A DNA stretch of 64,000 nt from Flaviramulus sp. BrNp1-15. GTDB lineage: Bacteria > Bacteroidota > Bacteroidia > Flavobacteriales > Flavobacteriaceae. Made by a program: the position numbers and the translations under genes. Every line of letters starts with the position of its first letter. Positions within the stretch are counted from its first letter, which is position 1. This document shows positions 1 through 64,000 of the stretch, piece by piece. The stretch is taken from assembly GCF_022259695.1 (NCBI RefSeq), contig NZ_CP092099.1, forward strand, positions 728,471-792,470, read 5' to 3'. The notes below the pieces were generated by a model that saw nothing but the letters and a program-made list of their open reading frames with translations, made no database searches and was not told the origin of the DNA.

Positions 1-1
1 C

Positions 2-67
2 TTTAAAATAGATACTAATGGAGTTATAGTTGCTATATCACATTGCGGTATAATTTTTGAATCTTAA
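2..67 (+). CDS. C-terminal fragment of an unknown protein (cut by window edge)
   Basis: One plus-strand frame is open from the window edge to a TAA at 65-67, giving 21 residues that end in GIIFES. The other two plus frames close early. A strong hairpin terminator follows about 20 nt later, as expected for the end of a gene converging on the RNase G gene. The fragment is too short to assign a family, and a chance open frame is possible. Confidence 0.4.
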   Translation, partial: FKIDTNGVIVAISHCGIIFES

Positions 68-87
68 AAAGTGTTTTTGGTTTTAAA

Positions 88-124
88 AAAAAACCCGCTA
101 ACTTAAAAGTTGCGGGTTTTTTTT
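88..124. terminator. bidirectional intrinsic terminator
   Basis: Inverted repeat AACCCGC...GCGGGTT with an inner AACTT/AAGTT stem, an A-run on the left and a T-run on the right. It lies between the truncated plus-strand gene and the 3' end of the minus-strand RNase G gene and can serve both. Confidence 0.8.
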
Positions 125-125
125 A

Positions 126-1673
126 TTATTTAATTTGTTTACCATTTTTATCAAAAAAATGATATTCTAAGTATGTGTAAGCATCTCTTGGTAAAACTTT
201 AACCCATTTTTTGTGTTCAAAAAACCATTTTGAACGTACAGATGGAAAGCCTTTAGTTAAAAAGGCTGCTATAAAAGGGTGTGTGTTTAAAGTCACCTTT
301 TTATAGTCTTTTTTAAATAGTCTTTCAAGATCGTGAGTAATTTTTTGCACGATTCCTATTGGTGCTTCAACCTCAGAGCCATTAATTATCTCATCAGGGT
401 TTTCCTCACGAGTTTTAATGTTCATTTCTGGGCGAACACGTTGTCTTGTAATTTGTATCAATCCAAATTTACTTGGAGGCAATATTTTGTGTTTTGCTCT
501 ATCATCTTTCATTTCTTCACGAAGATGATTGAATAGCTTTTGCCTGTTTTCAGCATTAGTCATATCAATGAAGTCTACTACTATAATGCCACCCATATCA
601 CGTAATCGTAATTGGCGAGCCATTTCTGTAGCGGCTATTAAATTGACTTCCAGCGCTGTGTCCTCTTGATTGTTTGCTTTGTTTGATCGGTTTCCGCTGT
701 TTACATCTATAACATGTAGTGCTTCAGTATGTTCTATTACTAAATAAGCACCTTTAGCCATAGAAACGGTTTTACCAAATGAGGTTTTTATTTGTCTTTC
801 TATTCCAAATTTTTCAAAAATTGGAACTTTAGACTGATACAATTTAACTATTGATTCTTTTTTTGGTGCAATTTCTTGCACGTAATCTTTAATTTGAATG
901 TAAAGCTCTTCATCATCTACATGAATACTGGTAAAAGTATCGTTAAATATGTCTCGTAAAATAGACGAGGCTTTATTCATTTCACCTAATACTTTTGTAG
1001 GATGATGTGCTTTGTGTAGCTTTTTACACATTGCGGTCCAACGACCTAGCAAATTTTGTAAATCTTTATCTAGTTCAGCTACTTTTCTGCCTTGTGCTAC
1101 AGTACGAACAATAACGCCAAAACCTGGTGGAGTAATACTCTTTACCAAGCGTTTTAGGCGATCTTTTTCTTCACGATCTTCTATTTTTTGTGAAATAGAA
1201 ATACGATTAGAAAAAGGGACTAAAACTATATATCTACCAGCAATTGAAAGCTCTGAGCTTATCCTTGGGCCTTTTGTAGATATAGGTTCTTTTACTATTT
1301 GTACTAATAGCGATTGATTAGATTTTAAGACGTCGGCAATTTTGCCATCTTTCTCAATATCTTTTTCAAATGGGAAATTTTTTAAAGAAAAATCTCTTAG
1401 TTTACCTGTGCTTACACGTTTTGTGAATTTTAAAAGGGAAGGAAGTTTTGGGCCTAAATCATGATAATGCAAAAATGCATCTTTCTCATAACCTACATTT
1501 ACAAATGCAGCATTTAGCCCAGGAACAGCTTTTCGTATTTTGGCTATAAACACATCACCAACCGAAAAGTCGTTACTATCTTCGTCTTTCTGTAATTCAA
1601 TAAGTTTTCCATCTTTTAATAAGGCAAAATCAACATTATCGGAACTAGATCGAATGATCAATTCTTTATCCAT
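126..1673 (-). CDS. rng: ribonuclease E/G family protein (RNase G)
   Basis: Single-strand-specific endoribonuclease of the RNase E/G family, acting in rRNA maturation and mRNA decay. The 515 residues match RNase G length and lack the long C-terminal scaffold of RNase E. An S1-type RNA-binding region covers about residues 36-130. The catalytic block follows: DVNSG (Asp323) and VVDFIDM (Asp367), which align with the two metal-binding aspartates of RNase E. The usual zinc-link CPxCxG motif after the catalytic block is absent; the protein has one cysteine in all (about residue 216). The gene lies downstream of the HU and small basic protein genes on the same strand, but a terminator-like hairpin at 1829-1854 separates them, so it may have its own promoter. 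Confidence 0.93.
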   Translation of the reverse strand: MDKELIIRSSSDNVDFALLKDGKLIELQKDEDSNDFSVGDVFIAKIRKAVPGLNAAFVNVGYEKDAFLHYHDLGPKLPSLLKFTKRVSTGKLRDFSLKNFPFEKDIEKDGKIADVLKSNQSLLVQIVKEPISTKGPRISSELSIAGRYIVLVPFSNRISISQKIEDREEKDRLKRLVKSITPPGFGVIVRTVAQGRKVAELDKDLQNLLGRWTAMCKKLHKAHHPTKVLGEMNKASSILRDIFNDTFTSIHVDDEELYIQIKDYVQEIAPKKESIVKLYQSKVPIFEKFGIERQIKTSFGKTVSMAKGAYLVIEHTEALHVIDVNSGNRSNKANNQEDTALEVNLIAATEMARQLRLRDMGGIIVVDFIDMTNAENRQKLFNHLREEMKDDRAKHKILPPSKFGLIQITRQRVRPEMNIKTREENPDEIINGSEVEAPIGIVQKITHDLERLFKKDYKKVTLNTHPFIAAFLTKGFPSVRSKWFFEHKKWVKVLPRDAYTYLEYHFFDKNGKQIK

Positions 1674-1828
1674 TTTGTTAATTTTAATCCATCATCTTTT
1701 AAGATGACAGATGGATTATACATTATTTTTTCACAGGATTTTTAATATCCGTGGAGTTCAAAAAAACACTTAAAATAGCGCTAAAAAATTCATGAACTCA
1801 TTTCAAAGAACTTGTTGTTTTTAAAATC

Positions 1829-1854
1829 AAAAAAAGTAGCTAATCTAACTACTT
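1829..1854 (-). terminator. intrinsic terminator after the small basic gene
   Basis: Read on the minus strand: AAGTAG, a 9-nt loop, CTACTT, then a T-run. It lies just downstream of the 30-codon basic gene and upstream of rng. Confidence 0.6.
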
Positions 1855-1861
1855 CTTTGAT

Positions 1862-1954
1862 TTATTTTTTCTTTTTGTGACGGTTAGCGCGTCTACGTTT
1901 CTTACGCTTATGCGTCGCTACCTTATGTCTTTTACGTTTTTTACCACTTGGCAT
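1862..1954 (-). CDS. 30-residue highly basic protein, possible ribosome-associated protein
   Basis: A complete 31-codon reading frame with ATG start and TAA stop. The product starts MPSGKKRKRHKVATHKRKK and ends in a run of lysines; more than half of its residues are Lys, Arg or His. It has no hydrophobic core, so it probably folds only on RNA, as small ribosomal proteins do. From memory, near-identical short proteins occur across Flavobacteriia next to HU and RNase G, and they are usually missed or called hypothetical. A role on the ribosome is inference from composition; the Bacteroidota protein bL38 and bTHX are the comparisons to make. A terminator follows directly. Confidence 0.8.
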   Translation of the reverse strand: MPSGKKRKRHKVATHKRKKRRRANRHKKKK

Positions 1955-1994
1955 AAATAGTGTCTTTTTAAATTAATAATTCGTTTTGATGCTT

Positions 1995-2285
1995 TTATTT
2001 AACTTCTACATTTGTTTTAACGCCTTCAACAAAAACTTTTGCAGGCTTAAATGCAGGAATATTATGAGCTGGTATTTTTATAGTTGTATTTTTTGAAATA
2101 TTTCTACCAGTTTTTTCGGCTCTTGTTTTAATAATGAAGCTTCCAAAACCTCTTAAATAAACATTATCACCACTTTCTAAAGAAGTTTTTACTTCTTCCA
2201 TAAATGTTTCAACAGTTGCTTGAACATCACCTTTTTCAATTCCTAATTTTTCTGAAATTTTTGCTACTAAATCAGCCTTCGTCAT
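1995..2285 (-). CDS. HU family DNA-binding protein
   Basis: Small nucleoid protein that binds and bends DNA as a dimer. The 96 residues cover the whole family fold: two N-terminal helices (MTKADLVAKISEKLGI), the turn YLRGFGSF at about 44-51, and the beta-arm region RNISKNTTIKIPAHNIPAFKP, where the proline that intercalates between base pairs sits. The arm motif differs slightly from the textbook RNPxTG form. It has its own -7 box at 2330-2337 and probably shares a transcript with the small basic gene downstream (about 40 nt gap). Confidence 0.95.
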   Translation of the reverse strand: MTKADLVAKISEKLGIEKGDVQATVETFMEEVKTSLESGDNVYLRGFGSFIIKTRAEKTGRNISKNTTIKIPAHNIPAFKPAKVFVEGVKTNVEVK

Positions 2286-2329
2286 TTTAATATGTTATTT
2301 TAATGTTACTAATAATTCTAAAAGGGATG

Positions 2330-2337
2330 CAAATATA
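2330..2337 (-). promoter_or_regulatory. promoter -7 box for the HU gene
   Basis: On the minus strand the sequence reads TATATTTG, an exact TAnnTTTG match, about 45 nt upstream of the ATG. A TTG lies 21 nt further upstream (2359-2361), an acceptable -33 element. Confidence 0.65.
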
Positions 2338-2395
2338 GGAATTAAATATTCAATATTTCAAACCTAATTCATTAAAATTTAAGATTATAAACGTT

Positions 2396-2403
2396 TATTT
2401 TTG
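2396..2403 (+). promoter_or_regulatory. promoter -7 box for mutY
   Basis: TATTTTTG fits the Bacteroidota -7 consensus TAnnTTTG and lies 21 nt before the mutY ATG. No clear TTG at the usual -33 distance. Confidence 0.55.
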
Positions 2404-2424
2404 CTAGCTCTATTTAATTAACTA

Positions 2425-3486
2425 ATGACATTTTCTAAAACTTTAACACATTGGTATTCAATTAATAAGCGAAACTTGCCTTGGCGAGAAACTAAAGACC
2501 CGTATTATATTTGGCTGTCAGAAATTATTTTACAACAAACACAAGTTAAACAAGGCTTACCTTATTATGAGGCTTTTGTTGCCAAATATCCAACAGTTTT
2601 TCATCTTGCTAATGCCAATGAAAGTGAAGTTTTAAAATTATGGCAAGGTCTTGGGTATTATTCTCGTGCTAGAAACTTACATACTACTGCAAAACATATT
2701 GTAAATGAATTAAAAGGTGATTTTCCAAATACCTATAAAGAGTTGTTGAAACTTAAAGGTGTTGGCGATTATACAGCAAGCGCTATAGCATCTATTTGTT
2801 TTAATGAAGCAACAGCAGTTGTAGATGGTAATGTTTACAGGGTTTTATCTCGCTATTTTGGAATAGATACACCAATTAACTCATCAAAAGGGGCAAAAGA
2901 GTTTAAGCAATTAGCGCAGAAACTTATTGATAAAAAAAATCCTGCAGAATTTAATCAGGCTATTATGGAATTTGGTGCTACACAATGCAAACCCAAAAAT
3001 CCATTTTGTGATGTTTGTCCTTTTAATAATAGTTGTGTTGCTTTTAATACCGGTGCGATTAATACTTTGCCTGTTAAAATTAAATCCGCGAAAGCGAAAA
3101 AAAAGCATTTTAATTTTTTAGTATTCATTTCTGAAGATTCTAAAACTATTTTGCAAAAACGAGAAGGAAAAGGTATTTGGCAGAACCTGTATCAATTCCC
3201 TTTAATTGAAACTGAAAAAAAGGTTAGCGTTATAGACTTTAAGAAACATTTAAATAGTAATGATTTAATTAAAGGCGTGCCTTTTAAATTGTCCTTATAT
3301 AATAAGGAGTCTATAATTCATAAATTATCACACCAGCATCTTTACACAAATTTTTGGATTATAAATGTTGAAAAGCTTTTAGTTAAAGGTCTTCCAATAC
3401 ACAAAATACATGATTTTGCAGTGCCTATTTTAATAGGGAATTTTATAGAATCGTTTCATTTTGAAGAACAATTAACAAAAGGATGA
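2425..3486 (+). CDS. mutY: A/G-specific adenine glycosylase MutY
   Basis: Base-excision repair enzyme that removes adenine mispaired with 8-oxoguanine. Visible landmarks: the catalytic glutamate in LSEIILQQTQV (Glu33), the helix-hairpin-helix LKGVGDYTASAIA (about 110-122), the catalytic aspartate in VVDGNV (Asp134), and a complete 4Fe-4S cysteine set C188-X6-C195-X2-C198-X5-C204. The C-terminal 130 residues form the NUDIX-like domain that recognises 8-oxoguanine. At 353 residues the length is normal. It stands alone on the plus strand, divergent from HU, with ssb and gldE downstream. It carries one of three CGCGAAAGCG motifs of the window. Confidence 0.95.
   Translation: MTFSKTLTHWYSINKRNLPWRETKDPYYIWLSEIILQQTQVKQGLPYYEAFVAKYPTVFHLANANESEVLKLWQGLGYYSRARNLHTTAKHIVNELKGDFPNTYKELLKLKGVGDYTASAIASICFNEATAVVDGNVYRVLSRYFGIDTPINSSKGAKEFKQLAQKLIDKKNPAEFNQAIMEFGATQCKPKNPFCDVCPFNNSCVAFNTGAINTLPVKIKSAKAKKKHFNFLVFISEDSKTILQKREGKGIWQNLYQFPLIETEKKVSVIDFKKHLNSNDLIKGVPFKLSLYNKESIIHKLSHQHLYTNFWIINVEKLLVKGLPIHKIHDFAVPILIGNFIESFHFEEQLTKG
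3085..3098 (+). repeat. TCCGCGAAAGCGAA motif copy in mutY
   Basis: Fourteen-base GC-rich motif inside mutY. The same 14 bases recur in the glycerate kinase gene at 29890-29903, and its core CGCGAAAGCG recurs inverted in glyS at 49065-49074. Confidence 0.6.
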
Positions 3487-3654
3487 ATTTTGATTAATCA
3501 CCCTCTTTAAGAAGACAATCTAAAAATAAGAATATCTTATTTTTGATTAGTTTAGTATTCACAATCATATTTTTTTATTAATTTTAAAAAAATGGAGTGC
3601 AATTCGTTATTCGCAAAGTAATTCTCGATTAAAAATTGAGTTTCCTTTGGAATT

Positions 3655-3679
3655 GTCATTCCCGAGACATCGGGAATCT
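3655..3679 (+). repeat. short palindromic intergenic repeat (GTCATTCCCG...CGGGAATCT type)
   Basis: Inverted repeat ATTCCCGA/TCGGGAAT between mutY and ssb. Related elements lie at 31487-31512 and 50152-50175. The rest of the mutY-ssb gap (3487-3654) is AT-rich and I see nothing else in it. Confidence 0.6.
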
Positions 3680-3708
3680 AAAAGTAAAGAAATGAAGAAA
3701 TATTTCTT

Positions 3709-3716
3709 TACTTTTG
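3709..3716 (+). promoter_or_regulatory. promoter -7 box for ssb
   Basis: TACTTTTG matches TAnnTTTG, 21 nt before the ATG at 3738. Its presence here argues against the longer frame that would begin at a TTG inside this box. Confidence 0.65.
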
Positions 3717-3737
3717 CCCTCTTATAAAAAAGTAAAT

Positions 3738-4187
3738 ATGTCTGGAACTTTAAATAAAGTAATGCTAATAGGGTATTTAGGAGATGAAATAAAAATGCAT
3801 TATTTTGAAGGTGGAGGATGCATTGGTAGATTCCCTTTAGCTACTAATGAGACTTACACGAATAAGCAAACTAATGAACGTGTTACAAATACAGAGTGGC
3901 ACAATATTGTAGTTAGAAATAAGGCTGCTGAAATTTGCGAGAAGTATTTAAGTAAAGGCGATAAAGTATATATTGAAGGTAGATTGAAAACCAGAAAATG
4001 GCAAGACGACAAAGGAAATGACAGGTATTCTACCGAAATTCAATGTACAGATTTCACATTCCTTTCCACTAAAAAGGAAAGTGAAAATAATGCGTCATCA
4101 AATAATCCAACGGCACAAAACCCAATAGTTACTCAGCAACCAAGTAATGAGCCTATAGAAAGTGATAATGATGATCTTCCTTTTTAA
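3738..4187 (+). CDS. ssb: single-stranded DNA-binding protein
   Basis: Tetrameric OB-fold protein that coats single-stranded DNA in replication, repair and recombination. The ATG at 3738 gives 149 residues beginning MSGTLNKVMLIGYLGDE; a TTG 24 nt upstream lies inside the promoter box and is rejected. The OB fold spans about 1-110 (TEWHNIVV, KGDKVYIEGRLKTRKW). A polar, Asn/Gln-rich linker follows and the protein ends in the canonical acidic partner-binding tip DNDDLPF. Followed 21 nt later by gldE. The DUF3127 protein at 22684 ends in almost the same tip. Confidence 0.95.
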   Translation: MSGTLNKVMLIGYLGDEIKMHYFEGGGCIGRFPLATNETYTNKQTNERVTNTEWHNIVVRNKAAEICEKYLSKGDKVYIEGRLKTRKWQDDKGNDRYSTEIQCTDFTFLSTKKESENNASSNNPTAQNPIVTQQPSNEPIESDNDDLPF

Positions 4188-4208
4188 GTTTAACTAAACC
4201 ATTAGTAT

Positions 4209-5513
4209 TTGGACCCTGACCCTTCGAGTTTAAAACTGTTTATTATGGCAATTGATTTTTCAGTTGTTTTTGGTTTTGCATTATTGTTTTTGCTTTTAGT
4301 TTGTTCTGCACTTATTTCTGGTGCCGAAGTCGCACTATTTTCACTTACCAGAACAGATATTGATAATGGTTTAGAAGCAAAATCTAAACCCATTGAAATT
4401 ATTTCAAAACTATTAGACCGACCAAAAAAACTATTAGCAACCATATTAGTAGCCAATAATTTTATAAACATTGCTATAGTTATATTATTTGCGTTTTTAG
4501 GGAATAGTATTTTTAAAAATATATCTCCAGAGTGGTTAAAATTTACCATCGAAGTTGTTGTTGTTACTTTTTTAATCTTACTTTTTGGTGAAATTTTACC
4601 TAAAATTTATGCCAGTAGAAACAACCTAAAGTTTGCAACATTTATGGCATATCCGCTTAGGGTTTTAGATGTAGTTCTATCGCCAGTAAGTTTACCTATG
4701 CGAAGTGTAACTTTAGCTATTCATAATAAGTTAGGAAAACAAAAATCTAATTTAAGTGTAGACCAGTTATCGCAAGCTTTAGAGTTAACAAGCGATGAAG
4801 ATACCACCAAAGAAGAGCATAAAATTTTACAAGGAATAGTGTCTTTTGGTAATACTGATACAAAACAAGTTATGCGTCCGCGTATTGATATTTTCGCATT
4901 GAATATAGATCAAAAATATGCTGAAATTATGCCAGAAATAGTTGAAAACGGCTATTCCAGAATTCCTGTATACAAAGATAATATTGATACTATTGAAGGT
5001 ATTCTATATGTGAAAGATTTACTACCCTATATAGATAGAAAACAATTTGATTGGACAAGTTTACTTAGAGAACCTTTCTTTGTTCCAGAAAACAAAAAGT
5101 TAGATGATTTGATGGCAGAATTTCAGGAAAAGAAAGTACATCTAGCAGTTGTTGTTGATGAGTATGGAGGAACATCTGGATTAATTTCTTTAGAAGATAT
5201 TATTGAAGAAATAGTTGGAGATATTAGCGATGAGTTTGATGATGAAGATTTAACGTATTCAAAACTAGATGAAAATAATTATGTGTTTGAAGGGAAAACA
5301 GCACTTAAAGATTTTTACAAAATAATAAAGCTTGAGAATGACACGGTTTTTGAAGAAAATAAAGGTGAAGCAGAAACTTTGGCTGGTTTTGTTCTAGAAA
5401 TATCGGGTAGTTTCCCAAAACTAAATAGCAAAATAAATTTCGAAAACTACGTTTTTACTATTGAAGCTATGGACAAAAAACGCATCAAATTATTAAAATT
5501 TACAATTACCTAA
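4209..5513 (+). CDS. gldE: gliding motility-associated protein GldE (CBS/CorC family)
   Basis: Inner-membrane protein of the CNNM/CorC (HlyC) type, required for gliding and linked to T9SS function in Flavobacterium johnsoniae. Order visible: several N-terminal membrane helices in a DUF21 region (about 15-180), two CBS motifs (about 215-330, with SRIPVYKDNID and VVVDEYGGTSGLISLEDIIEEIVGD split between them), and a C-terminal CorC/HlyC transporter-associated domain (about 350-430). The frame opens with a TTG at 4209 giving MDPDPSS, a beginning I recall from GldE homologues; the first ATG is at 4245. Its stop overlaps the start of gldD (TAATG), as in other gliding flavobacteria. Confidence 0.88.
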   Translation: MDPDPSSLKLFIMAIDFSVVFGFALLFLLLVCSALISGAEVALFSLTRTDIDNGLEAKSKPIEIISKLLDRPKKLLATILVANNFINIAIVILFAFLGNSIFKNISPEWLKFTIEVVVVTFLILLFGEILPKIYASRNNLKFATFMAYPLRVLDVVLSPVSLPMRSVTLAIHNKLGKQKSNLSVDQLSQALELTSDEDTTKEEHKILQGIVSFGNTDTKQVMRPRIDIFALNIDQKYAEIMPEIVENGYSRIPVYKDNIDTIEGILYVKDLLPYIDRKQFDWTSLLREPFFVPENKKLDDLMAEFQEKKVHLAVVVDEYGGTSGLISLEDIIEEIVGDISDEFDDEDLTYSKLDENNYVFEGKTALKDFYKIIKLENDTVFEENKGEAETLAGFVLEISGSFPKLNSKINFENYVFTIEAMDKKRIKLLKFTIT

Positions 5514-6094
5514 TGGCTAAGTATTTTTACATTTTAGTTTTAGTGATTTTCTGTTTTTCGTGTGGAGAAAATTATGTGCCAAAACCTAAAGCTTTTCTTC
5601 GGTTAGATTACCCTGAAGCTAAATATGTAGATGATAACTTAGATTTACCTTTTTCGTTTGAGAAGAATATTTTAGCTAAAAAAGTAGTGTCAAAAGAATT
5701 AAAAGCACCAACTAAAAGTTATGGCATTAATTTAGAGTACCCATCATTAAAAGGAACTATTTTCTTAACCTATAAAGCAGTAGAAAATAACAAAAAGAAC
5801 CTTGAAGACTTTTTAAGAGATGCCCAAAAGTTTACCTTAGAGCATACACAAAAAGCAGATGAGATTCCTGCTTATCCTTTTGAAAGTAATAAACGAAAAG
5901 TTTATGGAATGCTCTCTGAAGTTAAAGGAAATGTGGCATCACCAGCTCAATTTTATGTTACAGATAGTGTAAATCATTTTTTAACTGGGTCTTTATATTT
6001 TTATGCTAAACCCAATTACGATTCTATTTTACCTGCTGCCAATTATTTACAAAAAGATATAAGGCACATTATGGAAACTATACAATGGAAATAA
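5513..6094 (+). CDS. gldD: gliding motility lipoprotein GldD
   Basis: Membrane lipoprotein needed for gliding motility and T9SS-dependent surface functions; its exact role is unknown. The 193 residues start with a lipoprotein signal, ILVLVIFCFSC, with the lipid-acceptor Cys at 17. The mature part opens with PKPKAFLRLDYPEAKY, a typical GldD signature. The ATG overlaps the gldE stop by one base, so the two are translationally coupled. A terminator follows immediately. Confidence 0.92.
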   Translation: MAKYFYILVLVIFCFSCGENYVPKPKAFLRLDYPEAKYVDDNLDLPFSFEKNILAKKVVSKELKAPTKSYGINLEYPSLKGTIFLTYKAVENNKKNLEDFLRDAQKFTLEHTQKADEIPAYPFESNKRKVYGMLSEVKGNVASPAQFYVTDSVNHFLTGSLYFYAKPNYDSILPAANYLQKDIRHIMETIQWK

Positions 6095-6125
6095 AAAAAG
6101 CATCTTAATTAAGATGCTTTTTTTA
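6093..6125. terminator. bidirectional terminator after gldD
   Basis: Stem AAGCATCTT/AAGATGCTT with AATT loop, flanked by A-run and T-run. Sits between convergent gldD and the metal-binding lipoprotein gene. Confidence 0.85.
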
Positions 6126-6141
6126 TTAATTGTTTTTAAAC

Positions 6142-6543
6142 TTATTGAACATCTTCCTTTTTATTAGAAAAATCATTAACGGTTTTCATATCACTTACTT
6201 TGTAAGTATCTGATACTTTTGCAACAGTTTCAGTTAATAAAGTAGGTGTAACTTTAGCTTCATTATATTCAACCATGGCTAGTTTTTTATCAAAATCTAC
6301 TTTAGCAGACTTTACACCATCCATTTTAGCAATTTTCTTTTGAATTTGTGCAGCACAACCCACAGCACATGTCATACCATCAATTGTAAATTCTGCTTTA
6401 GCATATGTTGCATTTGGGTCTAATTCTTTTACAGTTTCTGTTTCAACTTCAACGGTTTTAACTTCTGGTTTAGCTTCATTTTTACAACTTGTAATAATTG
6501 CTAAAATTAGTGCTAAGTTTAAGATGTTTTTTATAATTTTCAT
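6142..6543 (-). CDS. heavy-metal-associated (HMA) domain lipoprotein
   Basis: Probable envelope metal-binding protein. Residues 1-20 are a lipoprotein signal ending ILAIITSC (Cys20). An acidic/Val-rich linker (21-48) leads to one HMA-type domain (about 50-118) of the MerP/CopZ fold. The metal loop reads GMTCAVGCA, with cysteines 59 and 63 separated by three residues instead of the usual two. I recall the same CxxxC loop in other flavobacterial HMA proteins. Metal identity is unknown; copper or mercury are guesses from the fold. It is a single gene with its own -7 box at 6572-6579. Confidence 0.85.
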   Translation of the reverse strand: MKIIKNILNLALILAIITSCKNEAKPEVKTVEVETETVKELDPNATYAKAEFTIDGMTCAVGCAAQIQKKIAKMDGVKSAKVDFDKKLAMVEYNEAKVTPTLLTETVAKVSDTYKVSDMKTVNDFSNKKEDVQ

Positions 6544-6571
6544 TTAAAACTATTTTATAATTAAGTATTTA

Positions 6572-6579
6572 CAAAACTA
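6572..6579 (-). promoter_or_regulatory. promoter -7 box for the HMA lipoprotein
   Basis: Minus strand reads TAGTTTTG, matching TAnnTTTG, about 28 nt upstream of the ATG. Confidence 0.5.
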
Positions 6580-6706
6580 ATAAATATTAAGGTGGTATAT
6601 GATTGAATAAATAAATTTTATGATTTTTTTATTACGACTTTGGAAGTTATTTCTTATTTTGATTAGGTAATATCATAGAATTTAAACTAACTAATCACAA
6701 TATAAC

Positions 6707-7159
6707 ATGAAAAAAATATCACTTCCTATTCGTTTTGGTTTAGTTACCAGCGCTGTTTTAATTGCTTATTTTTTAGTTTTAGCATTATTTAATAAACATA
6801 CAAACCCAGCATTTAGTTTTTTTAATGCTTTTATAACTGCTTTCGGAATTTATGAAGCTATACGTTTAACAAAGTTAGAGGACATAAATAATTTTACTTA
6901 TGGTGAAGGTTTTAAAACAGGTATAATTACTGGCTTTGTTGCAACAATAGTTTTTACTGTTTTTTTTCTGTTTTATGCTACCGAAGTTAATGGCGAATTT
7001 TTATCAGAATTATTTAGTAATATAAAAAGCGGATTCAATACAGAAATAGGTATGGTAACCTTTGTGGTAGCCATTATGGGGTTTGCAACAACAGTAGTTT
7101 CTGCACTAACAGTTATGCAACTTTTTAAAAAATCTGGAAATATGCCTCAAAATCAATAA
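6707..7159 (+). CDS. DUF4199-like integral membrane protein
   Basis: A 150-residue protein with four predicted membrane helices (about 10-28, 35-52, 70-90, 112-135), a short cytoplasmic start MKKISLPIRFG, and the loop NNFTYGEGFKTGIITGF. The layout and the YGEGFKTG-type loop resemble Bacteroidota DUF4199 proteins, whose function is unknown. It is a single gene between the HMA lipoprotein and rplU. Confidence 0.7.
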   Translation: MKKISLPIRFGLVTSAVLIAYFLVLALFNKHTNPAFSFFNAFITAFGIYEAIRLTKLEDINNFTYGEGFKTGIITGFVATIVFTVFFLFYATEVNGEFLSELFSNIKSGFNTEIGMVTFVVAIMGFATTVVSALTVMQLFKKSGNMPQNQ

Positions 7160-7164
7160 AACGT

Positions 7165-7194
7165 TTGTAGTTTAATTAATTAGCAGTATATTTG
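7165..7194 (+). promoter_or_regulatory. promoter of rplU-rpmA
   Basis: TTG at 7165-7167, a 19-nt spacer, then TATATTTG at 7187-7194: a complete match to the Bacteroidota promoter pattern TTG-N19-TAnnTTTG. The rplU ATG lies 42 nt downstream. Confidence 0.8.
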
Positions 7195-7236
7195 CACTCA
7201 TTTTTTGAACAAATTAATTAATAAAAACGTTACGCT

Positions 7237-7917
7237 ATGTACGCAATTGTAGAGATAGCAGGGCAACAATTTAAAGTTGTTAAAGATCAAAAAGTTTTTG
7301 TTAACCGTTTACAAACTGAAGAAGGTAAGAAAGTTTCTTTCGATAACGTACTTCTTTTAGGTGATGGTGACAAAGTAACTGTTGGCGCCCCAGCTATAGG
7401 CGGAGCTCAAGTAGGAGCAAAAGTCTTAAAGCACCTTAAAGGTGATAAGGTAATCGTTTTCAAGAAGAAAAGACGTAAAGGTTACCGTGTAAAAAATGGA
7501 CACAGACAATCTTTAACTGAAATTGTTATTGAAAGTATTGTTGCCAGTGGAGCAAAACCAGCTAAAGCTGAAAAAGCAGCTCCAAAAAAAACAGCTAAAA
7601 AAGCAGAACCAAAAACCGAAGCTCCTAAGGCTGAAGTAAAGAAAGCTGCTCCAAAAAAATCAGCTGCTAAGGCAGATGATTTAAAGAAAGTAGAAGGTAT
7701 TGGTCCTAAAATTGCTGAAACTTTAGTTGCGGCAGGAATTACAACTTTTGCTGAATTAGCTAAAACAAAACCAGCAAAGATTTCTGAAATCATTGAAGGT
7801 GTTCGTGGTAATCATGTTACTGATACATGGCCAAAGCAAGCTAAATTAGCTGCTGATGGTAAGTGGGATGAATTACAAGAATTACAAGATAAATTAGATG
7901 GTGGAGTAGAAAAGTAA
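7237..7917 (+). CDS. rplU: 50S ribosomal protein L21 with C-terminal helix-hairpin-helix extension
   Basis: Large-subunit protein bL21. Residues 1-103 are a full L21 (MYAIVEIAGQQFKVV start, FKKKRRKGYRVKNGHRQ near 76-91). A Lys/Ala/Pro-rich linker (about 106-146) then joins a second domain (147-226) containing DDLKKVEGIGPKIAETLVAAG, a helix-hairpin-helix of the kind that binds nucleic acid or packs on other proteins. The result is twice the usual L21 length (about 103). Similar long L21 proteins occur in other Flavobacteriia; the role of the extension is unknown. Cotranscribed with rpmA, 42 nt downstream. Confidence 0.95.
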   Translation: MYAIVEIAGQQFKVVKDQKVFVNRLQTEEGKKVSFDNVLLLGDGDKVTVGAPAIGGAQVGAKVLKHLKGDKVIVFKKKRRKGYRVKNGHRQSLTEIVIESIVASGAKPAKAEKAAPKKTAKKAEPKTEAPKAEVKKAAPKKSAAKADDLKKVEGIGPKIAETLVAAGITTFAELAKTKPAKISEIIEGVRGNHVTDTWPKQAKLAADGKWDELQELQDKLDGGVEK

Positions 7918-7959
7918 TTCTATAGCACCTTAATATTAACAATATAAAAACTTAAGACA

Positions 7960-8220
7960 ATGGCTCACAAAAAAGGAGTAGGTAGTTCTAAGAATGGTAG
8001 AGAATCAGAATCGAAACGTTTAGGCGTTAAGATTTTTGGTGGTCAAGCTGCTATTGCTGGAAACATTATCGTAAGACAAAGAGGAAATACACATCACCCA
8101 GGTGAGAATGTATATTCTTCAAAAGATCATACATTACACGCACAAGTTGATGGCGTTGTAAAGTTTACTAAGAAAAAAGATAATAAATCTTATGTTTCTA
8201 TTGAGCCTTTTGAGGCTTAA
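7960..8220 (+). CDS. rpmA: 50S ribosomal protein L27
   Basis: Ribosomal protein bL27, whose N-terminal tail reaches toward the peptidyl-transferase centre. It starts [16 protein letters not shown], so no cleavable N-terminal extension of the Firmicutes type is present. The signature [17 protein letters not shown] is at about 26-42. Its 86 residues are normal. Ends the rplU-rpmA operon; a strong terminator follows. Confidence 0.97.
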
Positions 8221-8246
8221 GAAATAATTTTCTTAACAAGAATAAG

Positions 8247-8277
8247 AACCCTTTCTGTTTACAGAAAGGGTTTTTTT
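8247..8277 (+). terminator. terminator after rpmA
   Basis: AACCCTTTCTG, loop TTTA, CAGAAAGGGTT, then a T-run: an 11-bp stem with strong U-tract. Confidence 0.9.
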
Positions 8278-8373
8278 GTAATTTTTTTTACTTCAATGTA
8301 AAATTAATAGTTAATTTTAGTAGTTTTTAAATGTTTTTTTGATTCAATTAATCTTTTTAACTTTTTAAATTTT

Positions 8374-9012
8374 TTGGCTAAAAAGCAAATTTACATCATA
8401 GTAATACTCCTATTTTTCAGTATAAGAAATGTTAGTGGACAAATTGACCTAAAAATTGGTGCAAATATTGGAGGTCAGGTTTCTAGTTTAAGAGGTTTAG
8501 AATATGAAACTGAAAATAAATTTGAATTAGTCCCAATGATTGGGCTTAATCTAGAGGTTTCATTTAGTCCATCGGTTTCAATTGTCACAGGAATAAATTT
8601 TGAACGCTGGAAAAAGAAAAGAGACTTTGCATTATTTGATCCATTTGCAGTACCTGAAGGAGAAACAAGTTACATTGAAGGCTATGATTTTTATAATGTA
8701 CCTTTCTTAGTCCGATATAAATTTGGGAGTAAAAAAGATTTTTTTATTGATGCTGGTGGATTTATGAACTATTTTAATAAAGGAAGACCAAATAGAAGGT
8801 ACTCGTCACTATTTATACAATTTGAAGACTATAATTTTGGAGCAGTGTTTGGAGTAGGTAAAACTTTTAATATCACCGATAAGATAAATATTGATTTACA
8901 ATTGAGAGATGAGTTAGGTTTAACAGATGTAAATAAATATGAATGGGAAATAAGAGGAGAAGTAATGACTAATACAATAAGAATGATAGCTACAGTGAGC
9001 TACGAATTGTAA
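8374..9012 (+). CDS. outer membrane beta-barrel protein (PorT-like)
   Basis: Secreted envelope protein of 212 residues with an N-terminal signal peptide (KKQIYIIVILLFFSIRNVSGQ, cleavage after about residue 22). Alternating-hydrophobic strands follow (LKIGANIGGQVSS, LVPMIGLNLEVSF, VPFLVRYKFGS, MIATVSYEL), as in small outer-membrane barrels of the PorT/OMP_b-brl_2 kind. The start is a TTG at 8374; no ATG in frame would keep the signal peptide. It stands alone, and no specific function can be given. Confidence 0.75.
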   Translation: MAKKQIYIIVILLFFSIRNVSGQIDLKIGANIGGQVSSLRGLEYETENKFELVPMIGLNLEVSFSPSVSIVTGINFERWKKKRDFALFDPFAVPEGETSYIEGYDFYNVPFLVRYKFGSKKDFFIDAGGFMNYFNKGRPNRRYSSLFIQFEDYNFGAVFGVGKTFNITDKINIDLQLRDELGLTDVNKYEWEIRGEVMTNTIRMIATVSYEL

Positions 9013-9018
9013 ATTGTA

Positions 9019-9489
9019 TTATTTCAAAATATCTCTCACAATTTTTAAATGATGTTTAGTATGCATTTCTAAAAAACGTAGTGTCTTTTTTTTTGATAAC
9101 ATTCCAAAAATAAAATGTTTAAAATAAGCTGATTTAGGTAGTGTTTTTAACCTTTCAATATGTGCTCTGGCAGTTTCTAGTTGATTTTTTAAATCCTTTT
9201 CATGAATAATTTCTGGAGGTAAAACAAATTTTGGAGCCTTACCTTTTCCTCTTGGTATATAGTTTAGCCTAAATAAAATACTTCGCCAAAAATTAAATTT
9301 CCATTTGTAGTCTTTTGGGTTAGAGTTTTCTGTCCATTCACATACGGAATTAAATACTTTTAAAGCATGATCTAATTGCCAACCGACAGTAGATTTAGAA
9401 ACTTTTGGATTTTTTTTATCAATAGATAAAAGATAAGTCTCTATTTGTGACAACTGATTTTGTAAAATAGTATAGTGTTTACTGCTCAT
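9019..9489 (-). CDS. DinB-like helical protein, probably DUF1569 family
   Basis: A 156-residue soluble protein. The pattern GWQLDHALKVFNSV near 36-49 followed later by PRGKGKAPKFVLPPE and a C-terminal EMHTKHHLKIVRDIL resembles the DUF1569/DinB superfamily of four-helix bundles. The three well-spaced histidines (in LDHAL, KHHL) could form the metal site found in that superfamily. No substrate can be deduced. It ends close to the barrel-protein gene, convergent with it. Confidence 0.6.
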   Translation of the reverse strand: MSSKHYTILQNQLSQIETYLLSIDKKNPKVSKSTVGWQLDHALKVFNSVCEWTENSNPKDYKWKFNFWRSILFRLNYIPRGKGKAPKFVLPPEIIHEKDLKNQLETARAHIERLKTLPKSAYFKHFIFGMLSKKKTLRFLEMHTKHHLKIVRDILK

Positions 9490-9584
9490 AGTTTGAGTTA
9501 AAAATTAAAAGATATTAATAAAATTCGTAACTTTAAGAGATTGCATTCGCAATAATCAAAAGTGCAACTTAAAATTTGATAGTT

Positions 9585-9845
9585 ATGCTACCGTTTAGAT
9601 CAGAAATAAGGAATTCCCCATCGCAGCCTACCATTAAAATTTTTTTAAGTGATGAATCTTTAGATGCTCAAATTAAAAAGCACTTAAAGCATTTTAAAGA
9701 AATTGAAGAGATTGAAATTAGGCAAAGTGTTGAACAAAATAGAGCAAACGAAAACCTAACCGTATTTTTAAAAGATGATGTAGATGTGGTTAAAATGAAA
9801 ACCTCTATAGATTCTAGTTTATGGTGGTATTTCGAGCAGGATTAA
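9585..9845 (+). CDS. small conserved-looking protein of unknown function
   Basis: I do not recognise this gene. The ATG at 9585 gives 86 residues; a TTG nine bases upstream is also in frame. The product is acidic/basic mixed, soluble, and without signal or membrane segment. It reads like one small alpha/beta domain: a strand (TIKIFLSD), a Lys-rich helix (DAQIKKHLKHFKEIEEIEI), a strand (NLTVFLKDD), a helix and the end SSLWWYFEQD. Codon use and the absence of other-strand genes support it as real. Convergent with ahcY. Confidence 0.65.
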   Translation: MLPFRSEIRNSPSQPTIKIFLSDESLDAQIKKHLKHFKEIEEIEIRQSVEQNRANENLTVFLKDDVDVVKMKTSIDSSLWWYFEQD

Positions 9846-9859
9846 ATTTTTGCAAAAAA

Positions 9860-9884
9860 TAATCCCAACATTTCTGCTGGGATT
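9860..9884. terminator. hairpin between convergent genes
   Basis: TAATCCCA ... TGGGATTA with an inner imperfect stem, between the 86-residue gene and the ahcY 3' end. Weak U-tract on either side. Confidence 0.5.
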
Positions 9885-9919
9885 AAATCTAATTTTCTAA
9901 AGGTCTAAGACTCTAAAAT

Positions 9920-11236
9920 TTAGTATCTATAATATTCTGGCTTAAAAGGACCTTCTGGTTTTACGCCAATATATTCTGCTTGGTCTTCACGAAGTTCTGT
10001 TAACTCAACACCAATTTTTGCTAAATGTAACTTAGCAACTTTTTCATCTAAGTGTTTTGGTAACATATACACATCATTTTTGTAAGCATCACTATTTGTC
10101 CAAAGTTCAATTTGTGCTAGTGTTTGGTTTGTAAACGAGTTACTCATTACAAAACTTGGGTGTCCTGTAGCACAACCTAAGTTTACTAAACGCCCTTCGG
10201 CAAGTATAATAATATCTTTTCCGTTAACGGTATATTTATCTACCTGTGGTTTTATAGTGTTTTTAGTATGACCATGATTCTTGTTTAACCAAGCCATATC
10301 AATTTCATTATCAAAATGCCCAATATTACAAACAATAGCTTTGTCTTTTAAAGCTTCAAAATGTCTTGCTTGTACAATATCTTTATTTCCTGTTGTAGTA
10401 ATTACAATGTCTGCATTTGGAGCAACAGTTTCTAATTTTTTAACTTCAAAACCATCCATTGCAGCTTGTAATGCGCAAATTGGATCAATTTCGGTAACCG
10501 TTACAATACTTCCAGCGCCTTTAAAAGAGGCTGCTGTACCTTTACCAACATCGCCATAACCACAAACAACAACACGTTTTCCAGCAAGCATCACATCAGT
10601 AGCACGTCGAATAGCATCAACTGCACTTTCTTTACAACCGTATTTGTTATCAAACTTACTTTTAGTAACCGAATCGTTTACGTTAATAGCAGGCATTGGT
10701 AATGTTCCATTTTTTACTCGCTCGTAAAGTCTGTGAACACCTGTTGTGGTTTCTTCACTCAAACCTTTTATACCTGAAACTAACTCTGGGTAACGGTCTA
10801 AAACCATATTGGTTAAGTCACCTCCATCATCAAGAATCATGTTAAGTGGTTTTCTATCTTCACCAAAGAATAAGGTTTGCTCAATACACCAATCAAATTC
10901 TTCTTCGGTCATATCTTTCCAAGCATAAACTGCAGTTCCAGCAGCAGCAATTGCAGCAGCAGCTTGATCTTGAGTTGAGAAAATATTACAAGAACTCCAA
11001 GTAACTTCTGCTCCTAAAGCTTGTAAAGTTTCTATTAACACAGCTGTTTGAATGGTCATGTGTAAACAACCTGCAATACGTGCGCCTTTAAGTGGTTTAG
11101 AGTTCCCGTACTCTTCGCGTAAACTCATAAGCCCAGGCATTTCTGCTTCGGCTAATTCTATTTCTTTTCTACCCCAAGCTGCAAGTGAAATATCTTTCAC
11201 TTTACTGGCTACATAAGGAATTGTTTTTATACTCAT
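9920..11236 (-). CDS. ahcY: adenosylhomocysteinase
   Basis: Hydrolyses S-adenosylhomocysteine to adenosine and homocysteine, keeping SAM-dependent methylation going; a cytosolic NAD-containing tetramer. The ATG at 11236 gives 438 residues. Landmarks: [15 protein letters not shown] in the substrate domain, the NAD-binding loop [11 protein letters not shown], the lysine/aspartate region [17 protein letters not shown], and the C-terminal [11 protein letters not shown] that reaches the neighbouring subunit's NAD. A TTG start 30 nt upstream is possible but unneeded. Single gene, divergent from the phosphopantetheinyl transferase. Confidence 0.97.
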
Positions 11237-11336
11237 ATCAATTTTTCTTTTTGTTTTAATAACCAAACTTCGTTGTGATTAGCGCTTAAAATACTTAAAT
11301 TCGCTTGCTAAAATGTTTAATTTGTTTTTAAAAGAG

Positions 11337-11344
11337 CAAAGATA
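11337..11344 (-). promoter_or_regulatory. promoter -7 box for ahcY
   Basis: Minus strand TATCTTTG, matching TAnnTTTG, about 100 nt upstream of the ahcY ATG, implying a fairly long leader. Confidence 0.5.
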
Positions 11345-11367
11345 ATCAATAACTTTCAGAATATTAA

Positions 11368-11994
11368 ATGCCATTATATAAAACCATCAATCCAAATTCA
11401 CAAACTACTGTTAAAATCTGGAAGATTTCAGAGTCTTATGATGATTTAATAAAGCCTATTACCCTTAAGCCAGAAAGCTTAGAGCGTGTTTTGGGTATGA
11501 AAAGTGAGTTACATCAGCGTGGGTTTTTAAGTGTTCGTCATTTATTAGCTGAGTTTGGTTATAATGATGAAGATTTGTTTTATGATGAAAATGGAAAGCC
11601 ACATTTAAAAGATGGAAAACAAATATCTATAACACATTCGTTTAATTTTTCGGCAGTTATAGTAAGCGATCATATTGTTGGAATTGATATTGAAAAACAA
11701 CGTGATAAAATAACAATTATAGCCCATAAGTTTATTGATTACGAGTTTGATTATCTAGATAAAACCGCTTCTGATTATATTAGAAAGCTTACAGCTATCT
11801 GGTGTGTAAAAGAATCGTTATATAAGCTGTTTGCAACACCTGGATTAAGTTTTAAAAAGTATTTTTTGGTGATTCCTTTTGAAATTATTGATGAAGAAAC
11901 TGTAGCATGGATAGATTATAAAGATAAAAAACACCGATATAACATTCACTTTTTAGAGTTTGAAGGTTTTACATGTGCTTATGCAATTGCATAA
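11368..11994 (+). CDS. 4'-phosphopantetheinyl transferase superfamily protein
   Basis: Probably loads the phosphopantetheine arm of coenzyme A onto a carrier protein. The 208 residues have the two-lobed Sfp/HetI-type length. The magnesium-binding DxE is in VGIDIEKQ (about 107-113) and the second motif WCVKESLYKLF (about 150-160) fits WxxKExxxK. ITHSFNF before the DxE is also typical. The stop abuts the ATG of the next gene with no gap, so the two are one transcript. Which carrier protein it serves is not visible here. Confidence 0.88.
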   Translation: MPLYKTINPNSQTTVKIWKISESYDDLIKPITLKPESLERVLGMKSELHQRGFLSVRHLLAEFGYNDEDLFYDENGKPHLKDGKQISITHSFNFSAVIVSDHIVGIDIEKQRDKITIIAHKFIDYEFDYLDKTASDYIRKLTAIWCVKESLYKLFATPGLSFKKYFLVIPFEIIDEETVAWIDYKDKKHRYNIHFLEFEGFTCAYAIA

Positions 11995-12720
11995 ATGAAA
12001 GAGGTTTATAACAACATATTAGAAGCTATTTTAAATAACAAAAAATTATTAGCGATTTTAATAGATCCTGATAAGTTTTCTGTTGATAATACAGCAAGCT
12101 TTATTAAAAAAGTAAACATGTCTGTTGCTACCCATATTTTTGTTGGAGGTAGTACGGTTGAAGAACATGTAACTGAAATTGTAGTTTCAGAAATTAAAAA
12201 ACATACTTATTTACCCGTAGTTTTATTTCCTGGAGATGTATCTCAAATTACCAAAGAGGCTGATGCGTTGTTGTTTTTGTCATTAATATCAGGTAGAAAC
12301 CCAGAGTATTTAATAGGGAAACATGTTGAAGCTGTTTCAAAATTAAAAAAAACGAATTTAGAGACTATTCCAACAGGATATGTGTTAATTGAAAACGAAA
12401 AAAAAACGGCAATTGAAGAGGTGTCTAAAACAACTCCTATGTCTAGAACTAATATTCAAAAAATTGTAGATACAGTAATAGCAGGAGAATTATTGGGTAT
12501 GAAACTCATGTATTTAGAAGCTGGAAGTGGAGCAAAAGAATCATTAAATCAAGAAATAATTTCTTCGGTAAAAAAGGAATTAAAAATCCCATTAATAGTT
12601 GGTGGTGGTATAAGAAGCAAATCAGAATTGGAGAATGCCTATAAATCTGGAGCAGATATGGTTGTTGTTGGCACTGTTTTAGAAGAGGATGAATCATTTT
12701 TTGACAATTTGCAAATGTAA
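11995..12720 (+). CDS. geranylgeranylglyceryl phosphate synthase family protein
   Basis: TIM-barrel prenyltransferase of the GGGP/heptaprenylglyceryl-phosphate synthase (PcrB) family, which joins a polyprenyl diphosphate to sn-glycerol-1-phosphate. Typical pieces: LLAILIDPDKF (about 17-27), FVGGSTVEE, MYLEAGSGAKE, and the C-terminal phosphate-binding VGGGIRSKSELENAYKSG plus ADMVVVGTVLEED. Bacteroidota carry such enzymes although their membranes are not archaeal; the lipid product in this organism is unknown. Starts directly at the stop of the phosphopantetheinyl transferase gene. Confidence 0.88.
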   Translation: MKEVYNNILEAILNNKKLLAILIDPDKFSVDNTASFIKKVNMSVATHIFVGGSTVEEHVTEIVVSEIKKHTYLPVVLFPGDVSQITKEADALLFLSLISGRNPEYLIGKHVEAVSKLKKTNLETIPTGYVLIENEKKTAIEEVSKTTPMSRTNIQKIVDTVIAGELLGMKLMYLEAGSGAKESLNQEIISSVKKELKIPLIVGGGIRSKSELENAYKSGADMVVVGTVLEEDESFFDNLQM

Positions 12721-12737
12721 ATTGTCATACTGAAAAT

Positions 12738-12762
12738 GTCACCTTGAGCACAGTAGAAAGGT
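12738..12762 (+). repeat. short intergenic repeat (GTCAyCTTGAGC...AAAGGT type)
   Basis: Sequence between 12720 and 12804 resembles the dispersed element also seen, in a neater form, at 23077-23100 (CCTGAGCGCAATCGAAGG). The arms here are ACCTT/AAGGT. Confidence 0.45.
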
Positions 12763-12803
12763 TGTTTCTGCCTCTCAAAAACTAAATAATAAAAAAACAG
12801 AAA

Positions 12804-13064
12804 ATGAAAATATCAGTAGAATTAACTTTAACACCTTTACATGATGATTACGAGTCAGCAATTATTCATTTTATAAAAAAGTTAAGAGCTTCAAATTTAA
12901 AAGTGCTTGAAAACCCATTAAGCACTCAGGTTTATGGCGATTATGATGAAGTCATGCAATTGCTAACTTCAGAAATAAAAGAAGCTTTTGAGCTTATAGA
13001 AAGAGGCTTACTTTATATGAAAATTGTAAAATCTGATAGACACGACTATGAACCCCATTTTTGA
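12804..13064 (+). CDS. thiamine-binding protein (MTH1187/YkoF-like)
   Basis: Small alpha/beta protein of the thiamine-binding family (PF01910). The 86 residues start MKISVELTLTPLHDDY, the first strand typical of the family, and contain NPLSTQVYGDYDEVMQLL, where family members have the conserved threonine/valine around the ligand pocket. Cytoplasmic: no signal peptide. It heads a set of overlapping genes: its last 17 nt overlap the PnuC-type permease, which in turn overlaps the NadR-like gene. The company of a TPP riboswitch-controlled receptor supports thiamine as the ligand. Confidence 0.82.
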   Translation: MKISVELTLTPLHDDYESAIIHFIKKLRASNLKVLENPLSTQVYGDYDEVMQLLTSEIKEAFELIERGLLYMKIVKSDRHDYEPHF

Positions 13065-13680
13065 TTTTTTCTTTGGTCAATATTCAGATTATGAAACTAC
13101 AGATATTATTCTTGAAATAGTTGCTGTAATTTTTGGGTTTTTATCTGTTTGGTATTCAAAACAAAATAAGGTTTTAGTATTTCCAACAGGAATGATAAGT
13201 ACTATTATTTTTGTCTACTTGTTACTTAAATGGGAGTTGCTAGGAGACATGATGATAAACGCCTATTATTTTATTATGAGTGTTTACGGTTGGTACATTT
13301 GGACGAGAAAAGTTGACGCTACACACGTTACACCAATTTCTAAAACAACGTTTAACGAAAAAAAGATAAGTATAGCCATATTTTTAGCTACTCTATTATT
13401 TGTTTATTTAGTTTACAGAGCCTTTGATAAATGGACAAGTTGGGTTGCTTATGTAGATACTATAACAACAGCAATATTTTTTGTTGGTATGTGGCTAATG
13501 GCAAGACGAAAAATAGAAAATTGGATTTTCTGGATTATTGGAGATATTATATCTGTTCCATTATATTTTTATAAAGGATTTACCTTTACTAGTTTCCAAT
13601 ATTTAGGATTTACATTTATAGCCATTTTTGGGTATTTAGCATGGAAGAAAAACTTAAACAACAACCAAGTAACTGTATAA
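13048..13680 (+). CDS. PnuC family transporter, probably thiamine-type (PnuT)
   Basis: Inner-membrane facilitator of the PnuC family, built of seven membrane helices in about 210 residues. PnuC members move nicotinamide riboside, riboflavin (PnuX) or thiamine (PnuT) by facilitated diffusion, trapped by phosphorylation inside. Characteristic pieces: SVYGWYIWTRK at about 74-84 and the late WIIGDIISVPLYFYKGF. Overlap with a thiamine-binding protein and proximity to a TPP riboswitch point to thiamine. It overlaps the next gene by 40 nt, in another frame. Confidence 0.88.
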   Translation: MNPIFDFFFGQYSDYETTDIILEIVAVIFGFLSVWYSKQNKVLVFPTGMISTIIFVYLLLKWELLGDMMINAYYFIMSVYGWYIWTRKVDATHVTPISKTTFNEKKISIAIFLATLLFVYLVYRAFDKWTSWVAYVDTITTAIFFVGMWLMARRKIENWIFWIIGDIISVPLYFYKGFTFTSFQYLGFTFIAIFGYLAWKKNLNNNQVTV

Positions 13681-15755
13681 AAGTAGTTTTATTTGGCCCC
13701 GAATCTACTGGAAAAACAACGTTATCAAATCAATTAGCGCGTTATTATAATTCGGTTTGGGTACCAGAATATGCTCGCGAGTATCTTCAAAATAAATGGA
13801 ATAACGAACGTAAAACCTGCGAACCAAAAGATTTGTTACCTATTGCAAAAGGACAAATGAAACTTGAAAATAAGTTGGCAAAAAAAACGGATACTGTTTT
13901 AATTTGTGATACTGATTTATTAGAAACCAAAGTATATTCCGAAACATATTACTTAGGAACTTGTGATCCAATTTTAGAGAATTATGCTTTAAAAAACACA
14001 TATGATTTATATTTTTTAACATATATTGATACTCCCTGGGAAGCTGATGATTTGCGTGATAAACCAGAACATAGAGAAGAAATGTTTAAAGCTTTCGAGA
14101 AAGCTTTGGTTGTTAACAATCGTCCTTATGTTTTGCTAAAAGGCGATAAAAAAACACGTTTAGAAACAGCTGTTAAGCACATTGATAAACTATTAAAAGA
14201 AAAAACAATGTTCACAGAAAAAGATATTCAACAAATAACAAATAAAGGTATAACGTTAGAACAAGTTAAAGCCCAAGTATCTCGAATTAGAAACGGCATG
14301 TCTTATTCTAATTTAATATCGGCTGCAACTATTGGTAATGGTATAGAAAGTTATAGTGAAGAAGAGTCAAAAGATTTTATTAAAAGTTTTGATGAGAAAC
14401 AAAACAACTTAAACCTAGTGAAATTTGTGCCAGCATCTGGTGCGGCTACTAGAATGTTTAAATTTTTATTTCAGTTTTTAAATAATTTCAATCCTGAGAA
14501 AGATACTATTGAAAGTTATGCTGAAAGACAAAATGATAGTTTAATAAAAACTTTTATTTCTGGTCTAGAAAAGCTTCCGTTTTATGAAGAGATTCTTTTA
14601 AAAGCAAAAGATATTAATCCTAATTTTGATAGTCTAAGTAAAAATGAAGTTTATTTAGAAATTGTAAAAACTATTCTGAGTGAAGATGGCTTAAATTATA
14701 ATTTTCTACCAAAAGGTCTGTTGTCTTTTCATAAGTATTCATCTGGTACAAAAACGCCTTTTGAAGAACATTTAATAGAGTCAACTATGTATGCTTCATC
14801 AAACGGAAAAGCAAATCTTCATTTTACCATTTCAGAAAAACATCATAGTTATTTTGATGCTGAATTAAACAGAGTTAAAAATCATTTGGAAAAAGAAACT
14901 AATACAACTTTCAATGTTTCTTATTCTTATCAAAAAGAAGCTACCGAAACACTGGCTTTAAATGTAAATAATGAAATTTTTAGAAATGAAGACGGTTCTA
15001 TTTTGTTCAGACCAGCTGGTCATGGTGCTTTATTAGAAAACCTTAATGATTTAAATAACGATATTGTTTTTATAAAAAATGTAGACAACATTGTGGTTTT
15101 AGATCTTAACAAAAAGCTTTCAGAGTATAAAAAAATGATAGCTGGAGTACTTATAGAAGCTCAAGAAAAAGCATTTTCTTACTTGCATAATCTAGATAGC
15201 AATACTATTGAAGAAGAAAAACTTATAGAAATTGCGGGCTATATTTCAAGTAAAATGAATGTGGTAATTAACGATGCTTTTGACGATTACTCACATAAAG
15301 AAAAAATTGAATATTTAAAGAATAAATTAAATAGACCAATTCGAGTTTGTGGCATGGTTAAAAATGAAGGAGAACCTGGTGGCGGACCATTTTGGGTCAA
15401 GGATAAAAACGGAAACACTTCATTACAAATTGTTGAATTTGCACAAATTGATATAAAAAATAAAACTCAAGCAGATATAGTTAAAAATGCTACTCATTTT
15501 AACCCAACCGATTTAGTTTGTGGTATTAAAAACTATAAAGGCGAAAAGTTTGATTTAATGAAATACGTAGATCCTGAAGCGGCATTTATAACCATGAAAA
15601 CTCAAAATGGTATAGATATTCAAGCCTTAGAGCTTCCAGGATTATGGAATGGTAGTATGGCTTTTTGGAATACTATTTTTGTTGAAGTGCCTTTGTCTAC
15701 TTTTAATCCTGTAAAAACAGTTAACGACTTGCTTAAACCCGTTCATCAAGTATAG
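13641..15755 (+). CDS. fusion: NadR-like P-loop kinase + DUF4301
   Basis: A 704-residue protein made of two parts normally encoded separately. Residues 1-189: NadR-like AAA_28 domain with Walker A FGPESTGKTT (18-27), VPEYAREYL, and ICDTDLLETKVYSE. Residues 190-704: DUF4301, starting exactly at MFTEKDIQQITNKGITLEQ; the Met codon is at 14208. The DUF4301 part contains FVPASGAATRMFK (262-274) and RPAGHGALLENL, which recall the nucleotide-binding loops of sugar-nucleotide pyrophosphorylases; that likeness is my inference. There is no linker, which suggests loss of a stop codon between adjacent genes. The kinase may trap imported thiamine as a phosphate. The start overlaps pnuC by 40 nt. Confidence 0.85.
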   Translation: MEEKLKQQPSNCIKVVLFGPESTGKTTLSNQLARYYNSVWVPEYAREYLQNKWNNERKTCEPKDLLPIAKGQMKLENKLAKKTDTVLICDTDLLETKVYSETYYLGTCDPILENYALKNTYDLYFLTYIDTPWEADDLRDKPEHREEMFKAFEKALVVNNRPYVLLKGDKKTRLETAVKHIDKLLKEKTMFTEKDIQQITNKGITLEQVKAQVSRIRNGMSYSNLISAATIGNGIESYSEEESKDFIKSFDEKQNNLNLVKFVPASGAATRMFKFLFQFLNNFNPEKDTIESYAERQNDSLIKTFISGLEKLPFYEEILLKAKDINPNFDSLSKNEVYLEIVKTILSEDGLNYNFLPKGLLSFHKYSSGTKTPFEEHLIESTMYASSNGKANLHFTISEKHHSYFDAELNRVKNHLEKETNTTFNVSYSYQKEATETLALNVNNEIFRNEDGSILFRPAGHGALLENLNDLNNDIVFIKNVDNIVVLDLNKKLSEYKKMIAGVLIEAQEKAFSYLHNLDSNTIEEEKLIEIAGYISSKMNVVINDAFDDYSHKEKIEYLKNKLNRPIRVCGMVKNEGEPGGGPFWVKDKNGNTSLQIVEFAQIDIKNKTQADIVKNATHFNPTDLVCGIKNYKGEKFDLMKYVDPEAAFITMKTQNGIDIQALELPGLWNGSMAFWNTIFVEVPLSTFNPVKTVNDLLKPVHQV

Positions 15756-15756
15756 T

Positions 15757-16167
15757 GTGAAATTAAACACAGAAGCATTAATTCAAGAATTAAACTTTAA
15801 AGCTATAAGAAGCTCAGGTAGTGGTGGGCAACATGTAAATAAAGTATCTTCAAAAGTAGAATTGTCTTTTAATTTAGATGCATCTGAAGCTTTAACAGAT
15901 TTACAAAAACAACGTATTTTAAATAAATTAAAAAACAGGCTTACTAATGATGGCGTTTTAATTTTGCAATGCGACGAAAGTAGAAGTCAACATAAAAATA
16001 AAGAGCTTGTTATTAAACGATTTATTGAATTAATAAAGACATCGTTAATTATTCCTAAAAAAAGGATTCCAACTAAAATCCCAAAATCAGTTATAAGAAA
16101 GCGTTTAAAACACAAACGTAAGTTGTCTGAAAAAAAGGCAAATAGAAAAAAGCCAGATATTGATTAA
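15757..16167 (+). CDS. arfB: alternative ribosome-rescue factor ArfB (peptidyl-tRNA hydrolase)
   Basis: Releases peptides from ribosomes stalled without a stop codon. The 136 residues have the catalytic loop GSGGQHVNK with GGQ at 23-25, a compact release-factor domain to about residue 100, and a basic tail (RKRLKHKRKLSEKKANRKK) that enters the empty mRNA channel. There is no codon-recognition domain, unlike RF1/RF2. It starts with GTG one base after the stop of the fusion gene, so it is the last gene of that operon. Confidence 0.9.
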   Translation: MKLNTEALIQELNFKAIRSSGSGGQHVNKVSSKVELSFNLDASEALTDLQKQRILNKLKNRLTNDGVLILQCDESRSQHKNKELVIKRFIELIKTSLIIPKKRIPTKIPKSVIRKRLKHKRKLSEKKANRKKPDID

Positions 16168-16186
16168 AAAAAATTGCAATTGATAA

Positions 16187-16216
16187 TTGATAATTGACAA
16201 TTGATAATTACATTTG
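16187..16216 (+). promoter_or_regulatory. promoter in front of the TPP riboswitch
   Basis: TTG at 16187-16189, 19-nt spacer, TACATTTG at 16209-16216: a full match to the Bacteroidota pattern. The expected start of transcription falls right at the riboswitch 5' end. The promoter sits in a stretch of repeated AATTGATAATTG/CAATTGATAATT (about 16175-16210). Confidence 0.8.
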
Positions 16217-16223
16217 CATCGTT

Positions 16224-16302
16224 CTCAAAAAAGGGGTGCCTATTATCGGCTGAGATCATACCCAATGAACCTAGAACAGGTAATGCTGTTTAGGGATTTG
16301 AA
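16224..16302 (+). ncRNA. TPP (thiamine pyrophosphate) riboswitch
   Basis: The THI-box core is unmistakable: GGGGTGCC (16233-16240), CGGCTGAGATCATACCC (about 16247-16263), GAACCT (16267-16272) and CAGGTAATGCTGTTTAGGGA (about 16277-16296). P1 can form between CAAA at 16226-16229 and TTTG at 16297-16300. A downstream segment, TTTTCAAA at 16320-16327, can pair instead with TTTGAAAA at 16297-16304, an alternative fold that would break P1; a 7-bp hairpin TGAAAAG/CTTTTCA lies at 16305-16325. The hairpin has no U-run, so control of translation or Rho-type termination is as likely as intrinsic termination. It governs the TonB-dependent receptor 88 nt downstream. Confidence 0.95.
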
Positions 16303-16390
16303 AATGAAAAGTGTCGTGCTTTTCAAAAACCATTTAATATTAATTTAAAGAATAATTACCTCTTTTTATTCGATTATAAACATAATCGTA

Positions 16391-18484
16391 ATGAAAAACA
16401 TTTTTCTTTTTTTAACACTTTTAGTGTTATCAGTCAGTGCGAATGCACAACAAAATCAAGTACAACAAGATTCAACTAAAACCGAAAAACTAGACGAAGT
16501 TTTAGTAAAAGCAGTTCGTGTAAATGCAGATTCTCCAATTACACACTCCAACGTTTCAAAAGAGCAATTGCAAAAACGTAATTTAGGTCAGGATATTCCT
16601 ATTTTACTAAATTATTTACCATCGGTTGTAACCACTAGTGATGCAGGTGCAGGTATTGGTTATACAGGTATTCGTGTGAGAGGTACAGATGCTACACGTG
16701 TAAATGTAACTATTAACGGTATTCCTTATAACGATTCAGAAAGTCAGGGGACATTTTGGGTTAATTTAGGCGATTTTGCATCATCTACAGAGAGCTTGCA
16801 ATTGCAACGCGGTGTAGGCACATCTACTAATGGTTCTGGTGCTTTTGGAGCCAGTTTAAATGTGTTAACCGATGTGTTTTCAGATAACGCTTACGCGGAA
16901 ATTTCAAACAGTTTAGGAAGCTACAATACCAGAAAACATACAGTAAAATTAAGCACAGGGTTAATTGATGACCATTTCGAAGTTTCTGGTCGCTTTTCTA
17001 AAATTGATTCAGATGGTTATGTAGACAGAGCATTTACAGATTTAAAATCATATTTCTTACAAGGTGTTTATAAAGATGAAAATACCTTGATTAAAGCCTT
17101 AACGTTTGGAAATAAAGAGTACACATATCAAGCTTGGTATGGTTTAACTGCTGATGAATTGCAGGAAAACCGTCGTCAAAATCCGTATACATACGAGAAT
17201 GAGACTGATAATTATTGGCAAGATCATTACCAATTACACTGGAATGAAAGATTTAACAATAACTGGTCAACTAATTTGGGGTTAAATTACACCAAAGGAA
17301 AAGGATATTTTGAGCAATATAAACCAGGAGAATCTGCTGGAGATTTTGCTAATTTAATTGAAGACGATTCTGATGTTATTGTACGCCGATGGTTAGATAA
17401 TAATTTTTATGTGCTTAACGCCAACGTAACTTATAAGAAAAATACATTCGAAATTATTTCAGGACTTTCAATGAGTAGTTATACGGGAGATCATTTTGGA
17501 GAAGTAATTTGGGGAAGCAACTTAGTATCAAACACCAATATTAGAGACAGATATTATGAAGGCGATGCTACTAAAAATGATTTTAGTGTATTCTCCAAAT
17601 CCACATTTAAACTAGCTGAAAATGTTACAGGATTTGTTGATTTACAAGGGCGTTTTGTAAGTTATAAAACCAATGGCTTAAATTCAGATAGGCAAGAATT
17701 TGTAACTAATACAGATTTTAGTTTTTTTAACCCTAAATTAGGTTTAACCTATAAACCAAGTGTAAATAATAGCTTTTATGCATCTTATGCCAGAGCAAAC
17801 AGAGAGCCAAATCGTGATGATTTTGAAGCTGGTGTAACCGAAAATGAAACGCTCAACGATATAGAGTTAGGTTGGAGATTTAACAAGAACAAATTAAATG
17901 TAAACACTAATCTGTATTACATGTTTTATCAAAATCAATTGGTGTTAACGGGTGAGGTAGATGATGTTGGAAGCCCAATAAGAGCAACTAGTGGTAAAAG
18001 TTACAGGTTGGGTTTAGAGGTCGATGCAAATATTCAGTTTAATAAAGTATTTAGTACATCTACCAATGTTGCAATCAGTAGTAATAAGAATAGAGATTTT
18101 AATTCTTCTACAGATACTGGAGTAACAAACTTAGGCAATACGAACATTGCTTATTCTCCAAATTTAGTTGTTGGTAATTCTCTTAATATTTTTCCTGTAG
18201 AAAACTTACAAGTATCACTTCTAAGTAAATATGTAGGAGAACAATATTTAAATAATATTGAAGATGACCGAGGTGTTTTAGAAAGCTATTTCATTAATGA
18301 TTTAAATGTTAATTATGAAATTAAACCAAATAAATTATTTAAATCAATTATTCTATCAGGTTTGGTAAATAATATCTTTGATAAAGAATATGTTTCTAAT
18401 GCCATTGATTATGGAGGGGGATACGTTTATTATTATCCGCAAGCTACCACAAACTTTTTATTGGGGGTTAATTTAAAGTTTTAG
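16391..18484 (+). CDS. TonB-dependent receptor, TPP-riboswitch controlled (thiamine uptake)
   Basis: Outer-membrane active transporter. Signal peptide at 1-19 (IFLFLTLLVLSVSANA), a probable TonB box near TEKLDEVLVKAVRV (31-44), plug domain about 48-155 (VRGTDATRVNVTINGIPYND, GTSTNGSGAFGASLN), then a 22-strand barrel ending in NFLLGVNLKF with the terminal aromatic. No SusC-type N-terminal domain, so this is a small-substrate receptor of about 700 residues. The TPP riboswitch in its leader makes thiamine or a thiamine phosphate the likely cargo (OMR1-like in Bacteroidota). It is a single gene followed by a terminator. Confidence 0.93.
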   Translation: MKNIFLFLTLLVLSVSANAQQNQVQQDSTKTEKLDEVLVKAVRVNADSPITHSNVSKEQLQKRNLGQDIPILLNYLPSVVTTSDAGAGIGYTGIRVRGTDATRVNVTINGIPYNDSESQGTFWVNLGDFASSTESLQLQRGVGTSTNGSGAFGASLNVLTDVFSDNAYAEISNSLGSYNTRKHTVKLSTGLIDDHFEVSGRFSKIDSDGYVDRAFTDLKSYFLQGVYKDENTLIKALTFGNKEYTYQAWYGLTADELQENRRQNPYTYENETDNYWQDHYQLHWNERFNNNWSTNLGLNYTKGKGYFEQYKPGESAGDFANLIEDDSDVIVRRWLDNNFYVLNANVTYKKNTFEIISGLSMSSYTGDHFGEVIWGSNLVSNTNIRDRYYEGDATKNDFSVFSKSTFKLAENVTGFVDLQGRFVSYKTNGLNSDRQEFVTNTDFSFFNPKLGLTYKPSVNNSFYASYARANREPNRDDFEAGVTENETLNDIELGWRFNKNKLNVNTNLYYMFYQNQLVLTGEVDDVGSPIRATSGKSYRLGLEVDANIQFNKVFSTSTNVAISSNKNRDFNSSTDTGVTNLGNTNIAYSPNLVVGNSLNIFPVENLQVSLLSKYVGEQYLNNIEDDRGVLESYFINDLNVNYEIKPNKLFKSIILSGLVNNIFDKEYVSNAIDYGGGYVYYYPQATTNFLLGVNLKF

Positions 18485-18505
18485 AAATTAATAAAGGATA
18501 TGTTT

Positions 18506-18533
18506 AAGCCTCAGCATTTGTTGAGGCTTTTTT
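18506..18533. terminator. terminator after the receptor gene
   Basis: AAGCCTCA ... TGAGGCTTTTTT, 8-bp stem and 8-nt loop, between convergent genes. Confidence 0.85.
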
Positions 18534-18963
18534 AATTATAAATTAAAAGCGTATTACCATTCTTTTCAACACGATAATTTCTTAAAGTACATCTTAAACC
18601 ATCATTGTTTTCTTCTAATGTGCCAGTTACTAAATTATATGTATTTCCATCATCACAACCGCAAGTTCCAAACAATCCATTAGGCACTAAAGCAGAACAA
18701 GAACTAGGTATGTGGTTTGGATCACTGGCATCCCATGCAAGAAAATCTGCTCCGGTACTTGCTACAATAACCCCAGCATTTCCAGCATTGGCTATATAAA
18801 CAGAGTTTCCAGCAAAAGTTAACTGACTATATTGAGGTAAACTAAGGTCTATATTTAGATTAACACCAATATCTAATAAAAAATTACAGTTTCTATTATC
18901 TACAGAGTTGCTACTACAAGAATATAGAAAAATAAAACAGAAAAAACTGAAAATGTATTTCAT
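18532..18963 (-). CDS. Rieske-like lipoprotein with degenerate cluster site
   Basis: Lipoprotein signal with lipobox LYSCSS (Cys16). The mature part follows the layout of Rieske-type lipoproteins I recall next to greA in Flavobacteriaceae: a strand region LPQYSQLTFAGNSVYI, then DPNHIPSSCSAL, then FGTCGCDDGNTYNLVTG and a final LRNYRVEKNGNTLLI. In a working Rieske site one expects CxH near DPNH and CxxH or a similar second pair; here the first Cys is Asp and the second His is absent, so the 2Fe-2S cluster is doubtful. The remaining three clustered cysteines (in SSCS, TCGC) might form a disulfide. Function unknown. Confidence 0.55.
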   Translation of the reverse strand: MKYIFSFFCFIFLYSCSSNSVDNRNCNFLLDIGVNLNIDLSLPQYSQLTFAGNSVYIANAGNAGVIVASTGADFLAWDASDPNHIPSSCSALVPNGLFGTCGCDDGNTYNLVTGTLEENNDGLRCTLRNYRVEKNGNTLLIYN

Positions 18964-19110
18964 AGCACTTTTAAAATTAGTGGCAATTTACAATAAAAAG
19001 TAAATTGAGTTTAATATTTTGTGTATTTCCTCTGGCACTTATGTTTTATTTTAAAGGCTGAGGTAAAGTACTTTATTAAAGCATTTATAACATTGTAATT
19101 AAAAATTTTG

Positions 19111-19118
19111 TACTTTTG
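19111..19118 (+). promoter_or_regulatory. promoter -7 box for greA
   Basis: TACTTTTG, 80 nt upstream of the greA ATG. A TTG at 19093-19095 is only 15 nt upstream, shorter than usual. The gap 18964-19110 otherwise shows nothing I can name. Confidence 0.55.
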
Positions 19119-19124
19119 TATTAC

Positions 19125-19171
19125 AATCTCGTATATGCGGGATTTTTTTGTTGCTGAACTTTGTGTCAGCA
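19125..19171 (+). promoter_or_regulatory. structured 5' leader of greA with terminator-like hairpin
   Basis: Hairpin 1 (19125-19144) pairs AATCTCG with CGGGATT (7 bp with one G-U, 6-nt loop) and is followed by a T-run, like an intrinsic terminator placed at the very start of the transcript. Hairpin 2 (19152-19171) pairs TGCTGA with TCAGCA and is followed by a U-rich stretch. An attenuation role is inference. Confidence 0.5.
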
Positions 19172-19198
19172 TCTTTTATTAAGTAAAACGATGAAGTT

Positions 19199-19672
19199 AT
19201 GAGTAAAGTATCATACTATACACCTGAAGGATTAAAAAAATTAAGAGACGAGCTTAAACAATTAAAAGATGTAGAGCGCGTAAAAGCTTCTAAAGCTATT
19301 GCTGAAGCTAGAGATAAAGGCGACTTAAGTGAAAATGCCGAATATGATGCTGCAAAAGAAGCACAAGGTATGTTAGAAATGCGAATTTCTAAGCTTGAAG
19401 ATGCTTTGGCAGGAGCACGCGTAATTGATGAATCTCAATTAGATAATTCTAAAGTATTAGTATTATCTAAAGTGAAGATAAAAAACCAAACCAATGGTAT
19501 GGAAATGGTTTATACTTTGGTGGCCGATGGTGAAGCAGATTTAGCTTCGGGTAAAATATCGGTTAATTCTCCAATTGGTAAAGGTTTATTAGGTAAATCT
19601 GTTGGTGATGTTGCTGAAATACAAGTGCCTAATGGAGTTATGAAATTCGATATCATCGAAATTTCCAGATAA
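19199..19672 (+). CDS. greA: transcription elongation factor GreA
   Basis: Binds the RNA polymerase secondary channel and stimulates cleavage of backtracked RNA. The 157 residues show the N-terminal coiled coil (about 1-75) with the catalytic acidic tip DKGDLSENAEYDAAKE (about 41-56) and the FKBP-like C-terminal domain ending in the usual PNGVMKFDIIEISR. Single gene with its own promoter and unusual structured leader, followed by a terminator before the HIT gene. Confidence 0.97.
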   Translation: MSKVSYYTPEGLKKLRDELKQLKDVERVKASKAIAEARDKGDLSENAEYDAAKEAQGMLEMRISKLEDALAGARVIDESQLDNSKVLVLSKVKIKNQTNGMEMVYTLVADGEADLASGKISVNSPIGKGLLGKSVGDVAEIQVPNGVMKFDIIEISR

Positions 19673-19693
19673 TTTAAATCGAAATAACATTTT

Positions 19694-19730
19694 AAAAAGA
19701 TTCCTAATTAATTTAATTAGGAATCTTTTA
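19694..19730 (+). terminator. terminator after greA
   Basis: AAAAGATTCCTAATTA / TAATTAGGAATCTTTT, a near-perfect 16-bp stem with a 3-nt loop and U-run. Confidence 0.85.
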
Positions 19731-19759
19731 TATTTACAGAGTACTCTAACTCTCAAACT

Positions 19760-20149
19760 ATGGCTTCAATTTTCACTAAAATAATTAATGGCGATATTCC
19801 TTGTTATAAAATCGCCGAAACCGATGATTTTTTTGCTTTCTTAGATATAAATCCAAACGCAAAAGGGCATACTTTATGTGTTCCTAAAAAAGAAGTTGAT
19901 AAGATTTTTGATTTAGATGAAGCCACATACAATGGGTTAATGGCTTTCTCTAGAAAAGTAGCTTTAGCTATAGAAAAAGCCATACCATGTAAGCGAGTTG
20001 GTTTAACGGTAATAGGCTTAGAAGTGCCACATACACATGTACATTTAATTCCATTACATACTATGGAAGATGCACGTTTTATTCAAAAAGAAAAATTATC
20101 ATCAGAAGAGCTTCAGGAAATAGCAAATGCTATTAAAGCACATTTATAA
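19760..20149 (+). CDS. HIT family protein (nucleotide hydrolase)
   Basis: Histidine-triad protein of the HINT/Hit branch, which hydrolyses nucleotide phosphoramidates and related adenylates. The 129 residues carry the triad HTHVHLIPLH with His91, His93 and His95, and an N-terminal FTKIINGDIPCYKIAE typical of the branch. No signal peptide. The 3' end overlaps the following convergent gene by 6 nt. Confidence 0.9.
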   Translation: MASIFTKIINGDIPCYKIAETDDFFAFLDINPNAKGHTLCVPKKEVDKIFDLDEATYNGLMAFSRKVALAIEKAIPCKRVGLTVIGLEVPHTHVHLIPLHTMEDARFIQKEKLSSEELQEIANAIKAHL

Positions 20150-20494
20150 ATTTGAATAAAGTACTGCAAATATTACTGCAGCAATTACAACAGCAATAGT
20201 TATAATAACAATCCAAGATAGTTTTTTTAAATACGTTGAAGGCTTTTTAGGCGCAAACGCTTTTTTTTGATAATCAACTACACGGTCAATATCATCTGTC
20301 CATTGTACAGGATAGATAACAGAATTACACATTTTACAGAACAATTCGTTTGTAATATCAGAAGTAATAGATTTGAAAAACTTATTTTCTGTTATTTTTT
20401 GCTTAAAAGTTAAGTGCAACCCTTCTTTACTGTAACATTCTGGACAGTTATTTTTTAAAGTAACCTCTTTTATATTCACTAATTTTTCAGGCAT
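20144..20494 (-). CDS. membrane-anchored zinc-ribbon-like protein of unknown function
   Basis: A 116-residue protein with two CxxC pairs, NNCPECYS (Cys17/Cys20) and LFCKMCNSV (about Cys53/Cys56), which together form a plausible zinc ribbon, and a single C-terminal membrane helix (WIVIITIAVVIAAVIFAVLY, about 94-113). This is a tail-anchored arrangement with the ribbon in the cytoplasm. No named family recognised. It starts 2 nt after the histidine kinase gene on the same strand, so they are cotranscribed. Confidence 0.7.
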   Translation of the reverse strand: MPEKLVNIKEVTLKNNCPECYSKEGLHLTFKQKITENKFFKSITSDITNELFCKMCNSVIYPVQWTDDIDRVVDYQKKAFAPKKPSTYLKKLSWIVIITIAVVIAAVIFAVLYSNL

Positions 20495-20496
20495 AA

Positions 20497-21654
20497 TTAA
20501 TTAGCTCGTTTTAAACTTATTTGTATGGTACTACCTTTACCTTTTTCAGATTGTGCAACTTTTATTTTGCCATCATGAAAATCTTCAATAATACGTTTTG
20601 TCAGAGATAATCCTAATCCCCAACCACGTTTTTTTGTTGTAAAACCAGGTTCAAAAATTTTATTAAAATCTTTTTTAGCTATTCCTTTACCAGTATCAGT
20701 AACACTAACTTTTACATTGTTTTCTAGTTGAGAAATTTCAATAGTTAATTTGCCTCTGCCTTTCATAGCATCAATGGCATTTTTTACTAAATTTTCTATA
20801 GTCCAGCTGTAGAGTTGTTTGTTTAAGTTTACAGGAATTTCGCCTTCGGGGGTTTTAATTTCAAAGTCAATAAGTTTTGAAGAACGTGCTTTTAAATAAT
20901 CATATGAATTTAAGGTTTCTTCAATAATATCTACAGTTTCTAAAGTTGGAACGGACCCAATTTTACTAAAACGTTCAGTAATAGTTTGCAGTCTATCAAT
21001 GTCTTTTTCAATTTCGGTGATATAATCTGGATTTAGATTTTCACTTTTTAGTATTTCTGTCCATCCAATAAGAGAAGATAATGGTGTGCCAATTTGATGT
21101 GCAGTTTCCTTTGCCATACCAGACCACAACTTGTTTTGGGTTGCATTTTTATTACTTCGGTAAAAGAAATAAATAACTGCACCAAATAGGAAAATAATAA
21201 GAAACAATGCTAACGGATAGTACTTTAATTTGTTTAATAATGGTGAATTTCCGTAGTAAATGGTGTTTACAATTTTACCATCAAGTTTTACTTGTATGGG
21301 CGTATTTTCTTTTTCAAATTTTATAATTAGTTTTTTTATATAAGTAGAATCGCTAACCTTGGTTTCATCAATATTATTATAACTATCAAGTTCTCCGTTA
21401 TTATTAATAAGAATCATTGGAGTGGTTGTGTTACTTGTAATTACTTTTAATGGTAAGTTTCCTAAATCAACATTAAGGTTATCAGTTTTTAATAAATCAG
21501 TCTGAGCAAACGACCAATTTTCCATTTTGGTGCGTTCCTCTTCCTTAAAATGCTGAAAAAACTCGTAAGTTTTCCATAAAATAAGCAACACTATAGCAAA
21601 AGAAGCTATTATAATAATCCAACGAAATGCATTGCTATGTTTTGTAAAAATCAT
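20497..21654 (-). CDS. membrane sensor histidine kinase
   Basis: Two-component kinase of 385 residues from the ATG at 21654 (a TTG two codons upstream is possible). Membrane helices at about 10-30 and 145-165 enclose a sensor domain of about 110 residues. The H box ETAHQIGTPLSSLIGW (His about 186) is followed by N, G1 and G2 boxes: ENLVKNAIDAM, VTDTGKGIAKKDF, FTTKKRGWGLGLSLTKRI. There is no HAMP domain. No response regulator is adjacent; the partner gene here is the zinc-ribbon protein downstream. The signal is unknown. Confidence 0.92.
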   Translation of the reverse strand: MIFTKHSNAFRWIIIIASFAIVLLILWKTYEFFQHFKEEERTKMENWSFAQTDLLKTDNLNVDLGNLPLKVITSNTTTPMILINNNGELDSYNNIDETKVSDSTYIKKLIIKFEKENTPIQVKLDGKIVNTIYYGNSPLLNKLKYYPLALFLIIFLFGAVIYFFYRSNKNATQNKLWSGMAKETAHQIGTPLSSLIGWTEILKSENLNPDYITEIEKDIDRLQTITERFSKIGSVPTLETVDIIEETLNSYDYLKARSSKLIDFEIKTPEGEIPVNLNKQLYSWTIENLVKNAIDAMKGRGKLTIEISQLENNVKVSVTDTGKGIAKKDFNKIFEPGFTTKKRGWGLGLSLTKRIIEDFHDGKIKVAQSEKGKGSTIQISLKRAN

Positions 21655-21750
21655 TAACAATAAAAATTTGATTTGTAATATAATGCAAATCTGTTAATAT
21701 TATTGCGCAAGTTGTTAGTAAATCGATTTTTAGTTGAAAGAGAGAATAGT

Positions 21751-21758
21751 TACATTTG
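21751..21758 (+). promoter_or_regulatory. promoter -7 box for the flavin reductase gene
   Basis: TACATTTG, 18 nt before the ATG at 21777. It overlaps the TTG of a longer frame, so that start is rejected. Confidence 0.6.
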
Positions 21759-21776
21759 TTGAAATTAAAAAGTTTA

Positions 21777-22646
21777 ATGCCGTCAATAGATCCAAAAACA
21801 TTATCAACCAGTAAATTACATAGTTATTTGTTGAGTGCTGTTGCACCTAGACCAATAGCTTTTGCTAGTACAGTTGATGCAGAAGGAAACCCAAATTTGT
21901 CGCCATATAGCTTTTTTAATTTGTTTAGCGCTAATCCGCCAATTTTAATTTTTTCACCAGCAAGACGTGTTAGGGATAATACGGTTAAGCATACATTACA
22001 GAATGTTGAAGCAACAAAAGAAGTAGTGATTAACGTGGTGAGTTATGATATGGTTCATCAAATGTCGTTAAGTAGTACAGAATATCCTGAAGGTGTAAAT
22101 GAGTTTGAAAAATCGGGATTAACGATGCTAAAATCAGATATTGTAAAACCGTTTAGAGTTGCAGAAGCGCCAGTACAATTTGAATGTAAAGTAAACGATA
22201 TTATTAAGTTAGGAACAGAAGGAGGCGCTGGAAATTTAGTTATTTGTGAAATTGTAAAATTTCATATTGATGATGACGTTATAGATGAAGATGGCTCAAT
22301 AAATCAAAAAAAATTAGATTTGGTTGCTAGAGCAGGAGCTAGTTATTACAGTCGTGCTAGAAAAGGTTTTTTTGAAATACCTAAACCATTAACTAGTTTA
22401 GGAATAGGTGTAGATAGTTTTCCCGACTATATAAAAAATAGCATGGTTTTAACAGGAAACGATTTAGGTATGCTGGCCAATATTGAAAAACTGCCAACCA
22501 CAAAAAGTGTTGCAAGTTTTGTTGAAGATTTAAGTAAGCGTTACCCTAATATTAAAACAGCAACACATAGAGAAAAGCATAAATTAGCACGTAATTATTT
22601 AAGTTTTGGAGATGTTGAAAGCGCTTGGAAAATATTATTATCGTAA
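21777..22646 (+). CDS. flavin reductase family protein (FMN-binding split barrel)
   Basis: FMN-dependent oxidoreductase-like protein of 289 residues from the ATG at 21777. The split-barrel core is at about 10-190: APRPIAFASTVDAEGNPNLSPYSFFN is the flavin-binding signature (written here in two parts: APRPIAFASTVDAEG and NPNLSPYSFFN), followed by LVICEIVKFHIDDDV. The C-terminal 90 residues are helical and family-specific. The physiological substrate is unknown; NADH:flavin reductases and pyridoxamine-phosphate-oxidase-like enzymes share the fold. The following DUF3127 gene starts 38 nt downstream on the same strand. Confidence 0.85.
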   Translation: MPSIDPKTLSTSKLHSYLLSAVAPRPIAFASTVDAEGNPNLSPYSFFNLFSANPPILIFSPARRVRDNTVKHTLQNVEATKEVVINVVSYDMVHQMSLSSTEYPEGVNEFEKSGLTMLKSDIVKPFRVAEAPVQFECKVNDIIKLGTEGGAGNLVICEIVKFHIDDDVIDEDGSINQKKLDLVARAGASYYSRARKGFFEIPKPLTSLGIGVDSFPDYIKNSMVLTGNDLGMLANIEKLPTTKSVASFVEDLSKRYPNIKTATHREKHKLARNYLSFGDVESAWKILLS

Positions 22647-22683
22647 ATAAATAAGAGATTAATAAAGAATAAATATAGATTAA

Positions 22684-23061
22684 ATGGAAGTTCAAGGAAG
22701 AATAAAAATGGTAGGAGAAACTCAAACTTTTGGAAGTAATGGGTTTAGAAAAAGAGAAATTGTTGTAACTACAGAAGAGCAATATCCTCAACACATTATG
22801 GTGGAATTTGTTCAAGATAAAACAGATTTGCTTAATAACTATCAAGTAGGGCAACAAGTAAAGATTAATATCAATCTAAGAGGTAGAGAGTGGGTTAACC
22901 CTCAAGGTGAAACTAAATATTTTAACTCTATTCAAGGTTGGAGAATTGAAGCACTACAAAGTGAAGCAAGTGGAGAAAATTTACCACCTGTGCCACCAGC
23001 AGATGCTTTTGAACCAGCAGGAGATTTAAATGAAGATGATCACGACGATTTACCTTTTTAA
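22684..23061 (+). CDS. DUF3127 protein with SSB-type C-terminal tail
   Basis: A 125-residue protein. Residues 1-98 form the DUF3127 domain (MEVQGRIKMVGETQTFG, GFRKREIVVTTEEQYPQ, VNINLRG-like strand, REWVNPQGETKYFNSIQGW), which has the strand pattern of an OB fold. Residues 99-117 are a Pro/Ala/Glu linker, and the protein ends DDHDDLPF. This tail is essentially the one on SSB of this genome (DNDDLPF), the docking tip for repair and replication proteins. Binding of single-stranded DNA or RNA is therefore plausible but unproven. A repeat and a terminator follow. Confidence 0.85.
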   Translation: MEVQGRIKMVGETQTFGSNGFRKREIVVTTEEQYPQHIMVEFVQDKTDLLNNYQVGQQVKININLRGREWVNPQGETKYFNSIQGWRIEALQSEASGENLPPVPPADAFEPAGDLNEDDHDDLPF

Positions 23062-23076
23062 ATAAAAAAATGATAT

Positions 23077-23100
23077 TACCCTGAGCGCAATCGAAGGGTA
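23077..23100 (+). repeat. short palindromic intergenic repeat (CCTGAGCGCAATCGAAGG type)
   Basis: TACCCT ... AGGGTA arms around GAGCGCAATCGA. Lies in the short gap before aat; a degraded relative lies at 12738-12762. Confidence 0.6.
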
Positions 23101-23104
23101 CTAT

Positions 23105-23139
23105 AAAACCTTTCAGTATATGTTATTGAAAGGTTTTTT
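23105..23139 (+). terminator. terminator after the DUF3127 gene
   Basis: AAAACCTTTCA ... TGAAAGGTTTTTT, 11-bp stem, U-run; ends only 12 nt before the aat start codon. Confidence 0.8.
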
Positions 23140-23150
23140 ACTTTTATATT

Positions 23151-23777
23151 ATGCATTACTTAACAGATAAATTATGGTTTCCTAATGTGAATGAAGCCAC
23201 TACCGATGGGTTATTAGCTATTGGTGGCGATTTATCTGTAGAGCGGTTGTTACTTGCCTATAAATCTGGTATTTTTCCGTGGTTTGATAATGAAGAACCT
23301 ATTTTATGGTGGTCTCCAGATCCGCGTTTTGTACTATTTCCTGAGAAACTGAAAGTTTCAAAAAGCATGAAACAATTTTTAAGAAATAAGGATTACACTG
23401 TTACTATAAATAAAGATTTTAGAGCAATAATTACAGAATGTTCAAAAGCGAAAAGACAAGGGCAAGCAGGAACTTGGATTACCAAAAATATGATTGAAGC
23501 TTATGTAAAACTTCATAAATTAGGCTATGTAAAATCTGTTGAAGTCTGGAAAGACAGCAAATTGGTAGCCGGACTTTATGGTGTTGATTTGGGCAATGGC
23601 GTGTTTTGTGGAGAAAGTATGTTTACTAAAGAAAGTAACGCAAGTAAAGTAGGATTTATAACCTTTATACAGAATACTAATTATAAACTTATAGATTGTC
23701 AAGTATATACTAACCATCTTGAAAGTTTAGGAGCCGAGGAAATTCCTAGAGATCTATTTTTGAATTACTTGAAATAA
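23151..23777 (+). CDS. aat: leucyl/phenylalanyl-tRNA--protein transferase
   Basis: Adds Leu or Phe to proteins with N-terminal Lys or Arg, marking them for ClpS/ClpAP. The 208 residues contain FPNVNEATTDGLLAIGGDLS, YKSGIFPWFDNEEPILWWSPDPR (split motif, about 42-64), and the C-terminal GVFCGESMFTKESNASKVGF with the conserved Glu-Ser-Met-Phe. Length normal. Closely follows a terminator, so its promoter must overlap that hairpin (TACTTTTA at 23139-23146 is a near match). Confidence 0.95.
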   Translation: MHYLTDKLWFPNVNEATTDGLLAIGGDLSVERLLLAYKSGIFPWFDNEEPILWWSPDPRFVLFPEKLKVSKSMKQFLRNKDYTVTINKDFRAIITECSKAKRQGQAGTWITKNMIEAYVKLHKLGYVKSVEVWKDSKLVAGLYGVDLGNGVFCGESMFTKESNASKVGFITFIQNTNYKLIDCQVYTNHLESLGAEEIPRDLFLNYLK

Positions 23778-23866
23778 TTTGATTTATTAATACAAAAACA
23801 ATAAATTCGTTATATAACCAACGCATTAATTGTTAGGGTTTTAATATTGAATTAGTATTAATTTCA

Positions 23867-24670
23867 ATGAAAAATCAATCTGTTAGTATATCTCAAATTA
23901 TAAAGGAAACTACAAAAAAGCCTGATTCCGATACTTATGCTGTTTGCTGGATAAAAGCTAAAGTTAACAGGATTAAAATAAATGGTACTACATATAAAAA
24001 TGTTTCCAACTCCATATTTTTTATTGATCCAAAGTTCAATTGGAAAATTTTTAAAAAAAATGCTAAAACATCTTCAGGTTATATTTTGTACTTAACACAA
24101 GAAGTTTTAAATAACCCTATTTTAAGTAATCTTCACATAAATAAAGTGCGATTATTTAACTCTGGAGAAACACCTTTATTTAAATTAAGTCCAGGAATAG
24201 AAAAAAGAACACAAGCTATATTAGAAATGATTGATGAACTTTTAGGTTCGCATCTTAATCATAAAGAAGAGGCAATTTTATCATTACTAAATACTTTTTT
24301 TGTGTATTGCGATGGACAGTGCAACATAAAATCTATTGCATCAAATAATAATTCAAGAACAAATATTGTTTATAATTTTAAAAAGTTGGTAGACAAACAT
24401 GTTATTGAGTATCATAATGTCTCTCATTATGCAAAACTTTTAAATATTACCCCAAAATATTTAAATGAATGTGTTAATGAAGTTCTGTCTACATCTTCAA
24501 AAAACATTATCGTTGAACAGTTACTGATGAGGTCCCGACACCGATTAAAATTTTCAAGTAAGAGTATAAAAGAAATCAGTTTTGAATTAGGTTTCTCTAC
24601 ACCAGATTATTTCAGTTATTTTTTTAAAACTCATACAGGTTATAAACCCTCAGCACTACGAAAAGTGTAA
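23867..24670 (+). CDS. AraC family transcriptional regulator
   Basis: Likely activator of 267 residues. The C-terminal 100 residues hold two helix-turn-helix motifs: YAKLLNITPKYLNECVNEVL and IKEISFELGFSTPDYFSYFFKTHTGYKPSALRK, the latter a classical AraC signature (shown only in part here: ELGFSTPDYFSYFF). The N-terminal part (1-160) resembles a cupin-like sensing domain but I see no clear ligand motif. The next gene, a secreted cupin, is 80 nt downstream on the same strand and is the obvious candidate target. Confidence 0.85.
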   Translation: MKNQSVSISQIIKETTKKPDSDTYAVCWIKAKVNRIKINGTTYKNVSNSIFFIDPKFNWKIFKKNAKTSSGYILYLTQEVLNNPILSNLHINKVRLFNSGETPLFKLSPGIEKRTQAILEMIDELLGSHLNHKEEAILSLLNTFFVYCDGQCNIKSIASNNNSRTNIVYNFKKLVDKHVIEYHNVSHYAKLLNITPKYLNECVNEVLSTSSKNIIVEQLLMRSRHRLKFSSKSIKEISFELGFSTPDYFSYFFKTHTGYKPSALRKV

Positions 24671-24754
24671 TTTGTTTTAAATTCTAAGCTTTTACCGAGT
24701 TTTTCACATTGTTTGATGTTAAGTATCAACATAAATTGCGGAAAACATAAATCA

Positions 24755-25300
24755 ATGGACAGAAAAAAATTTTTAAAAACTTCAGGTATAGGATTAGGTT
24801 TGGCTTTACTTCCAGGAGTAATTAAAGCTCAAACTTCAGTGATAGTAAATGCATCTACTTCGAATATTGAACCAAAAATCATTAAAGATTCAGAAGGCGA
24901 TGTTTTAAATGTAATTGGAGACATTCAAACTCATAAGCTTGTGGGAAGTGAAACAAATAATCAAATAGTTGAGTGGGTAGATAATGTAGATCCTGGTGTT
25001 GGTATACCTCCACATATTCACACTAAAGAAGACGAGATTTTTAGAGTAATTAAAGGAAAAGTTGAAATTATGGTTGGTGGTAATACAACAGTTTTAAATG
25101 AAGGTGATGTTGCCTTTGCGCCAAAAAACATACCACACTCATGGAAGGTTGTAGGAACTGAAAAAGCAAAAATGATAACCTCTGCATTTCCTGCAGGAAT
25201 AGAAATTATGTTTAAAGAATTATCTGAACTTCCTGCTGGTCCTCCAGATTTTAAAATAGTTTCTGAAATTTGTGGTAAACACGGAATCAGTTTCGTTTAA
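24755..25300 (+). CDS. exported cupin-domain protein
   Basis: The ATG at 24755 gives 181 residues; upstream TTG/ATG starts (24713, 24716) would put a polar extension before the signal peptide. The N-terminus MDRKKFLKTSGIGLGLALLPG resembles a Tat-like or Sec signal (only one Arg, so a full twin-arginine motif is lacking). The cupin core has the two motifs PPHIHTKEDEIFRVIKG and NIPHSWKVVG, with His, His, Glu and His metal ligands present. Quercetinase-type or sugar-binding cupins share this layout; the substrate is unknown. Its stop codon abuts the convergent stop of tag. Confidence 0.78.
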   Translation: MDRKKFLKTSGIGLGLALLPGVIKAQTSVIVNASTSNIEPKIIKDSEGDVLNVIGDIQTHKLVGSETNNQIVEWVDNVDPGVGIPPHIHTKEDEIFRVIKGKVEIMVGGNTTVLNEGDVAFAPKNIPHSWKVVGTEKAKMITSAFPAGIEIMFKELSELPAGPPDFKIVSEICGKHGISFV

Positions 25301-25864
25301 TTAAACCTCTTTATACCTAAAACATCCAACTTCATGGTCGTTTACCATACCTGTAGCTTGCATGTGGGCGTAAACCACTGTAGAACCAACAAATTTAAAT
25401 CCACGTTTTTTTAAATCTTTGCTAATGGCATCACTTAAAGGTGTGTTTGCTGGTGCATGTTTATAGTTTTCAAGCGTGTTTTTTATAGGTTTACCATTAG
25501 TAAAACCCCAAATGTATTTACTGAAGCTTCCAAATTCTTCTTGAACTTTTATAAAAGCTTGAGCATTTGTAACAGTGGCATTTACCTTTAATTTATTTCT
25601 TATAATACCAGCATCTTGTAATAATGAATCAATTTTAGCTTGTTTATAGGTTGCTATTTTTTTGTAGTTAAAACTGTCAAAAGCTTTTCTAAAATTTTCG
25701 CGTTTTCGTAAAATAGTAATCCAACTTAAACCAGCTTGAAAAGTTTCTAAAATTAAAAATTCAAAAAGTGTATCGTCATCATAAACTGGTACACCCCATT
25801 CATTATCATGATAATTTTCATATAAATCATCACCAACACACCAACCGCATTTATGTTTTTTCAT
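25301..25864 (-). CDS. tag: DNA-3-methyladenine glycosylase I
   Basis: Removes 3-methyladenine from alkylated DNA. The 187 residues keep the zinc ligands Cys6, His19, His177 and Cys181, in the same spacing as E. coli Tag, and the signature YENYHDNEWGVP plus FEFLILETFQAGLSWITIL, which carries the catalytic glutamate. Single gene; its 3' end touches the cupin gene with no intergenic base. Confidence 0.95.
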   Translation of the reverse strand: MKKHKCGWCVGDDLYENYHDNEWGVPVYDDDTLFEFLILETFQAGLSWITILRKRENFRKAFDSFNYKKIATYKQAKIDSLLQDAGIIRNKLKVNATVTNAQAFIKVQEEFGSFSKYIWGFTNGKPIKNTLENYKHAPANTPLSDAISKDLKKRGFKFVGSTVVYAHMQATGMVNDHEVGCFRYKEV

Positions 25865-25975
25865 CTGGAAATTTTTTAGGGTTCTAAAATAATAATTTAT
25901 AAGTCTAATGTCTAAAGTTGTAAGTTAATATAACGAAATATGACAAAAGTCATTATTATTAGAGAAACAAGGAGC

Positions 25976-25983
25976 TAATTTTG
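25976..25983 (+). promoter_or_regulatory. promoter -7 box for the thioredoxin-like gene
   Basis: TAATTTTG, 25 nt before the ATG at 26009. Confidence 0.55.
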
Positions 25984-26008
25984 TTTCATCATTTAAAAAG
26001 AATTTAGG

Positions 26009-26626
26009 ATGAACGCCATAATAGAATCCAGTTTAAAAAAAGGCATAAGTTATAATGCTTATAGAGATTTAGTTAGAGAATTAGCTGAAAATAAATCGAC
26101 CACAGGATTAGAGAAAACCGAAGCCTTGGTGGATTATACTAAGGTAAATGATAGGCGAATGAAACGTTGGGATAAAACCATTAAATTATCTGATGATTCT
26201 CAACAAAAAATTAAGGAGTTTGAAAAAGATATTACTTGGTTGGTAATTGCTGAGAGTTGGTGTGGTGATGCAGCTCATGTATTACCTGCATTAAATAAAA
26301 TAGCCGAATTGAATAATCATATAAAGATGAAGATTGTGCTTCGAGATGAGAATTTAAATTTAATGGATGAATTTTTAACTCATGGAGCCCGAGCAATTCC
26401 TAAGTTGATTATGATTGATGATAAATCTGGCGAAGTATTAAGCACTTACGGTCCTAGACCAAGTGAAGCTACTCATTATGTAAATAGATTTAAAGCACAA
26501 TACGGAGCGCTAACACCAGAATTTAAAGAAGATTTGCAGCATTGGTATAATGGTAACAAAGCGAAAAATATAATTGAAGATGTAACTGAAATTCTATCTC
26601 AATTGGAGCCTACTGTTTACCAATAA
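26009..26626 (+). CDS. thioredoxin family protein with single-cysteine WCGD motif
   Basis: Cytoplasmic thioredoxin-fold protein (Thioredoxin_9-like) of 205 residues. The active-site turn is AESWCGDAAHV with Cys85 only; the second Cys of CxxC is Asp. The cis-proline stretch ARAIPKLIMID is present at about 132-142. Monothiol members of this group are not classical disulfide reductases, and the role is unknown. The 3' end overlaps the convergent TonB-C-like gene by 17 nt. Confidence 0.82.
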   Translation: MNAIIESSLKKGISYNAYRDLVRELAENKSTTGLEKTEALVDYTKVNDRRMKRWDKTIKLSDDSQQKIKEFEKDITWLVIAESWCGDAAHVLPALNKIAELNNHIKMKIVLRDENLNLMDEFLTHGARAIPKLIMIDDKSGEVLSTYGPRPSEATHYVNRFKAQYGALTPEFKEDLQHWYNGNKAKNIIEDVTEILSQLEPTVYQ

Positions 26627-27320
26627 AATAAAAAGTAATAGTACCTAATTGACTTTCTTTCTTTACATCTGCACTAAATTGAGATTGTTTAGCGTATTCT
26701 ATAGCATGTTCAATTAAGCATTCGTTTTCAGATGTAGATGCGGTATTTACGTATGTATCAGTAACACTACCGCCAGAATCAACGGTTATATTAACTACAA
26801 TTTTGCCGTCTATTTCACAAAGATATACAGGAATAGGAATGTAAACTTTTGTCCTGTTTTTTAAAGAAAAACTAATGGTGCTTTTAGAGTTATTTCCGCT
26901 AGAGCGTTGTTTTTTCAATAAATCATTTACTTTACTGAATTTAGATAATTCTTCATCTTTTAATTTAGAGTCCTCAGTATCTTCATAGCTTCTGTTTGCA
27001 GAATTTGGTCCATCTGAAATTGTACTTGTTTTTGGCACGTAATCTTCTGGAGGGGCAATAGTTTTATAGGCTTGAGCAAAGTGTTTTTCTGTTTCGTTAA
27101 AGGCGTTATTAGTTTCTGCTTTAGCATTGTTTAATTTTTCTAAAGCTTCAAGCACTTTAATGTCTTCTTCTGTAAGCTCTTTTTCTGGTTCAATTTCATA
27201 ATAACTTTCTGAAATAAATTCACTTTCTTTTTTAAGGCTTAAATTAAAAATAGATAGGATTATTGTTCCCGAAAGGAAGAAGGTAATAAGTAGGGCTTTA
27301 TGTTGATTTGTTAGGTTCAA
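26610..27320 (-). CDS. single-pass membrane protein with TonB-C-like domain
   Basis: A 236-residue protein with one N-terminal membrane helix (ALLITFFLSGTIILSIF), an acidic, Glu/Lys-rich coiled region (about 35-150), and a C-terminal part (about 160-236) with the strand pattern of TonB C-terminal domains (VYLCEIDGKIVVNITVDSGG, LIEHAIEYAKQSQF). It starts with TTG at 27320; no nearby ATG preserves the membrane helix. The Pro-rich spacer of true TonB is missing. It probably works in the envelope, perhaps energising an outer-membrane partner. Last gene of the truB-uppP group. Confidence 0.65.
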   Translation of the reverse strand: MNLTNQHKALLITFFLSGTIILSIFNLSLKKESEFISESYYEIEPEKELTEEDIKVLEALEKLNNAKAETNNAFNETEKHFAQAYKTIAPPEDYVPKTSTISDGPNSANRSYEDTEDSKLKDEELSKFSKVNDLLKKQRSSGNNSKSTISFSLKNRTKVYIPIPVYLCEIDGKIVVNITVDSGGSVTDTYVNTASTSENECLIEHAIEYAKQSQFSADVKKESQLGTITFYFIGKQ

Positions 27321-27371
27321 ATCTTAAAATTATACGTTTGGGTTTACGAAATATACGTAAAATTAAGGAAT

Positions 27372-28064
27372 TTAGTTGTTTAGACCTTTAATAAAGTCTT
27401 CAATACTTGTTGCATTGTCAACATTAAAGTCACCAATTTTTGTGCGTCTTAAAGCCGATAAATGCGCTCCAGATTGTAGTGCTTTACCAAAATCGTTAGC
27501 TAATGATCGAATGTAAGTGCCTTTGCTACAAACTACTCTAAAATCGACATTCAAGTCTTCAATATTTGTAATTTCAAACTCAGAGATGTTTATATTTCGT
27601 GCTTTAATTTCTACATCTTCACCAGCTCTGGCAAATTCGTATAAACGTTTTCCGTCTTTTTTTAATGCTGAAAAAACAGGTGGAAATTGCTCAATATCTC
27701 CTATAAATTGTTTGGTAGTTTCTTTTATTAAACTATCTGTAATATGCTTGGTAGAGAAAGTTTCATTTATTTCAGTTTCTAAATCAAATGAAGGAGTCGT
27801 GCTTCCTAAAGTTATAGTGCCAGTATATTCTTTTACTTGCCCTTGAAAAGTGTCAATTTGTTTGGTCATCTTCCCTGTACAAATCACTAATAAACCTGTT
27901 GCTAAAGGATCTAAAGTCCCAGCATGACCTACTTTTATTTTTTTGATTTTGAAAGCTTGCCGAATTTCCCAACGTAGTTTATTAACTACTTGAAACGATG
28001 TCCAGTTTAAAGGCTTGTCTATTAATAAAACCTGACCAGAAAGATAGTCGTCTTTAGTTAACAT
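27372..28064 (-). CDS. truB: tRNA pseudouridine(55) synthase TruB
   Basis: Makes pseudouridine 55 in the T-loop of tRNAs. The catalytic motif KVGHAGTLDPLATGLLV holds Asp52. Other signatures are LIDKPLNWTSFQVV (14-27) and VVCSKGTYIRSLANDFG (about 176-192). At 230 residues it lacks the C-terminal PUA domain of longer TruBs. One base separates it from uppP upstream, so both are on one transcript. Confidence 0.95.
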   Translation of the reverse strand: MLTKDDYLSGQVLLIDKPLNWTSFQVVNKLRWEIRQAFKIKKIKVGHAGTLDPLATGLLVICTGKMTKQIDTFQGQVKEYTGTITLGSTTPSFDLETEINETFSTKHITDSLIKETTKQFIGDIEQFPPVFSALKKDGKRLYEFARAGEDVEIKARNINISEFEITNIEDLNVDFRVVCSKGTYIRSLANDFGKALQSGAHLSALRRTKIGDFNVDNATSIEDFIKGLNN

Positions 28065-28065
28065 A

Positions 28066-28863
28066 TTATTTATTTAAGAGCGTAAATCCTATAGCTACTA
28101 AACCAACAATTACACAGTAAATTGCAAAATAGGTGAGTTTGCTTTTTTTAACTAAAGCAATCATCCATGTACATGCAAATAATCCTGCTACAAATGCTGC
28201 TATAAAACCTATAGTTAAGGTTGTGAAGTTTCCACTTTCATATGTTAAATCACCACTTAAAACATCTTTAGCGATTTTACCGAAAATTAAAGGCACAACC
28301 ATTAAAAAAGAAAAACGTGCTGCTTTGGTTTTGTCATTCCCTAATAACACTGAAGTAGAAATAGTCGCCCCCGATCTTGAAATTCCAGGTAACATAGCAA
28401 TTGCCTGTGATATACCAATAATAAAAGCATTACTAAAAGATACTTTTTTGTTGGTGTTTTTAGCTCTGTCTGCCATAAATAATAAAAAAGCAGTAATAAT
28501 TAGCATGCAGCCTACAAGTAAAATATTACCACCAAAAAGCGCTTCTAACTGTTCTTCAAAAAATAGCCCAACTACCACGGCAGGAATCATAGAAACAGCA
28601 ATTTTTAAAATGAATTGTAAATCATCATTCCATTTAAATTTTAATGCACCTTTAATAAGACTGAAAACATCTTTTCTAAAAACAACTATAGTACTTAAAG
28701 CTGTTGCAAAATGCAAAACTACGGTAAAAAGTAAACTTTCTTCAGGTACAGAGTTATCCCCTAAAATGGCTTTTCCTAACTCTAGGTGTCCACTTGATGA
28801 AACGGGTAGAAATTCTGTAAGTCCTTGGATGATACCAAGAATAATAGCGTCTATAACATTCAT
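28066..28863 (-). CDS. uppP: undecaprenyl-diphosphatase
   Basis: Inner-membrane phosphatase that recycles the lipid carrier for peptidoglycan. The 265 residues carry both catalytic motifs, GLTEFLPVSSSGHLELG (about 14-30, with Glu17) and LPGISRSGATIS, within eight or so membrane helices. It has its own -7 box only 4 nt before the ATG (28868-28875), so the transcript may start at the start codon. In relatives I recall uppP directly following the DUF3098 gene; here a glycerate kinase gene on the other strand separates them. Confidence 0.95.
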   Translation of the reverse strand: MNVIDAIILGIIQGLTEFLPVSSSGHLELGKAILGDNSVPEESLLFTVVLHFATALSTIVVFRKDVFSLIKGALKFKWNDDLQFILKIAVSMIPAVVVGLFFEEQLEALFGGNILLVGCMLIITAFLLFMADRAKNTNKKVSFSNAFIIGISQAIAMLPGISRSGATISTSVLLGNDKTKAARFSFLMVVPLIFGKIAKDVLSGDLTYESGNFTTLTIGFIAAFVAGLFACTWMIALVKKSKLTYFAIYCVIVGLVAIGFTLLNK

Positions 28864-28867
28864 GCGG

Positions 28868-28875
28868 CAAAAATA
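28868..28875 (-). promoter_or_regulatory. promoter -7 box for uppP-truB
   Basis: Minus strand TATTTTTG, immediately before the uppP ATG (4-nt gap), implying a leaderless or near-leaderless message. Confidence 0.5.
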
Positions 28876-28959
28876 GCTAATAACATAAAGTAAACATAAC
28901 GAGTTAGTATAAAAATATCGTTTAAATTTACAGGTAATAGGTTTTAATAAGTTGAATAA

Positions 28960-30090
28960 ATGAAATTTGTACTAGCGCCAGATAAGTTTAAAGGTTCTTT
29001 AACAGGCATGCAATTTTGCAAAGTTGTTGAAGAGCATTTAAAAAAAATAATGCCAAAATCTGAAATTTTAAGTTTACCACTTTCTGATGGCGGCGATGGT
29101 ACTATTGAAATTTTGAAGTATCATTTAAAAGGAAAACTTATACATGTAGAAGTAAACGATCCGTTATTCAGACCTATACAAACATCATATCTCTTTATGG
29201 ATTCCATAAAAACAGCTTTTGTTGAAATGGCAGGAGCATCTGGAATGGCACTTTTAAAACCCGAAGAACAAAATTGTTTTTATACAACAACTTTCGGTAC
29301 TGGCGAGGTTATTTTAGCCGCTATAAGGCAAGGTGCAAAAACTATTATTTTGGGAATTGGCGGAAGTGCAACCAACGATTGTGGTATTGGAATGGCTAAT
29401 GCATTAGGCTATAAATTTGAAGATAAAAATGGAAACGAATTAAGCCCGATTGGGAAAAACTTGTCTCGAATACATAATATAAATACTCACAATGTTTTTA
29501 AAGATTTAAAACATATAGATTTTAAAGTGGCTTGCGATGTTACTAACCCGTTGTATGGAAAACAAGGTGCAGCTTATATTTATGGACCACAAAAAGGCGC
29601 TTCGGAAAACGAGGTAAAACTATTAGATGATGGTTTAAAACATATTGCAAAAGTGTTTGTAAAACAGTTTGGTAAAGATGTTCAGAATATAAAAGGTGCA
29701 GGAGCGGCAGGAGGAATGGGTGCGGGAACTTCAGTGTTTTTAAATGCAGAATTACAATCTGGAATCGATTTGGTAAAAGATTTAATTGGTTTTGATGAAA
29801 AAATAAAACACGCCGATTGGATTGTTACAGGAGAAGGAAAGTTAGATAGTCAAACCTTATCAGGCAAAACCATTCAAGGTGTTTTAGCTTCCGCGAAAGC
29901 GAATAATATAAAAGTTGCAGCATTGTGTGGAAGTATTTCCGTTTCTAAAAAGCAAGCAAAAAAATTAGGAATTGTTTATTCGGATGCTATAACAGATTAT
30001 GCGAAAAATTTAGAAGATGCTATGGTGAACACTGAAAAACACCTTTCTGAAATAGTTATAAAGTTTATTGAGTCAATAAAACAGACTTAA
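28960..30090 (+). CDS. glycerate kinase (GarK/GlxK type)
   Basis: Phosphorylates glycerate to 2-phosphoglycerate. The 376 residues have the whole type-II kinase signature: MKFVLAPDKFKGSLTG (1-16), LSDGGDGTIEI, TFGTGEVILAAI, ILGIGGSATNDCGIGMANALG (the nucleotide/substrate loop), and GAGAAGGMGAG. The symbol is left open because garK and glxK products are hard to tell apart. Inserted in the opposite direction between uppP and DUF3098. It carries one CGCGAAAGCG motif (29892-29901) and is followed by two dispersed repeats. Confidence 0.92.
   Translation: MKFVLAPDKFKGSLTGMQFCKVVEEHLKKIMPKSEILSLPLSDGGDGTIEILKYHLKGKLIHVEVNDPLFRPIQTSYLFMDSIKTAFVEMAGASGMALLKPEEQNCFYTTTFGTGEVILAAIRQGAKTIILGIGGSATNDCGIGMANALGYKFEDKNGNELSPIGKNLSRIHNINTHNVFKDLKHIDFKVACDVTNPLYGKQGAAYIYGPQKGASENEVKLLDDGLKHIAKVFVKQFGKDVQNIKGAGAAGGMGAGTSVFLNAELQSGIDLVKDLIGFDEKIKHADWIVTGEGKLDSQTLSGKTIQGVLASAKANNIKVAALCGSISVSKKQAKKLGIVYSDAITDYAKNLEDAMVNTEKHLSEIVIKFIESIKQT
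29890..29903 (+). repeat. TCCGCGAAAGCGAA motif copy in the glycerate kinase gene
   Basis: Identical over 14 bases to 3085-3098 in mutY, in the same orientation relative to its gene. Confidence 0.6.
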
Positions 30091-30105
30091 AAATTATAAT
30101 TTTCA

Positions 30106-30134
30106 GTCATTTCGACGATAGGAGAAATCGCATA
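30106..30134 (+). repeat. dispersed repeat (GTCATTTCGACG...GAAATCGCATAA type)
   Basis: Imperfect inverted repeat ATTTCGAC/ GGAGAAAT downstream of the glycerate kinase gene, next to the 39-nt repeat at 30147-30185. Confidence 0.5.
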
Positions 30135-30146
30135 AGGTAAATAGAA

Positions 30147-30185
30147 ATTATGGGATGTCTCAATCGTGCCTCATTTCAACATGAC
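30147..30185 (-). repeat. 39-nt dispersed repeat, copy 1
   Basis: Minus strand begins GTCATGTTGAAATGAGGCAC and ends GAGACATCCCATAAT. The copy at 35624-35662 matches at 35 of 39 positions in the opposite orientation. Confidence 0.8.
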
Positions 30186-30198
30186 TAAAAGGAAATAA

Positions 30199-30453
30199 CT
30201 ACTCTTTATCAGGATTTAAAAGAATAGCATAAACCTGAATTCCGAAACCAATAAGAATTAACATTGGAGCTAAACGAATACGTCTCCAGTTAAAAATTTC
30301 AGGATTAAAAACATTAGGATCGTCGCTACCACCTCCAGACATTAAAATAAAACCTAAAGCGATAATAGCTAAACCTATAAACATGAACTTGTAATTTTTC
30401 TTTCCAAAAACAAATACAGGTTTAGAATTTTCTTTTCGTTTTTTTTCTCCCAT
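30199..30453 (-). CDS. DUF3098 membrane protein
   Basis: An 84-residue protein with a basic start (MGEKKRKENSKPVFVFGKKNY) and two membrane helices (about 23-40 and 60-78) split by a short loop GGGSDDPNVFNPEIFNWRR (here about 41-60). This is the usual DUF3098 form, found next to ftsX in Bacteroidota; the function is unknown but the pairing suggests the divisome or envelope. Only 68 nt separate it from ftsX upstream on the same strand. Confidence 0.85.
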   Translation of the reverse strand: MGEKKRKENSKPVFVFGKKNYKFMFIGLAIIALGFILMSGGGSDDPNVFNPEIFNWRRIRLAPMLILIGFGIQVYAILLNPDKE

Positions 30454-30521
30454 AATTAAGTTATGTATTGTGCAAAGTAACGCAATTATTAAAAAAAGAT
30501 TCTTAAGATTTCTCTAAAAAA

Positions 30522-31400
30522 TCAATAATACAGTTCATCTGTCCTTAAATTTAAAAAACGTTGTGTTGCAAAATGTGTGCTTATCCAGGTAATAATAATG
30601 CCTAAAGCAAAAATAAGCACAAACAAAAGAACAACTAAAACCGGGTTGCCAAGTAAGTTTAATTCTGTAAATGTTTTGTTTAAATAATACAAAACAATCG
30701 CCATTCCTATTAAGGCGAGTATGGCTCCAATCATACCTAAACGTACACTTTTCCAAACAAACGGGCGACGAATAAACTGTTTAGTTGCCCCAACCATTTG
30801 CATGGTTTTTATAGTAAAACGTTTAGAATATACAGCTAAACGTATAGAACTGTTAATTAGTAAAACCGCAATTAATGTAAAAATGCCACTAATAACCAGT
30901 ACCCAAAAGCTTATTTTTTTTACGTTATCGTTCATTAAGTTAACCAAATCATTATCGTAAGTTACCTCGTCTACGAAAGATTTGTTTAATGCTTCCGCAG
31001 AAATTTTCTCAAGATGTTCAGAGGTTACAAAATCTGCTTTTAAATGCACATCAATAGAGTTTTGCAAAGGGTTATAACCCACAAAGTCCATAAAATCCTC
31101 ACCGTTTTCTGCTTTCATAAATTCGGCAGCTTGCTCTTTCGAAACATATTCGGTAGTTTTTACATAATCTGCCATAGCCAAACTTTTTTCAAGCTGTTTA
31201 GTTTCTACTTCTTTAGCAGAATCTTTTAAATAAATAGTTACAACAACCTGCTCTTTAAAATGATCAGAAACTTTTTTAGCATTAAGGATTAACATACCCA
31301 ATAAGCCTAATAAAAACAAAACCAAAGCAATACTTAATACCACAGAAAAATAAGATGAGATAAGTCTGCGTTTTTGGTGTTTTTCAAATGATGAGCTCAT
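30522..31400 (-). CDS. ftsX: cell division protein FtsX
   Basis: Membrane subunit of the FtsEX ABC complex that activates peptidoglycan hydrolases at the septum. The 292 residues show the FtsX plan: cytoplasmic N-terminus, helix 1 (about 17-40), a periplasmic loop of about 110 residues with YNPLQNSIDVHLK, then three helices with MQMVGATKQFIRRPFVWKS (about 200-218) in between. ftsE is not adjacent here. Divergent from the UbiA gene. Confidence 0.92.
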   Translation of the reverse strand: MSSSFEKHQKRRLISSYFSVVLSIALVLFLLGLLGMLILNAKKVSDHFKEQVVVTIYLKDSAKEVETKQLEKSLAMADYVKTTEYVSKEQAAEFMKAENGEDFMDFVGYNPLQNSIDVHLKADFVTSEHLEKISAEALNKSFVDEVTYDNDLVNLMNDNVKKISFWVLVISGIFTLIAVLLINSSIRLAVYSKRFTIKTMQMVGATKQFIRRPFVWKSVRLGMIGAILALIGMAIVLYYLNKTFTELNLLGNPVLVVLLFVLIFALGIIITWISTHFATQRFLNLRTDELYY

Positions 31401-31486
31401 AAAATGTTTGGATTAACGATGTAAAAATAATAAAGTATATGAAAAGAAACTTCAAAAGATTTAAGTCTTTTGATTTCATTTTAATT

Positions 31487-31512
31487 GTCTTTCCCGATAA
31501 AGCGGGAATCTT
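31487..31512 (+). repeat. short palindromic intergenic repeat (TTCCCGATAAAGCGGGAA)
   Basis: Inverted repeat TTCCCG ... CGGGAA in the 246-nt divergent gap between ftsX and the UbiA gene; the rest of the gap is AT-rich and shows nothing else I can name. Confidence 0.6.
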
Positions 31513-31646
31513 ATTAAAATAGTCGCAATTTTCATTAAAAAACGGATCATAATTTTTAATGTATTTAATTACAACGTTTAAACTTTCAACATTGTTATAA
31601 TAAGTTTAAATTTGAAATTATAAATACAGTTATAACTAAAACATTT

Positions 31647-32507
31647 TTGCTTCACGATTTAAAAATTTCACGTCCCGGTTTATGGTTTCCAACACTTTGG
31701 ATTTATCTTGTTCCTTTTAGTTTAGAAACCAATTTTTGGTTAGAAACCAATTTTTGGATTGGTTTATTTTTCGTCACCTTTCCATTAAATTATTTGGTTT
31801 ATGGTTTAAACGATTTTAACGATTTTAAGGCAGATAAAGTTAACGATAGAAAAGGAAATTTCCTGTTTGGAGCAAAATCATCTAAGCATCAATTAGCTTC
31901 GGTACCAAAAAAAGTAACTTTATTTGTAGTGCCATTTATAATTTATTTCACTTTTATTTCCGGTTTTAAAATATTATTGCTTTTAGTGTTTATGGTAGTT
32001 ATAAACATACTCTATAATTTTAAACCTTTCCGAATAAAAGAACGTCCACCTTTTGAAATTCTTATTCAAATAGGGTATGTGTTTACTGCATTTTTCAGCA
32101 TTGTACTTAACGATTTACAAATGTTACCATGGCAAACCATTTTGTACTTAACATTGTTTGCTTTTCAGGCGCATATTGCTGGTGAGATTATGGATATAGA
32201 ACCCGATTTGCGAGCGGGTAAACGTACTACAGGAACTTTAATTGGGAGAAAAAACACTAAATTTTTAATGTTGTTTTTATTGATTTCTGAAATTTTTATT
32301 CTATCATTTTGGTTTCAAGATTATGTGCTTTCTGGGTTTTTAGTAGTATTTTCTTTGTGGTTAATTTTGGATATTTTCTTTATTTTTAAAGAAAAACCCT
32401 ATTCAGTTTCGCAAATGAAATTATTTGGAATTGCTATGAATTTTTCAGCAATTTTATCAATGACTTGGGTATTATATTCAGGGAAACTTTTACAACCCGT
32501 TTTTTAA
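31647..32507 (+). CDS. UbiA family prenyltransferase
   Basis: Integral membrane transferase of 286 residues that attaches a prenyl chain to an acceptor. Both Asp-rich motifs are seen: NDFNDFKADKVNDRKG (about 54-69) and AGEIMDIEPDLRAGKRT (about 178-194). Seven to nine membrane helices fit the family. The branch is closer to carotenoid- or quinone-type UbiA proteins, but the acceptor cannot be read from sequence. TTG start at 31647. Residues about 26-37 are a direct hexapeptide duplication (LETNFW twice), encoded by an exact 18-bp tandem repeat. Confidence 0.8.
   Translation: MLHDLKISRPGLWFPTLWIYLVPFSLETNFWLETNFWIGLFFVTFPLNYLVYGLNDFNDFKADKVNDRKGNFLFGAKSSKHQLASVPKKVTLFVVPFIIYFTFISGFKILLLLVFMVVINILYNFKPFRIKERPPFEILIQIGYVFTAFFSIVLNDLQMLPWQTILYLTLFAFQAHIAGEIMDIEPDLRAGKRTTGTLIGRKNTKFLMLFLLISEIFILSFWFQDYVLSGFLVVFSLWLILDIFFIFKEKPYSVSQMKLFGIAMNFSAILSMTWVLYSGKLLQPVF
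31722..31757 (+). repeat. exact 18-bp tandem duplication inside the UbiA gene
   Basis: TTAGAAACCAATTTTTGG twice in a row, in frame, duplicating six residues. Confidence 0.9.
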
Positions 32508-32539
32508 AATGAAATCTTTTTAGTCTAAGCTATTAACCG

Positions 32540-32547
32540 TAAATTTG
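32540..32547 (+). promoter_or_regulatory. promoter -7 box for leuS
   Basis: TAAATTTG, 26 nt before the leuS ATG. Confidence 0.55.
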
Positions 32548-32573
32548 CGCTTTTAAAAGTAGAAATAGACAGG

Positions 32574-35500
32574 ATGAAGTACGATTTCAATAAAATCGAG
32601 AAAAAGTGGCAAGACTATTGGTCAAAAAACCAAACGTTTAAAGCTGTAAACTATAGCGAAAAACCTAAATATTATGTACTGGATATGTTTCCTTACCCAA
32701 GTGGTGCAGGCTTACATGTTGGGCACCCATTAGGATATATTGCATCAGATATTTATGCACGTTACAAACGCCATAAAGGGTTTAATGTATTGCATCCGCA
32801 AGGTTATGATAGTTTTGGTTTGCCGGCAGAACAATACGCTATTCAAACAGGACAGCATCCAGCTATTACTACCGAAACGAATATTGCAACATATCGTCGT
32901 CAATTAGATCAAATAGGATTTTCATTCGATTGGTCTCGAGAAGTTCGTACATCCGATCCAAATTATTATAAATGGACACAATGGATTTTCATTCAATTAT
33001 ACGAATCTTGGTATTGTAAAGAGGAAGAAAAAGCCTTTCCTATTTCAGAATTAGAACAACTGTTTGCTCAAGAAGGAAATATAAACTTAAGCGAAGTATG
33101 TAATGATGGTGTAGAAATATTTACCGCTGAAGATTGGAATAGTTTTTCGTCAAAGAAGAAGCAAGAAATACTTTTAAATTTTAGACTAGCCTATTTAGCA
33201 GAAACCGAAGTAAACTGGTGTCCAGCTCTTGGAACTGTTTTGGCTAATGATGAGATTGTAAACGGCGTTTCAGAACGTGGTGGACATCCTGTTGTGCGTA
33301 AAAAAATGACACAATGGAGTATGCGAATCTCAGCCTATGCAGAACGTTTATTACAAGGTTTAGATACTATAGATTGGACAGATTCGCTTAAAGAAAGTCA
33401 GCGTAACTGGATTGGAAAATCGGTTGGAGCAAGTGTGTCGTTCAACGTCATTGCGAGTGAAACGAAGCAATCTCATAAAATAGACGTTTTTACAACAAGA
33501 CCTGATACCATTTTCGGAGTTTCATTCATGACACTGGCTCCAGAGCACGAACTCGTTTCAAAAATTACAACTCCAGAACAAAAAGCTGAGGTTGAAGCCT
33601 ATATTGAAGCTACAGCAAAACGTAGCGAACGCGATAGAATGGCCGATGTAAAAACCATTTCTGGAGCGTTTACAGGTGCTTACGTAGAGCATCCGTTTAC
33701 TAAAGAGCCTATTCCGGTTTGGATTGGCGATTACGTGTTAGCGGGTTACGGAACAGGAGCAGTAATGTCTGTGCCTTGTGGTGACCAACGCGATTATGAT
33801 TTTGCAAAACATTTTAACATTCCTATCCCAAATATTTTTGAAGGTGTAGATATTAGTGAAGAAGCTTTTGCCGATAAAGACAAAACCATTATTGCTAATA
33901 GTGATTTCTTAAACGGATTAAACTATAAAAAAGCAACTAAACGTGCTATTTACGAACTGGAACAAATTAATCAAGGTGAAGGAAAAACCAATTACAGGTT
34001 AAGAGACGCAGTGTTTAGTCGTCAGCGTTATTGGGGCGAACCATTTCCGGTTTATTATGTTGATGGCATGCCACAAATGATTGATGCAAAACATTTACCA
34101 ATAAAACTACCTGAAGTTGAAAAATATTTACCAACTGAAACTGGCGAACCACCATTAGGTAACGCTACAACTTGGGCTTGGGATACTTCAAAAAATAAAG
34201 TAGTTTCAAATGATTTAATTGATAATAAAACCATTTATCCTTTAGAACTTAACACAATGCCTGGGTGGGCGGGAAGTTCATGGTATTTTAACCGATATAT
34301 GGATGCTAAAAATACTGAGGAGTTTGCCAGTAAAGAGGCGCTTGAGTATTGGAAAGATGTAGATTTATATATTGGCGGAAGCGAGCACGCCACAGGACAT
34401 TTATTATACGCACGTTTTTGGCAAAAGTTCTTGTTTGATAGAGGTGTTGTACCTGTTGATGAGTTTGCTAAAAAACTGATTAACCAAGGAATGATACTTG
34501 GAACGAGTGCTTTTGTTAATTTGTTAAGAGTTTCAGTTAAGGATAATAATGGTAATGTGAGTAAGGAAACTCTATTAATAACTGATGATTGGGTGGTAGA
34601 AATTTCCGGTTCGAAGTTGATTTCAGATGAAGCTTATAGTAATGTTTTATCAAAATTTGAAGAGGTGATGAAATTGGAAGTTCAGAAATATTTCGCATTA
34701 GATAAAAACGGTGGTAAGATTATAGATTCGATAAAATATAATATTGATGAAAAGACTAGTATTCATACTGATGTGTCTTTTGTGAATGCTTCTAATGAAT
34801 TAAATGTTGAGGCTTTTAAAAACTGGAGAGATGAATATACTAACGTTATCCCAGTTGAAGAAAATGGTAAAATTATGGTGGCGCGTGACGTTGAAAAAAT
34901 GTCCAAATCAAAATATAATGTGGTTAATCCAGACCAAATTGTTGCAGATTACGGAGCAGACAGTTTACGTCTTTACGAAATGTTTCTTGGCCCGTTAGAG
35001 CAATACAAACCTTGGAATACTGCTGGTATTACAGGTGTACACTCTTTCCTTAAAAAACTCTGGAAATTGTATGTTGACGATATTGGTTTAAAAGTAAACG
35101 ATGCAGAACCAACAAAAGACAACTTAAAAACGCTTCATAAAACCATTAAAAAAGTAGAAGAAGATATTGAGAATTTCTCGTTTAATACTTCGGTTTCTAC
35201 ATTTATGATTGCGGTAAACGAGTTAACAGCTCAAAAATGTACAAGTAAAACTATATTAGAACCTTTATTGGTTTTAATATCGCCTTATGCGCCACATATT
35301 GCTGAAGAATTATGGAGCCAGTTAGGAAATAAAGAATCTATTTCCACTGCACCTTTCCCAAAATTTGATGCAAGTCACTTAGTAGAAAGTAGCAAAGTGT
35401 ACCCAATTTCATTTAACGGTAAAATGCGTTTTACACTAGAATTGCCATTGGATATGAGTAAAGACGAGATTGAAAAAACAGTATTGGCGCACGAAAAAAC

Positions 35501-35576
35501 CCAAGAACAATTACAAGGTAGAACACCTAAAAAGGTTATTGTAGTTCCAGGTAAAATTGTGAATATAGTAGGCTAA
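32574..35576 (+). CDS. leuS: leucyl-tRNA synthetase with in-frame repeat insertion
   Basis: Class I synthetase charging tRNA-Leu. Visible: the HIGH motif as GAGLHVGHPLGY (about 44-55), a Bacteroidota-type insert before VNWCPALGTVLANDE, the editing (CP1) domain with VFTTRPDTIFGVSFM (about 303-317), and the KMSKS loop EKMSKSKYNVVNPDQ (about 772-786), then anticodon and C-terminal domains. At 1000 residues it is longer than usual. Two causes are visible: a palindromic repeat read as NVIASETKQSHK (about 290-301) and a long insert (about 648-750) in the catalytic core. The stop overlaps the start of another palindromic repeat. Confidence 0.97.
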   Translation: MKYDFNKIEKKWQDYWSKNQTFKAVNYSEKPKYYVLDMFPYPSGAGLHVGHPLGYIASDIYARYKRHKGFNVLHPQGYDSFGLPAEQYAIQTGQHPAITTETNIATYRRQLDQIGFSFDWSREVRTSDPNYYKWTQWIFIQLYESWYCKEEEKAFPISELEQLFAQEGNINLSEVCNDGVEIFTAEDWNSFSSKKKQEILLNFRLAYLAETEVNWCPALGTVLANDEIVNGVSERGGHPVVRKKMTQWSMRISAYAERLLQGLDTIDWTDSLKESQRNWIGKSVGASVSFNVIASETKQSHKIDVFTTRPDTIFGVSFMTLAPEHELVSKITTPEQKAEVEAYIEATAKRSERDRMADVKTISGAFTGAYVEHPFTKEPIPVWIGDYVLAGYGTGAVMSVPCGDQRDYDFAKHFNIPIPNIFEGVDISEEAFADKDKTIIANSDFLNGLNYKKATKRAIYELEQINQGEGKTNYRLRDAVFSRQRYWGEPFPVYYVDGMPQMIDAKHLPIKLPEVEKYLPTETGEPPLGNATTWAWDTSKNKVVSNDLIDNKTIYPLELNTMPGWAGSSWYFNRYMDAKNTEEFASKEALEYWKDVDLYIGGSEHATGHLLYARFWQKFLFDRGVVPVDEFAKKLINQGMILGTSAFVNLLRVSVKDNNGNVSKETLLITDDWVVEISGSKLISDEAYSNVLSKFEEVMKLEVQKYFALDKNGGKIIDSIKYNIDEKTSIHTDVSFVNASNELNVEAFKNWRDEYTNVIPVEENGKIMVARDVEKMSKSKYNVVNPDQIVADYGADSLRLYEMFLGPLEQYKPWNTAGITGVHSFLKKLWKLYVDDIGLKVNDAEPTKDNLKTLHKTIKKVEEDIENFSFNTSVSTFMIAVNELTAQKCTSKTILEPLLVLISPYAPHIAEELWSQLGNKESISTAPFPKFDASHLVESSKVYPISFNGKMRFTLELPLDMSKDEIEKTVLAHEKTQEQLQGRTPKKVIVVPGKIVNIVG
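33446..33474 (+). repeat. palindromic repeat inserted in frame in leuS
   Basis: CGTCATTGCGAGTGAAACGA and the following AGCAATCTC form the widespread intergenic-type palindrome ATTGCGAG/.. AAGCAAT; here it is translated as VIASETKQS at the start of the editing domain. Confidence 0.8.
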
Positions 35577-35602
35577 CGTCATTCCGAGGAACGGAGTGAC
35601 GT
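35576..35602 (+). repeat. palindromic repeat at the leuS stop codon
   Basis: ACGTCATTCCG ... CGGAGTGACGT: 11-base arms with one mismatch, directly after leuS TAA. May also serve as a 3'-end hairpin. Confidence 0.7.
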
Positions 35603-35623
35603 GGTAATTTGTTTGATTTCATT

Positions 35624-35662
35624 GTCATGTCGAAATGATGTACGATTGAGACATCACATAAT
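35624..35662 (+). repeat. 39-nt dispersed repeat, copy 2
   Basis: Begins GTCATGTCGAAATGATGTAC and ends GAGACATCACATAAT; four mismatches to copy 1 at 30147-30185, which lies in the opposite orientation 5.4 kb upstream. Confidence 0.8.
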
Positions 35663-35715
35663 AAATAAATCTTTAAATGGTTTTACAATGACGTTCTATA
35701 TAAATTTTTAAAAAC

Positions 35716-36204
35716 ATGAAAAGAGTAATTATTGTTTGTGTCTTATTTTTAAGTGTATTTGTTTCTTGTTCAAGTGATGATGATAATTCAAAACCTGCTC
35801 CAGATTCATATATTTTGGAATCTATTATTGGTTCATGGGCGTATAATACCGTAAAAATTGATGGAACTGTTTACACTTATGAGCATACAGAAGGTTGTGT
35901 AAAGGATCTTTTTCAGTTTTATAATGAAGAGGGAAAGGTATTTGAATTTGAAGAAGATTATGTTTCAAATTGTGATATCTGTGCAGATTGTGCCATAAGC
36001 TCAACAAATCTTAAATGGGAGTTATATGGAAATGTAATAGATTTATATTTTGGCGAGCAGTTTATAACTCAATATGAAATACTTGAAGTAAATACAGATA
36101 TAATTAGATATAAACGTATTTTTGATTATGATGAAGATGGTGATGAAGACGAAATAGAAATTACAGGAGTGCCCTATGATCCATACGACGAATTTGATGA
36201 TTAA
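35716..36204 (+). CDS. lipocalin-like lipoprotein of unknown function
   Basis: Lipoprotein signal with lipobox VFVSCSSDDD (Cys18). The mature region has IIGSWAYNTVKIDGT, the start pattern of Bacteroidota lipocalin-like domains, then alternating strands. Four cysteines lie in CVKD and CDICADC; they may form disulfides in the periplasm. The C-terminus is very acidic (DYDEDGDEDEIEI, DEFDD), a possible calcium site. Single gene; SemiSWEET begins 6 nt after its stop. Confidence 0.7.
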   Translation: MKRVIIVCVLFLSVFVSCSSDDDNSKPAPDSYILESIIGSWAYNTVKIDGTVYTYEHTEGCVKDLFQFYNEEGKVFEFEEDYVSNCDICADCAISSTNLKWELYGNVIDLYFGEQFITQYEILEVNTDIIRYKRIFDYDEDGDEDEIEITGVPYDPYDEFDD

Positions 36205-36210
36205 ATTTTA

Positions 36211-36462
36211 ATGGAAACCATAGGCTTTATAGCAGCAATTTTAACAACAGCAGCGTTTCTTCCGCAAGTTTATAAAACATGGAAAACTAAAGATGTTTCA
36301 AGTTTATCTATGCCTATGCTTATTATGTTTTTTATAGGAATTGTTTTGTGGCTGGTCTATGGGTTTCTTAAAAATAGTCCTTCCATGATTTTTGCAAATA
36401 GTATTACGGTAGTTTCTTCCTTTCTACTAGTTTATTTCAAAATTAAATACAGAAAGAAATAA
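36211..36462 (+). CDS. SemiSWEET sugar transporter
   Basis: Small sugar transporter that works as a dimer of three-helix PQ-loop units. The 83 residues hold the PQ motif LPQVYKTWKTKDVSSLS (18-34) in helix 1 and the three helices at about 3-22, 38-55 and 62-78, with NSITVVSSF in helix 3. Starts 6 nt after the lipoprotein gene, so likely cotranscribed. The substrate is probably a mono- or disaccharide by family. Confidence 0.92.
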   Translation: METIGFIAAILTTAAFLPQVYKTWKTKDVSSLSMPMLIMFFIGIVLWLVYGFLKNSPSMIFANSITVVSSFLLVYFKIKYRKK

Positions 36463-36630
36463 ATTAAGTTGATAATTCTGAAGGTTAATTTTCTGGTGAA
36501 ATTCTCTATTTCATAAAATTATATTTTTAATTTCTTCAATTTGATAAAAATGGATGCGTTAAAGGTTTTTAACTTAAATTCTGCTTTTTTCATTGTAATT
36601 TGGTGACATCATTTATATAAAACTTTACTT

Positions 36631-37716
36631 ATGAAAATTGGTGTTCCAAAAGAAATTAAAAACAACGAAAACAGAGTAGGTATGACGCCTGCAGGAGTTT
36701 TTGAATTAACAAAACGCAATCATATTGTTTATATACAAGCCACTGCCGGTTTTGGTAGTGGTTTTTTTGATGAAGATTATCAGGAAGCTGGAGCAATTAT
36801 CTTAAAATCTATTGAAGAAGTTTACGCTTCCAGCGATATGATTGTAAAGGTTAAAGAGCCTATACAAGAGGAATACGATTTAATTAAACCTAACCAAGTT
36901 GTTTTCACCTATTTTCATTTTGCATCAAGTGAAACCTTAACAAAAGCTATGATAAAAAGCAATGCTATTTGTATTGCTTATGAAACTGTTGAAGATGCAG
37001 ATGGAAGTCTTCCGCTTTTAACCCCAATGTCTGAAGTAGCTGGAAGAATGTCTATTCAACAAGGTGCAAAATATTTAGAAAAACCAATTAAAGGTCGTGG
37101 TGTTTTATTAGGCGGTGTGCCAGGTGTTCCACCAGGGCGTGTATTAGTTTTAGGAGCCGGTGTTGTTGGTGTACAAGCAGCTAAAATGGCTGCAGGATTG
37201 GGAGCACATGTTACCATAATGGATATTAATATGAAGCAATTACGTTATGTAAACGATGTTATGCCAAACCATGTAGTAACCGAGTTTTCCAGCGAATATA
37301 ATATTAGAAACCGTATTAAAGAATCCGATTTAATTATAGGTGGTGTTTTAATTAAAGGAGCCAAAGCACCAAAATTAATTACTAAAGATATGCTTCAGGA
37401 TATGCGACCAGGAACTGTAATTGTAGATGTAGCAGTAGACCAAGGTGGATGTTTTGAAACCACAAAACCAACAACACACGAAGATCCGACATATATTATA
37501 GACGATGTAGTGCATTATTGTGTTGCAAATATGCCTGGTGCAGTGCCTTATACTTCTACAGTGGCGTTGACTAATGTTACTTTGCCTTATGTAGTAAAAC
37601 TTGCTAACGAGGGTTGGGAGAAGGCATGCGAAAATAGTAAACCGTTATCAAAAGGATTGAATATTGTAAAAGGAGACGTTGTTTATAAAGAAATTGCTGA
37701 AACTTTTGCTTTATAA
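36631..37716 (+). CDS. ald: alanine dehydrogenase
   Basis: NAD-dependent reversible deamination of alanine to pyruvate. The 361 residues start MKIGVPKEIKNNENRVGMTP, contain the catalytic Lys in VKVKEP and His in FTYFHFA, and the NAD loop VLVLGAGVVGVQAAKMAAG (about 169-187). The end NMPGAVPYTSTVALTN is also family-typical. Related NAD(P) transhydrogenase alpha subunits share the fold but lack this C-terminal context. Single gene. Confidence 0.93.
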   Translation: MKIGVPKEIKNNENRVGMTPAGVFELTKRNHIVYIQATAGFGSGFFDEDYQEAGAIILKSIEEVYASSDMIVKVKEPIQEEYDLIKPNQVVFTYFHFASSETLTKAMIKSNAICIAYETVEDADGSLPLLTPMSEVAGRMSIQQGAKYLEKPIKGRGVLLGGVPGVPPGRVLVLGAGVVGVQAAKMAAGLGAHVTIMDINMKQLRYVNDVMPNHVVTEFSSEYNIRNRIKESDLIIGGVLIKGAKAPKLITKDMLQDMRPGTVIVDVAVDQGGCFETTKPTTHEDPTYIIDDVVHYCVANMPGAVPYTSTVALTNVTLPYVVKLANEGWEKACENSKPLSKGLNIVKGDVVYKEIAETFAL

Positions 37717-37749
37717 TACTGACAATCTTTCATAAGATATAATTGGCGT

Positions 37750-37757
37750 TATTTTTG
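37750..37757 (+). promoter_or_regulatory. promoter -7 box for the YugP-like protease gene
   Basis: TATTTTTG, about 36 nt before the ATG at 37794. Confidence 0.5.
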
Positions 37758-37793
37758 CTATATTTATTTTTAGAAATTAAAATTTAGAAAAAA

Positions 37794-38489
37794 ATGACAG
37801 GATATTATATATTAATTGGTGCAATTGCTTTAGTAAGTTGGTTAGTAAGCAGTACGTTAAAACGTAAATTTGCAAAATACTCTAAAATACACTTGCGAAA
37901 TGGAATGAGTGGTGCCGAAATTGCTGAAAAAATGTTAGCAGATCATGGTATTACTGATGTTGAGGTTATTTCAACTAGAGGGCAATTAACAGACCATTAT
38001 AACCCAAAAAATAAAACGGTTAACTTAAGTGAAGCAGTTTATAATCAGCGAAATGCTGCCGCTGCAGCTGTTGCAGCTCACGAAGTTGGTCATGCTGTAC
38101 AACATGCTCAGGCTTACAGTTGGTTGCAAATGCGTTCAAGTTTAGTGCCTGTAGTTAGTGTAACATCTGGAATGTCTCAATATTTAATTATTGGAGGTTT
38201 AGTATTAGGTGGAGCTGCTGGTGTAGGTTTAGGATGGTGGGTTGCTGCCGCTGGAGTTGCATTTATGGGGTTTGCGACTTTGTTTAGTTTTATTACGTTA
38301 CCAGTAGAATATGATGCTAGTAATAGAGCATTAGCTTGGTTAAAAAATAAAAATATGGTTTCGCAACAGGAATATGCAGGTTCAGAAGAAGCCTTAAAGT
38401 GGGCAGCAAGAACATATTTGGTTGCAGCTGTTGGTGCTTTAGCATCTTTATTATATTGGGCGCTTCAAGTGTTTGGAGGCAGAGACTAA
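37794..38489 (+). CDS. YugP-type membrane zinc metallopeptidase
   Basis: Membrane protease of the YugP family. The zinc site HEVGHAVQH is at 96-104, with the preceding stretch AAAAAVAAHEV in a helix. Membrane segments: about 2-20, 118-160 (two helices, with GGLVLGGAAGVGLGWW), and 200-222. The length of 231 matches. Substrate unknown; envelope quality control is a family-level guess. A long terminator follows. Confidence 0.88.
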   Translation: MTGYYILIGAIALVSWLVSSTLKRKFAKYSKIHLRNGMSGAEIAEKMLADHGITDVEVISTRGQLTDHYNPKNKTVNLSEAVYNQRNAAAAAVAAHEVGHAVQHAQAYSWLQMRSSLVPVVSVTSGMSQYLIIGGLVLGGAAGVGLGWWVAAAGVAFMGFATLFSFITLPVEYDASNRALAWLKNKNMVSQQEYAGSEEALKWAARTYLVAAVGALASLLYWALQVFGGRD

Positions 38490-38509
38490 AATTTAAACAC
38501 ATTTCATAT

Positions 38510-38555
38510 AAACCGAATTCTTATTCTATTTTAATAAGAATTCGGTTTCTTTTTG
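38510..38555 (+). terminator. terminator after the YugP-like gene
   Basis: AAACCGAATTCTTATT / AATAAGAATTCGGTTT, a perfect 16-bp stem, then a U-rich tail. Confidence 0.9.
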
Positions 38556-38590
38556 TTACATTTATTTAGTAATTAAAACAATCGTATTTT

Positions 38591-39292
38591 ATGGAAAACA
38601 TGTTTCAAAACAAACTGGTAGTTAATGATTTGTCGGATGTTGAAAAAGTAGCATTTTACAAAAAAACGTACTCTCATGTAGCAGGTGGCGTATTAGTATT
38701 TATTCTTTTTGAATACTTGCTATTACAAAGCGAAACTATTGTGAATTTTGCCCTATCCATGACGCAAGGTTTTCGTTGGCTAATTATGCTAGGAGGTTTT
38801 ATGTTTATAACTAACTACGCAGAAAAAATGGCTTTAAAAACACCAGATACCAACAAGCAATATATGGCATTTGGGTTATACGTTTTAGCCGAAGCATTTA
38901 TCTTTTTACCTTTAATTTATATTGCTATAGCCTATACACAGAGTTTTGATTTGTTAAATCAAGCAGCCATAGTAACACTAGCTTTATTTACAGGATTATC
39001 GGCCATTGTATTTGTTACAAAAAAGGACTTTTCGTTTTTAAAAGCAGGCTTAACAGTCGGTTTTTTTATTGCGTTAGGTTTAATAGTAGCAGGAACACTT
39101 TTTGGGTTTAATCTGGGGCTTTGGTTTTCTGTAGGTATGTGTGTGTTGGCAGCAGGATCTATTTTATATCAAACATCAAATTTAGTTCATAACTATTCAA
39201 ACGATCAATATATTCCAGCAGCATTAGGTTTATTTGCTTCTTTAATGTTATTGTTTTGGTATGTATTAAGTATTTTCTTGTCTAGAGACTAG
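38591..39292 (+). CDS. Bax inhibitor-1/YccA family membrane protein
   Basis: A 233-residue protein with seven membrane helices and the BI-1 layout: cytoplasmic start, then KTYSHVAGGVLVFILFEY at helix 1, and the late YTSN-type QTSNLVHNYSNDQYIPAALGLFASL (split in the alignment, about 197-220) with the conserved Asp pair replaced partly by Asn-Asp. Members affect calcium leak or stress tolerance and in bacteria interact with FtsH (YccA). The exact role here is unknown. Followed by a terminator. Confidence 0.85.
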   Translation: MENMFQNKLVVNDLSDVEKVAFYKKTYSHVAGGVLVFILFEYLLLQSETIVNFALSMTQGFRWLIMLGGFMFITNYAEKMALKTPDTNKQYMAFGLYVLAEAFIFLPLIYIAIAYTQSFDLLNQAAIVTLALFTGLSAIVFVTKKDFSFLKAGLTVGFFIALGLIVAGTLFGFNLGLWFSVGMCVLAAGSILYQTSNLVHNYSNDQYIPAALGLFASLMLLFWYVLSIFLSRD

Positions 39293-39316
39293 ATATTATA
39301 AAAACACAATTCAAAG

Positions 39317-39342
39317 GCTCTGAAATTTTTCAGAGCTTTTTT
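39317..39342 (+). terminator. terminator after the BI-1 family gene
   Basis: GCTCTGAAA / TTTCAGAGC with short loop and T-run. Confidence 0.85.
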
Positions 39343-39372
39343 GTTTCTTTACAAAATAATCTCAATTAGTAA

Positions 39373-41145
39373 ATGAAAAACCCTCTAGAATACTATAAAA
39401 AATACTTAGAAATTTATACTGAAGAAGTACAAAAGCTAACTAAGAAAATGACACTGTTTAGCGTGTATAGATTAGTTGTGTTTTTATTAACTGCTTTTGG
39501 TGTTTACATAACTTTTTCAAAATGGCAATTTGCAGTTGCTATAGCTGTTATAGGTATGATTATTTTTGGAGTTTTACTATCTAAATACACCGATTTAAAA
39601 ACAAAAAAAGCATTAAATAAATCGCTAGTTTCTATAAACGAAGATGAAATAAAAATTGCTTCAGGCAATTTTCATGATCGAGAAGACGGACTTCAGTTTC
39701 AAGACCCAAATCATTTTTATAGTTTGGATATCGATTTATTTGGTCGTGGTTCTTTTTTTCAGTTTATAAACAGAACAACCATAAAAGAAGGCACACAAAA
39801 ATTAGCAGATGCTTTAAAAGCAAATGATATTAAAGAGATTGAATTACGTCAAGAAGCCATAAAAGAACTAAGTTCTAAACCTAAATGGCGTCAGCATTAC
39901 ACCGCTACATCAAGTTTGGTACATGTAGAAACACCTGCAATAAAAATTATTAATTGGTTGCAAAGTCATCAATCATTTTTACCAAAAATAATGCAATGGC
40001 TACCAATTGGTTTTTCTATACTTTCTATACTAATATTTGTGCTTACAGTTTTAAATCTAATACCAAATCTAGCATTTATAGGGTATTGGTTGCTCATTGG
40101 TTTAGGAATTACAGGGCGTTATCTTAAAAAAATCAATATTTTGTCTTTTAATACAGATAAGGTTAGAGATACATTCAGGCAATATGCTTTGTTGTTAGAT
40201 TTAATTGAAAATGAACAGTTTTCTTCAGAATTATTGAAACAAAAACAACAACAAATACAATCTGAAGGCCAAAAAGCATCTGATGTTTTTAAAGCGTTTT
40301 CAAAATCACTTGATGCATTAGATAACCGAAATAATCTTATTGGGGCTATTTTTGGAAACGGTTATTTTTTAACAGATTTAAAAAATAGTTATAGAATCGA
40401 GCAATGGATTAAACAATATGCTAATAAAGTAGCCGATTGGTTTGAAGTCGTTTCTTTTTTTGATGCTTACAACACTTTAGGAAACTATGTGTATAATCAT
40501 CCAGATTACGTATTTTCTAAAATTATAGAAAACAAAGCAGTAATTAAAGCAAATAAATTAGGGCATCCGTTATTAAAAAGAGAAAAACGAGTTGATAGTG
40601 ATTTAATCATTAACAATGAACAATTTTTTATTGTAACTGGAGCTAATATGGCTGGTAAAAGTACATTTTTACGAACAGTTTCTTTACACATTGTTATGGC
40701 AAATATGGGTTTACCTGTATGCGCTGAATCAAGCGAATATTCTCCTGTAAAACTTATTACGAGCATGCGAACCTCAGATTCTTTAACTGATGAAAGTTCA
40801 TATTTCTTTTCTGAATTAACGCGCTTAAAGTACATAGTTGATGCCATTCAAAAAGAACCTTATTTTATTGTTTTAGACGAAATTTTAAAAGGCACAAACA
40901 GCACCGACAAAGCTATTGGTTCTAGAAAATTTGTCGAGAAATTAGTGGCTTCAAATGCAACAGGAATTATAGCAACTCACGATTTAAGTTTATGCGAAAT
41001 TGAAAAAGAACTTAATGAGGTTGAAAACTATTATTTTGATGCCGAAATTATAAATGATGAACTTCACTTTGATTATAAATTAAAACAAGGCGTTTGCCAA
41101 AATATGAACGCGTCGTTCTTATTGAAGAAAATGGAAATTGTATAA
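39373..41145 (+). CDS. membrane-anchored MutS-like ATPase
   Basis: A 590-residue protein with a MutS C-terminal ATPase but no mismatch-recognition domain. The ATPase (about 400-590) has Walker A TGANMAGKSTFLRT, the MutS-specific ESSYFFSELTRL, Walker B YFIVLDEILKGTNSTD and the ATHDLSL switch. N-terminal hydrophobic helices at about 29-47 and 49-70, and again at 210-228 and 232-250, make it membrane bound, which classical MutS or MutS2 are not. Bacteroidota have such proteins annotated simply as mismatch repair proteins; the real role is unknown. Only 88 nt separate it from the LytS-like kinase gene. Confidence 0.85.
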   Translation: MKNPLEYYKKYLEIYTEEVQKLTKKMTLFSVYRLVVFLLTAFGVYITFSKWQFAVAIAVIGMIIFGVLLSKYTDLKTKKALNKSLVSINEDEIKIASGNFHDREDGLQFQDPNHFYSLDIDLFGRGSFFQFINRTTIKEGTQKLADALKANDIKEIELRQEAIKELSSKPKWRQHYTATSSLVHVETPAIKIINWLQSHQSFLPKIMQWLPIGFSILSILIFVLTVLNLIPNLAFIGYWLLIGLGITGRYLKKINILSFNTDKVRDTFRQYALLLDLIENEQFSSELLKQKQQQIQSEGQKASDVFKAFSKSLDALDNRNNLIGAIFGNGYFLTDLKNSYRIEQWIKQYANKVADWFEVVSFFDAYNTLGNYVYNHPDYVFSKIIENKAVIKANKLGHPLLKREKRVDSDLIINNEQFFIVTGANMAGKSTFLRTVSLHIVMANMGLPVCAESSEYSPVKLITSMRTSDSLTDESSYFFSELTRLKYIVDAIQKEPYFIVLDEILKGTNSTDKAIGSRKFVEKLVASNATGIIATHDLSLCEIEKELNEVENYYFDAEIINDELHFDYKLKQGVCQNMNASFLLKKMEIV

Positions 41146-41233
41146 CGCTAAAGAGTAGTTCGTAACTACAAATAGGGTTTTTGTACACATTCTTTTGAGT
41201 TTGAAACCTTTTCTCGCTATTTTCATAAACTAA

Positions 41234-42202
41234 ATGAAAATAGTAAACAAAAATATCTCCCAAATATTAGTGCACATTCTGTTTTGGATGCTCTTTGTAT
41301 TTGTTTCACTTTTTCTTTTTTCAGATTTCTATTGGAAAGAGAATCCGTTTTTACAATACGTTGTCTTGTTAGTGGCTATCGTTTACATCAATAATTTTTT
41401 TCTATTACCTTTTTTTGTAAAAAATAAACTGTACGCGGTTTATGTGTTTGTGTTTGCAGGTATTTCATTTTTAGCTACACAATTATATTGCTACGCTTTT
41501 GCTAAATGCGGATGCTCTGTTTTTAAGTGTTTAAGCGATTATTTATGGCAAAGCTTAGTGCCGCTTATTTTCTTTTCATTTATATGGGTTTTATACCGAT
41601 TTATTGATGAGCAAGAAGAAGTAGAAAAGGTGAAAAAAGAACATGCCGAAATGGAATTAAAGTTTTTAAAATCTCAAATAAATCCGCATGTTTTATTTAA
41701 TAATTTGAATACGATTTATTCCTATTCCATTGAAAAACCTAACGAAACGCCAGAGCTTATTTTAATGCTTTCAGATAATTTAAAACATGTATTGTATGAA
41801 AGTAACGAGAAAACAATTTCGCTTGAAAAAGAAATTCAGTTTATAGATAATTATATTAAGTTTCAAACTATTAGAACAGAAGGTGTAAAGCAAATTTATT
41901 ACAATAAAAATATAGATTCTTTTAACCATCAGATAGCACCATTACTTTTAATAACTATTATTGAAAATGCTTTTAAACATAGCACTTTAAATAGCGATAT
42001 TATGGTAAATATTAATGTTGAAAAATGGGTTTTAAGGTTTACTTGCGAAAATGATTTTGATAAACAAAAAGTAACTTCAACCGATTTAAAAATAGGCTTA
42101 CAGAATCTTGAAAAACGGCTAGAGTTGATTTATAAAGACACTTATAAGTTTAAACTTGAAAAAGATGATACCTTTAAAGTGATTTTAATACTAAATTTAT
42201 AA
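41234..42202 (+). CDS. LytS-type sensor histidine kinase
   Basis: Four N-terminal membrane helices (about 10-30, 40-60, 66-86, 104-122), a short coiled coil (DEQEEVEKVKKEHAEMELK), then the His_kinase domain with FLKSQINPHVLFNNLN; His152 is the phosphorylation site. The ATPase part has LLLITIIENAFKHS (N box). There is no periplasmic sensor domain, so the signal is probably sensed in or near the membrane. Its stop overlaps the regulator's start (TAATG). Confidence 0.93.
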   Translation: MKIVNKNISQILVHILFWMLFVFVSLFLFSDFYWKENPFLQYVVLLVAIVYINNFFLLPFFVKNKLYAVYVFVFAGISFLATQLYCYAFAKCGCSVFKCLSDYLWQSLVPLIFFSFIWVLYRFIDEQEEVEKVKKEHAEMELKFLKSQINPHVLFNNLNTIYSYSIEKPNETPELILMLSDNLKHVLYESNEKTISLEKEIQFIDNYIKFQTIRTEGVKQIYYNKNIDSFNHQIAPLLLITIIENAFKHSTLNSDIMVNINVEKWVLRFTCENDFDKQKVTSTDLKIGLQNLEKRLELIYKDTYKFKLEKDDTFKVILILNL

Positions 42203-42897
42203 TGAATTGCATTATTATTGAAGACGAAATACCAGCACAAAAAATTCTGAAAAGTTTTATTTCAAAAACGCCAAGTATTCTAATATTAGGAATTTTTAAA
42301 GCAGCTATTGAAGCCAATTCCTTTTTAAAAAACAATACAGTTGATGTGGTTTTTTTAGATATTAATTTACCAGATATTTCGGGAATAGATTTTATAAAAA
42401 CCATTAAAAACCCACCAGCAATTATAATAACAACAGCTTATCCTGAGTATGCTGTTAATAGTTTTGAACTTGATACTATTGTTGATTATCTAGTAAAACC
42501 ATTTTCATTTGATAGATTTTTTAAAGCGATAAATAAAGCAAAAGACAGATTTGAAACATCAAAAAACCCAATAGAAGAAACTGAAAATATTTTGTTTTTA
42601 AATGTTGATAAAACGCATCATAAAATAACATTAAACTCCATTTTATATATAGAATCTGATAGAAATTATATTACAGTTGTTACTAAAAATCAAAAACTAT
42701 CCTATATAGAATCTCTTAAAAATTGGGTTGAGAAATTACCAAAAAATCAATTCATACAAGTCCACAAATCGTACATTATAAACCGAAAGTTTGTAGATAA
42801 AATTTCAGGAAACGAAATTTATGTAAGTGCAAATAGAATTCCAATTGGGCGAACGTATAAGCAAGAACTCTTAAAGCAATTGAAGATTATACAATAA
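42202..42897 (+). CDS. LytTR response regulator
   Basis: Receiver domain 1-120 with the phospho-acceptor Asp53 (VVFLDINLPDISG), the switch Thr in IIITTAYPEYA and Lys in DYLVKPFS. LytTR DNA-binding domain at about 130-231 (ILYIESDRNYITVVT, FIQVHKSYIINRKFV, IPIGRTYKQELL). Translationally coupled to its kinase by a one-base overlap. The target genes are unknown; the MutS-like gene upstream and the S46 peptidase downstream are the nearest candidates. Confidence 0.95.
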   Translation: MNCIIIEDEIPAQKILKSFISKTPSILILGIFKAAIEANSFLKNNTVDVVFLDINLPDISGIDFIKTIKNPPAIIITTAYPEYAVNSFELDTIVDYLVKPFSFDRFFKAINKAKDRFETSKNPIEETENILFLNVDKTHHKITLNSILYIESDRNYITVVTKNQKLSYIESLKNWVEKLPKNQFIQVHKSYIINRKFVDKISGNEIYVSANRIPIGRTYKQELLKQLKIIQ

Positions 42898-42900
42898 AAA

Positions 42901-42933
42901 AAATCCCTTTCTATTTATAAAAAGGGATTCTTC
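42901..42933. terminator. hairpin between convergent LytTR and S46 peptidase genes
   Basis: AATCCCTTT ... AAAGGGATT with an A-run before it, which serves as the U-run for the minus-strand gene. Confidence 0.7.
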
Positions 42934-42950
42934 ATAATAAGATATATTAT

Positions 42951-45041
42951 TTACTTCTTTTTTGGATGTACTAATTTCATTTCATCAATTAAGTGTGTTG
43001 CTCCTGCATATTTGTCAACTATAAAAAGCACGTAGCGCAAATCAACCATAATGTTTCTGCAAATTTCAGGATCGTAGTTCATATCACTCATTGTGCCTTC
43101 CCAAACACGATCAAAATTAAGACCAACTAAATTTCCGTGTGCGTCAATTGCTGGACTTCCAGAGTTCCCACCGGTTGTATGATTGGTTCCTAAAAAGCAA
43201 ACAGGTACTTTTCCGTTACTATCTGCGTATTGTCCGTAATCTTTAGCGTTGTATAAATCACGTAATTTTTGTGGGACGTCAAACTCGTAATCTCCTGGTA
43301 CATATTTTTCAATAACACCATCAAGATAACTCACATGATTATAGTAAACAGCATCTCTTGGCGAATAGCCTCTTACTTGACCGTAAGTTACACGAAGTGT
43401 ACCGTTCGCATCGGGGAAATAACGTTCTTCTGGAAGTGCTTCCATAAGCGCAGTCATATACTCTGTTTGTAAAGCTGTAATAGGCTCGTTTTTTTGTTGA
43501 AATTCTGCATCAATGCTATTAAAAAATTCTGCAATCAAAGGTTTGGCATAAATATATGCAGCATCTTTATTTAATTTTTTTAGAACTTGTTCAGCATCAC
43601 CTTCAAGTAAAGCTAAAGCACTTTCTAAATTTGTAAAGGCTGTTTTTTCATAGATTGAAGCATCTATATTTTTATTATAAAAAGGCATAACAGCATTAAA
43701 AACACCTTTGTCTACAGTTACATCATAATTTTTATGAATGCCTTGTAATCTAGAAATTAAACCAGCTTTTGCTTTTTCAAAGTTTTCAGGGTTTTTATTA
43801 ATAAATTCTTCTGTTTGGTAAGCTCTAAAAGTCATTTGCATTAACTCATTAGTTACTAAAAACACTTCAATAAAATTTCTACGTTTAATGTTTATGGAAG
43901 CAAAATCTTTGTAAAGTTTATCAAATTCAGGTAAAATATTACCGTACTTATCTTCAAGCCCTTTTTCTTTTAAAGCTTTTGTAAATGTTGTTTCAAAAGT
44001 GCGTCTGTTTTCAACTGCATTACTTTTTTCTATTCCTAAATTCTCTCCAATCCATTTTTTCCAAGCGTTGGCAATTCTTGCCTGTTTAGATGCGTATTTT
44101 ATGCGAACTTCATCACTAGCTTTCATGTTAGCATCTATTACTTTTAAAGCTGCTTCACGAATAGCAATGTTACTTGGGTTATAGTCTTTAGTAATATGCT
44201 CGATAGCTACTGCAGGTAAATATTCGTTTGTACGACCAGGAAAACCAAAAACCATCGTAAAATCACCTTCTTCAACACCATCTAAAGAGACTGGTAAAAA
44301 GTGTTTTGGTTTGTAAGGTTTGTTGTCTTTACTATATTTTGCAGGACGATTATTCGCATCAGCATAAATTCTAAACATAGAAAAATCTCCTGTATGTCTT
44401 GGAAAAACCCAATTGTCTGTATCGCTACCAAATTTACCAATGCTTGAAGGTGGTGCACCAACCAAACGAATATCTTCAAAACGTTCTGTTACAAATAAGA
44501 AGTATTGGTTGCCTTTGTAAAACGATTTCACTTTAGTGTCTTGCCAAGTTTCTTTTGCAACTGTTGCTTGTAATGCGTTACTGTTTTTATCAATAGTAGA
44601 TTGTTTTTCTTTTTCGGTCATTGCATCTGTAACTCCAGCAAGAGCTTGTGTTGTTACATCTTCAATACGCACAATAAACTCAATAAACAACCCTTCGTTA
44701 GGTAATTCTTCATCTAAAGACATGGCCCAAAAACCATCTTTTAAATAATCATTTTCTAAAGAAGAATGAGATTGAATTTGTCCAAATCCGCAGTGGTGAT
44801 TTGTTAATATTAACCCTTTGTTTGAAATTACTTCGCTTGTACAACCACCATTAAAATGCCCAATAGCATCTTTTAAACTAGAATTATTAACATCATAAAT
44901 ATCTTTAGCAGTAAGTTTGCTTCCAAGATCTATCATTTCTTGTTCGTTCATACCTTCTAAAAGTGAAGGAATCCACATACCGCCTTGTTGGGCAGAAACT
45001 TGAATGGTAATAAAAAGTAAAAGGAATTTTAAGAATTTCAT
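42951..45041 (-). CDS. S46 family dipeptidyl-peptidase (DPP11-like)
   Basis: Secreted/periplasmic exopeptidase that cuts dipeptides from peptide N-termini, used by Bacteroidota to feed on protein. Signal peptide 1-18. Chymotrypsin-like halves are separated by a helical domain (about 260-550). Catalytic parts: LTNHHCGFGQIQ (His82/83 region) and GGNSGSPA with nucleophile Ser627. Arg645 in GLNFDRVWEG lies 18 residues after the serine, matching the Arg673/Ser655 pair that gives Porphyromonas DPP11 its Asp/Glu preference, whereas DPP7 has Gly there. Length 696 is normal. Single gene. Confidence 0.9.
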   Translation of the reverse strand: MKFLKFLLLFITIQVSAQQGGMWIPSLLEGMNEQEMIDLGSKLTAKDIYDVNNSSLKDAIGHFNGGCTSEVISNKGLILTNHHCGFGQIQSHSSLENDYLKDGFWAMSLDEELPNEGLFIEFIVRIEDVTTQALAGVTDAMTEKEKQSTIDKNSNALQATVAKETWQDTKVKSFYKGNQYFLFVTERFEDIRLVGAPPSSIGKFGSDTDNWVFPRHTGDFSMFRIYADANNRPAKYSKDNKPYKPKHFLPVSLDGVEEGDFTMVFGFPGRTNEYLPAVAIEHITKDYNPSNIAIREAALKVIDANMKASDEVRIKYASKQARIANAWKKWIGENLGIEKSNAVENRRTFETTFTKALKEKGLEDKYGNILPEFDKLYKDFASINIKRRNFIEVFLVTNELMQMTFRAYQTEEFINKNPENFEKAKAGLISRLQGIHKNYDVTVDKGVFNAVMPFYNKNIDASIYEKTAFTNLESALALLEGDAEQVLKKLNKDAAYIYAKPLIAEFFNSIDAEFQQKNEPITALQTEYMTALMEALPEERYFPDANGTLRVTYGQVRGYSPRDAVYYNHVSYLDGVIEKYVPGDYEFDVPQKLRDLYNAKDYGQYADSNGKVPVCFLGTNHTTGGNSGSPAIDAHGNLVGLNFDRVWEGTMSDMNYDPEICRNIMVDLRYVLFIVDKYAGATHLIDEMKLVHPKKK

Positions 45042-45081
45042 AATGGATTTCTTTATTTTGATTGTATTTTTAAGGAATACT

Positions 45082-45089
45082 CAAAGATA
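45082..45089 (-). promoter_or_regulatory. promoter -7 box for the S46 peptidase gene
   Basis: Minus strand TATCTTTG, about 40 nt upstream of the ATG. Confidence 0.5.
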
Positions 45090-45142
45090 AAAATTAGTTT
45101 AATGAAAGAGACTTCTATTTTCTAATTATTTACTTTTATTCT

Positions 45143-45925
45143 ATGGAAGCAGAACACCTTAAAATTGCAATGATTCAATCTAACTTGGTTTGGGAAAACC
45201 CAGAGCAAAATAGAATAAACTTTACCAAAAAGATTGAAAGTATTTCTGAAGAAGTTGATATTATTGTTTTACCCGAAATGTTCACATCTGGTTTTACCAT
45301 GAACGCTTCAAAAGTTGCAGAAACTATGGAGGGTGAAACCATAACTTGGATGCAGCATTTATCTTCAAAAAAAAATGCGGCTATTGTAGGTAGCATTGTA
45401 ATTAAGGATAATAATAATTTTTATAACCGATTACTTTTTATAACCCCAAAAGGCGATATAACTTTTTACGATAAGCGACACACCTTTACACTCGCAGGAG
45501 AAGATAAAGTGTACTCTGCAGGTACTAAAAAACGCATTATTGATTATAAAGGTTGGAAAATATGCCCGTTAATTTGTTATGATTTACGTTTTCCGGTTTG
45601 GGCAAGAAACACCGAAGATTATGATGTTTTAATGTATGTTGCCAATTGGCCAAAACCTAGAATTTCTGCTTGGGACACGTTGTTAAAAGCACGAGCTATT
45701 GAAAACATGTGCTACTGTGTTGGTGTTAATCGTGTTGGAGTAGATGGTGTAAATAGTGAATATTCGGGGCATTCAGCAGTGTATAATGTGTTAGGGAATG
45801 AAATCATTTGTTTTAAACCTAATAACGAAGACATTCAAATAGTGACTTTAGAAAAACGACATATTGAAGCTTATAGAAATAAGCTTAAATTTTTAAACGA
45901 TAGAGATGCTTTTACAATTAATTAA
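45143..45925 (+). CDS. omega-amidase / nitrilase superfamily (YafV-like)
   Basis: Hydrolyses omega-amides such as alpha-ketoglutaramate in the methionine-salvage and glutamine-transaminase repair route. The Glu-Lys-Cys triad is visible: VLPEMFTSGFTMN (Glu), FYDKRHTFTLAGE (Lys) and CPLICYDLRFPVWARN (Cys). Length 260 is that of YafV/Nit2. Cytosolic. The 3' end overlaps the Ig-like lipoprotein gene by 8 nt, convergently. Confidence 0.92.
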   Translation: MEAEHLKIAMIQSNLVWENPEQNRINFTKKIESISEEVDIIVLPEMFTSGFTMNASKVAETMEGETITWMQHLSSKKNAAIVGSIVIKDNNNFYNRLLFITPKGDITFYDKRHTFTLAGEDKVYSAGTKKRIIDYKGWKICPLICYDLRFPVWARNTEDYDVLMYVANWPKPRISAWDTLLKARAIENMCYCVGVNRVGVDGVNSEYSGHSAVYNVLGNEIICFKPNNEDIQIVTLEKRHIEAYRNKLKFLNDRDAFTIN

Positions 45926-47519
45926 ATTGAAGTGTTTCACTAAGTCCCCAATCTGCTCTAATTTCAATTTCATCAAAATGGCTCACGCGTTCTGGTTGTA
46001 TTTTTTTTAGATAGTTACCAGTATCAAAAATTGCATTACCATTGGTGTCGTGAATAACTCTTATAAAATAAACTCCAGGGTCTAAATTTAAAAAGTCCAC
46101 AGGTGTATCAGAGGTTGCAATTTCTTCAAATTTTACCTCACCATTTTTATCAGTTAACTGAATTATAAGCGGATATTCTGCATTTACTAAAGTGAACCTA
46201 GCATATCCAAAATTAGAAGTTTTATTTGTTTTAACCGTATAGTTTAAGGTGTCATTTTTATCATCAAAAAAATCAATAAAAGCTTCAGGTAATATTTGCA
46301 TTCTATAGCTGTTATCTTCTGATTTTTCAAAATTCAACGCATATGTATTTGTTATGGAATCAAATTTTGTAGTGAAATCTACGTTAACTGAATCCTTGTC
46401 CATTAAAGCAACTTTAGACTTGTCAAAACTAACAAAAGGTGTGCTTCCTGCAATTTTAAAATCTTCATCATAACCTATGTTGCCAGAAGGCGATTTACTC
46501 AATAAAAGAGTGTCTCTTGGTTGCTCGCTAATTCTTACCGTGAAATCCTTTTCAAAATTTGGGTGCGACACATTAAACATAAGCGAATCTACTTCCATTC
46601 TTGGTTTATACCAGTAATATAGTGTGTCTGCTTTTTCGTCTTTTGTAATGCGGTACTCAAAATCTTCTGGTGTTTCAGAAAGTATTTTAATTTTCATGTC
46701 TTTGTAATCACCTTCATATCCAAAAGCAATTTTTTCACCTGATACTAATCTCGGTCTGGTAGCTTTAAAATCTAATACTTCAGAAAATAATCGAAGTGTA
46801 TAAAGCGAATCTGTTGGTACATTTATAAAGCTTTTATAAAATGCTACCTGATCTGTTTTTTGCTGAAATTTATTATCACCATTATTATCTTTTAAAGCCA
46901 TAAGCATATATTTTCCGGCTTTAATATTTTCAATAGAAAATGTAGTAACACTATCTAAAGTATTGGTTATGTATTTAGGTACATCTTTATAAATAATAGA
47001 ATCGGTAAAAGTAGAATCTACCTCATAAAGAGCCACATTAACAAAGGTTTCAGGTTGTTTTTTAAGTGCATCAACTATGTTTCCTTTAACGGAAAGGGAA
47101 TCTATATAATCGCCTGTTGAAAATACATAACGATAATATGGATAAGGGTTGCCCTCGTTGTTATCGGTAATGCTATTCCCAAAGTTAAAAGCATAAGTAG
47201 TGTTGGGTTGTAGCGTATCAAAAATTTTAATAGTAATATATTTACTGGCACCTCCAAGTGGCGTAACATCTGGTTGAGTTTTCATTGGAGGAGAAATAAT
47301 AAGTTGTTTTTGTAAGTCTTTAATTTTTATATACTCATCAAAATAAACACGTATTTCGTTGCCTTTAAAATTGGTAGAAAAATTTTCTGGTTCAGATTTA
47401 ATAATGCTTGGTGGAGTTACATCTTTTGGACCTCCATCTGGAGTTCCACGGTTAGCACAATTAATAAAAATAAAGCCAATAACAAAGGCTAAAATAAAAT
47501 TTGAAAGGGTTTTGTTCAT
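45918..47519 (-). CDS. Ig-like domain lipoprotein
   Basis: Surface or periplasmic lipoprotein of 533 residues from the ATG at 47519 (TTG codons precede it). Lipobox FIFINCANRGTPDGGPKD; the GTPDGGPKD start is common to this flavobacterial family. Residues about 30-130 are a bacterial Ig-like (Big_5) domain (TPPSIIKSEPENFSTNFKG, YAFNFGNSITDNNEG). Later parts include DNNGDNKFQQ and DTNGNAIFDTGNY, calcium-type repeats. Function unknown. comF lies upstream, 189 nt away. Confidence 0.82.
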   Translation of the reverse strand: MNKTLSNFILAFVIGFIFINCANRGTPDGGPKDVTPPSIIKSEPENFSTNFKGNEIRVYFDEYIKIKDLQKQLIISPPMKTQPDVTPLGGASKYITIKIFDTLQPNTTYAFNFGNSITDNNEGNPYPYYRYVFSTGDYIDSLSVKGNIVDALKKQPETFVNVALYEVDSTFTDSIIYKDVPKYITNTLDSVTTFSIENIKAGKYMLMALKDNNGDNKFQQKTDQVAFYKSFINVPTDSLYTLRLFSEVLDFKATRPRLVSGEKIAFGYEGDYKDMKIKILSETPEDFEYRITKDEKADTLYYWYKPRMEVDSLMFNVSHPNFEKDFTVRISEQPRDTLLLSKSPSGNIGYDEDFKIAGSTPFVSFDKSKVALMDKDSVNVDFTTKFDSITNTYALNFEKSEDNSYRMQILPEAFIDFFDDKNDTLNYTVKTNKTSNFGYARFTLVNAEYPLIIQLTDKNGEVKFEEIATSDTPVDFLNLDPGVYFIRVIHDTNGNAIFDTGNYLKKIQPERVSHFDEIEIRADWGLSETLQFN

Positions 47520-47539
47520 CAACAATTTTAAATTTTTAA

Positions 47540-47547
47540 CAAAAGTA
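47540..47547 (-). promoter_or_regulatory. promoter -7 box for the Ig-like lipoprotein gene
   Basis: Minus strand TACTTTTG, 20 nt before the ATG. Confidence 0.55.
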
Positions 47548-47622
47548 CATGAATTTTTTTGTTCTGAAATTCATAAAAAAAACAGAATAAAAAAATTTAT
47601 GCGCTAGCGAAGCGGTTACTAA

Positions 47623-47667
47623 AGTGAAACTAAATTTTGTATTTTTTGAACAAAATTTGGTTTTACT
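47623..47667. other. long intergenic hairpin
   Basis: AGTGAAACTAAATTTTGT (47623-47640) pairs with ACAAAATTTGGTTTTACT (47650-47667): 18 bp with two G-U pairs on the plus strand and a 9-nt loop. It lies between comF and the Ig-like gene. No U-run follows, so it is not a standard terminator. Confidence 0.65.
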
Positions 47668-47708
47668 GAAGAAACCTACATAATTTTAAAGATATAACGA
47701 CTAATACC

Positions 47709-48386
47709 TTAAGCTATTGCCATGGTTGCAATGCTAATTTTTACATTCTTAGCTTGGTTTAAAACCGAGATACACGCTTCAAGTGTAGCACCTGTTGTAA
47801 TAATATCATCAACTAGTAAAATATGTTTGTTGTCTATACTTTCTATGTTTTTAAGTGCGAATAATTCGTCAGTATTAGTCCAACGTGCAAATCTACCTTT
47901 GTTAGTTTGTGATTTCGTATTTGTAATTTTAACTAATACATCATCTTTATAACCTGTATTTAAAGCTTCGGCAATTTGTTGTCCAAACTTAGCGACTTGA
48001 TTAAAACCTCTTTTTTTGAGTTTGTTTTTATGAAGCGGAACAGGAATAACGATATCTATACTTTGGTAAGCTTCTAAAGTTTTTAATTCGTTACCAAGCC
48101 AATTACCTAAAATAAAACCAATTTTTTCGTGGTTTTTGTATTTAAGATTGTGGATAAGTTGTTGTACAATGCCTTTTTTTTCAAACCTGAAAAGCGCTGT
48201 TCCGTTTTCAATTTTGGCACGACCGTAAAGTACTTTCTTAACAGCATCATTATTATCAAAATGAAAATTGGTAACTGGTAAATCATGCCTGCAATCTAAA
48301 CAAATGGTGTCTTCATTATCGTTAAGTAAGTTATAGCAGGCATAACATACTTTAGGAAAAAACAGGTTGACTAAAGGTTTTATCAT
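47709..48386 (-). CDS. comF: ComF family phosphoribosyltransferase-like protein
   Basis: Probable cytoplasmic factor for transformation-type DNA uptake. An N-terminal zinc ribbon (CYACYNLLNDNEDTICLDC, about 14-32) leads to a PRTase domain with the PRPP loop HILLVDDIITTGATLEACI (about 189-207) and the pyrophosphate region VIPVPLHKNKLKKRGFNQV. 225 residues, normal. It lies just downstream of repeat element A and may depend on it for its 5' leader. Confidence 0.9.
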   Translation of the reverse strand: MIKPLVNLFFPKVCYACYNLLNDNEDTICLDCRHDLPVTNFHFDNNDAVKKVLYGRAKIENGTALFRFEKKGIVQQLIHNLKYKNHEKIGFILGNWLGNELKTLEAYQSIDIVIPVPLHKNKLKKRGFNQVAKFGQQIAEALNTGYKDDVLVKITNTKSQTNKGRFARWTNTDELFALKNIESIDNKHILLVDDIITTGATLEACISVLNQAKNVKISIATMAIA

Positions 48387-48395
48387 ACTTTTCTT

Positions 48396-48502
48396 GGGCG
48401 TTTCCTTTCAGGTCGGGCTTTCTGTTGCAATCTTTTTTATTGTGGATTCCTGTTAAGACAGAAATTCACAATAAAAAGGATTTACACTCCAATCCCTAAC
48501 GC
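48396..48502 (+). repeat. GGGCGTT...AACGC structured repeat, copy A
   Basis: Element of 107 nt in the comF-glyS gap. It starts GGGCGTTTCC, runs through GGTCGGGCTTTC and TTGCAATCTTTT, then a long hairpin (TTTTTATTGTG / CACAATAAAAA with inner CTGT/ACAG), and ends GGATTTACACTCCAATCCC-TAACGC. Copy B at 51413-51493 shares the same ordered blocks. Confidence 0.75.
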
Positions 48503-48593
48503 TAAAACAGTCCTAAAGATAATTAAATCAAAAAAAACAAATCAGAGCATTTAATTTTTGCTCGAGAACGCATTTTGTTTCAGGCGGTTTTAT

Positions 48594-48601
48594 ATTTTTG
48601 C
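48594..48601 (+). promoter_or_regulatory. promoter -7 box for glyS
   Basis: TATTTTTG ends 3 nt before the glyS ATG. Transcription should begin at or next to the start codon, giving a leaderless message, unless another promoter upstream is used. Confidence 0.5.
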
Positions 48602-48604
48602 AGA

Positions 48605-50149
48605 ATGGCAAATCAAGATGATCAATTTAAGAAGGTAATTTCACATGCAAAGGAATACGGTTATGTATTTCAAAGTAGTGAGATTTACGACGGTTTAAGC
48701 GCAGTATATGATTACGCTCAAAACGGTGCAGAGTTAAAAAAGAATATACGCGACTATTGGTGGAAAGCCATGGTGCAAATGAATGAAAATATTGTAGGTA
48801 TTGACGCCGCCATATTTATGCACCCAACCACTTGGAAAGCCTCAGGGCACGTTGATGCCTTTAACGACCCTTTAATTGATAATAAAGATTCTAAAAAACG
48901 CTACAGAGCCGATGTTTTAATTGAAGATTATTGCGCTAAAATTGAAGCTAAAATAGATAAAGAAGTTGCCAAAGCTGAAAAACGTTTTGGTGAAGCTTTT
49001 AACAAAGAAGAATTTCTTTCTACAAACGGACGAGTTTTAGGTTATCAGGAAAAGATAAATACCACGCTTTCGCGAATGGCAAAATCTTTAGAAAATGAAG
49101 ATTTAGCCGATGTAAAAGCGTTAATTGAAGAGTTAGAAATTGCAGACCCGTTAACAGGAAGTAAAAACTGGACAGATGTTAAGCAATTTAACTTAATGTT
49201 TGGAACTAAATTAGGAGCTTCTGCAGAAAGTGCAATGGATTTGTATTTACGTCCTGAAACTGCTCAAGGTATTTTTGTAAACTTTTTGAATGTACAGAAA
49301 ACTAGCCGATTAAAAATTCCATTTGGTATTGCGCAAACAGGTAAAGCTTTTAGAAATGAGATTGTGGCAAGACAGTTTATTTTTAGAATGCGTGAGTTTG
49401 AACAAATGGAAATGCAGTTTTTTATTAAACCAGGAACTCAAAAAGAGTGGTTTGAACACTGGAAAGAAACTAGAATGAAATGGCATTTATCACTTGGTAT
49501 GGGAGAAGATAATTACCGTTTTCATGACCATGAAAAATTAGCACATTACGCAGATGCTGCAACAGATATTGAGTTTAAATTTCCATTTGGGTTTAAAGAA
49601 TTAGAAGGTATTCATTCGCGAACAGATTTCGATTTAAAACAGCACGAAGAGTTTTCAGGTAAGAAATTACAATATTTCGACCATGAAGATAACGCCAGTT
49701 ATACACCTTATGTGTTAGAAACATCTATTGGTTTAGATAGAATGTTCTTAGCAGTATTTTCAAACTCATTACAGGAAGAAGAGCTTGAAAATGGAACTAC
49801 AAGAACCGTTTTAAAATTACCAAGTGTTTTAGCACCTGTAAAAGCAGCTGTTTTACCTTTGGTTAAAAAAGATGGATTGCCAGAAATAGCAAGACAAATT
49901 ATAGAGGACTTGAAATGGGATTTCAATGTGATTTATGATGAAAAAGATGCTGTTGGACGTCGTTATAGAAGACAAGACGCTAACGGAACTCCATTTTGTA
50001 TTACGGTAGATCATGATACTCTAGAGGATAATACAGTTACTATACGTCATAGAGATTCTATGGAGCAACAGCGTGTTAAAATAGAAGATTTACGTAACAT
50101 TATTAAACAAGAAGTTGATGTGCGTAACTGGTTAATGAAAATGAAGTAA
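48605..50149 (+). CDS. glyS: glycyl-tRNA synthetase
   Basis: Class II dimeric glycyl-tRNA synthetase of the alpha2 kind. The ATG at 48605 (MANQDDQFKKVISHAKEYGY) gives 514 residues; a frame start 30 nt upstream lies before the promoter box. Motif 2 (FRNEIVARQFIFRMREFEQMEMQFF, about 245-269), FDHEDNASYTPYVLETSIGLDR (motif 3, about 357-378) and the C-terminal anticodon-binding domain (from about 415) are all present. Includes an inverted CGCGAAAGCG motif at 49065-49074. Confidence 0.96.
   Translation: MANQDDQFKKVISHAKEYGYVFQSSEIYDGLSAVYDYAQNGAELKKNIRDYWWKAMVQMNENIVGIDAAIFMHPTTWKASGHVDAFNDPLIDNKDSKKRYRADVLIEDYCAKIEAKIDKEVAKAEKRFGEAFNKEEFLSTNGRVLGYQEKINTTLSRMAKSLENEDLADVKALIEELEIADPLTGSKNWTDVKQFNLMFGTKLGASAESAMDLYLRPETAQGIFVNFLNVQKTSRLKIPFGIAQTGKAFRNEIVARQFIFRMREFEQMEMQFFIKPGTQKEWFEHWKETRMKWHLSLGMGEDNYRFHDHEKLAHYADAATDIEFKFPFGFKELEGIHSRTDFDLKQHEEFSGKKLQYFDHEDNASYTPYVLETSIGLDRMFLAVFSNSLQEEELENGTTRTVLKLPSVLAPVKAAVLPLVKKDGLPEIARQIIEDLKWDFNVIYDEKDAVGRRYRRQDANGTPFCITVDHDTLEDNTVTIRHRDSMEQQRVKIEDLRNIIKQEVDVRNWLMKMK
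49065..49074 (-). repeat. CGCGAAAGCG motif copy in glyS
   Basis: Plus strand reads CGCTTTCGCG. Third window copy of the 10-base core found in mutY and the glycerate kinase gene, here inverted relative to the gene. Confidence 0.6.
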
Positions 50150-50151
50150 CA

Positions 50152-50175
50152 CATTCCTGCGAAAGTAGGAACCTT
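50152..50175 (+). repeat. short palindromic repeat after glyS
   Basis: ATTCCTGC GAAA GTAGGAA: imperfect palindrome starting 2 nt after the glyS stop; same type as 3655 and 31487 elements. Confidence 0.55.
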
Positions 50176-50178
50176 ATT

Positions 50179-50219
50179 ATAAAACAAAAGCCCAAGCAAT
50201 GCTTGGGCTTTTGTTTTAT
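50179..50219. terminator. bidirectional terminator, perfect 20-bp arms
   Basis: ATAAAACAAAAGCCCAAGCA, one centre base, and its exact reverse complement. Lies between convergent glyS and the DUF3575 gene. Confidence 0.85.
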
Positions 50220-50232
50220 AATACTTTTAGGA

Positions 50233-50781
50233 TTAAAATCTATATCCTATGGTTATTCCAAGTTTTCCAACAAAGTCATTGTCATACTCTTCTTTTGTGT
50301 TAAAAAGATTTCTTCCAACACCTAAATTAATTTCACCTGTTAAACCACGTGCGGTAACCCATTTACCACCCAAGCCTATACCTAGTGCAAAATCGGTTAT
50401 GTTTTCTTCTACAAATGTTGGGTCAGTACCATTGTTAAAATAGTAAGTGTCATTTTTTATAGAGTTTAACATTCCAAAGCCTTCTAAGAAAAATCCAGCA
50501 GCATATTTGTTACCAAAATAAAATCTATAATAAGGAGAAACGTAATAGTTTATAGCATCTACAGCATCATCATCAATAGGTAAAAATAAAGAAACTCCAA
50601 CTCCAGATTCTTCATTTAATAAATATTCATAGGAACCTTCAAAAGCACCTAAAACCAAATACAAGGCGTTTAATTTAACTTCATTAAAGCTTTGATTTTC
50701 GCTGTTTTGTTCATTTTCTTGTGAGAAAGTAGATGTAGATAAAAATAGACCTGCTAGTAATACTAATAATGTTTTTTTCAT
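50233..50781 (-). CDS. DUF3575-like outer membrane barrel protein
   Basis: Exported protein of 182 residues: signal peptide 1-20 (LLVLLAGLFLSTSTFSQ), then strands typical of eight-stranded barrels (EVKLNALYLVLGAFEGSYEY, INYYVSPYYRFYFG, AAGFFLEGFGML, GLGGKWV, GKLGITIGYRF) ending in a terminal Phe. The LNALYLVLGAFEGSYEY piece fits DUF3575. No specific cargo can be named. Single gene. Confidence 0.78.
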   Translation of the reverse strand: MKKTLLVLLAGLFLSTSTFSQENEQNSENQSFNEVKLNALYLVLGAFEGSYEYLLNEESGVGVSLFLPIDDDAVDAINYYVSPYYRFYFGNKYAAGFFLEGFGMLNSIKNDTYYFNNGTDPTFVEENITDFALGIGLGGKWVTARGLTGEINLGVGRNLFNTKEEYDNDFVGKLGITIGYRF

Positions 50782-50882
50782 GAAAAGTTAGTTTTAAAAT
50801 TTTGGTTTTTACATGCACAACAATCGTTCCAATACTAGATGCGAACTTTTTTAAATAGTTGCGTAAGAGAATGATTTATCTT

Positions 50883-51353
50883 TTAAATATGAATTTGTCT
50901 CTCGAAAGGTTGATCTAAAGAAATAAGTGATTCGGTTCTTAAAACCCCAGTAATAGTTTGAATATCTTTGGTAATTAATTGCATTAAATGAGCATTATTT
51001 AAACAAAGTAATTTTACAAATATATTGTAGTTGCCAGTAGTATAATGGCACTCAATAACCTCTGGTATTCTTTTTAATGCTCTTACAACATCATCAGTAA
51101 GGGCTACTTTGTCTAGATATATGCCTACAAAAGCTAATGTAGAATATCCTAAAACTTTAGGGTTAATAATAAATTTTGAGCCAGAGATAAGTTTAGATTT
51201 TTCAAGTTTGCGTAACCTTTGGTGTATTGCTGCTCCAGATATACCAACATTTCTTGCAATTTCTAAAATAGGTGTTCTGGCATCTTGCATTAAAGCACGT
51301 AAAATTTTTTTATCAATACCATCAATAGTTATAGTCTTATTTTTTTTCTTCAT
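50883..51353 (-). CDS. Lrp/AsnC family transcriptional regulator
   Basis: Feast/famine regulator of 156 residues with N-terminal winged HTH (IDKKILRALMQDARTPILEIA, GISGAAIHQRLRKLEKS) and C-terminal RAM ligand domain (from about 75: LAFVGIYLDKVALTDDVV, VIECHYTTGNYNIFVKLLC). The next gene upstream on the same strand encodes a saccharopine-dehydrogenase-like enzyme, so an amino acid such as lysine is a reasonable effector guess. Repeat B lies between the two. Confidence 0.92.
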   Translation of the reverse strand: MKKKNKTITIDGIDKKILRALMQDARTPILEIARNVGISGAAIHQRLRKLEKSKLISGSKFIINPKVLGYSTLAFVGIYLDKVALTDDVVRALKRIPEVIECHYTTGNYNIFVKLLCLNNAHLMQLITKDIQTITGVLRTESLISLDQPFERQIHI

Positions 51354-51412
51354 TCTTATTTTAATCTAGAAGTTAAAAATAGCTATTTACTTTTAAATTG
51401 AAACTATATAGT

Positions 51413-51493
51413 GCGTTAGCGATTGAAATGAAAATCCTTTTACTGTTTTAGTAAAAGATTGCAATGTAAAGCGCGACCCAATGGGGAACGCCC
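51413..51493 (-). repeat. GGGCGTT...AACGC structured repeat, copy B
   Basis: On the minus strand: GGGCGTTCCC, GGTCGCGCTTTACATTGCAA, TCTTTTACT hairpin (CTTTTACT/AGTAAAAG), GGATTTTCATTTCAATCGCT, AACGC. Same order of blocks as copy A but a shorter central hairpin (81 nt in total). Confidence 0.75.
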
Positions 51494-51498
51494 AAACA

Positions 51499-52863
51499 CT
51501 AATTGTTTAAAGGGTTGTAACCTAAATAAGGGACTTCTTTTTCATTAAACGTGATGCCGAAAGTTTTTAGCTCCTGTAAAATGGGTTGATAAATTTCTTT
51601 GGTAATAGGAATTTGAACCCCTGGAGTTTTTATTTTTCCGTTTAAAATGGCAAGTGTTGCCATAGCAACAGGCAAACCAACGGTTTTTGCCATAGCAGTG
51701 TAAGTTTGGTCTTCGCCAAGAACCACCATATTTGCATCTATTTGATACTTTTTACCAGCTTTCTCATAACCAAATTTATGATACATTACAATCATATCTT
51801 TATCGTCTTTGGCAAGAGTCCAGCTATCCATTAATATTTTTTGAAGAATTTGAGCTGGTGTAGCTTTTTTAAGTTCTACGCGTTTATTAGGATTGAAAAT
51901 ATCTAGTTCTTCAAGTTTATCCCAAACGATATCGTCTTGATCTATTTTAAGTTGATGTCTTAGTTTAAGTTCTACAGAATCTGAGTGACTATATGGTAAA
52001 AAGGCATTTACAAAATCGCGATAGCTCATATTCTCACTATCGTCTATGGTATAGCTATCATCGGTCATTCCTAAGGTTACAAAAATATTCCAAGCTCTAC
52101 TAAAACCTACGCGTCGCATAGTACCACGGTATAATGTTTTAACTTTATCTAAACCATAAACGCTTTGGTATTTTAGAGAATCTCTATTGGCATAAACTTC
52201 AAAGCGTCCAAAACCATCAATATTTAAAAACTCGGTTCGTCTAAATAAACGGTGATAAGGAATATATTTATAAGTGCCTTCCTGTAAAAATTTTGCAGCA
52301 CCACCTTGGCCAGCAATAACAACATTTCTGGGATTCCAGGTGAATTTGTAATTCCAAAGGTTGTTATCACTTTCTGGAGCTACTAATCCGCCAGTAAACG
52401 ATTCGAATAGAATAATGTTGCCGCCATTATCGCGAATATTATCTAAGACTTGCATGGCGCTCATATGATCTATACCAGGGTCTACCCCAATTTCATTCAT
52501 GAGAATAAGGTTGTTGGCTTTAGCATCTTCATCTAAAGCTTGCATTTCTTTACTAACATAAGATGCAGTTACCATATGTTTTTTATATGAAATACAATCT
52601 TTAGCAACCTCAATATGAAAACGAGCAGGTAGCATAGACACTACAATATCTGCATTTTTAATAGCGAGAGTTCTAGAAGTTTCATCAAAAACATCTAAAG
52701 CTATGGCTTCGGCATTTTTATGATTACCAATTAATTTTCTAGCATTTTCAATATTTAGATCACCAACAGTGATGAATAGATTCTCTGAAACTGATTTGTC
52801 TAGTAAGTATTTTAAGAGGTAAGATGCAGATTTTCCAGAACCAATTATTAAAATTTTTCGCAT
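51499..52863 (-). CDS. saccharopine dehydrogenase family protein
   Basis: NAD(P)-dependent oxidoreductase-like protein of 454 residues. Rossmann start MRKILIIGSGKSASYLLKYL with GSGxxA, then DVFDETSRTLAIKNADIVVSMLPARFH and NEIGVDPGIDHMSAMQVLDNI, a signature of saccharopine reductase/dehydrogenases (LYS9-like). The C-terminal domain (about 130-400) fits the family. It may act in lysine metabolism or on a related imino acid; the full LKR/SDH fusion is not present. Cotranscribed with the Lrp gene or separated by repeat B. Confidence 0.88.
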   Translation of the reverse strand: MRKILIIGSGKSASYLLKYLLDKSVSENLFITVGDLNIENARKLIGNHKNAEAIALDVFDETSRTLAIKNADIVVSMLPARFHIEVAKDCISYKKHMVTASYVSKEMQALDEDAKANNLILMNEIGVDPGIDHMSAMQVLDNIRDNGGNIILFESFTGGLVAPESDNNLWNYKFTWNPRNVVIAGQGGAAKFLQEGTYKYIPYHRLFRRTEFLNIDGFGRFEVYANRDSLKYQSVYGLDKVKTLYRGTMRRVGFSRAWNIFVTLGMTDDSYTIDDSENMSYRDFVNAFLPYSHSDSVELKLRHQLKIDQDDIVWDKLEELDIFNPNKRVELKKATPAQILQKILMDSWTLAKDDKDMIVMYHKFGYEKAGKKYQIDANMVVLGEDQTYTAMAKTVGLPVAMATLAILNGKIKTPGVQIPITKEIYQPILQELKTFGITFNEKEVPYLGYNPLNN

Positions 52864-52973
52864 ATTGGGTTTTGTTGAGTAATTTTGTTTTTTTCTAACT
52901 AAGAGCTTATATAGCTTTTTGTTTTACGAAATTAATGAATATAAAGCGTATTTGTTGCGAATAATTTATAAAA

Positions 52974-53366
52974 ATGAATAAAAAAATTTTAGTTTTGGCA
53001 TCTGTTTTAGGTGTATTAAGTATTGTTTTGGGGGCTTTTGGAGCGCATGGTTTAAAACAGTTAATTACGAGCGAAGCCATAGCTACTTTTGAGGTAGGTG
53101 TTCGCTATCAAATGTATCATGCTATTTTATTACTTTTTGTTGGAAGTACAGTTTTGATAAAACCAAAAACTAAAAAAATAATATTTTATTTGGTTGTAAT
53201 AGGCATATTATTTTTTTCTGGATCTATATATGCTCTTGCAACTAATGGATTAACAAATTTCGATTTTAAAACCATCGGATTTATTACACCTATAGGTGGA
53301 TTGCTTTTAATTTTAGCTTGGGTTTTTATGTTAGTCGATTTTATTAAAATGAAAAAATACAATTGA
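52974..53366 (+). CDS. DUF423 membrane protein
   Basis: Small inner-membrane protein of 130 residues with four helices and the conserved opening LGVLSIVLGAFGAHGLKQL and RYQMYHAILLLFVG. DUF423 proteins are widespread and have no established function. Single gene upstream of pckA. Confidence 0.88.
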   Translation: MNKKILVLASVLGVLSIVLGAFGAHGLKQLITSEAIATFEVGVRYQMYHAILLLFVGSTVLIKPKTKKIIFYLVVIGILFFSGSIYALATNGLTNFDFKTIGFITPIGGLLLILAWVFMLVDFIKMKKYN

Positions 53367-53470
53367 AATATTTTACCAATAAAGGGTTATAATAAGTGGT
53401 ATTAATAATATAGAATAATTGGTATTATTTAATTTTAGCGGATCATTTTACTTTTACTTAAATTAAAACT

Positions 53471-53478
53471 TAATTTTG
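53471..53478 (+). promoter_or_regulatory. promoter -7 box for pckA
   Basis: TAATTTTG, 26 nt before the ATG at 53505. Confidence 0.55.
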
Positions 53479-53504
53479 AACAATAATTAAATTTATATAA
53501 AACT

Positions 53505-55121
53505 ATGGAGAATTACGACCAATCTACGAAAACGATTTCGTTAGAGAATTATGGAATTAAAAATGCCAAAGTTAATTATCAATTGTCGCCAGAAGAATTA
53601 CACAAAATCACAATAGAAAAAGGTTTGGGTGTTGAGGCGTCTTCGGGTGCCTTAGCAGTTAATACAGGCGAGTTTACAGGTCGTTCGCCAAAAGATAGAT
53701 TTATAGTTAAAGACGATATTACCAAAGATAAAATTTGGTGGGGAGATATAAATATTCCTTTTGAAACCGATAAGTTTGACAAATTATATAATAAAGTCGT
53801 TAATTACTTATCTAACAAAGAAGTTTTTGTACGTGATTGTTATGCTTGTGCAGATGAAAATTATAAGTTAAACATTCGTGTTATTAATGAATATCCTTGG
53901 AGCAACCAGTTTGCTTATAATATGTTTTTGCGACCAACAAAGAAAGAATTAGAAAATTTTTCTCCAGATTGGACAGTAGTAAATGCGCCAGGTTTTATGG
54001 CAAAATCTGAGGTAGATGGAACACGTCAACATAATTTTGCTATTTTAAATTTTACAAAAAAAATAGCATTAGTTGGTGGTACAGGTTATACAGGTGAAAT
54101 TAAAAAAGGCATTTTTTCAGCTTTAAATTTTATTCTTCCAGTGTTTAAAAACACTTTACCAATGCATTGTAGTGCTAATGTTGGAAAAGATGGAGATACA
54201 GCCATATTTTTTGGATTATCAGGTACGGGAAAAACAACATTATCAACAGATCCAAACAGAAGTTTAATTGGTGATGATGAACATGGTTGGACTAATGAAA
54301 ACACAGTATTTAATTTTGAAGGCGGTTGTTATGCTAAAGTGATTAATCTTTCAAGAGATAATGAGCCAGAAATATTTGATGCTATTAAAAAAGGTGCCAT
54401 TCTTGAAAATGTTATTTTAGATAAGGATGGTCATGTAGATTTTGAAGATACTTCAATTACACAAAACACGAGAGTAAGTTATCCAATTCATCATATTGAA
54501 AATATTCAAGTTCCATCTATTGGTAAAAACCCTAAAAACATATTCTTTTTAACGGCTGACGCTTTTGGTGTACTGCCTCCAATTTCTAAGTTAACACCTA
54601 GTCAGGCTGCTTATCACTTTATTTCTGGTTATACAGCAAAAGTTGCTGGGACAGAAGCAGGAGTAGTAGAGCCTGTACCATCATTTTCGGCATGTTTTGG
54701 AGCGCCTTTTATGCCTTTGCATCCATCAAAATATGCTGAAAAGTTAAGTAAAAAAATGATTGAGGCTGGAGTTAATGTTTGGTTAGTTAATACAGGATGG
54801 ACTGGAGGACCTTATGGTGTTGGTACAAGAATGAAGTTAAAATATACTCGTGCTATGATTAATGCAGTTTTAAACGGCGATTTAGGGTTGTATAATTATG
54901 ATGATTACCATATTCATTCTGTTTTTGGAGTTGCGCAACCAAGAACTTGTCCTAGAGTGCCAACAAGTGTTTTAAGTCCAAGAGCGACTTGGAACAATGA
55001 TGAAGCATATTATAAAACAGCCTTTAAATTAACTAACGCGTTTAGAGAAAACTTTAAGAAGTTTGAAGAACATTGTAGTGAAGAAATTAGACGTGGCGGA
55101 CCACAACGATATGCGTTTTAA
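53505..55121 (+). CDS. pckA: phosphoenolpyruvate carboxykinase (ATP)
   Basis: Converts oxaloacetate and ATP to phosphoenolpyruvate, the entry step of gluconeogenesis. Of 538 residues, the PEPCK kinase loop FFGLSGTGKTTLSTDP (about 230-245) and the family motif NVGKDGDTAIFFG are clear; IGDDEHGW binds metal; LVNTGWTGGPYGVGTRMKL is near 430-448. ATP type is indicated by the GxSGTGKT loop and length. Single gene with its own promoter and terminator. Confidence 0.97.
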   Translation: MENYDQSTKTISLENYGIKNAKVNYQLSPEELHKITIEKGLGVEASSGALAVNTGEFTGRSPKDRFIVKDDITKDKIWWGDINIPFETDKFDKLYNKVVNYLSNKEVFVRDCYACADENYKLNIRVINEYPWSNQFAYNMFLRPTKKELENFSPDWTVVNAPGFMAKSEVDGTRQHNFAILNFTKKIALVGGTGYTGEIKKGIFSALNFILPVFKNTLPMHCSANVGKDGDTAIFFGLSGTGKTTLSTDPNRSLIGDDEHGWTNENTVFNFEGGCYAKVINLSRDNEPEIFDAIKKGAILENVILDKDGHVDFEDTSITQNTRVSYPIHHIENIQVPSIGKNPKNIFFLTADAFGVLPPISKLTPSQAAYHFISGYTAKVAGTEAGVVEPVPSFSACFGAPFMPLHPSKYAEKLSKKMIEAGVNVWLVNTGWTGGPYGVGTRMKLKYTRAMINAVLNGDLGLYNYDDYHIHSVFGVAQPRTCPRVPTSVLSPRATWNNDEAYYKTAFKLTNAFRENFKKFEEHCSEEIRRGGPQRYAF

Positions 55122-55127
55122 AAACAA

Positions 55128-55158
55128 AAAAGGGATGATTTTAAAATCATCCCTTTTT
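55128..55158. terminator. bidirectional terminator after pckA
   Basis: AAAAAGGGATGATTTT / AAAATCATCCCTTTTT, a perfect palindrome between convergent pckA and hemD. Confidence 0.9.
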
Positions 55159-55178
55159 AATTCAATTTAAAATTGTAA

Positions 55179-55928
55179 TTATTTTCCTTTATTCACTTTT
55201 TCAATATATTTTTCTAAAGCCATAGTCATTGATGGTGTTTCAGGTGTTGGTGCAGCAATATCTACACGTAATCCTTTTTCTTCAACAGCTTTAACAGTTG
55301 TATTTCCAAAAACAGCTATACGCGTTTCATTTTGTTTAAAATCTGGAAAATTTTGAAATAAAGATTCTATTCCAGAAGGACTAAAAAACACTAAAACATC
55401 GTAGTATACGTTAGCTAAATCAGATAAATCGCTAACTACAGTTTTGTAAAATGTAGCTTGTTTCCAGTTTACACCTAAAGCATCTAAAGTTTCCGGAACT
55501 TCAGGTTTTACTTTATCTGTATTTGGTAATAAGAATTTTTCGTCTTTATATTTTTTTATTAATGGAGAAAGTTCAGAAAAAGTACGTTTACCAACATAAA
55601 TTTTACGCTTTCTATACACCACATATTTTTGAAGGTAATATGCAACAGCCTCAGACTGACAAAAATATTTCATAGAGTCTGGAACTTTAAATCGCATTTC
55701 TTCGGCTACTCTAAAAAAGTGGTCTACAGCATTTCTACTAGTTAATATAATAGCAGTGTAATTATTTAAATCAACTTTTTGCTGTCTTATATCTTTAGCT
55801 GATACGCCTTCAACATGTATAAAAGGTCTAAAGTCTATTTTTACACGTTGCTTCTCTTGTAAATCAAAGTAAGGAGAATTCTCTATTTTAGGTTCTGGTT
55901 GAGATACTAAAATGGTTTTTACTTTCAT
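55179..55928 (-). CDS. hemD: uroporphyrinogen-III synthase
   Basis: Closes and inverts hydroxymethylbilane to uroporphyrinogen III in haem synthesis. The ATG at 55928 gives 249 residues (MKVKTILVSQPEPK); a GTG at 55949 overlaps the DUF4271 stop (GTGA) and would add 7 residues. Typical pieces: IILTSRNAVDHFFRVAEEM, ILLPN-type FLLPNTDKVKPEVPETL, VFFSPSGIESLFQNFP and FGNTTVKAVEEKGLRV. Family sequences are poorly conserved, so I rely on these together. Follows DUF4271 on the same transcript. Confidence 0.88.
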   Translation of the reverse strand: MKVKTILVSQPEPKIENSPYFDLQEKQRVKIDFRPFIHVEGVSAKDIRQQKVDLNNYTAIILTSRNAVDHFFRVAEEMRFKVPDSMKYFCQSEAVAYYLQKYVVYRKRKIYVGKRTFSELSPLIKKYKDEKFLLPNTDKVKPEVPETLDALGVNWKQATFYKTVVSDLSDLANVYYDVLVFFSPSGIESLFQNFPDFKQNETRIAVFGNTTVKAVEEKGLRVDIAAPTPETPSMTMALEKYIEKVNKGK

Positions 55929-55945
55929 AAGCGCAATTGTTCGTT

Positions 55946-56593
55946 TCACAGGGTTAAAAACACCTTATATAAAATAACATAGGGTGCAATTTCAAGAGCG
56001 CAAAGATACAAAATAAAATAGAATAAGTTATTTTTTATTAGACTTTGATGTGTTTTAAATGAACTAATTAAGCCAATTATATTTACAATTAATAATAATG
56101 TAATTATTACATAAAATAATGTTAAAGTTGGCGTAAAAGTAAATAGTAGCAATGCATTTATGGGTAACAACAGAATACCTAAATAATTTTTATAACTTAT
56201 TTTTTGAAAAAGGTATTCATCAATCAACTTATCAATCTCAAATAAACTAGCTATTAAACGTTCAACGAGCACTTTTATTAAAATAATAATACCAATTCCA
56301 AACGCCACCTGAAGCATACTATTTATAGGTATTTGTTTAGTTTCAGTAAAATATTGATAGATAATAAAACAAAAAACAGAAAGAGATAGAATTAAGTTAA
56401 CAAATAATAAACCATCAAATTTGTCTAAGAATTTTTGGTCTCTAGCATAAATTTTCAGGTATTTATTATTGCCTAAAACAAGAATAAAATCTTCAAAACG
56501 TTTAGGTGAAGTTAGTTTTGCAATAGCTACAATAACTAAACCCAAAACAGTTAAAACAGTAAATAATTCGTTTGAAACTATATTACGAAGCAT
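55946..56593 (-). CDS. DUF4271 integral membrane protein
   Basis: A 215-residue protein with about six membrane helices (TVLTVLGLVIVAIAKL, LILSLSVFCFIIYQYF, MLQVAFGIGIIILIKVLV, LGILLLPINALLLFTF, FYVIITLLLIVNIIGLI, FYFILYLCALEIAPYVIL). This pattern, and its position just upstream of hemD, match DUF4271, which is common in Bacteroidota and unassigned. Divergent from the mannosyltransferase gene. Confidence 0.85.
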   Translation of the reverse strand: MLRNIVSNELFTVLTVLGLVIVAIAKLTSPKRFEDFILVLGNNKYLKIYARDQKFLDKFDGLLFVNLILSLSVFCFIIYQYFTETKQIPINSMLQVAFGIGIIILIKVLVERLIASLFEIDKLIDEYLFQKISYKNYLGILLLPINALLLFTFTPTLTLFYVIITLLLIVNIIGLISSFKTHQSLIKNNLFYFILYLCALEIAPYVILYKVFLTL

Positions 56594-56670
56594 GGCATAA
56601 AATTATTATAAATTTTAATACTTAGGTGTATTATTAAGGAATATTTAAAAAAAATAAACGCTTAATAATG

Positions 56671-56678
56671 TACATTTG
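56671..56678 (+). promoter_or_regulatory. promoter -7 box for the mannosyltransferase-pyrC operon
   Basis: TACATTTG, 34 nt before the ATG at 56713. Confidence 0.55.
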
Positions 56679-56712
56679 CTAAAAAATAAAAGGTTTCAAT
56701 TAAGAAGGAAGA

Positions 56713-57435
56713 ATGAAGGATACTGTTGTAATTATCCCAACATATAATGAAATAGAAAATATAGAAGCTATTATAAAAGCAGTCTTTTCTCAATCAGGCG
56801 ATATTCATATTCTTATTGTTGATGATAATTCTCCAGATTTAACAGCATTAAAAGTTAAAGAACTTCAAAAAGAATTTCCAGAAAGATTGTTTTTAGAAGT
56901 ACGTAAAGAAAAGTCTGGTTTAGGTACTGCTTATATTCATGGGTTTAAGTGGAGTTTAGAAAGAAAATATAACTACATATTTGAAATGGATGCCGATTTT
57001 TCACACGATCCAAAAGATATTATAAAACTGTATAATACATGTCACGTTGAAGGTGCAGATATGGCAATTGGCTCCAGATATGTAAAAGGAGTAAATGTTG
57101 TTAATTGGCCAATGGGTAGAGTGCTTTTGTCTTATTTAGCATCTAAATACGTACGCTTAATTACAGGCATGAAAATTGATGATACAACAGCAGGTTATGT
57201 ATGTTATAAACGAAAGGTGTTAGAGTCAATAGATTTAAATGCAATTAAGTTTATAGGATATGCGTTTCAAATTGAAATGAAATTCAAAACCTATTTGAAG
57301 AAATTTAAAATAGTTGAAGTTCCTGTAATTTTTACGGATAGAACATTAGGAGAATCTAAATTAAGCTCTGGAATAATATCTGAAGCTATTTTTGGTGTGA
57401 TCTCTATGAAACTTAAAAGTCTATTTAAAAAATAA
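56713..57435 (+). CDS. polyprenol monophosphomannose synthase (GT2)
   Basis: Family 2 glycosyltransferase of the DPM1 type that makes polyprenyl-phosphate mannose (or another hexose) as donor for envelope glycosylation. Key parts: VVIIPTYNEIENIEAII (4-20), LIVDDNSPDLTALKV, FEMDADFSHDPKD (metal-binding DxD, about 94-106) and GSRYVKG; ends without membrane helices (240 residues), so a soluble DPM1-like form. First gene of an operon with pyrC (9-nt gap) and the DUF4296 lipoprotein. Confidence 0.92.
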   Translation: MKDTVVIIPTYNEIENIEAIIKAVFSQSGDIHILIVDDNSPDLTALKVKELQKEFPERLFLEVRKEKSGLGTAYIHGFKWSLERKYNYIFEMDADFSHDPKDIIKLYNTCHVEGADMAIGSRYVKGVNVVNWPMGRVLLSYLASKYVRLITGMKIDDTTAGYVCYKRKVLESIDLNAIKFIGYAFQIEMKFKTYLKKFKIVEVPVIFTDRTLGESKLSSGIISEAIFGVISMKLKSLFKK

Positions 57436-57444
57436 TAGTTAAAA

Positions 57445-58788
57445 ATGAATAAGAAGACACTTATAAAAAATGCCAAAATAGTTAATGAAGGCACTGTTTT
57501 TAGTGGAGATATATTAATTGAAGGAGAATATATAAAAGAAATAAGTGAGTCTATAAGTGCAAAATCTCCAGATGTGCATGTTTTTGATGCCGAAGGAAAA
57601 TATATTCTGCCAGGAGCAATTGATGATCAAGTGCATTTTAGAGAGCCCGGGCTAACTCATAAAGCTAATATAGAAACAGAAAGTAAAGCGGCCATTGCTG
57701 GAGGCATTACCTCGTTTATAGAAATGCCTAATACTAAACCGCAAACCACAACTATTGAAAAACTTGAAGAAAAGTTCGAGATAGCTTCTAAAACTTCGTA
57801 TGCCAATTATTCTTTTATGTTTGGCGGAACTAATGATAATTTAGATGAAATTTTAAAATTAGATGTTAATCAGGTTGCTGGTTTAAAACTGTTTTTAGGG
57901 TCTTCTACAGGCAATATGTTAGTTGATGACCCAGAAGTTTTAGAAAATATCTTTAAAAGCACCAATATGCTTATTTCGGTGCATTGTGAAGATGAACACA
58001 CAATAAAAAAGAATTTTAACGAGTATTTTGAAAAATATGGTGATGATATTCCAATTAAATATCACCCCATTATAAGAAGTGAAGAAGCTTGTTATTTGTC
58101 GTCTTCAAAAGCTATAGAATTAGCAAAAAAAACTGGGGCAAGATTACATGTTTTTCATCTTTCAACAGGAAAAGAAACCAATTTGTTTACAAATAAAATT
58201 CCGTTAAAAGATAAAAAAATTACAGCAGAGGTTTGTATACATCATTTATGGTTTTCTGATGAAGATTACGATAAAAAAGGCACATTAATAAAATGGAATC
58301 CAGCTGTAAAAACTAAAGCAGATAGAGACCAATTGTGGCAAGCGTTACTTGATGATAGAATAGATGTAATTGCTACAGATCATGCCCCACATACTATCGA
58401 GGAAAAGAAAAATGTTTATACTAGCGCACCTTCTGGTGGTCCGTTAGTGCAACATGCTTTACCTGCCATGTTAGAAATGTATCATAGAGATAAAATTTCT
58501 TTAGAAAAAATAGTAGAGAAAATGTGTCATAATCCAGCTATTCTATTTCAGGTAGAAAGACGAGGTTATATAAAAGAAGGCTATTTTGCAGATTTGGTTG
58601 TGGTAGATTTAAATAACCCTTGGACAGTTACAAAAGATAATATTTTATATAAATGTAAATGGTCGCCTTTTGAAGGTACTACTTTTAAATCTAGAATTAC
58701 ACATACATTTTTAAACGGCGATTTGGTGTATCAAAACTCTAAGTTTAACAATATAAAATCTGCTAAACGATTAACTTTTAATAGATGA
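57445..58788 (+). CDS. pyrC: dihydroorotase
   Basis: Cyclic amidohydrolase of pyrimidine synthesis (carbamoyl-aspartate to dihydroorotate). 447 residues, class I type. Metal-site parts: DDQVHFREPGLTHK (about 58-71), the carbamylated lysine in GLKLFLGSSTGNM, His in SVHCEDEH and HVFHLSTG, and Asp in ATDHAPHTIEEK. The first His of the usual HxH is Gln here (QVH), so the binuclear site is altered; I recall QVHFREPG in other flavobacterial dihydroorotases. A catalytically silent or a distinct hydantoinase-like function cannot be excluded. Overlaps the DUF4296 gene by 4 nt (ATGA). Confidence 0.88.
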   Translation: MNKKTLIKNAKIVNEGTVFSGDILIEGEYIKEISESISAKSPDVHVFDAEGKYILPGAIDDQVHFREPGLTHKANIETESKAAIAGGITSFIEMPNTKPQTTTIEKLEEKFEIASKTSYANYSFMFGGTNDNLDEILKLDVNQVAGLKLFLGSSTGNMLVDDPEVLENIFKSTNMLISVHCEDEHTIKKNFNEYFEKYGDDIPIKYHPIIRSEEACYLSSSKAIELAKKTGARLHVFHLSTGKETNLFTNKIPLKDKKITAEVCIHHLWFSDEDYDKKGTLIKWNPAVKTKADRDQLWQALLDDRIDVIATDHAPHTIEEKKNVYTSAPSGGPLVQHALPAMLEMYHRDKISLEKIVEKMCHNPAILFQVERRGYIKEGYFADLVVVDLNNPWTVTKDNILYKCKWSPFEGTTFKSRITHTFLNGDLVYQNSKFNNIKSAKRLTFNR

Positions 58789-59333
58789 TTTTAAAAAAAA
58801 TAATAGTAAGCTTATGTGTTATTGTATTGTTTTCTGCTTGCAATAGGGTAAAAGGGCCAAAAAAACCTGATAATTTAATTTCTAAGGATAAAATGGTTGA
58901 GGTTTTAATAGATGCTAAACTTATTGGTTCTGCGGGTTCTGTAAACAAAATGATAATGAAAAACAAAGGTATAGATGTAAATACCTATGTTTTTGCTAAA
59001 CATAATATAGACAGCTTACAATTTGCTTTAAGTAATGATTATTATGCGTTTCATTTAGAAGATTACGAAGAGATTTATAATAGAGTAGAAGATAGTTTAA
59101 ATGCTCTCAAAACTAAATTCAAGGATTTAGAAGCTAAAGAGTGGAAGGAAAAAACAAAAAGAGAAGAAGATTCAATTAAAACGCTTTCAAAAGAGAAAGA
59201 TACTATTGGTCTCTCGAAAGTAAAAGACTCTTTAAAAATATTGTCTAAAAAAGATTCTTTAACACTTTTAAAAAGAAATATTCATAAAAAAGAAGGTTTA
59301 ATAGAGCCTATTTCAGATATTGATTTCCAATAG
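58785..59333 (+). CDS. DUF4296 lipoprotein
   Basis: Lipoprotein of 182 residues: lipobox VLFSACNRVKGPKKPDNLI (Cys19). The DUF4296 core is at about 30-100 (KMVEVLIDAKLIGSAGSVN, YVFAKHNIDSLQFALSNDYYA) and a highly charged Lys/Glu/Ser-rich coiled tail (about 100-182) follows. Function unknown. Its ATG overlaps the pyrC stop by 4 nt (coupling), and its 3' end overlaps the opposite epimerase gene by 26 nt. Confidence 0.88.
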   Translation: MILKKIIVSLCVIVLFSACNRVKGPKKPDNLISKDKMVEVLIDAKLIGSAGSVNKMIMKNKGIDVNTYVFAKHNIDSLQFALSNDYYAFHLEDYEEIYNRVEDSLNALKTKFKDLEAKEWKEKTKREEDSIKTLSKEKDTIGLSKVKDSLKILSKKDSLTLLKRNIHKKEGLIEPISDIDFQ

Positions 59334-60309
59334 CAAGAATGGTTTCTTTAATAGGCTTAAAGTTATAATTTAGAGTTTCTTTAACTTTATTACTGTTATA
59401 ACTTGTTTCGGTGGATAATGATTGCACTAAATGCTTGGTTAATTGTCTTCTTTTACCAGTCAATTTATGTTTTAACCAATCTAATCTCCAAGCTATTTTT
59501 AAGAGGAACATACTGGCTAATTTTTTAGGAGGTTTAGCGTTTACAGATTTTGCCAAAGTTTGTAAAAAATCTTTTGAAGTCCAGTTTTCTGCAACCAAAA
59601 CAAAACGTTCGTTAATAATGGAGCTGTTCATGAGTTTAATCATAATTTCAACAACATCTTCAACAGCAATTAAGGCAATACTACCAGAAGTATAATATTT
59701 TAAACCTTTATGAGCTTTTTTAAATAAACTTCCTGTACCGTAACGCCAAATTCCAGCACCTAAAATTACACCAGGATTAACAATTACAGCATCGAGTCCT
59801 TCTTGTGTACCACGCCAAACTTCCATTTCGGCACCATATTTTGTTATGGCATATACATTATTATCTGCTTCAGGATTCCAATTTGTATTTTCAGTTATAG
59901 ATTTGTTGTTCATTGTTTTTCCTAATGTTGCAACAGAACTTACATAACAAAGTTTTTTAACTGCATTAGAAATACTAAGGTTCACAATATTAGCTGTTCC
60001 TTCTATATTGGTTTGTCGTAAAAGTTGATATTTGTCGGGTTCAAATGATACAAAAGCAGCACAATGGTAAACATGAGTAACATTTTTAAAAGCTTCAGAC
60101 AAATTAGGAATGTCTAAAATATCAGCTTCTATCCATTCAATAGAATTATAAAGAGATTCATAATCTTTAGTGTAATAAGTAAACACACTTTTCACATTAT
60201 TTAATTTACGCTCGTTTCTATAAATAGCTTTTACTTTTTTATTGCTACTAACAAGCTTATAAAGTAAATGTGCTCCAACTAAACCCGTGCCTCCTGTTAC
60301 TAAAATCAT
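59308..60309 (-). CDS. NAD-dependent epimerase/dehydratase family protein
   Basis: Extended short-chain dehydrogenase of 333 residues. Rossmann motif MILVTGGTGLVGAHLLYKLV with GxxGxxG at 6-12; catalytic YAITKYGAEMEV (Tyr and Lys in YxxxK) at about 152-163; NPGVILG about 178-184. The substrate is not readable; such enzymes often reduce or rearrange sugars or sterol-like compounds. Single gene, convergent with the pyrC operon and divergent from tyrS. Confidence 0.88.
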   Translation of the reverse strand: MILVTGGTGLVGAHLLYKLVSSNKKVKAIYRNERKLNNVKSVFTYYTKDYESLYNSIEWIEADILDIPNLSEAFKNVTHVYHCAAFVSFEPDKYQLLRQTNIEGTANIVNLSISNAVKKLCYVSSVATLGKTMNNKSITENTNWNPEADNNVYAITKYGAEMEVWRGTQEGLDAVIVNPGVILGAGIWRYGTGSLFKKAHKGLKYYTSGSIALIAVEDVVEIMIKLMNSSIINERFVLVAENWTSKDFLQTLAKSVNAKPPKKLASMFLLKIAWRLDWLKHKLTGKRRQLTKHLVQSLSTETSYNSNKVKETLNYNFKPIKETILAIGNQYLK

Positions 60310-60362
60310 GCAACTAATGTAAAGAATTATTCATAATACATAAGTAATTATACTCGTATTTT

Positions 60363-60370
60363 TATATTTG
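60363..60370 (+). promoter_or_regulatory. promoter -7 box for tyrS
   Basis: TATATTTG, 25 nt before the ATG at 60396. Confidence 0.6.
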
Positions 60371-60395
60371 CATAGTTTTGTAAAATAGATAAATA

Positions 60396-61691
60396 ATGAT
60401 AAAGAATTTTGTTGAAGAATTAACTTGGAGAGGCATGATACATACCGTAATGCCTGGGGCTGAAGAACATTTAATGGAAAGCATGCGAAGTGCTTATGTG
60501 GGTTTTGATCCTACAGCAGATTCTTTACACATTGGAAATTTGGTGCCTATTATGTTGTTGGCACATTACCAACGCTGTGGACATAGACCTGTAGCTTTAG
60601 TAGGAGGTGCCACTGGTATGATTGGTGATCCTTCGGGGAAATCGAATGAGCGTAATTTGCTAGACGAAAACACATTACGTCATAACCAAGAGGCGATAAA
60701 AAATCAGTTAGCTCACTTTTTAGATTTTGAAGGTGATGCTCAAAATTCTGCAATTTTAGTGAATAATTATGATTGGATGAAAGACATTTCATTTTTAGAA
60801 TTTATTCGTGATGTTGGTAAGCATATTACCGTAAATTATATGATGGCTAAAGACTCTGTTAAGAATAGAATTTCATCTGATTCTACAGAAGGTATGAGCT
60901 TCACAGAATTTACCTATCAATTAGTACAGGGTTACGATTTTCTTCATTTATATAAAGAAAAAGATTGCACCATTCAAATGGGTGGAAGCGACCAATGGGG
61001 AAATATTACAACAGGAACCGAACTAATAAGACGTATTGATAGCGGAAAAGGATATGCGATAACTTGTCCGTTAATTACAAAATCTGATGGCTCTAAGTTT
61101 GGAAAATCTGAAGGAGGAAATATCTGGTTAGATGCCAATAGAACATCACCATATAAATTCTATCAATACTGGTTAAATAGTAGTGACGAAGATGCTGAAA
61201 AGTATATTAAAATTTTCACTTTTTTAAATGAAGATGATATTAATACTCTAATTAAAGAGCATAATGAAGCTCCGCATTTACGTATTTTACAAAAGCGTTT
61301 AGCTGAAGAGATTACGGTTTTAGTACATTCTTATGAAGATGTAAATAATGCTATTAAGGCAAGTAATATATTATTTGGTAAATCTACCAGTGATGATTTA
61401 AAGCAATTAAATGAACAAACGTTTTTAGATGTGTTTGATGGTGTGCCGCAAACTCAAATAGAGCAGTCTGATATTGAAAATGGATTAGATATTATTGCAG
61501 CTTTGGCCGAAAAAGGAGGGTTTTTAAAATCTAATGGAGAAGCTAGACGTGCATTAAAAGAGAATTCTATTTCTGTAAATAAAGAAAAAGTTAAAGAAGG
61601 TTATAATATAACCTCAAATGACTTGATTAACAATAAGTTTGTATTGTTACAACGCGGTAAGAAGAACTACTTTGTTCTACAAATTGTATAA
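60396..61691 (+). CDS. tyrS: tyrosyl-tRNA synthetase
   Basis: Class I synthetase for tyrosine. TyrS type 1: [19 protein letters not shown] carries the HIGH-equivalent (HIGN, about 40-43), [11 protein letters not shown] is the tyrosine pocket, and [13 protein letters not shown] is the KMSKS equivalent (KFGKS, about 230-234). A C-terminal S4 RNA-binding domain (about 370-431) is present. Length 431 is normal. Single gene. Confidence 0.97.
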
Positions 61692-61694
61692 AAT

Positions 61695-61726
61695 AATAAA
61701 GCCTGATTTTAAAATCAGGCTTTATA
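61695..61726. terminator. terminator after tyrS
   Basis: AAAGCCTGATTTT / AAAATCAGGCTTT, perfect 13-bp arms, extended by an AT pair on each side. Confidence 0.85.
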
Positions 61727-61833
61727 AATAACTAACTAACCAACTAAAAATTAATTTTTCTTTTTCTTAGCTGTTACTTTAGTCGTAAGTATTTCAACAA
61801 CCTTACAAAAAAATATTTTTTTATTGAAATGAA

Positions 61834-62814
61834 TTAAAGCACCATAAGGTTGCACCCGCGAATATCAGAATTATCAAAACGCCCAATAATTTCAAAGGAA
61901 TTATCGTTGTAAACTCTACCTAAATCTTGTGTTGCTATAAAAGCACATGAATTTATATTTGCTAGATCAATAATGTTTATTCCTCCAGCCTTTCCATGTT
62001 TTTGAATAGTAAGTGCATCTTCAGTATCACGAGTTAAGATTTTCATCCAAGGCGGACAATTAAAAGCTCCATTTCCTTTAGAATAAGCTTGACTTAAAAG
62101 CTCTGTCATACCATATTCACTGTGTATTTTGTCAACTCCAAAACCTGCTTTTAATTTTTGATGAAGTTCTGCTCTAATCAATTCTTTTCTTCTACCTTTC
62201 ATACCGCCAGTTTCCATAACGATAGTGTTTTTTAAATTGAATTTGTATGTTTCAACCAAATCTAATAAAGCAAAAGAAACACCAATTAAGAGTATTTTTT
62301 TTCCTTCAGAATCTAACTTAATTAAAGTCTCACTTAATTCTGAAATGTTATTCAAATAAAACCCACTTTCTATATGTTTAGATGTTTTAATCATGGAATC
62401 TACCATGTAAATTAGCGAAGATCCTTCACGCTCTAGATATGATGGTAATAAACCTAAAATTACATAATCTTCAATCTTTCCATAAAACTGTTCAAAACCT
62501 TTGGTAAAACTTTTATTATAGATATTTAAATCAGTTACAAAATGTTTACTTGTTAAGCTTCCTGTAGTACCTGAACTTGTAAATGTAGTTTTTATAGATT
62601 CTTTTGAGCTTAGAATTTCGTGCGATTTGAAAAATTGAATGGGTAAAAAAGGAATTTCCTTTATTGTTTTAACATCACTTGGATGTTTATATAATAAATC
62701 ACAAAAAGATCGATATACATTATTATTTTCAAACTGAAATTTAAAAACTTGTAACGCTAAGTTCTCAAATTCTGCTTCAGTTTTGATGTTAAAAATTGTA
62801 TTGTAATTAATCAT
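61834..62814 (-). CDS. LuxE-like acyl-protein synthetase / acyltransferase
   Basis: Adenylate-forming-type enzyme of the LuxE/PF04443 kind, 326 residues from the ATG at 62814; a TTG 54 nt upstream lies in the promoter box. Typical: LPIQFFKSHEIL (about 61-72), the nucleotide-binding TFTSSGTTGSLTSKHF (about 80-95), ETGGMKGRRKELIRAELH and HSEYGMTELLSQAYS. In luminous bacteria LuxE feeds acyl groups to LuxC; here no luxCD is near and such singletons in Bacteroidota are of unknown use, perhaps in O-antigen or lipid building. Neighbour of a T9SS cargo gene. Confidence 0.85.
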   Translation of the reverse strand: MINYNTIFNIKTEAEFENLALQVFKFQFENNNVYRSFCDLLYKHPSDVKTIKEIPFLPIQFFKSHEILSSKESIKTTFTSSGTTGSLTSKHFVTDLNIYNKSFTKGFEQFYGKIEDYVILGLLPSYLEREGSSLIYMVDSMIKTSKHIESGFYLNNISELSETLIKLDSEGKKILLIGVSFALLDLVETYKFNLKNTIVMETGGMKGRRKELIRAELHQKLKAGFGVDKIHSEYGMTELLSQAYSKGNGAFNCPPWMKILTRDTEDALTIQKHGKAGGINIIDLANINSCAFIATQDLGRVYNDNSFEIIGRFDNSDIRGCNLMVL

Positions 62815-62865
62815 ATTGTAATGTGAGTTCGATTGTCTCGATTTTACATTGGGATGTATCAAGAA

Positions 62866-62873
62866 CAAAAGTA
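62866..62873 (-). promoter_or_regulatory. promoter -7 box for the LuxE-like gene
   Basis: Minus strand TACTTTTG, about 50 nt before the ATG at 62814; it covers the TTG of a longer frame. Confidence 0.55.
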
Positions 62874-62882
62874 GATAAAATA

Positions 62883-62910
62883 AAAAGCGTTACTAAATAG
62901 TAACGCTTTA
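62883..62910 (-). terminator. terminator after the T9SS cargo gene
   Basis: AAAGCGTTACTA / TAGTAACGCTTT with AA loop; on the minus strand it is followed by a T-run. Confidence 0.8.
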
Positions 62911-62931
62911 AAATTTATATATAAGATTAAA

Positions 62932-63858
62932 TTATTTAATCACTAATTTTTTTGTTTCTACAGCTTCATCTTGAATTACTTTCATGATGTAAATGCCTGT
63001 TTTTAAATTTGAAAGATCTACTCTTTTATCAATTACTGTTTTGTTTAGCACTTGTTTTCCTAAAACATCAAAAACAAATACATTCATTTTAGCATTACTT
63101 TTACTAGATATGTTTATGTAACCTAGTGATGTTGGGTTAGGATTCATGTTGAAATCTTCGATTTGCTTGCCTTTGGTTGATAAAACAGTAGGATCGGTAA
63201 CTCTTATGTTGTCTATAGATAAATCTTCATCACCAGAGTTTAAATTATATTCTATAAAAAATTGAATATTATTATTACCAGAAAGCGAAATATTTCTAGT
63301 ATATTCAGTAAAAACTGAAGTTATTTCATCACCATCACCCGTCCCATTAAAATTTGTATCTATTCTTGGGGTACTGTTTGAAGCTGTTCCAGAAGTTTCA
63401 TCTCCTTCAACCCAAATTAAATTTTGTGAAGCACCACCATCAATTGAATATGTTATATGAACGTAATCAGCATTATCCCAATCTTGATTAGTTACATCAT
63501 CATCTTCTGCTAATAAAATACTAAAATCAATATTAGTAAGGCCTGTAACATCAATTACTATTGTTGATAGAGTTAATGGTAAAGTTGCCCCTTCACCATC
63601 AAGATCCATAGCCCCAAAATAATAAGAGCCTTCTTGACCAGTAATATTATAGTAAGAAGCAATATTTGTTTCATCTGTTCTTATAAAAAAATCACCCCCA
63701 GCTGTAGAAGGAGGAACAAAATCAGTAAATTCTGCAACAGAAGTGTTATAGTTACTTCCATTTGTGTTAGATTCGAAGTTTTCTTGATACAAAATTGTTT
63801 GCCCAAAAGAATAAGCAGATATTAAAGTAATAAAAAAATAAAGTGTAAAGTTTTTCAT
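62932..63858 (-). CDS. secreted protein with T9SS type A sorting domain
   Basis: Exported 308-residue protein: Sec signal 1-19 (LYFFITLISAYSFGQ). The main part (20-225) is a jelly-roll-like region with many Asp/Gly/Thr and the ILYQENFESNTNGSNY opening. The C-terminal 80 residues are a T9SS type A sorting domain (FNMNPNPTS, FVFDVLGKQVL, DLSNLKTGIYIMKVIQ, ETKKLVIK). The protein is sent across the outer membrane by the type IX system and probably attached to the surface. No catalytic motif seen. Confidence 0.9.
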   Translation of the reverse strand: MKNFTLYFFITLISAYSFGQTILYQENFESNTNGSNYNTSVAEFTDFVPPSTAGGDFFIRTDETNIASYYNITGQEGSYYFGAMDLDGEGATLPLTLSTIVIDVTGLTNIDFSILLAEDDDVTNQDWDNADYVHITYSIDGGASQNLIWVEGDETSGTASNSTPRIDTNFNGTGDGDEITSVFTEYTRNISLSGNNNIQFFIEYNLNSGDEDLSIDNIRVTDPTVLSTKGKQIEDFNMNPNPTSLGYINISSKSNAKMNVFVFDVLGKQVLNKTVIDKRVDLSNLKTGIYIMKVIQDEAVETKKLVIK

Positions 63859-63913
63859 AATAAAAGAGATTAATTAACCCTTAAATTTAATAATAATTAG
63901 AAATTAAAACTAA

Positions 63914-63939
63914 AAAAAACAGCTAATTAGCTGTTTTTT
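63914..63939. terminator. terminator between two T9SS cargo genes
   Basis: AAAAAACAGCT AATT AGCTGTTTTTT, on the minus strand downstream of the next gene. Confidence 0.8.
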
Positions 63940-63960
63940 AAATATATGATAATATTAACT

Positions 63961-64000
63961 TTACTTTATTACTAACTTTCTAGTTTCACTAGTGCCCCCT
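63961..64000 (-). CDS. C-terminus of a second T9SS cargo protein (cut by window edge)
   Basis: The last 12 codons on the minus strand read GGTSETRKLVIK before TAA. This is the final block of a T9SS type A sorting domain, almost the same as ETKKLVIK at the end of the neighbouring cargo protein. The rest of the gene lies outside the window, so its activity is unknown. Confidence 0.8.
   Translation of the reverse strand, partial: GGTSETRKLVIK

Follow-up and report, generated by a model that had tools for sequence, protein, structure and literature searches.

The window, i.e., the whole stretch of 64,000 nucleotides that was analysed, carries a gene for a 125-aa protein of the DUF3127 family (Table 1), which is present once in the single-contig genome of 3.58 Mb. 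The protein is matched by PF11325 (DUF3127) at residues 2-89, with E 1.9e-31 and 108.5 bits against the curated cut-off of 27. The profile phrog_4932 ("single strand DNA binding protein") covers residues 1-125 with its positions 1-117 of 117 (E 2e-47), the tail included. The protein ends in LNEDDHDDLPF, followed by the stop codon. Two canonical genes for the single-stranded DNA-binding protein (SSB) are found in the same genome; the one in the window is tipped, and the other, a copy of 116 aa, has no PF tip.

Table 1. Coordinates of the features discussed, given as positions in the window unless another sequence is named
Feature	Position	Strand	Basis
DUF3127 gene, second SSB-like protein, 125 aa	22684..23061	+	PF11325 and phrog_4932 matches
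OB-fold domain (predicted), residues 1-92	22684..22959	+	AlphaFold2, Foldseek, VIA-align, SSB profile homology
Disordered Pro/Ala/Glu-rich linker (predicted), residues 93-117	22960..23034	+	low pLDDT, alignment variability
SSB-Ct-type acidic tip DDHDDLPF, residues 118-125	23035..23058	+	sequence, conservation
Terminator-like hairpin, then T-rich sequence, between the DUF3127 gene and aat	23105..23137	+	consensus scan only
Canonical SSB of the same genome, end ESDNDDLPF (comparison)	3738..4187	+	inside the window
Second canonical SSB of the same genome, 116 aa, without tip	C1:178948-179253 (L002)		
Abi_C protein	G000:C1 2887758-2888591 (L008:682-1515)		outside the window

A consensus scan gave three terminator-like sites at 21600-23900, compared with 0.8 on average in shuffled sequences. 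Given the hairpin that precedes aat, the DUF3127 gene may be cotranscribed with that of the flavin reductase, and aat would be separate. The gene order flavin reductase, DUF3127, aat was considered as a clue to the function and rejected: among 116 DUF3127 loci, a flavin reductase is near the gene in 20 and aat in 18, so that this minority arrangement carries little information on function. The identity of the protein as part of a defence system was also rejected, since neither PADLOC nor NCBIfam has a match to it at E<=0.01.

The fold was predicted by AlphaFold2 from an alignment of 59 DUF3127 sequences with less than 75% identity. The block-mean pLDDT is 92-97 for residues 1-90, whereas beyond residue 90 it is 57-69 (57-63 at residues 91-120); the predicted order of the secondary structure elements is E-E-E-E-H-E-E, that of an OB fold of the SSB/PriB type. 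The first-pass annotation had proposed an N-terminal domain with an OB-like strand pattern, followed by a disordered Pro/Ala linker as in SSB, and both proposals are upheld by this contrast in pLDDT. Foldseek found 141 matches in the PDB at E<=0.001, and the 50 matches listed are all SSB, the top one listed having E 3.6e-7. A fold search against predicted viral proteins gave a phage DUF3127 protein first (E 1.6e-10), followed by several named SSB.

In the comparison by VIA-align, the SSB of Salinibacter has Z 12.0 (rmsd 2.7 over 90 residues) and PriB (1woc) has Z 11.6, tied with SSB structures; because of this tie, the predicted fold alone cannot separate SSB from PriB. It is conceivable that DUF3127 is a PriB-like part of replication restart, which acts in the primosome with PriA, and that its likeness to SSB is incidental. 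Apart from the tie, this would agree with PriB-SSBc, an artificial PriB with the SSB tail, which binds ssDNA better and stimulates PriA (PMC8509808, in the part available). The family profile (tail included) speaks against this, however: at E<=1 it has 23 matches in the PDB sequences, each of which carries the name SSB and none PriB, the best E being 1.1e-8. In addition, PriB has no SSB tail according to the available part of the same paper, whereas DUF3127 has one, and the setting of the phage copies (see below) is one of recombination. A PriB-like role is, in our opinion, unlikely.

The relation to SSB is seen with the tail cut off as well: the OB-only profiles of DUF3127 and SSB are aligned over 53 columns with the probability 89.7 and E 1.8e-6, values from one template that are uncalibrated against a library. 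A PDB search with the single sequence gave two weak matches only, both SSB, with E 0.88 and 1.4. The Pfam SSB model scores the window's protein at 14.2 bits, below its cut-off of 26, and matches none of the 59 aligned members at E<=0.01. In E. coli SSB, the aromatics that stack with ssDNA are W40, W54, F60 and W88. An aromatic stands at the site like W88 (the "RKW" Trp of SSB) in 57 of the 59 members, and positions 79 and 86 are aromatic in all 59; the DUF3127 consensus has no counterpart of the W54-like "TEWH" Trp. Over the first 90 residues the net charge averages about zero, so that strong ssDNA binding is not obvious.

The end of the protein, DDHDDLPF, had been likened in the first-pass annotation to the tip of the SSB in the same genome, and the last five residues, DDLPF, are indeed identical in the two. 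In the phylum draw (198 genomes), the domain is present in 115 genomes at 117 matched places, all of which were fetched. As many as 112 of the 117 ORF pieces end in PF; of the remaining five, one comes from a broken gene (G077), of which it is a half, and four are the copies of genomes that all belong to family f11, with the ends DDD, DDE or DEA. Control frames from the same loci have no PF end in 395 frames of at least 150 aa, in 806 frames of at least 100 aa or, among these 806, in the 464 with a relative in another locus; these are stop-to-stop frames and hence genes only in part, those with relatives being the likelier genes. The pattern D-(L/F)-P-F-stop occurs at 8 sites in the 3.58 Mb genome vs 5 for the reversed control pattern, and three of the 8 sites terminate frames of at least 100 aa, namely, those of SSB, the DUF3127 protein and an Abi_C protein. 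A chance origin of the tail is rejected by the few frames that the pattern terminates, the PF ends and the controls.

The positions were counted over 115 full copies, the two pieces from G077 being dropped. The last two residues are P and F in 111 copies; position -4 is D or E in 105 and position -5 in 97; position -3 is C in 14 and V in 13; and positions -6 to -10 drift. In the alignment of 59 sequences only four columns are conserved at 90% or more: G56, W86, P124 and F125. The linker is variable there; over the 115 copies it is rich in P, A and S with few K or R, and residues 93-125 of the window's protein include neither K nor R. The tail is thus near-invariant among the relatives, as it should be if the earlier suggestion was sound. 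Judging from the sequences, the exact P-F end is under selection, and not the charge alone.

The charge would be what matters if the tail were autoinhibitory, i.e., if it mimicked DNA, folded back on the OB domain and tuned the binding of ssDNA, with no docking of partners. The tails are strongly acidic (a mean net charge of about -4.6 over the last 15 residues in the 59 members), the f11 copies retain acidic ends without PF, and acidic tails of other nucleic-acid proteins do act in this manner (Hfq; the available part of PMC5606850). However, a plain DNA mimic would presumably need no terminal Phe, and P and F are kept in nearly all copies while positions -6 to -10 drift, which argues for selection on the exact end. 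We find autoinhibition improbable as the main role.

The LPF end could also be mainly a degradation signal for ClpXP, which would keep the DUF3127 protein short-lived. In some strains of Streptococcus mutans the last three residues of SsbA, LPF, suffice for degradation by ClpXP; however, the ClpXP of E. coli, S. gordonii and S. sanguinis ignores LPF, and the signal is unrecognised in three S. mutans strains too (all from the available part of PMC5143411). Moreover, the S. mutans signal as described in that part consists of three residues, whereas in DUF3127 the preceding D-D is conserved as well, and C or V replaces the first residue of LPF in some copies. This reading is very unlikely in our view.

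The tip itself seems dispensable in some cases: considering family f11 without PF and two of 20 phage copies without the tail, it is not always needed.

The Abi_C protein with an SSB-type end (PF14355, E 8.2e-12) is encoded in the same genome, has 277 aa and ends in ESADWEDLPF. Two plasmid relatives were read (about 48% identity): the one from Vitreoscilla ends in EDDEVPF and the one from Pseudomonas in DESIPF. Judging from its sequence, it may be a defence protein which either mimics SSB or docks on the partners of SSB.

In the class draw, the DUF3127 domain is present in 261 of 295 genomes, and in 234 of the 253 genomes of good quality. It is encoded by a separate gene alongside at least one canonical SSB in 28 carriers among the 30 genomes checked. 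Relatives are found in 122 of 50,697 phage records, 119 of which are named after genera that we take to belong to the class Flavobacteriia.

Twenty of the 122 phage loci were picked for variety; they are partly close relatives and not 20 independent cases. The neighbour genes were taken from the annotation of the records themselves. An annealase (RecT, ERF or Sak4) is annotated within the stretch read at 11 of the 20 loci, and any of an annealase, YqaJ/RecE exonuclease, NinG, NinB or RusA at 19, the exception being FL-1. A second SSB was searched for in these 20 stretches with a home-made SSB profile, and none was found. The tip is intact in 17 of the 20 copies; P12024S ends in ADPLF, and the proteins of Freya_2 and Danklef_1 terminate immediately behind the OB domain. 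Of the 180 relatives in viral contigs of IMG/VR, the best 80 were considered, from which 8 duplicates and one cut copy were removed; 63 of the 71 distinct complete copies so obtained end in PF, and three of the other 8 have DDLPF plus one residue. Within 3 kb of the gene (the same best 80 of 180), there is a recombination gene in 37 cases, an annealase in 20 and a second SSB in none. Neighbours of this kind are expected of a phage SSB, and from this context we presume that the phage copies play such a role.

The ends of canonical SSB were read for 50 of 54 matches in 30 genomes. In all four f11 genomes the SSB retains DDLPF while DUF3127 has lost PF. The reverse is observed in Thermoflavifilum thermophilum DSM 14807 (G007, locus L246), a member of a genus of Chitinophagaceae that is included in the class draw. 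Each of five Thermoflavifilum genomes has exactly one PF00436 match, and this sole SSB has no final PF in any of them (the ends are NPEDNE, NPEDND, NPEDHT, NPEDNG and ADEEED). The DUF3127 protein was found in four of the five genomes, with the DDLPF end in all four; it was not found in the fifth, whose assembly is 89% complete. A scan of the four genomes for D-(L/F)-P-F-stop, which is blind to V, I or M before PF, gave only two plausible genes: DUF3127 (in all four) and XseB (in three). Since in Thermoflavifilum the tip is borne by DUF3127 and not by SSB, DUF3127 may take over the docking; the sequences suggest that it is able to do so.

XseB, the small subunit of exonuclease VII, has a DDLPF or EDLPF end in three of the four Thermoflavifilum genomes (L234, L235 and L242; the last, which is the sole one tested, matches PF02609 with E 2.1e-14) and presents a further SSB-type tip outside SSB.

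In several lineages, mostly Chitinophagaceae by title, the main SSB has an eroded tip (ENMAF, ENMPY, DMEY and others; L246-L325). The Thermoflavifilum SSB has 562 relatives, and among the best 80 of them a final PF is missing in 11, one of these being the query SSB itself. Nineteen genomes, i.e., the five of Thermoflavifilum and 14 others, were chosen for their eroded SSB tips, so that the counts in this set are not frequencies; several of its members are metagenome bins, where absent genes prove little. Another PF00436 paralogue ends in PF in 12 of the 19 genomes, all among the 14 others, and none does in the remaining seven (G465, G501 and the five Thermoflavifilum genomes). In six of these seven genomes without a tipped SSB, DUF3127 ends in DDLPF; it was not found in the seventh. 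The 12 genomes with a tipped paralogue include seven that also carry a tipped DUF3127 and five without a detectable DUF3127 (G486, G480, G500, G502 and G505). In the latter five, the main tip is eroded and another canonical-type SSB ends in DDLPF; they contradict the simple rule by which erosion of the SSB tip is invariably followed by a takeover by DUF3127, and DUF3127 is therefore not the sole possible substitute. All 25 DUF3127 rows of the eroded set end in PF (24 distinct, as G487 and G498 are one genome). G506 has no DUF3127 match, and its SSB tip is intact.

The identity of the last five residues in DUF3127 and the SSB of the same genome could also mean that DUF3127 mainly competes with canonical SSB or damps it, titrating the partners and not acting on ssDNA of its own. 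However, conservation extends to the OB domain as well as the tip, most of the phage copies read have kept both, and the search in Thermoflavifilum gave no tipped canonical SSB with which to compete. We give such competition a low probability. It is tempting to go further and propose that the class divides the two jobs of SSB, the coating of ssDNA and the docking of partners, between two proteins, with DUF3127 as a dedicated recruiter whose tip can replace that of SSB; this we put forward tentatively, as a possibility about which we have more doubt than confidence.

RecQ is a known partner of SSB. Six of the 21 domain-bearing genomes of genus g40 have a RecQ gene on the same strand as the DUF3127 gene and just upstream of it (L036, L045, L046, L048, L051 and L061; flanks of 1.5-2 kb were covered). 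RQC and HRDC domains are present in the one RecQ scanned (L051); the match of a helicase near L119 is distant (E 1.5e-37). This adjacency, limited to one genus, fits the reading of DUF3127 as a second SSB.

We consider it probable that DUF3127 is a second member of the SSB superfamily, which would coat ssDNA and dock the usual SSB partners; it appears so because its predicted fold and its short docking end are the same as those of the standard SSB. The earlier suggestion, a non-canonical SSB beside the usual one and with partners in common, remains the best reading; the protein would then bind ssDNA and dock these partners, and it may either assist SSB or compete with it. The short OB-fold domain would bind ssDNA, as its fold and homology suggest, and the predicted disordered linker would carry the SSB-Ct-type tip. 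RecQ, RecO, PriA, RecG, exonucleases and other usual SSB-interacting proteins would receive the tip in their Phe pocket and would thereby be delivered to ssDNA coated by DUF3127 rather than by canonical SSB. The phage copies would serve as the phage SSB beside the annealase, exonuclease and other recombination genes, and in at least one bacterial genus, where DUF3127 and not canonical SSB bears the tip, a takeover of docking would be possible.

The importance of the exact end is known for SSB itself. According to the available part of PMC10164576, partner enzymes have a pocket in which the SSB-Ct Phe is buried, the loss of the last residue of SSB in E. coli abolishes partner binding and is lethal, and the change of the penultimate Pro to Ser leads to weaker binding and sensitivity to DNA damage. 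The behaviour of PriB-SSBc, as described in the available part of its source, indicates that a tail can turn another OB protein into a recruiter.

DUF3127 and canonical SSB (PF00436/TIGR00621) have in common the OB fold, the disordered linker, the D-D-(hydrophobic)-P-F tip and related OB profiles; unlike the latter, DUF3127 scores below the Pfam and NCBIfam cut-offs, has no "TEWH" Trp, has a near-invariant W86 and is encoded by a separate gene. The 116-aa paralogue is likewise an additional SSB in the same genome; however, it passes the SSB models and has no PF tip, while DUF3127 is the reverse. The likeness to phrog_4932 extends over the full length and, in most phage copies, to the tip; this family, however, was built from phage copies, whereas Pfam and NCBIfam give chromosomal DUF3127 no functional name.

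That the phage relatives are SSB is already on record in PHROGs (phrog_4932) and in RefSeq phage records, so that the idea of a second SSB is not wholly new. The DUF3127 domain has also been noted in an SSB of a Pantoea phage (PMC8004638, the part available). Literature searches, outside which most subscription papers lie, returned only this paper, available in part, for "DUF3127", no paper for "PF11325", none for Thermoflavifilum with "single-stranded DNA-binding protein" and none on a chromosomal DUF3127 protein, its tail or the hand-over. What is new here is the conservation of the tip across the phylum draw, the recombination context in the phages (19 of 20 loci) and the natural hand-over.

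If the proposed role is true, it provides a function for a DUF present in 261 of 295 class genomes, and it would tell which protein serves some phages as SSB next to their recombination genes. Studies of the SSB tip in these bacteria, including those of inhibitors, would then need to count two tip-bearing proteins, not one. Thermoflavifilum makes the question of whether the hub tip must sit on SSB directly testable; if the takeover is true, the hub of genome maintenance in this genus would have moved to a different protein.
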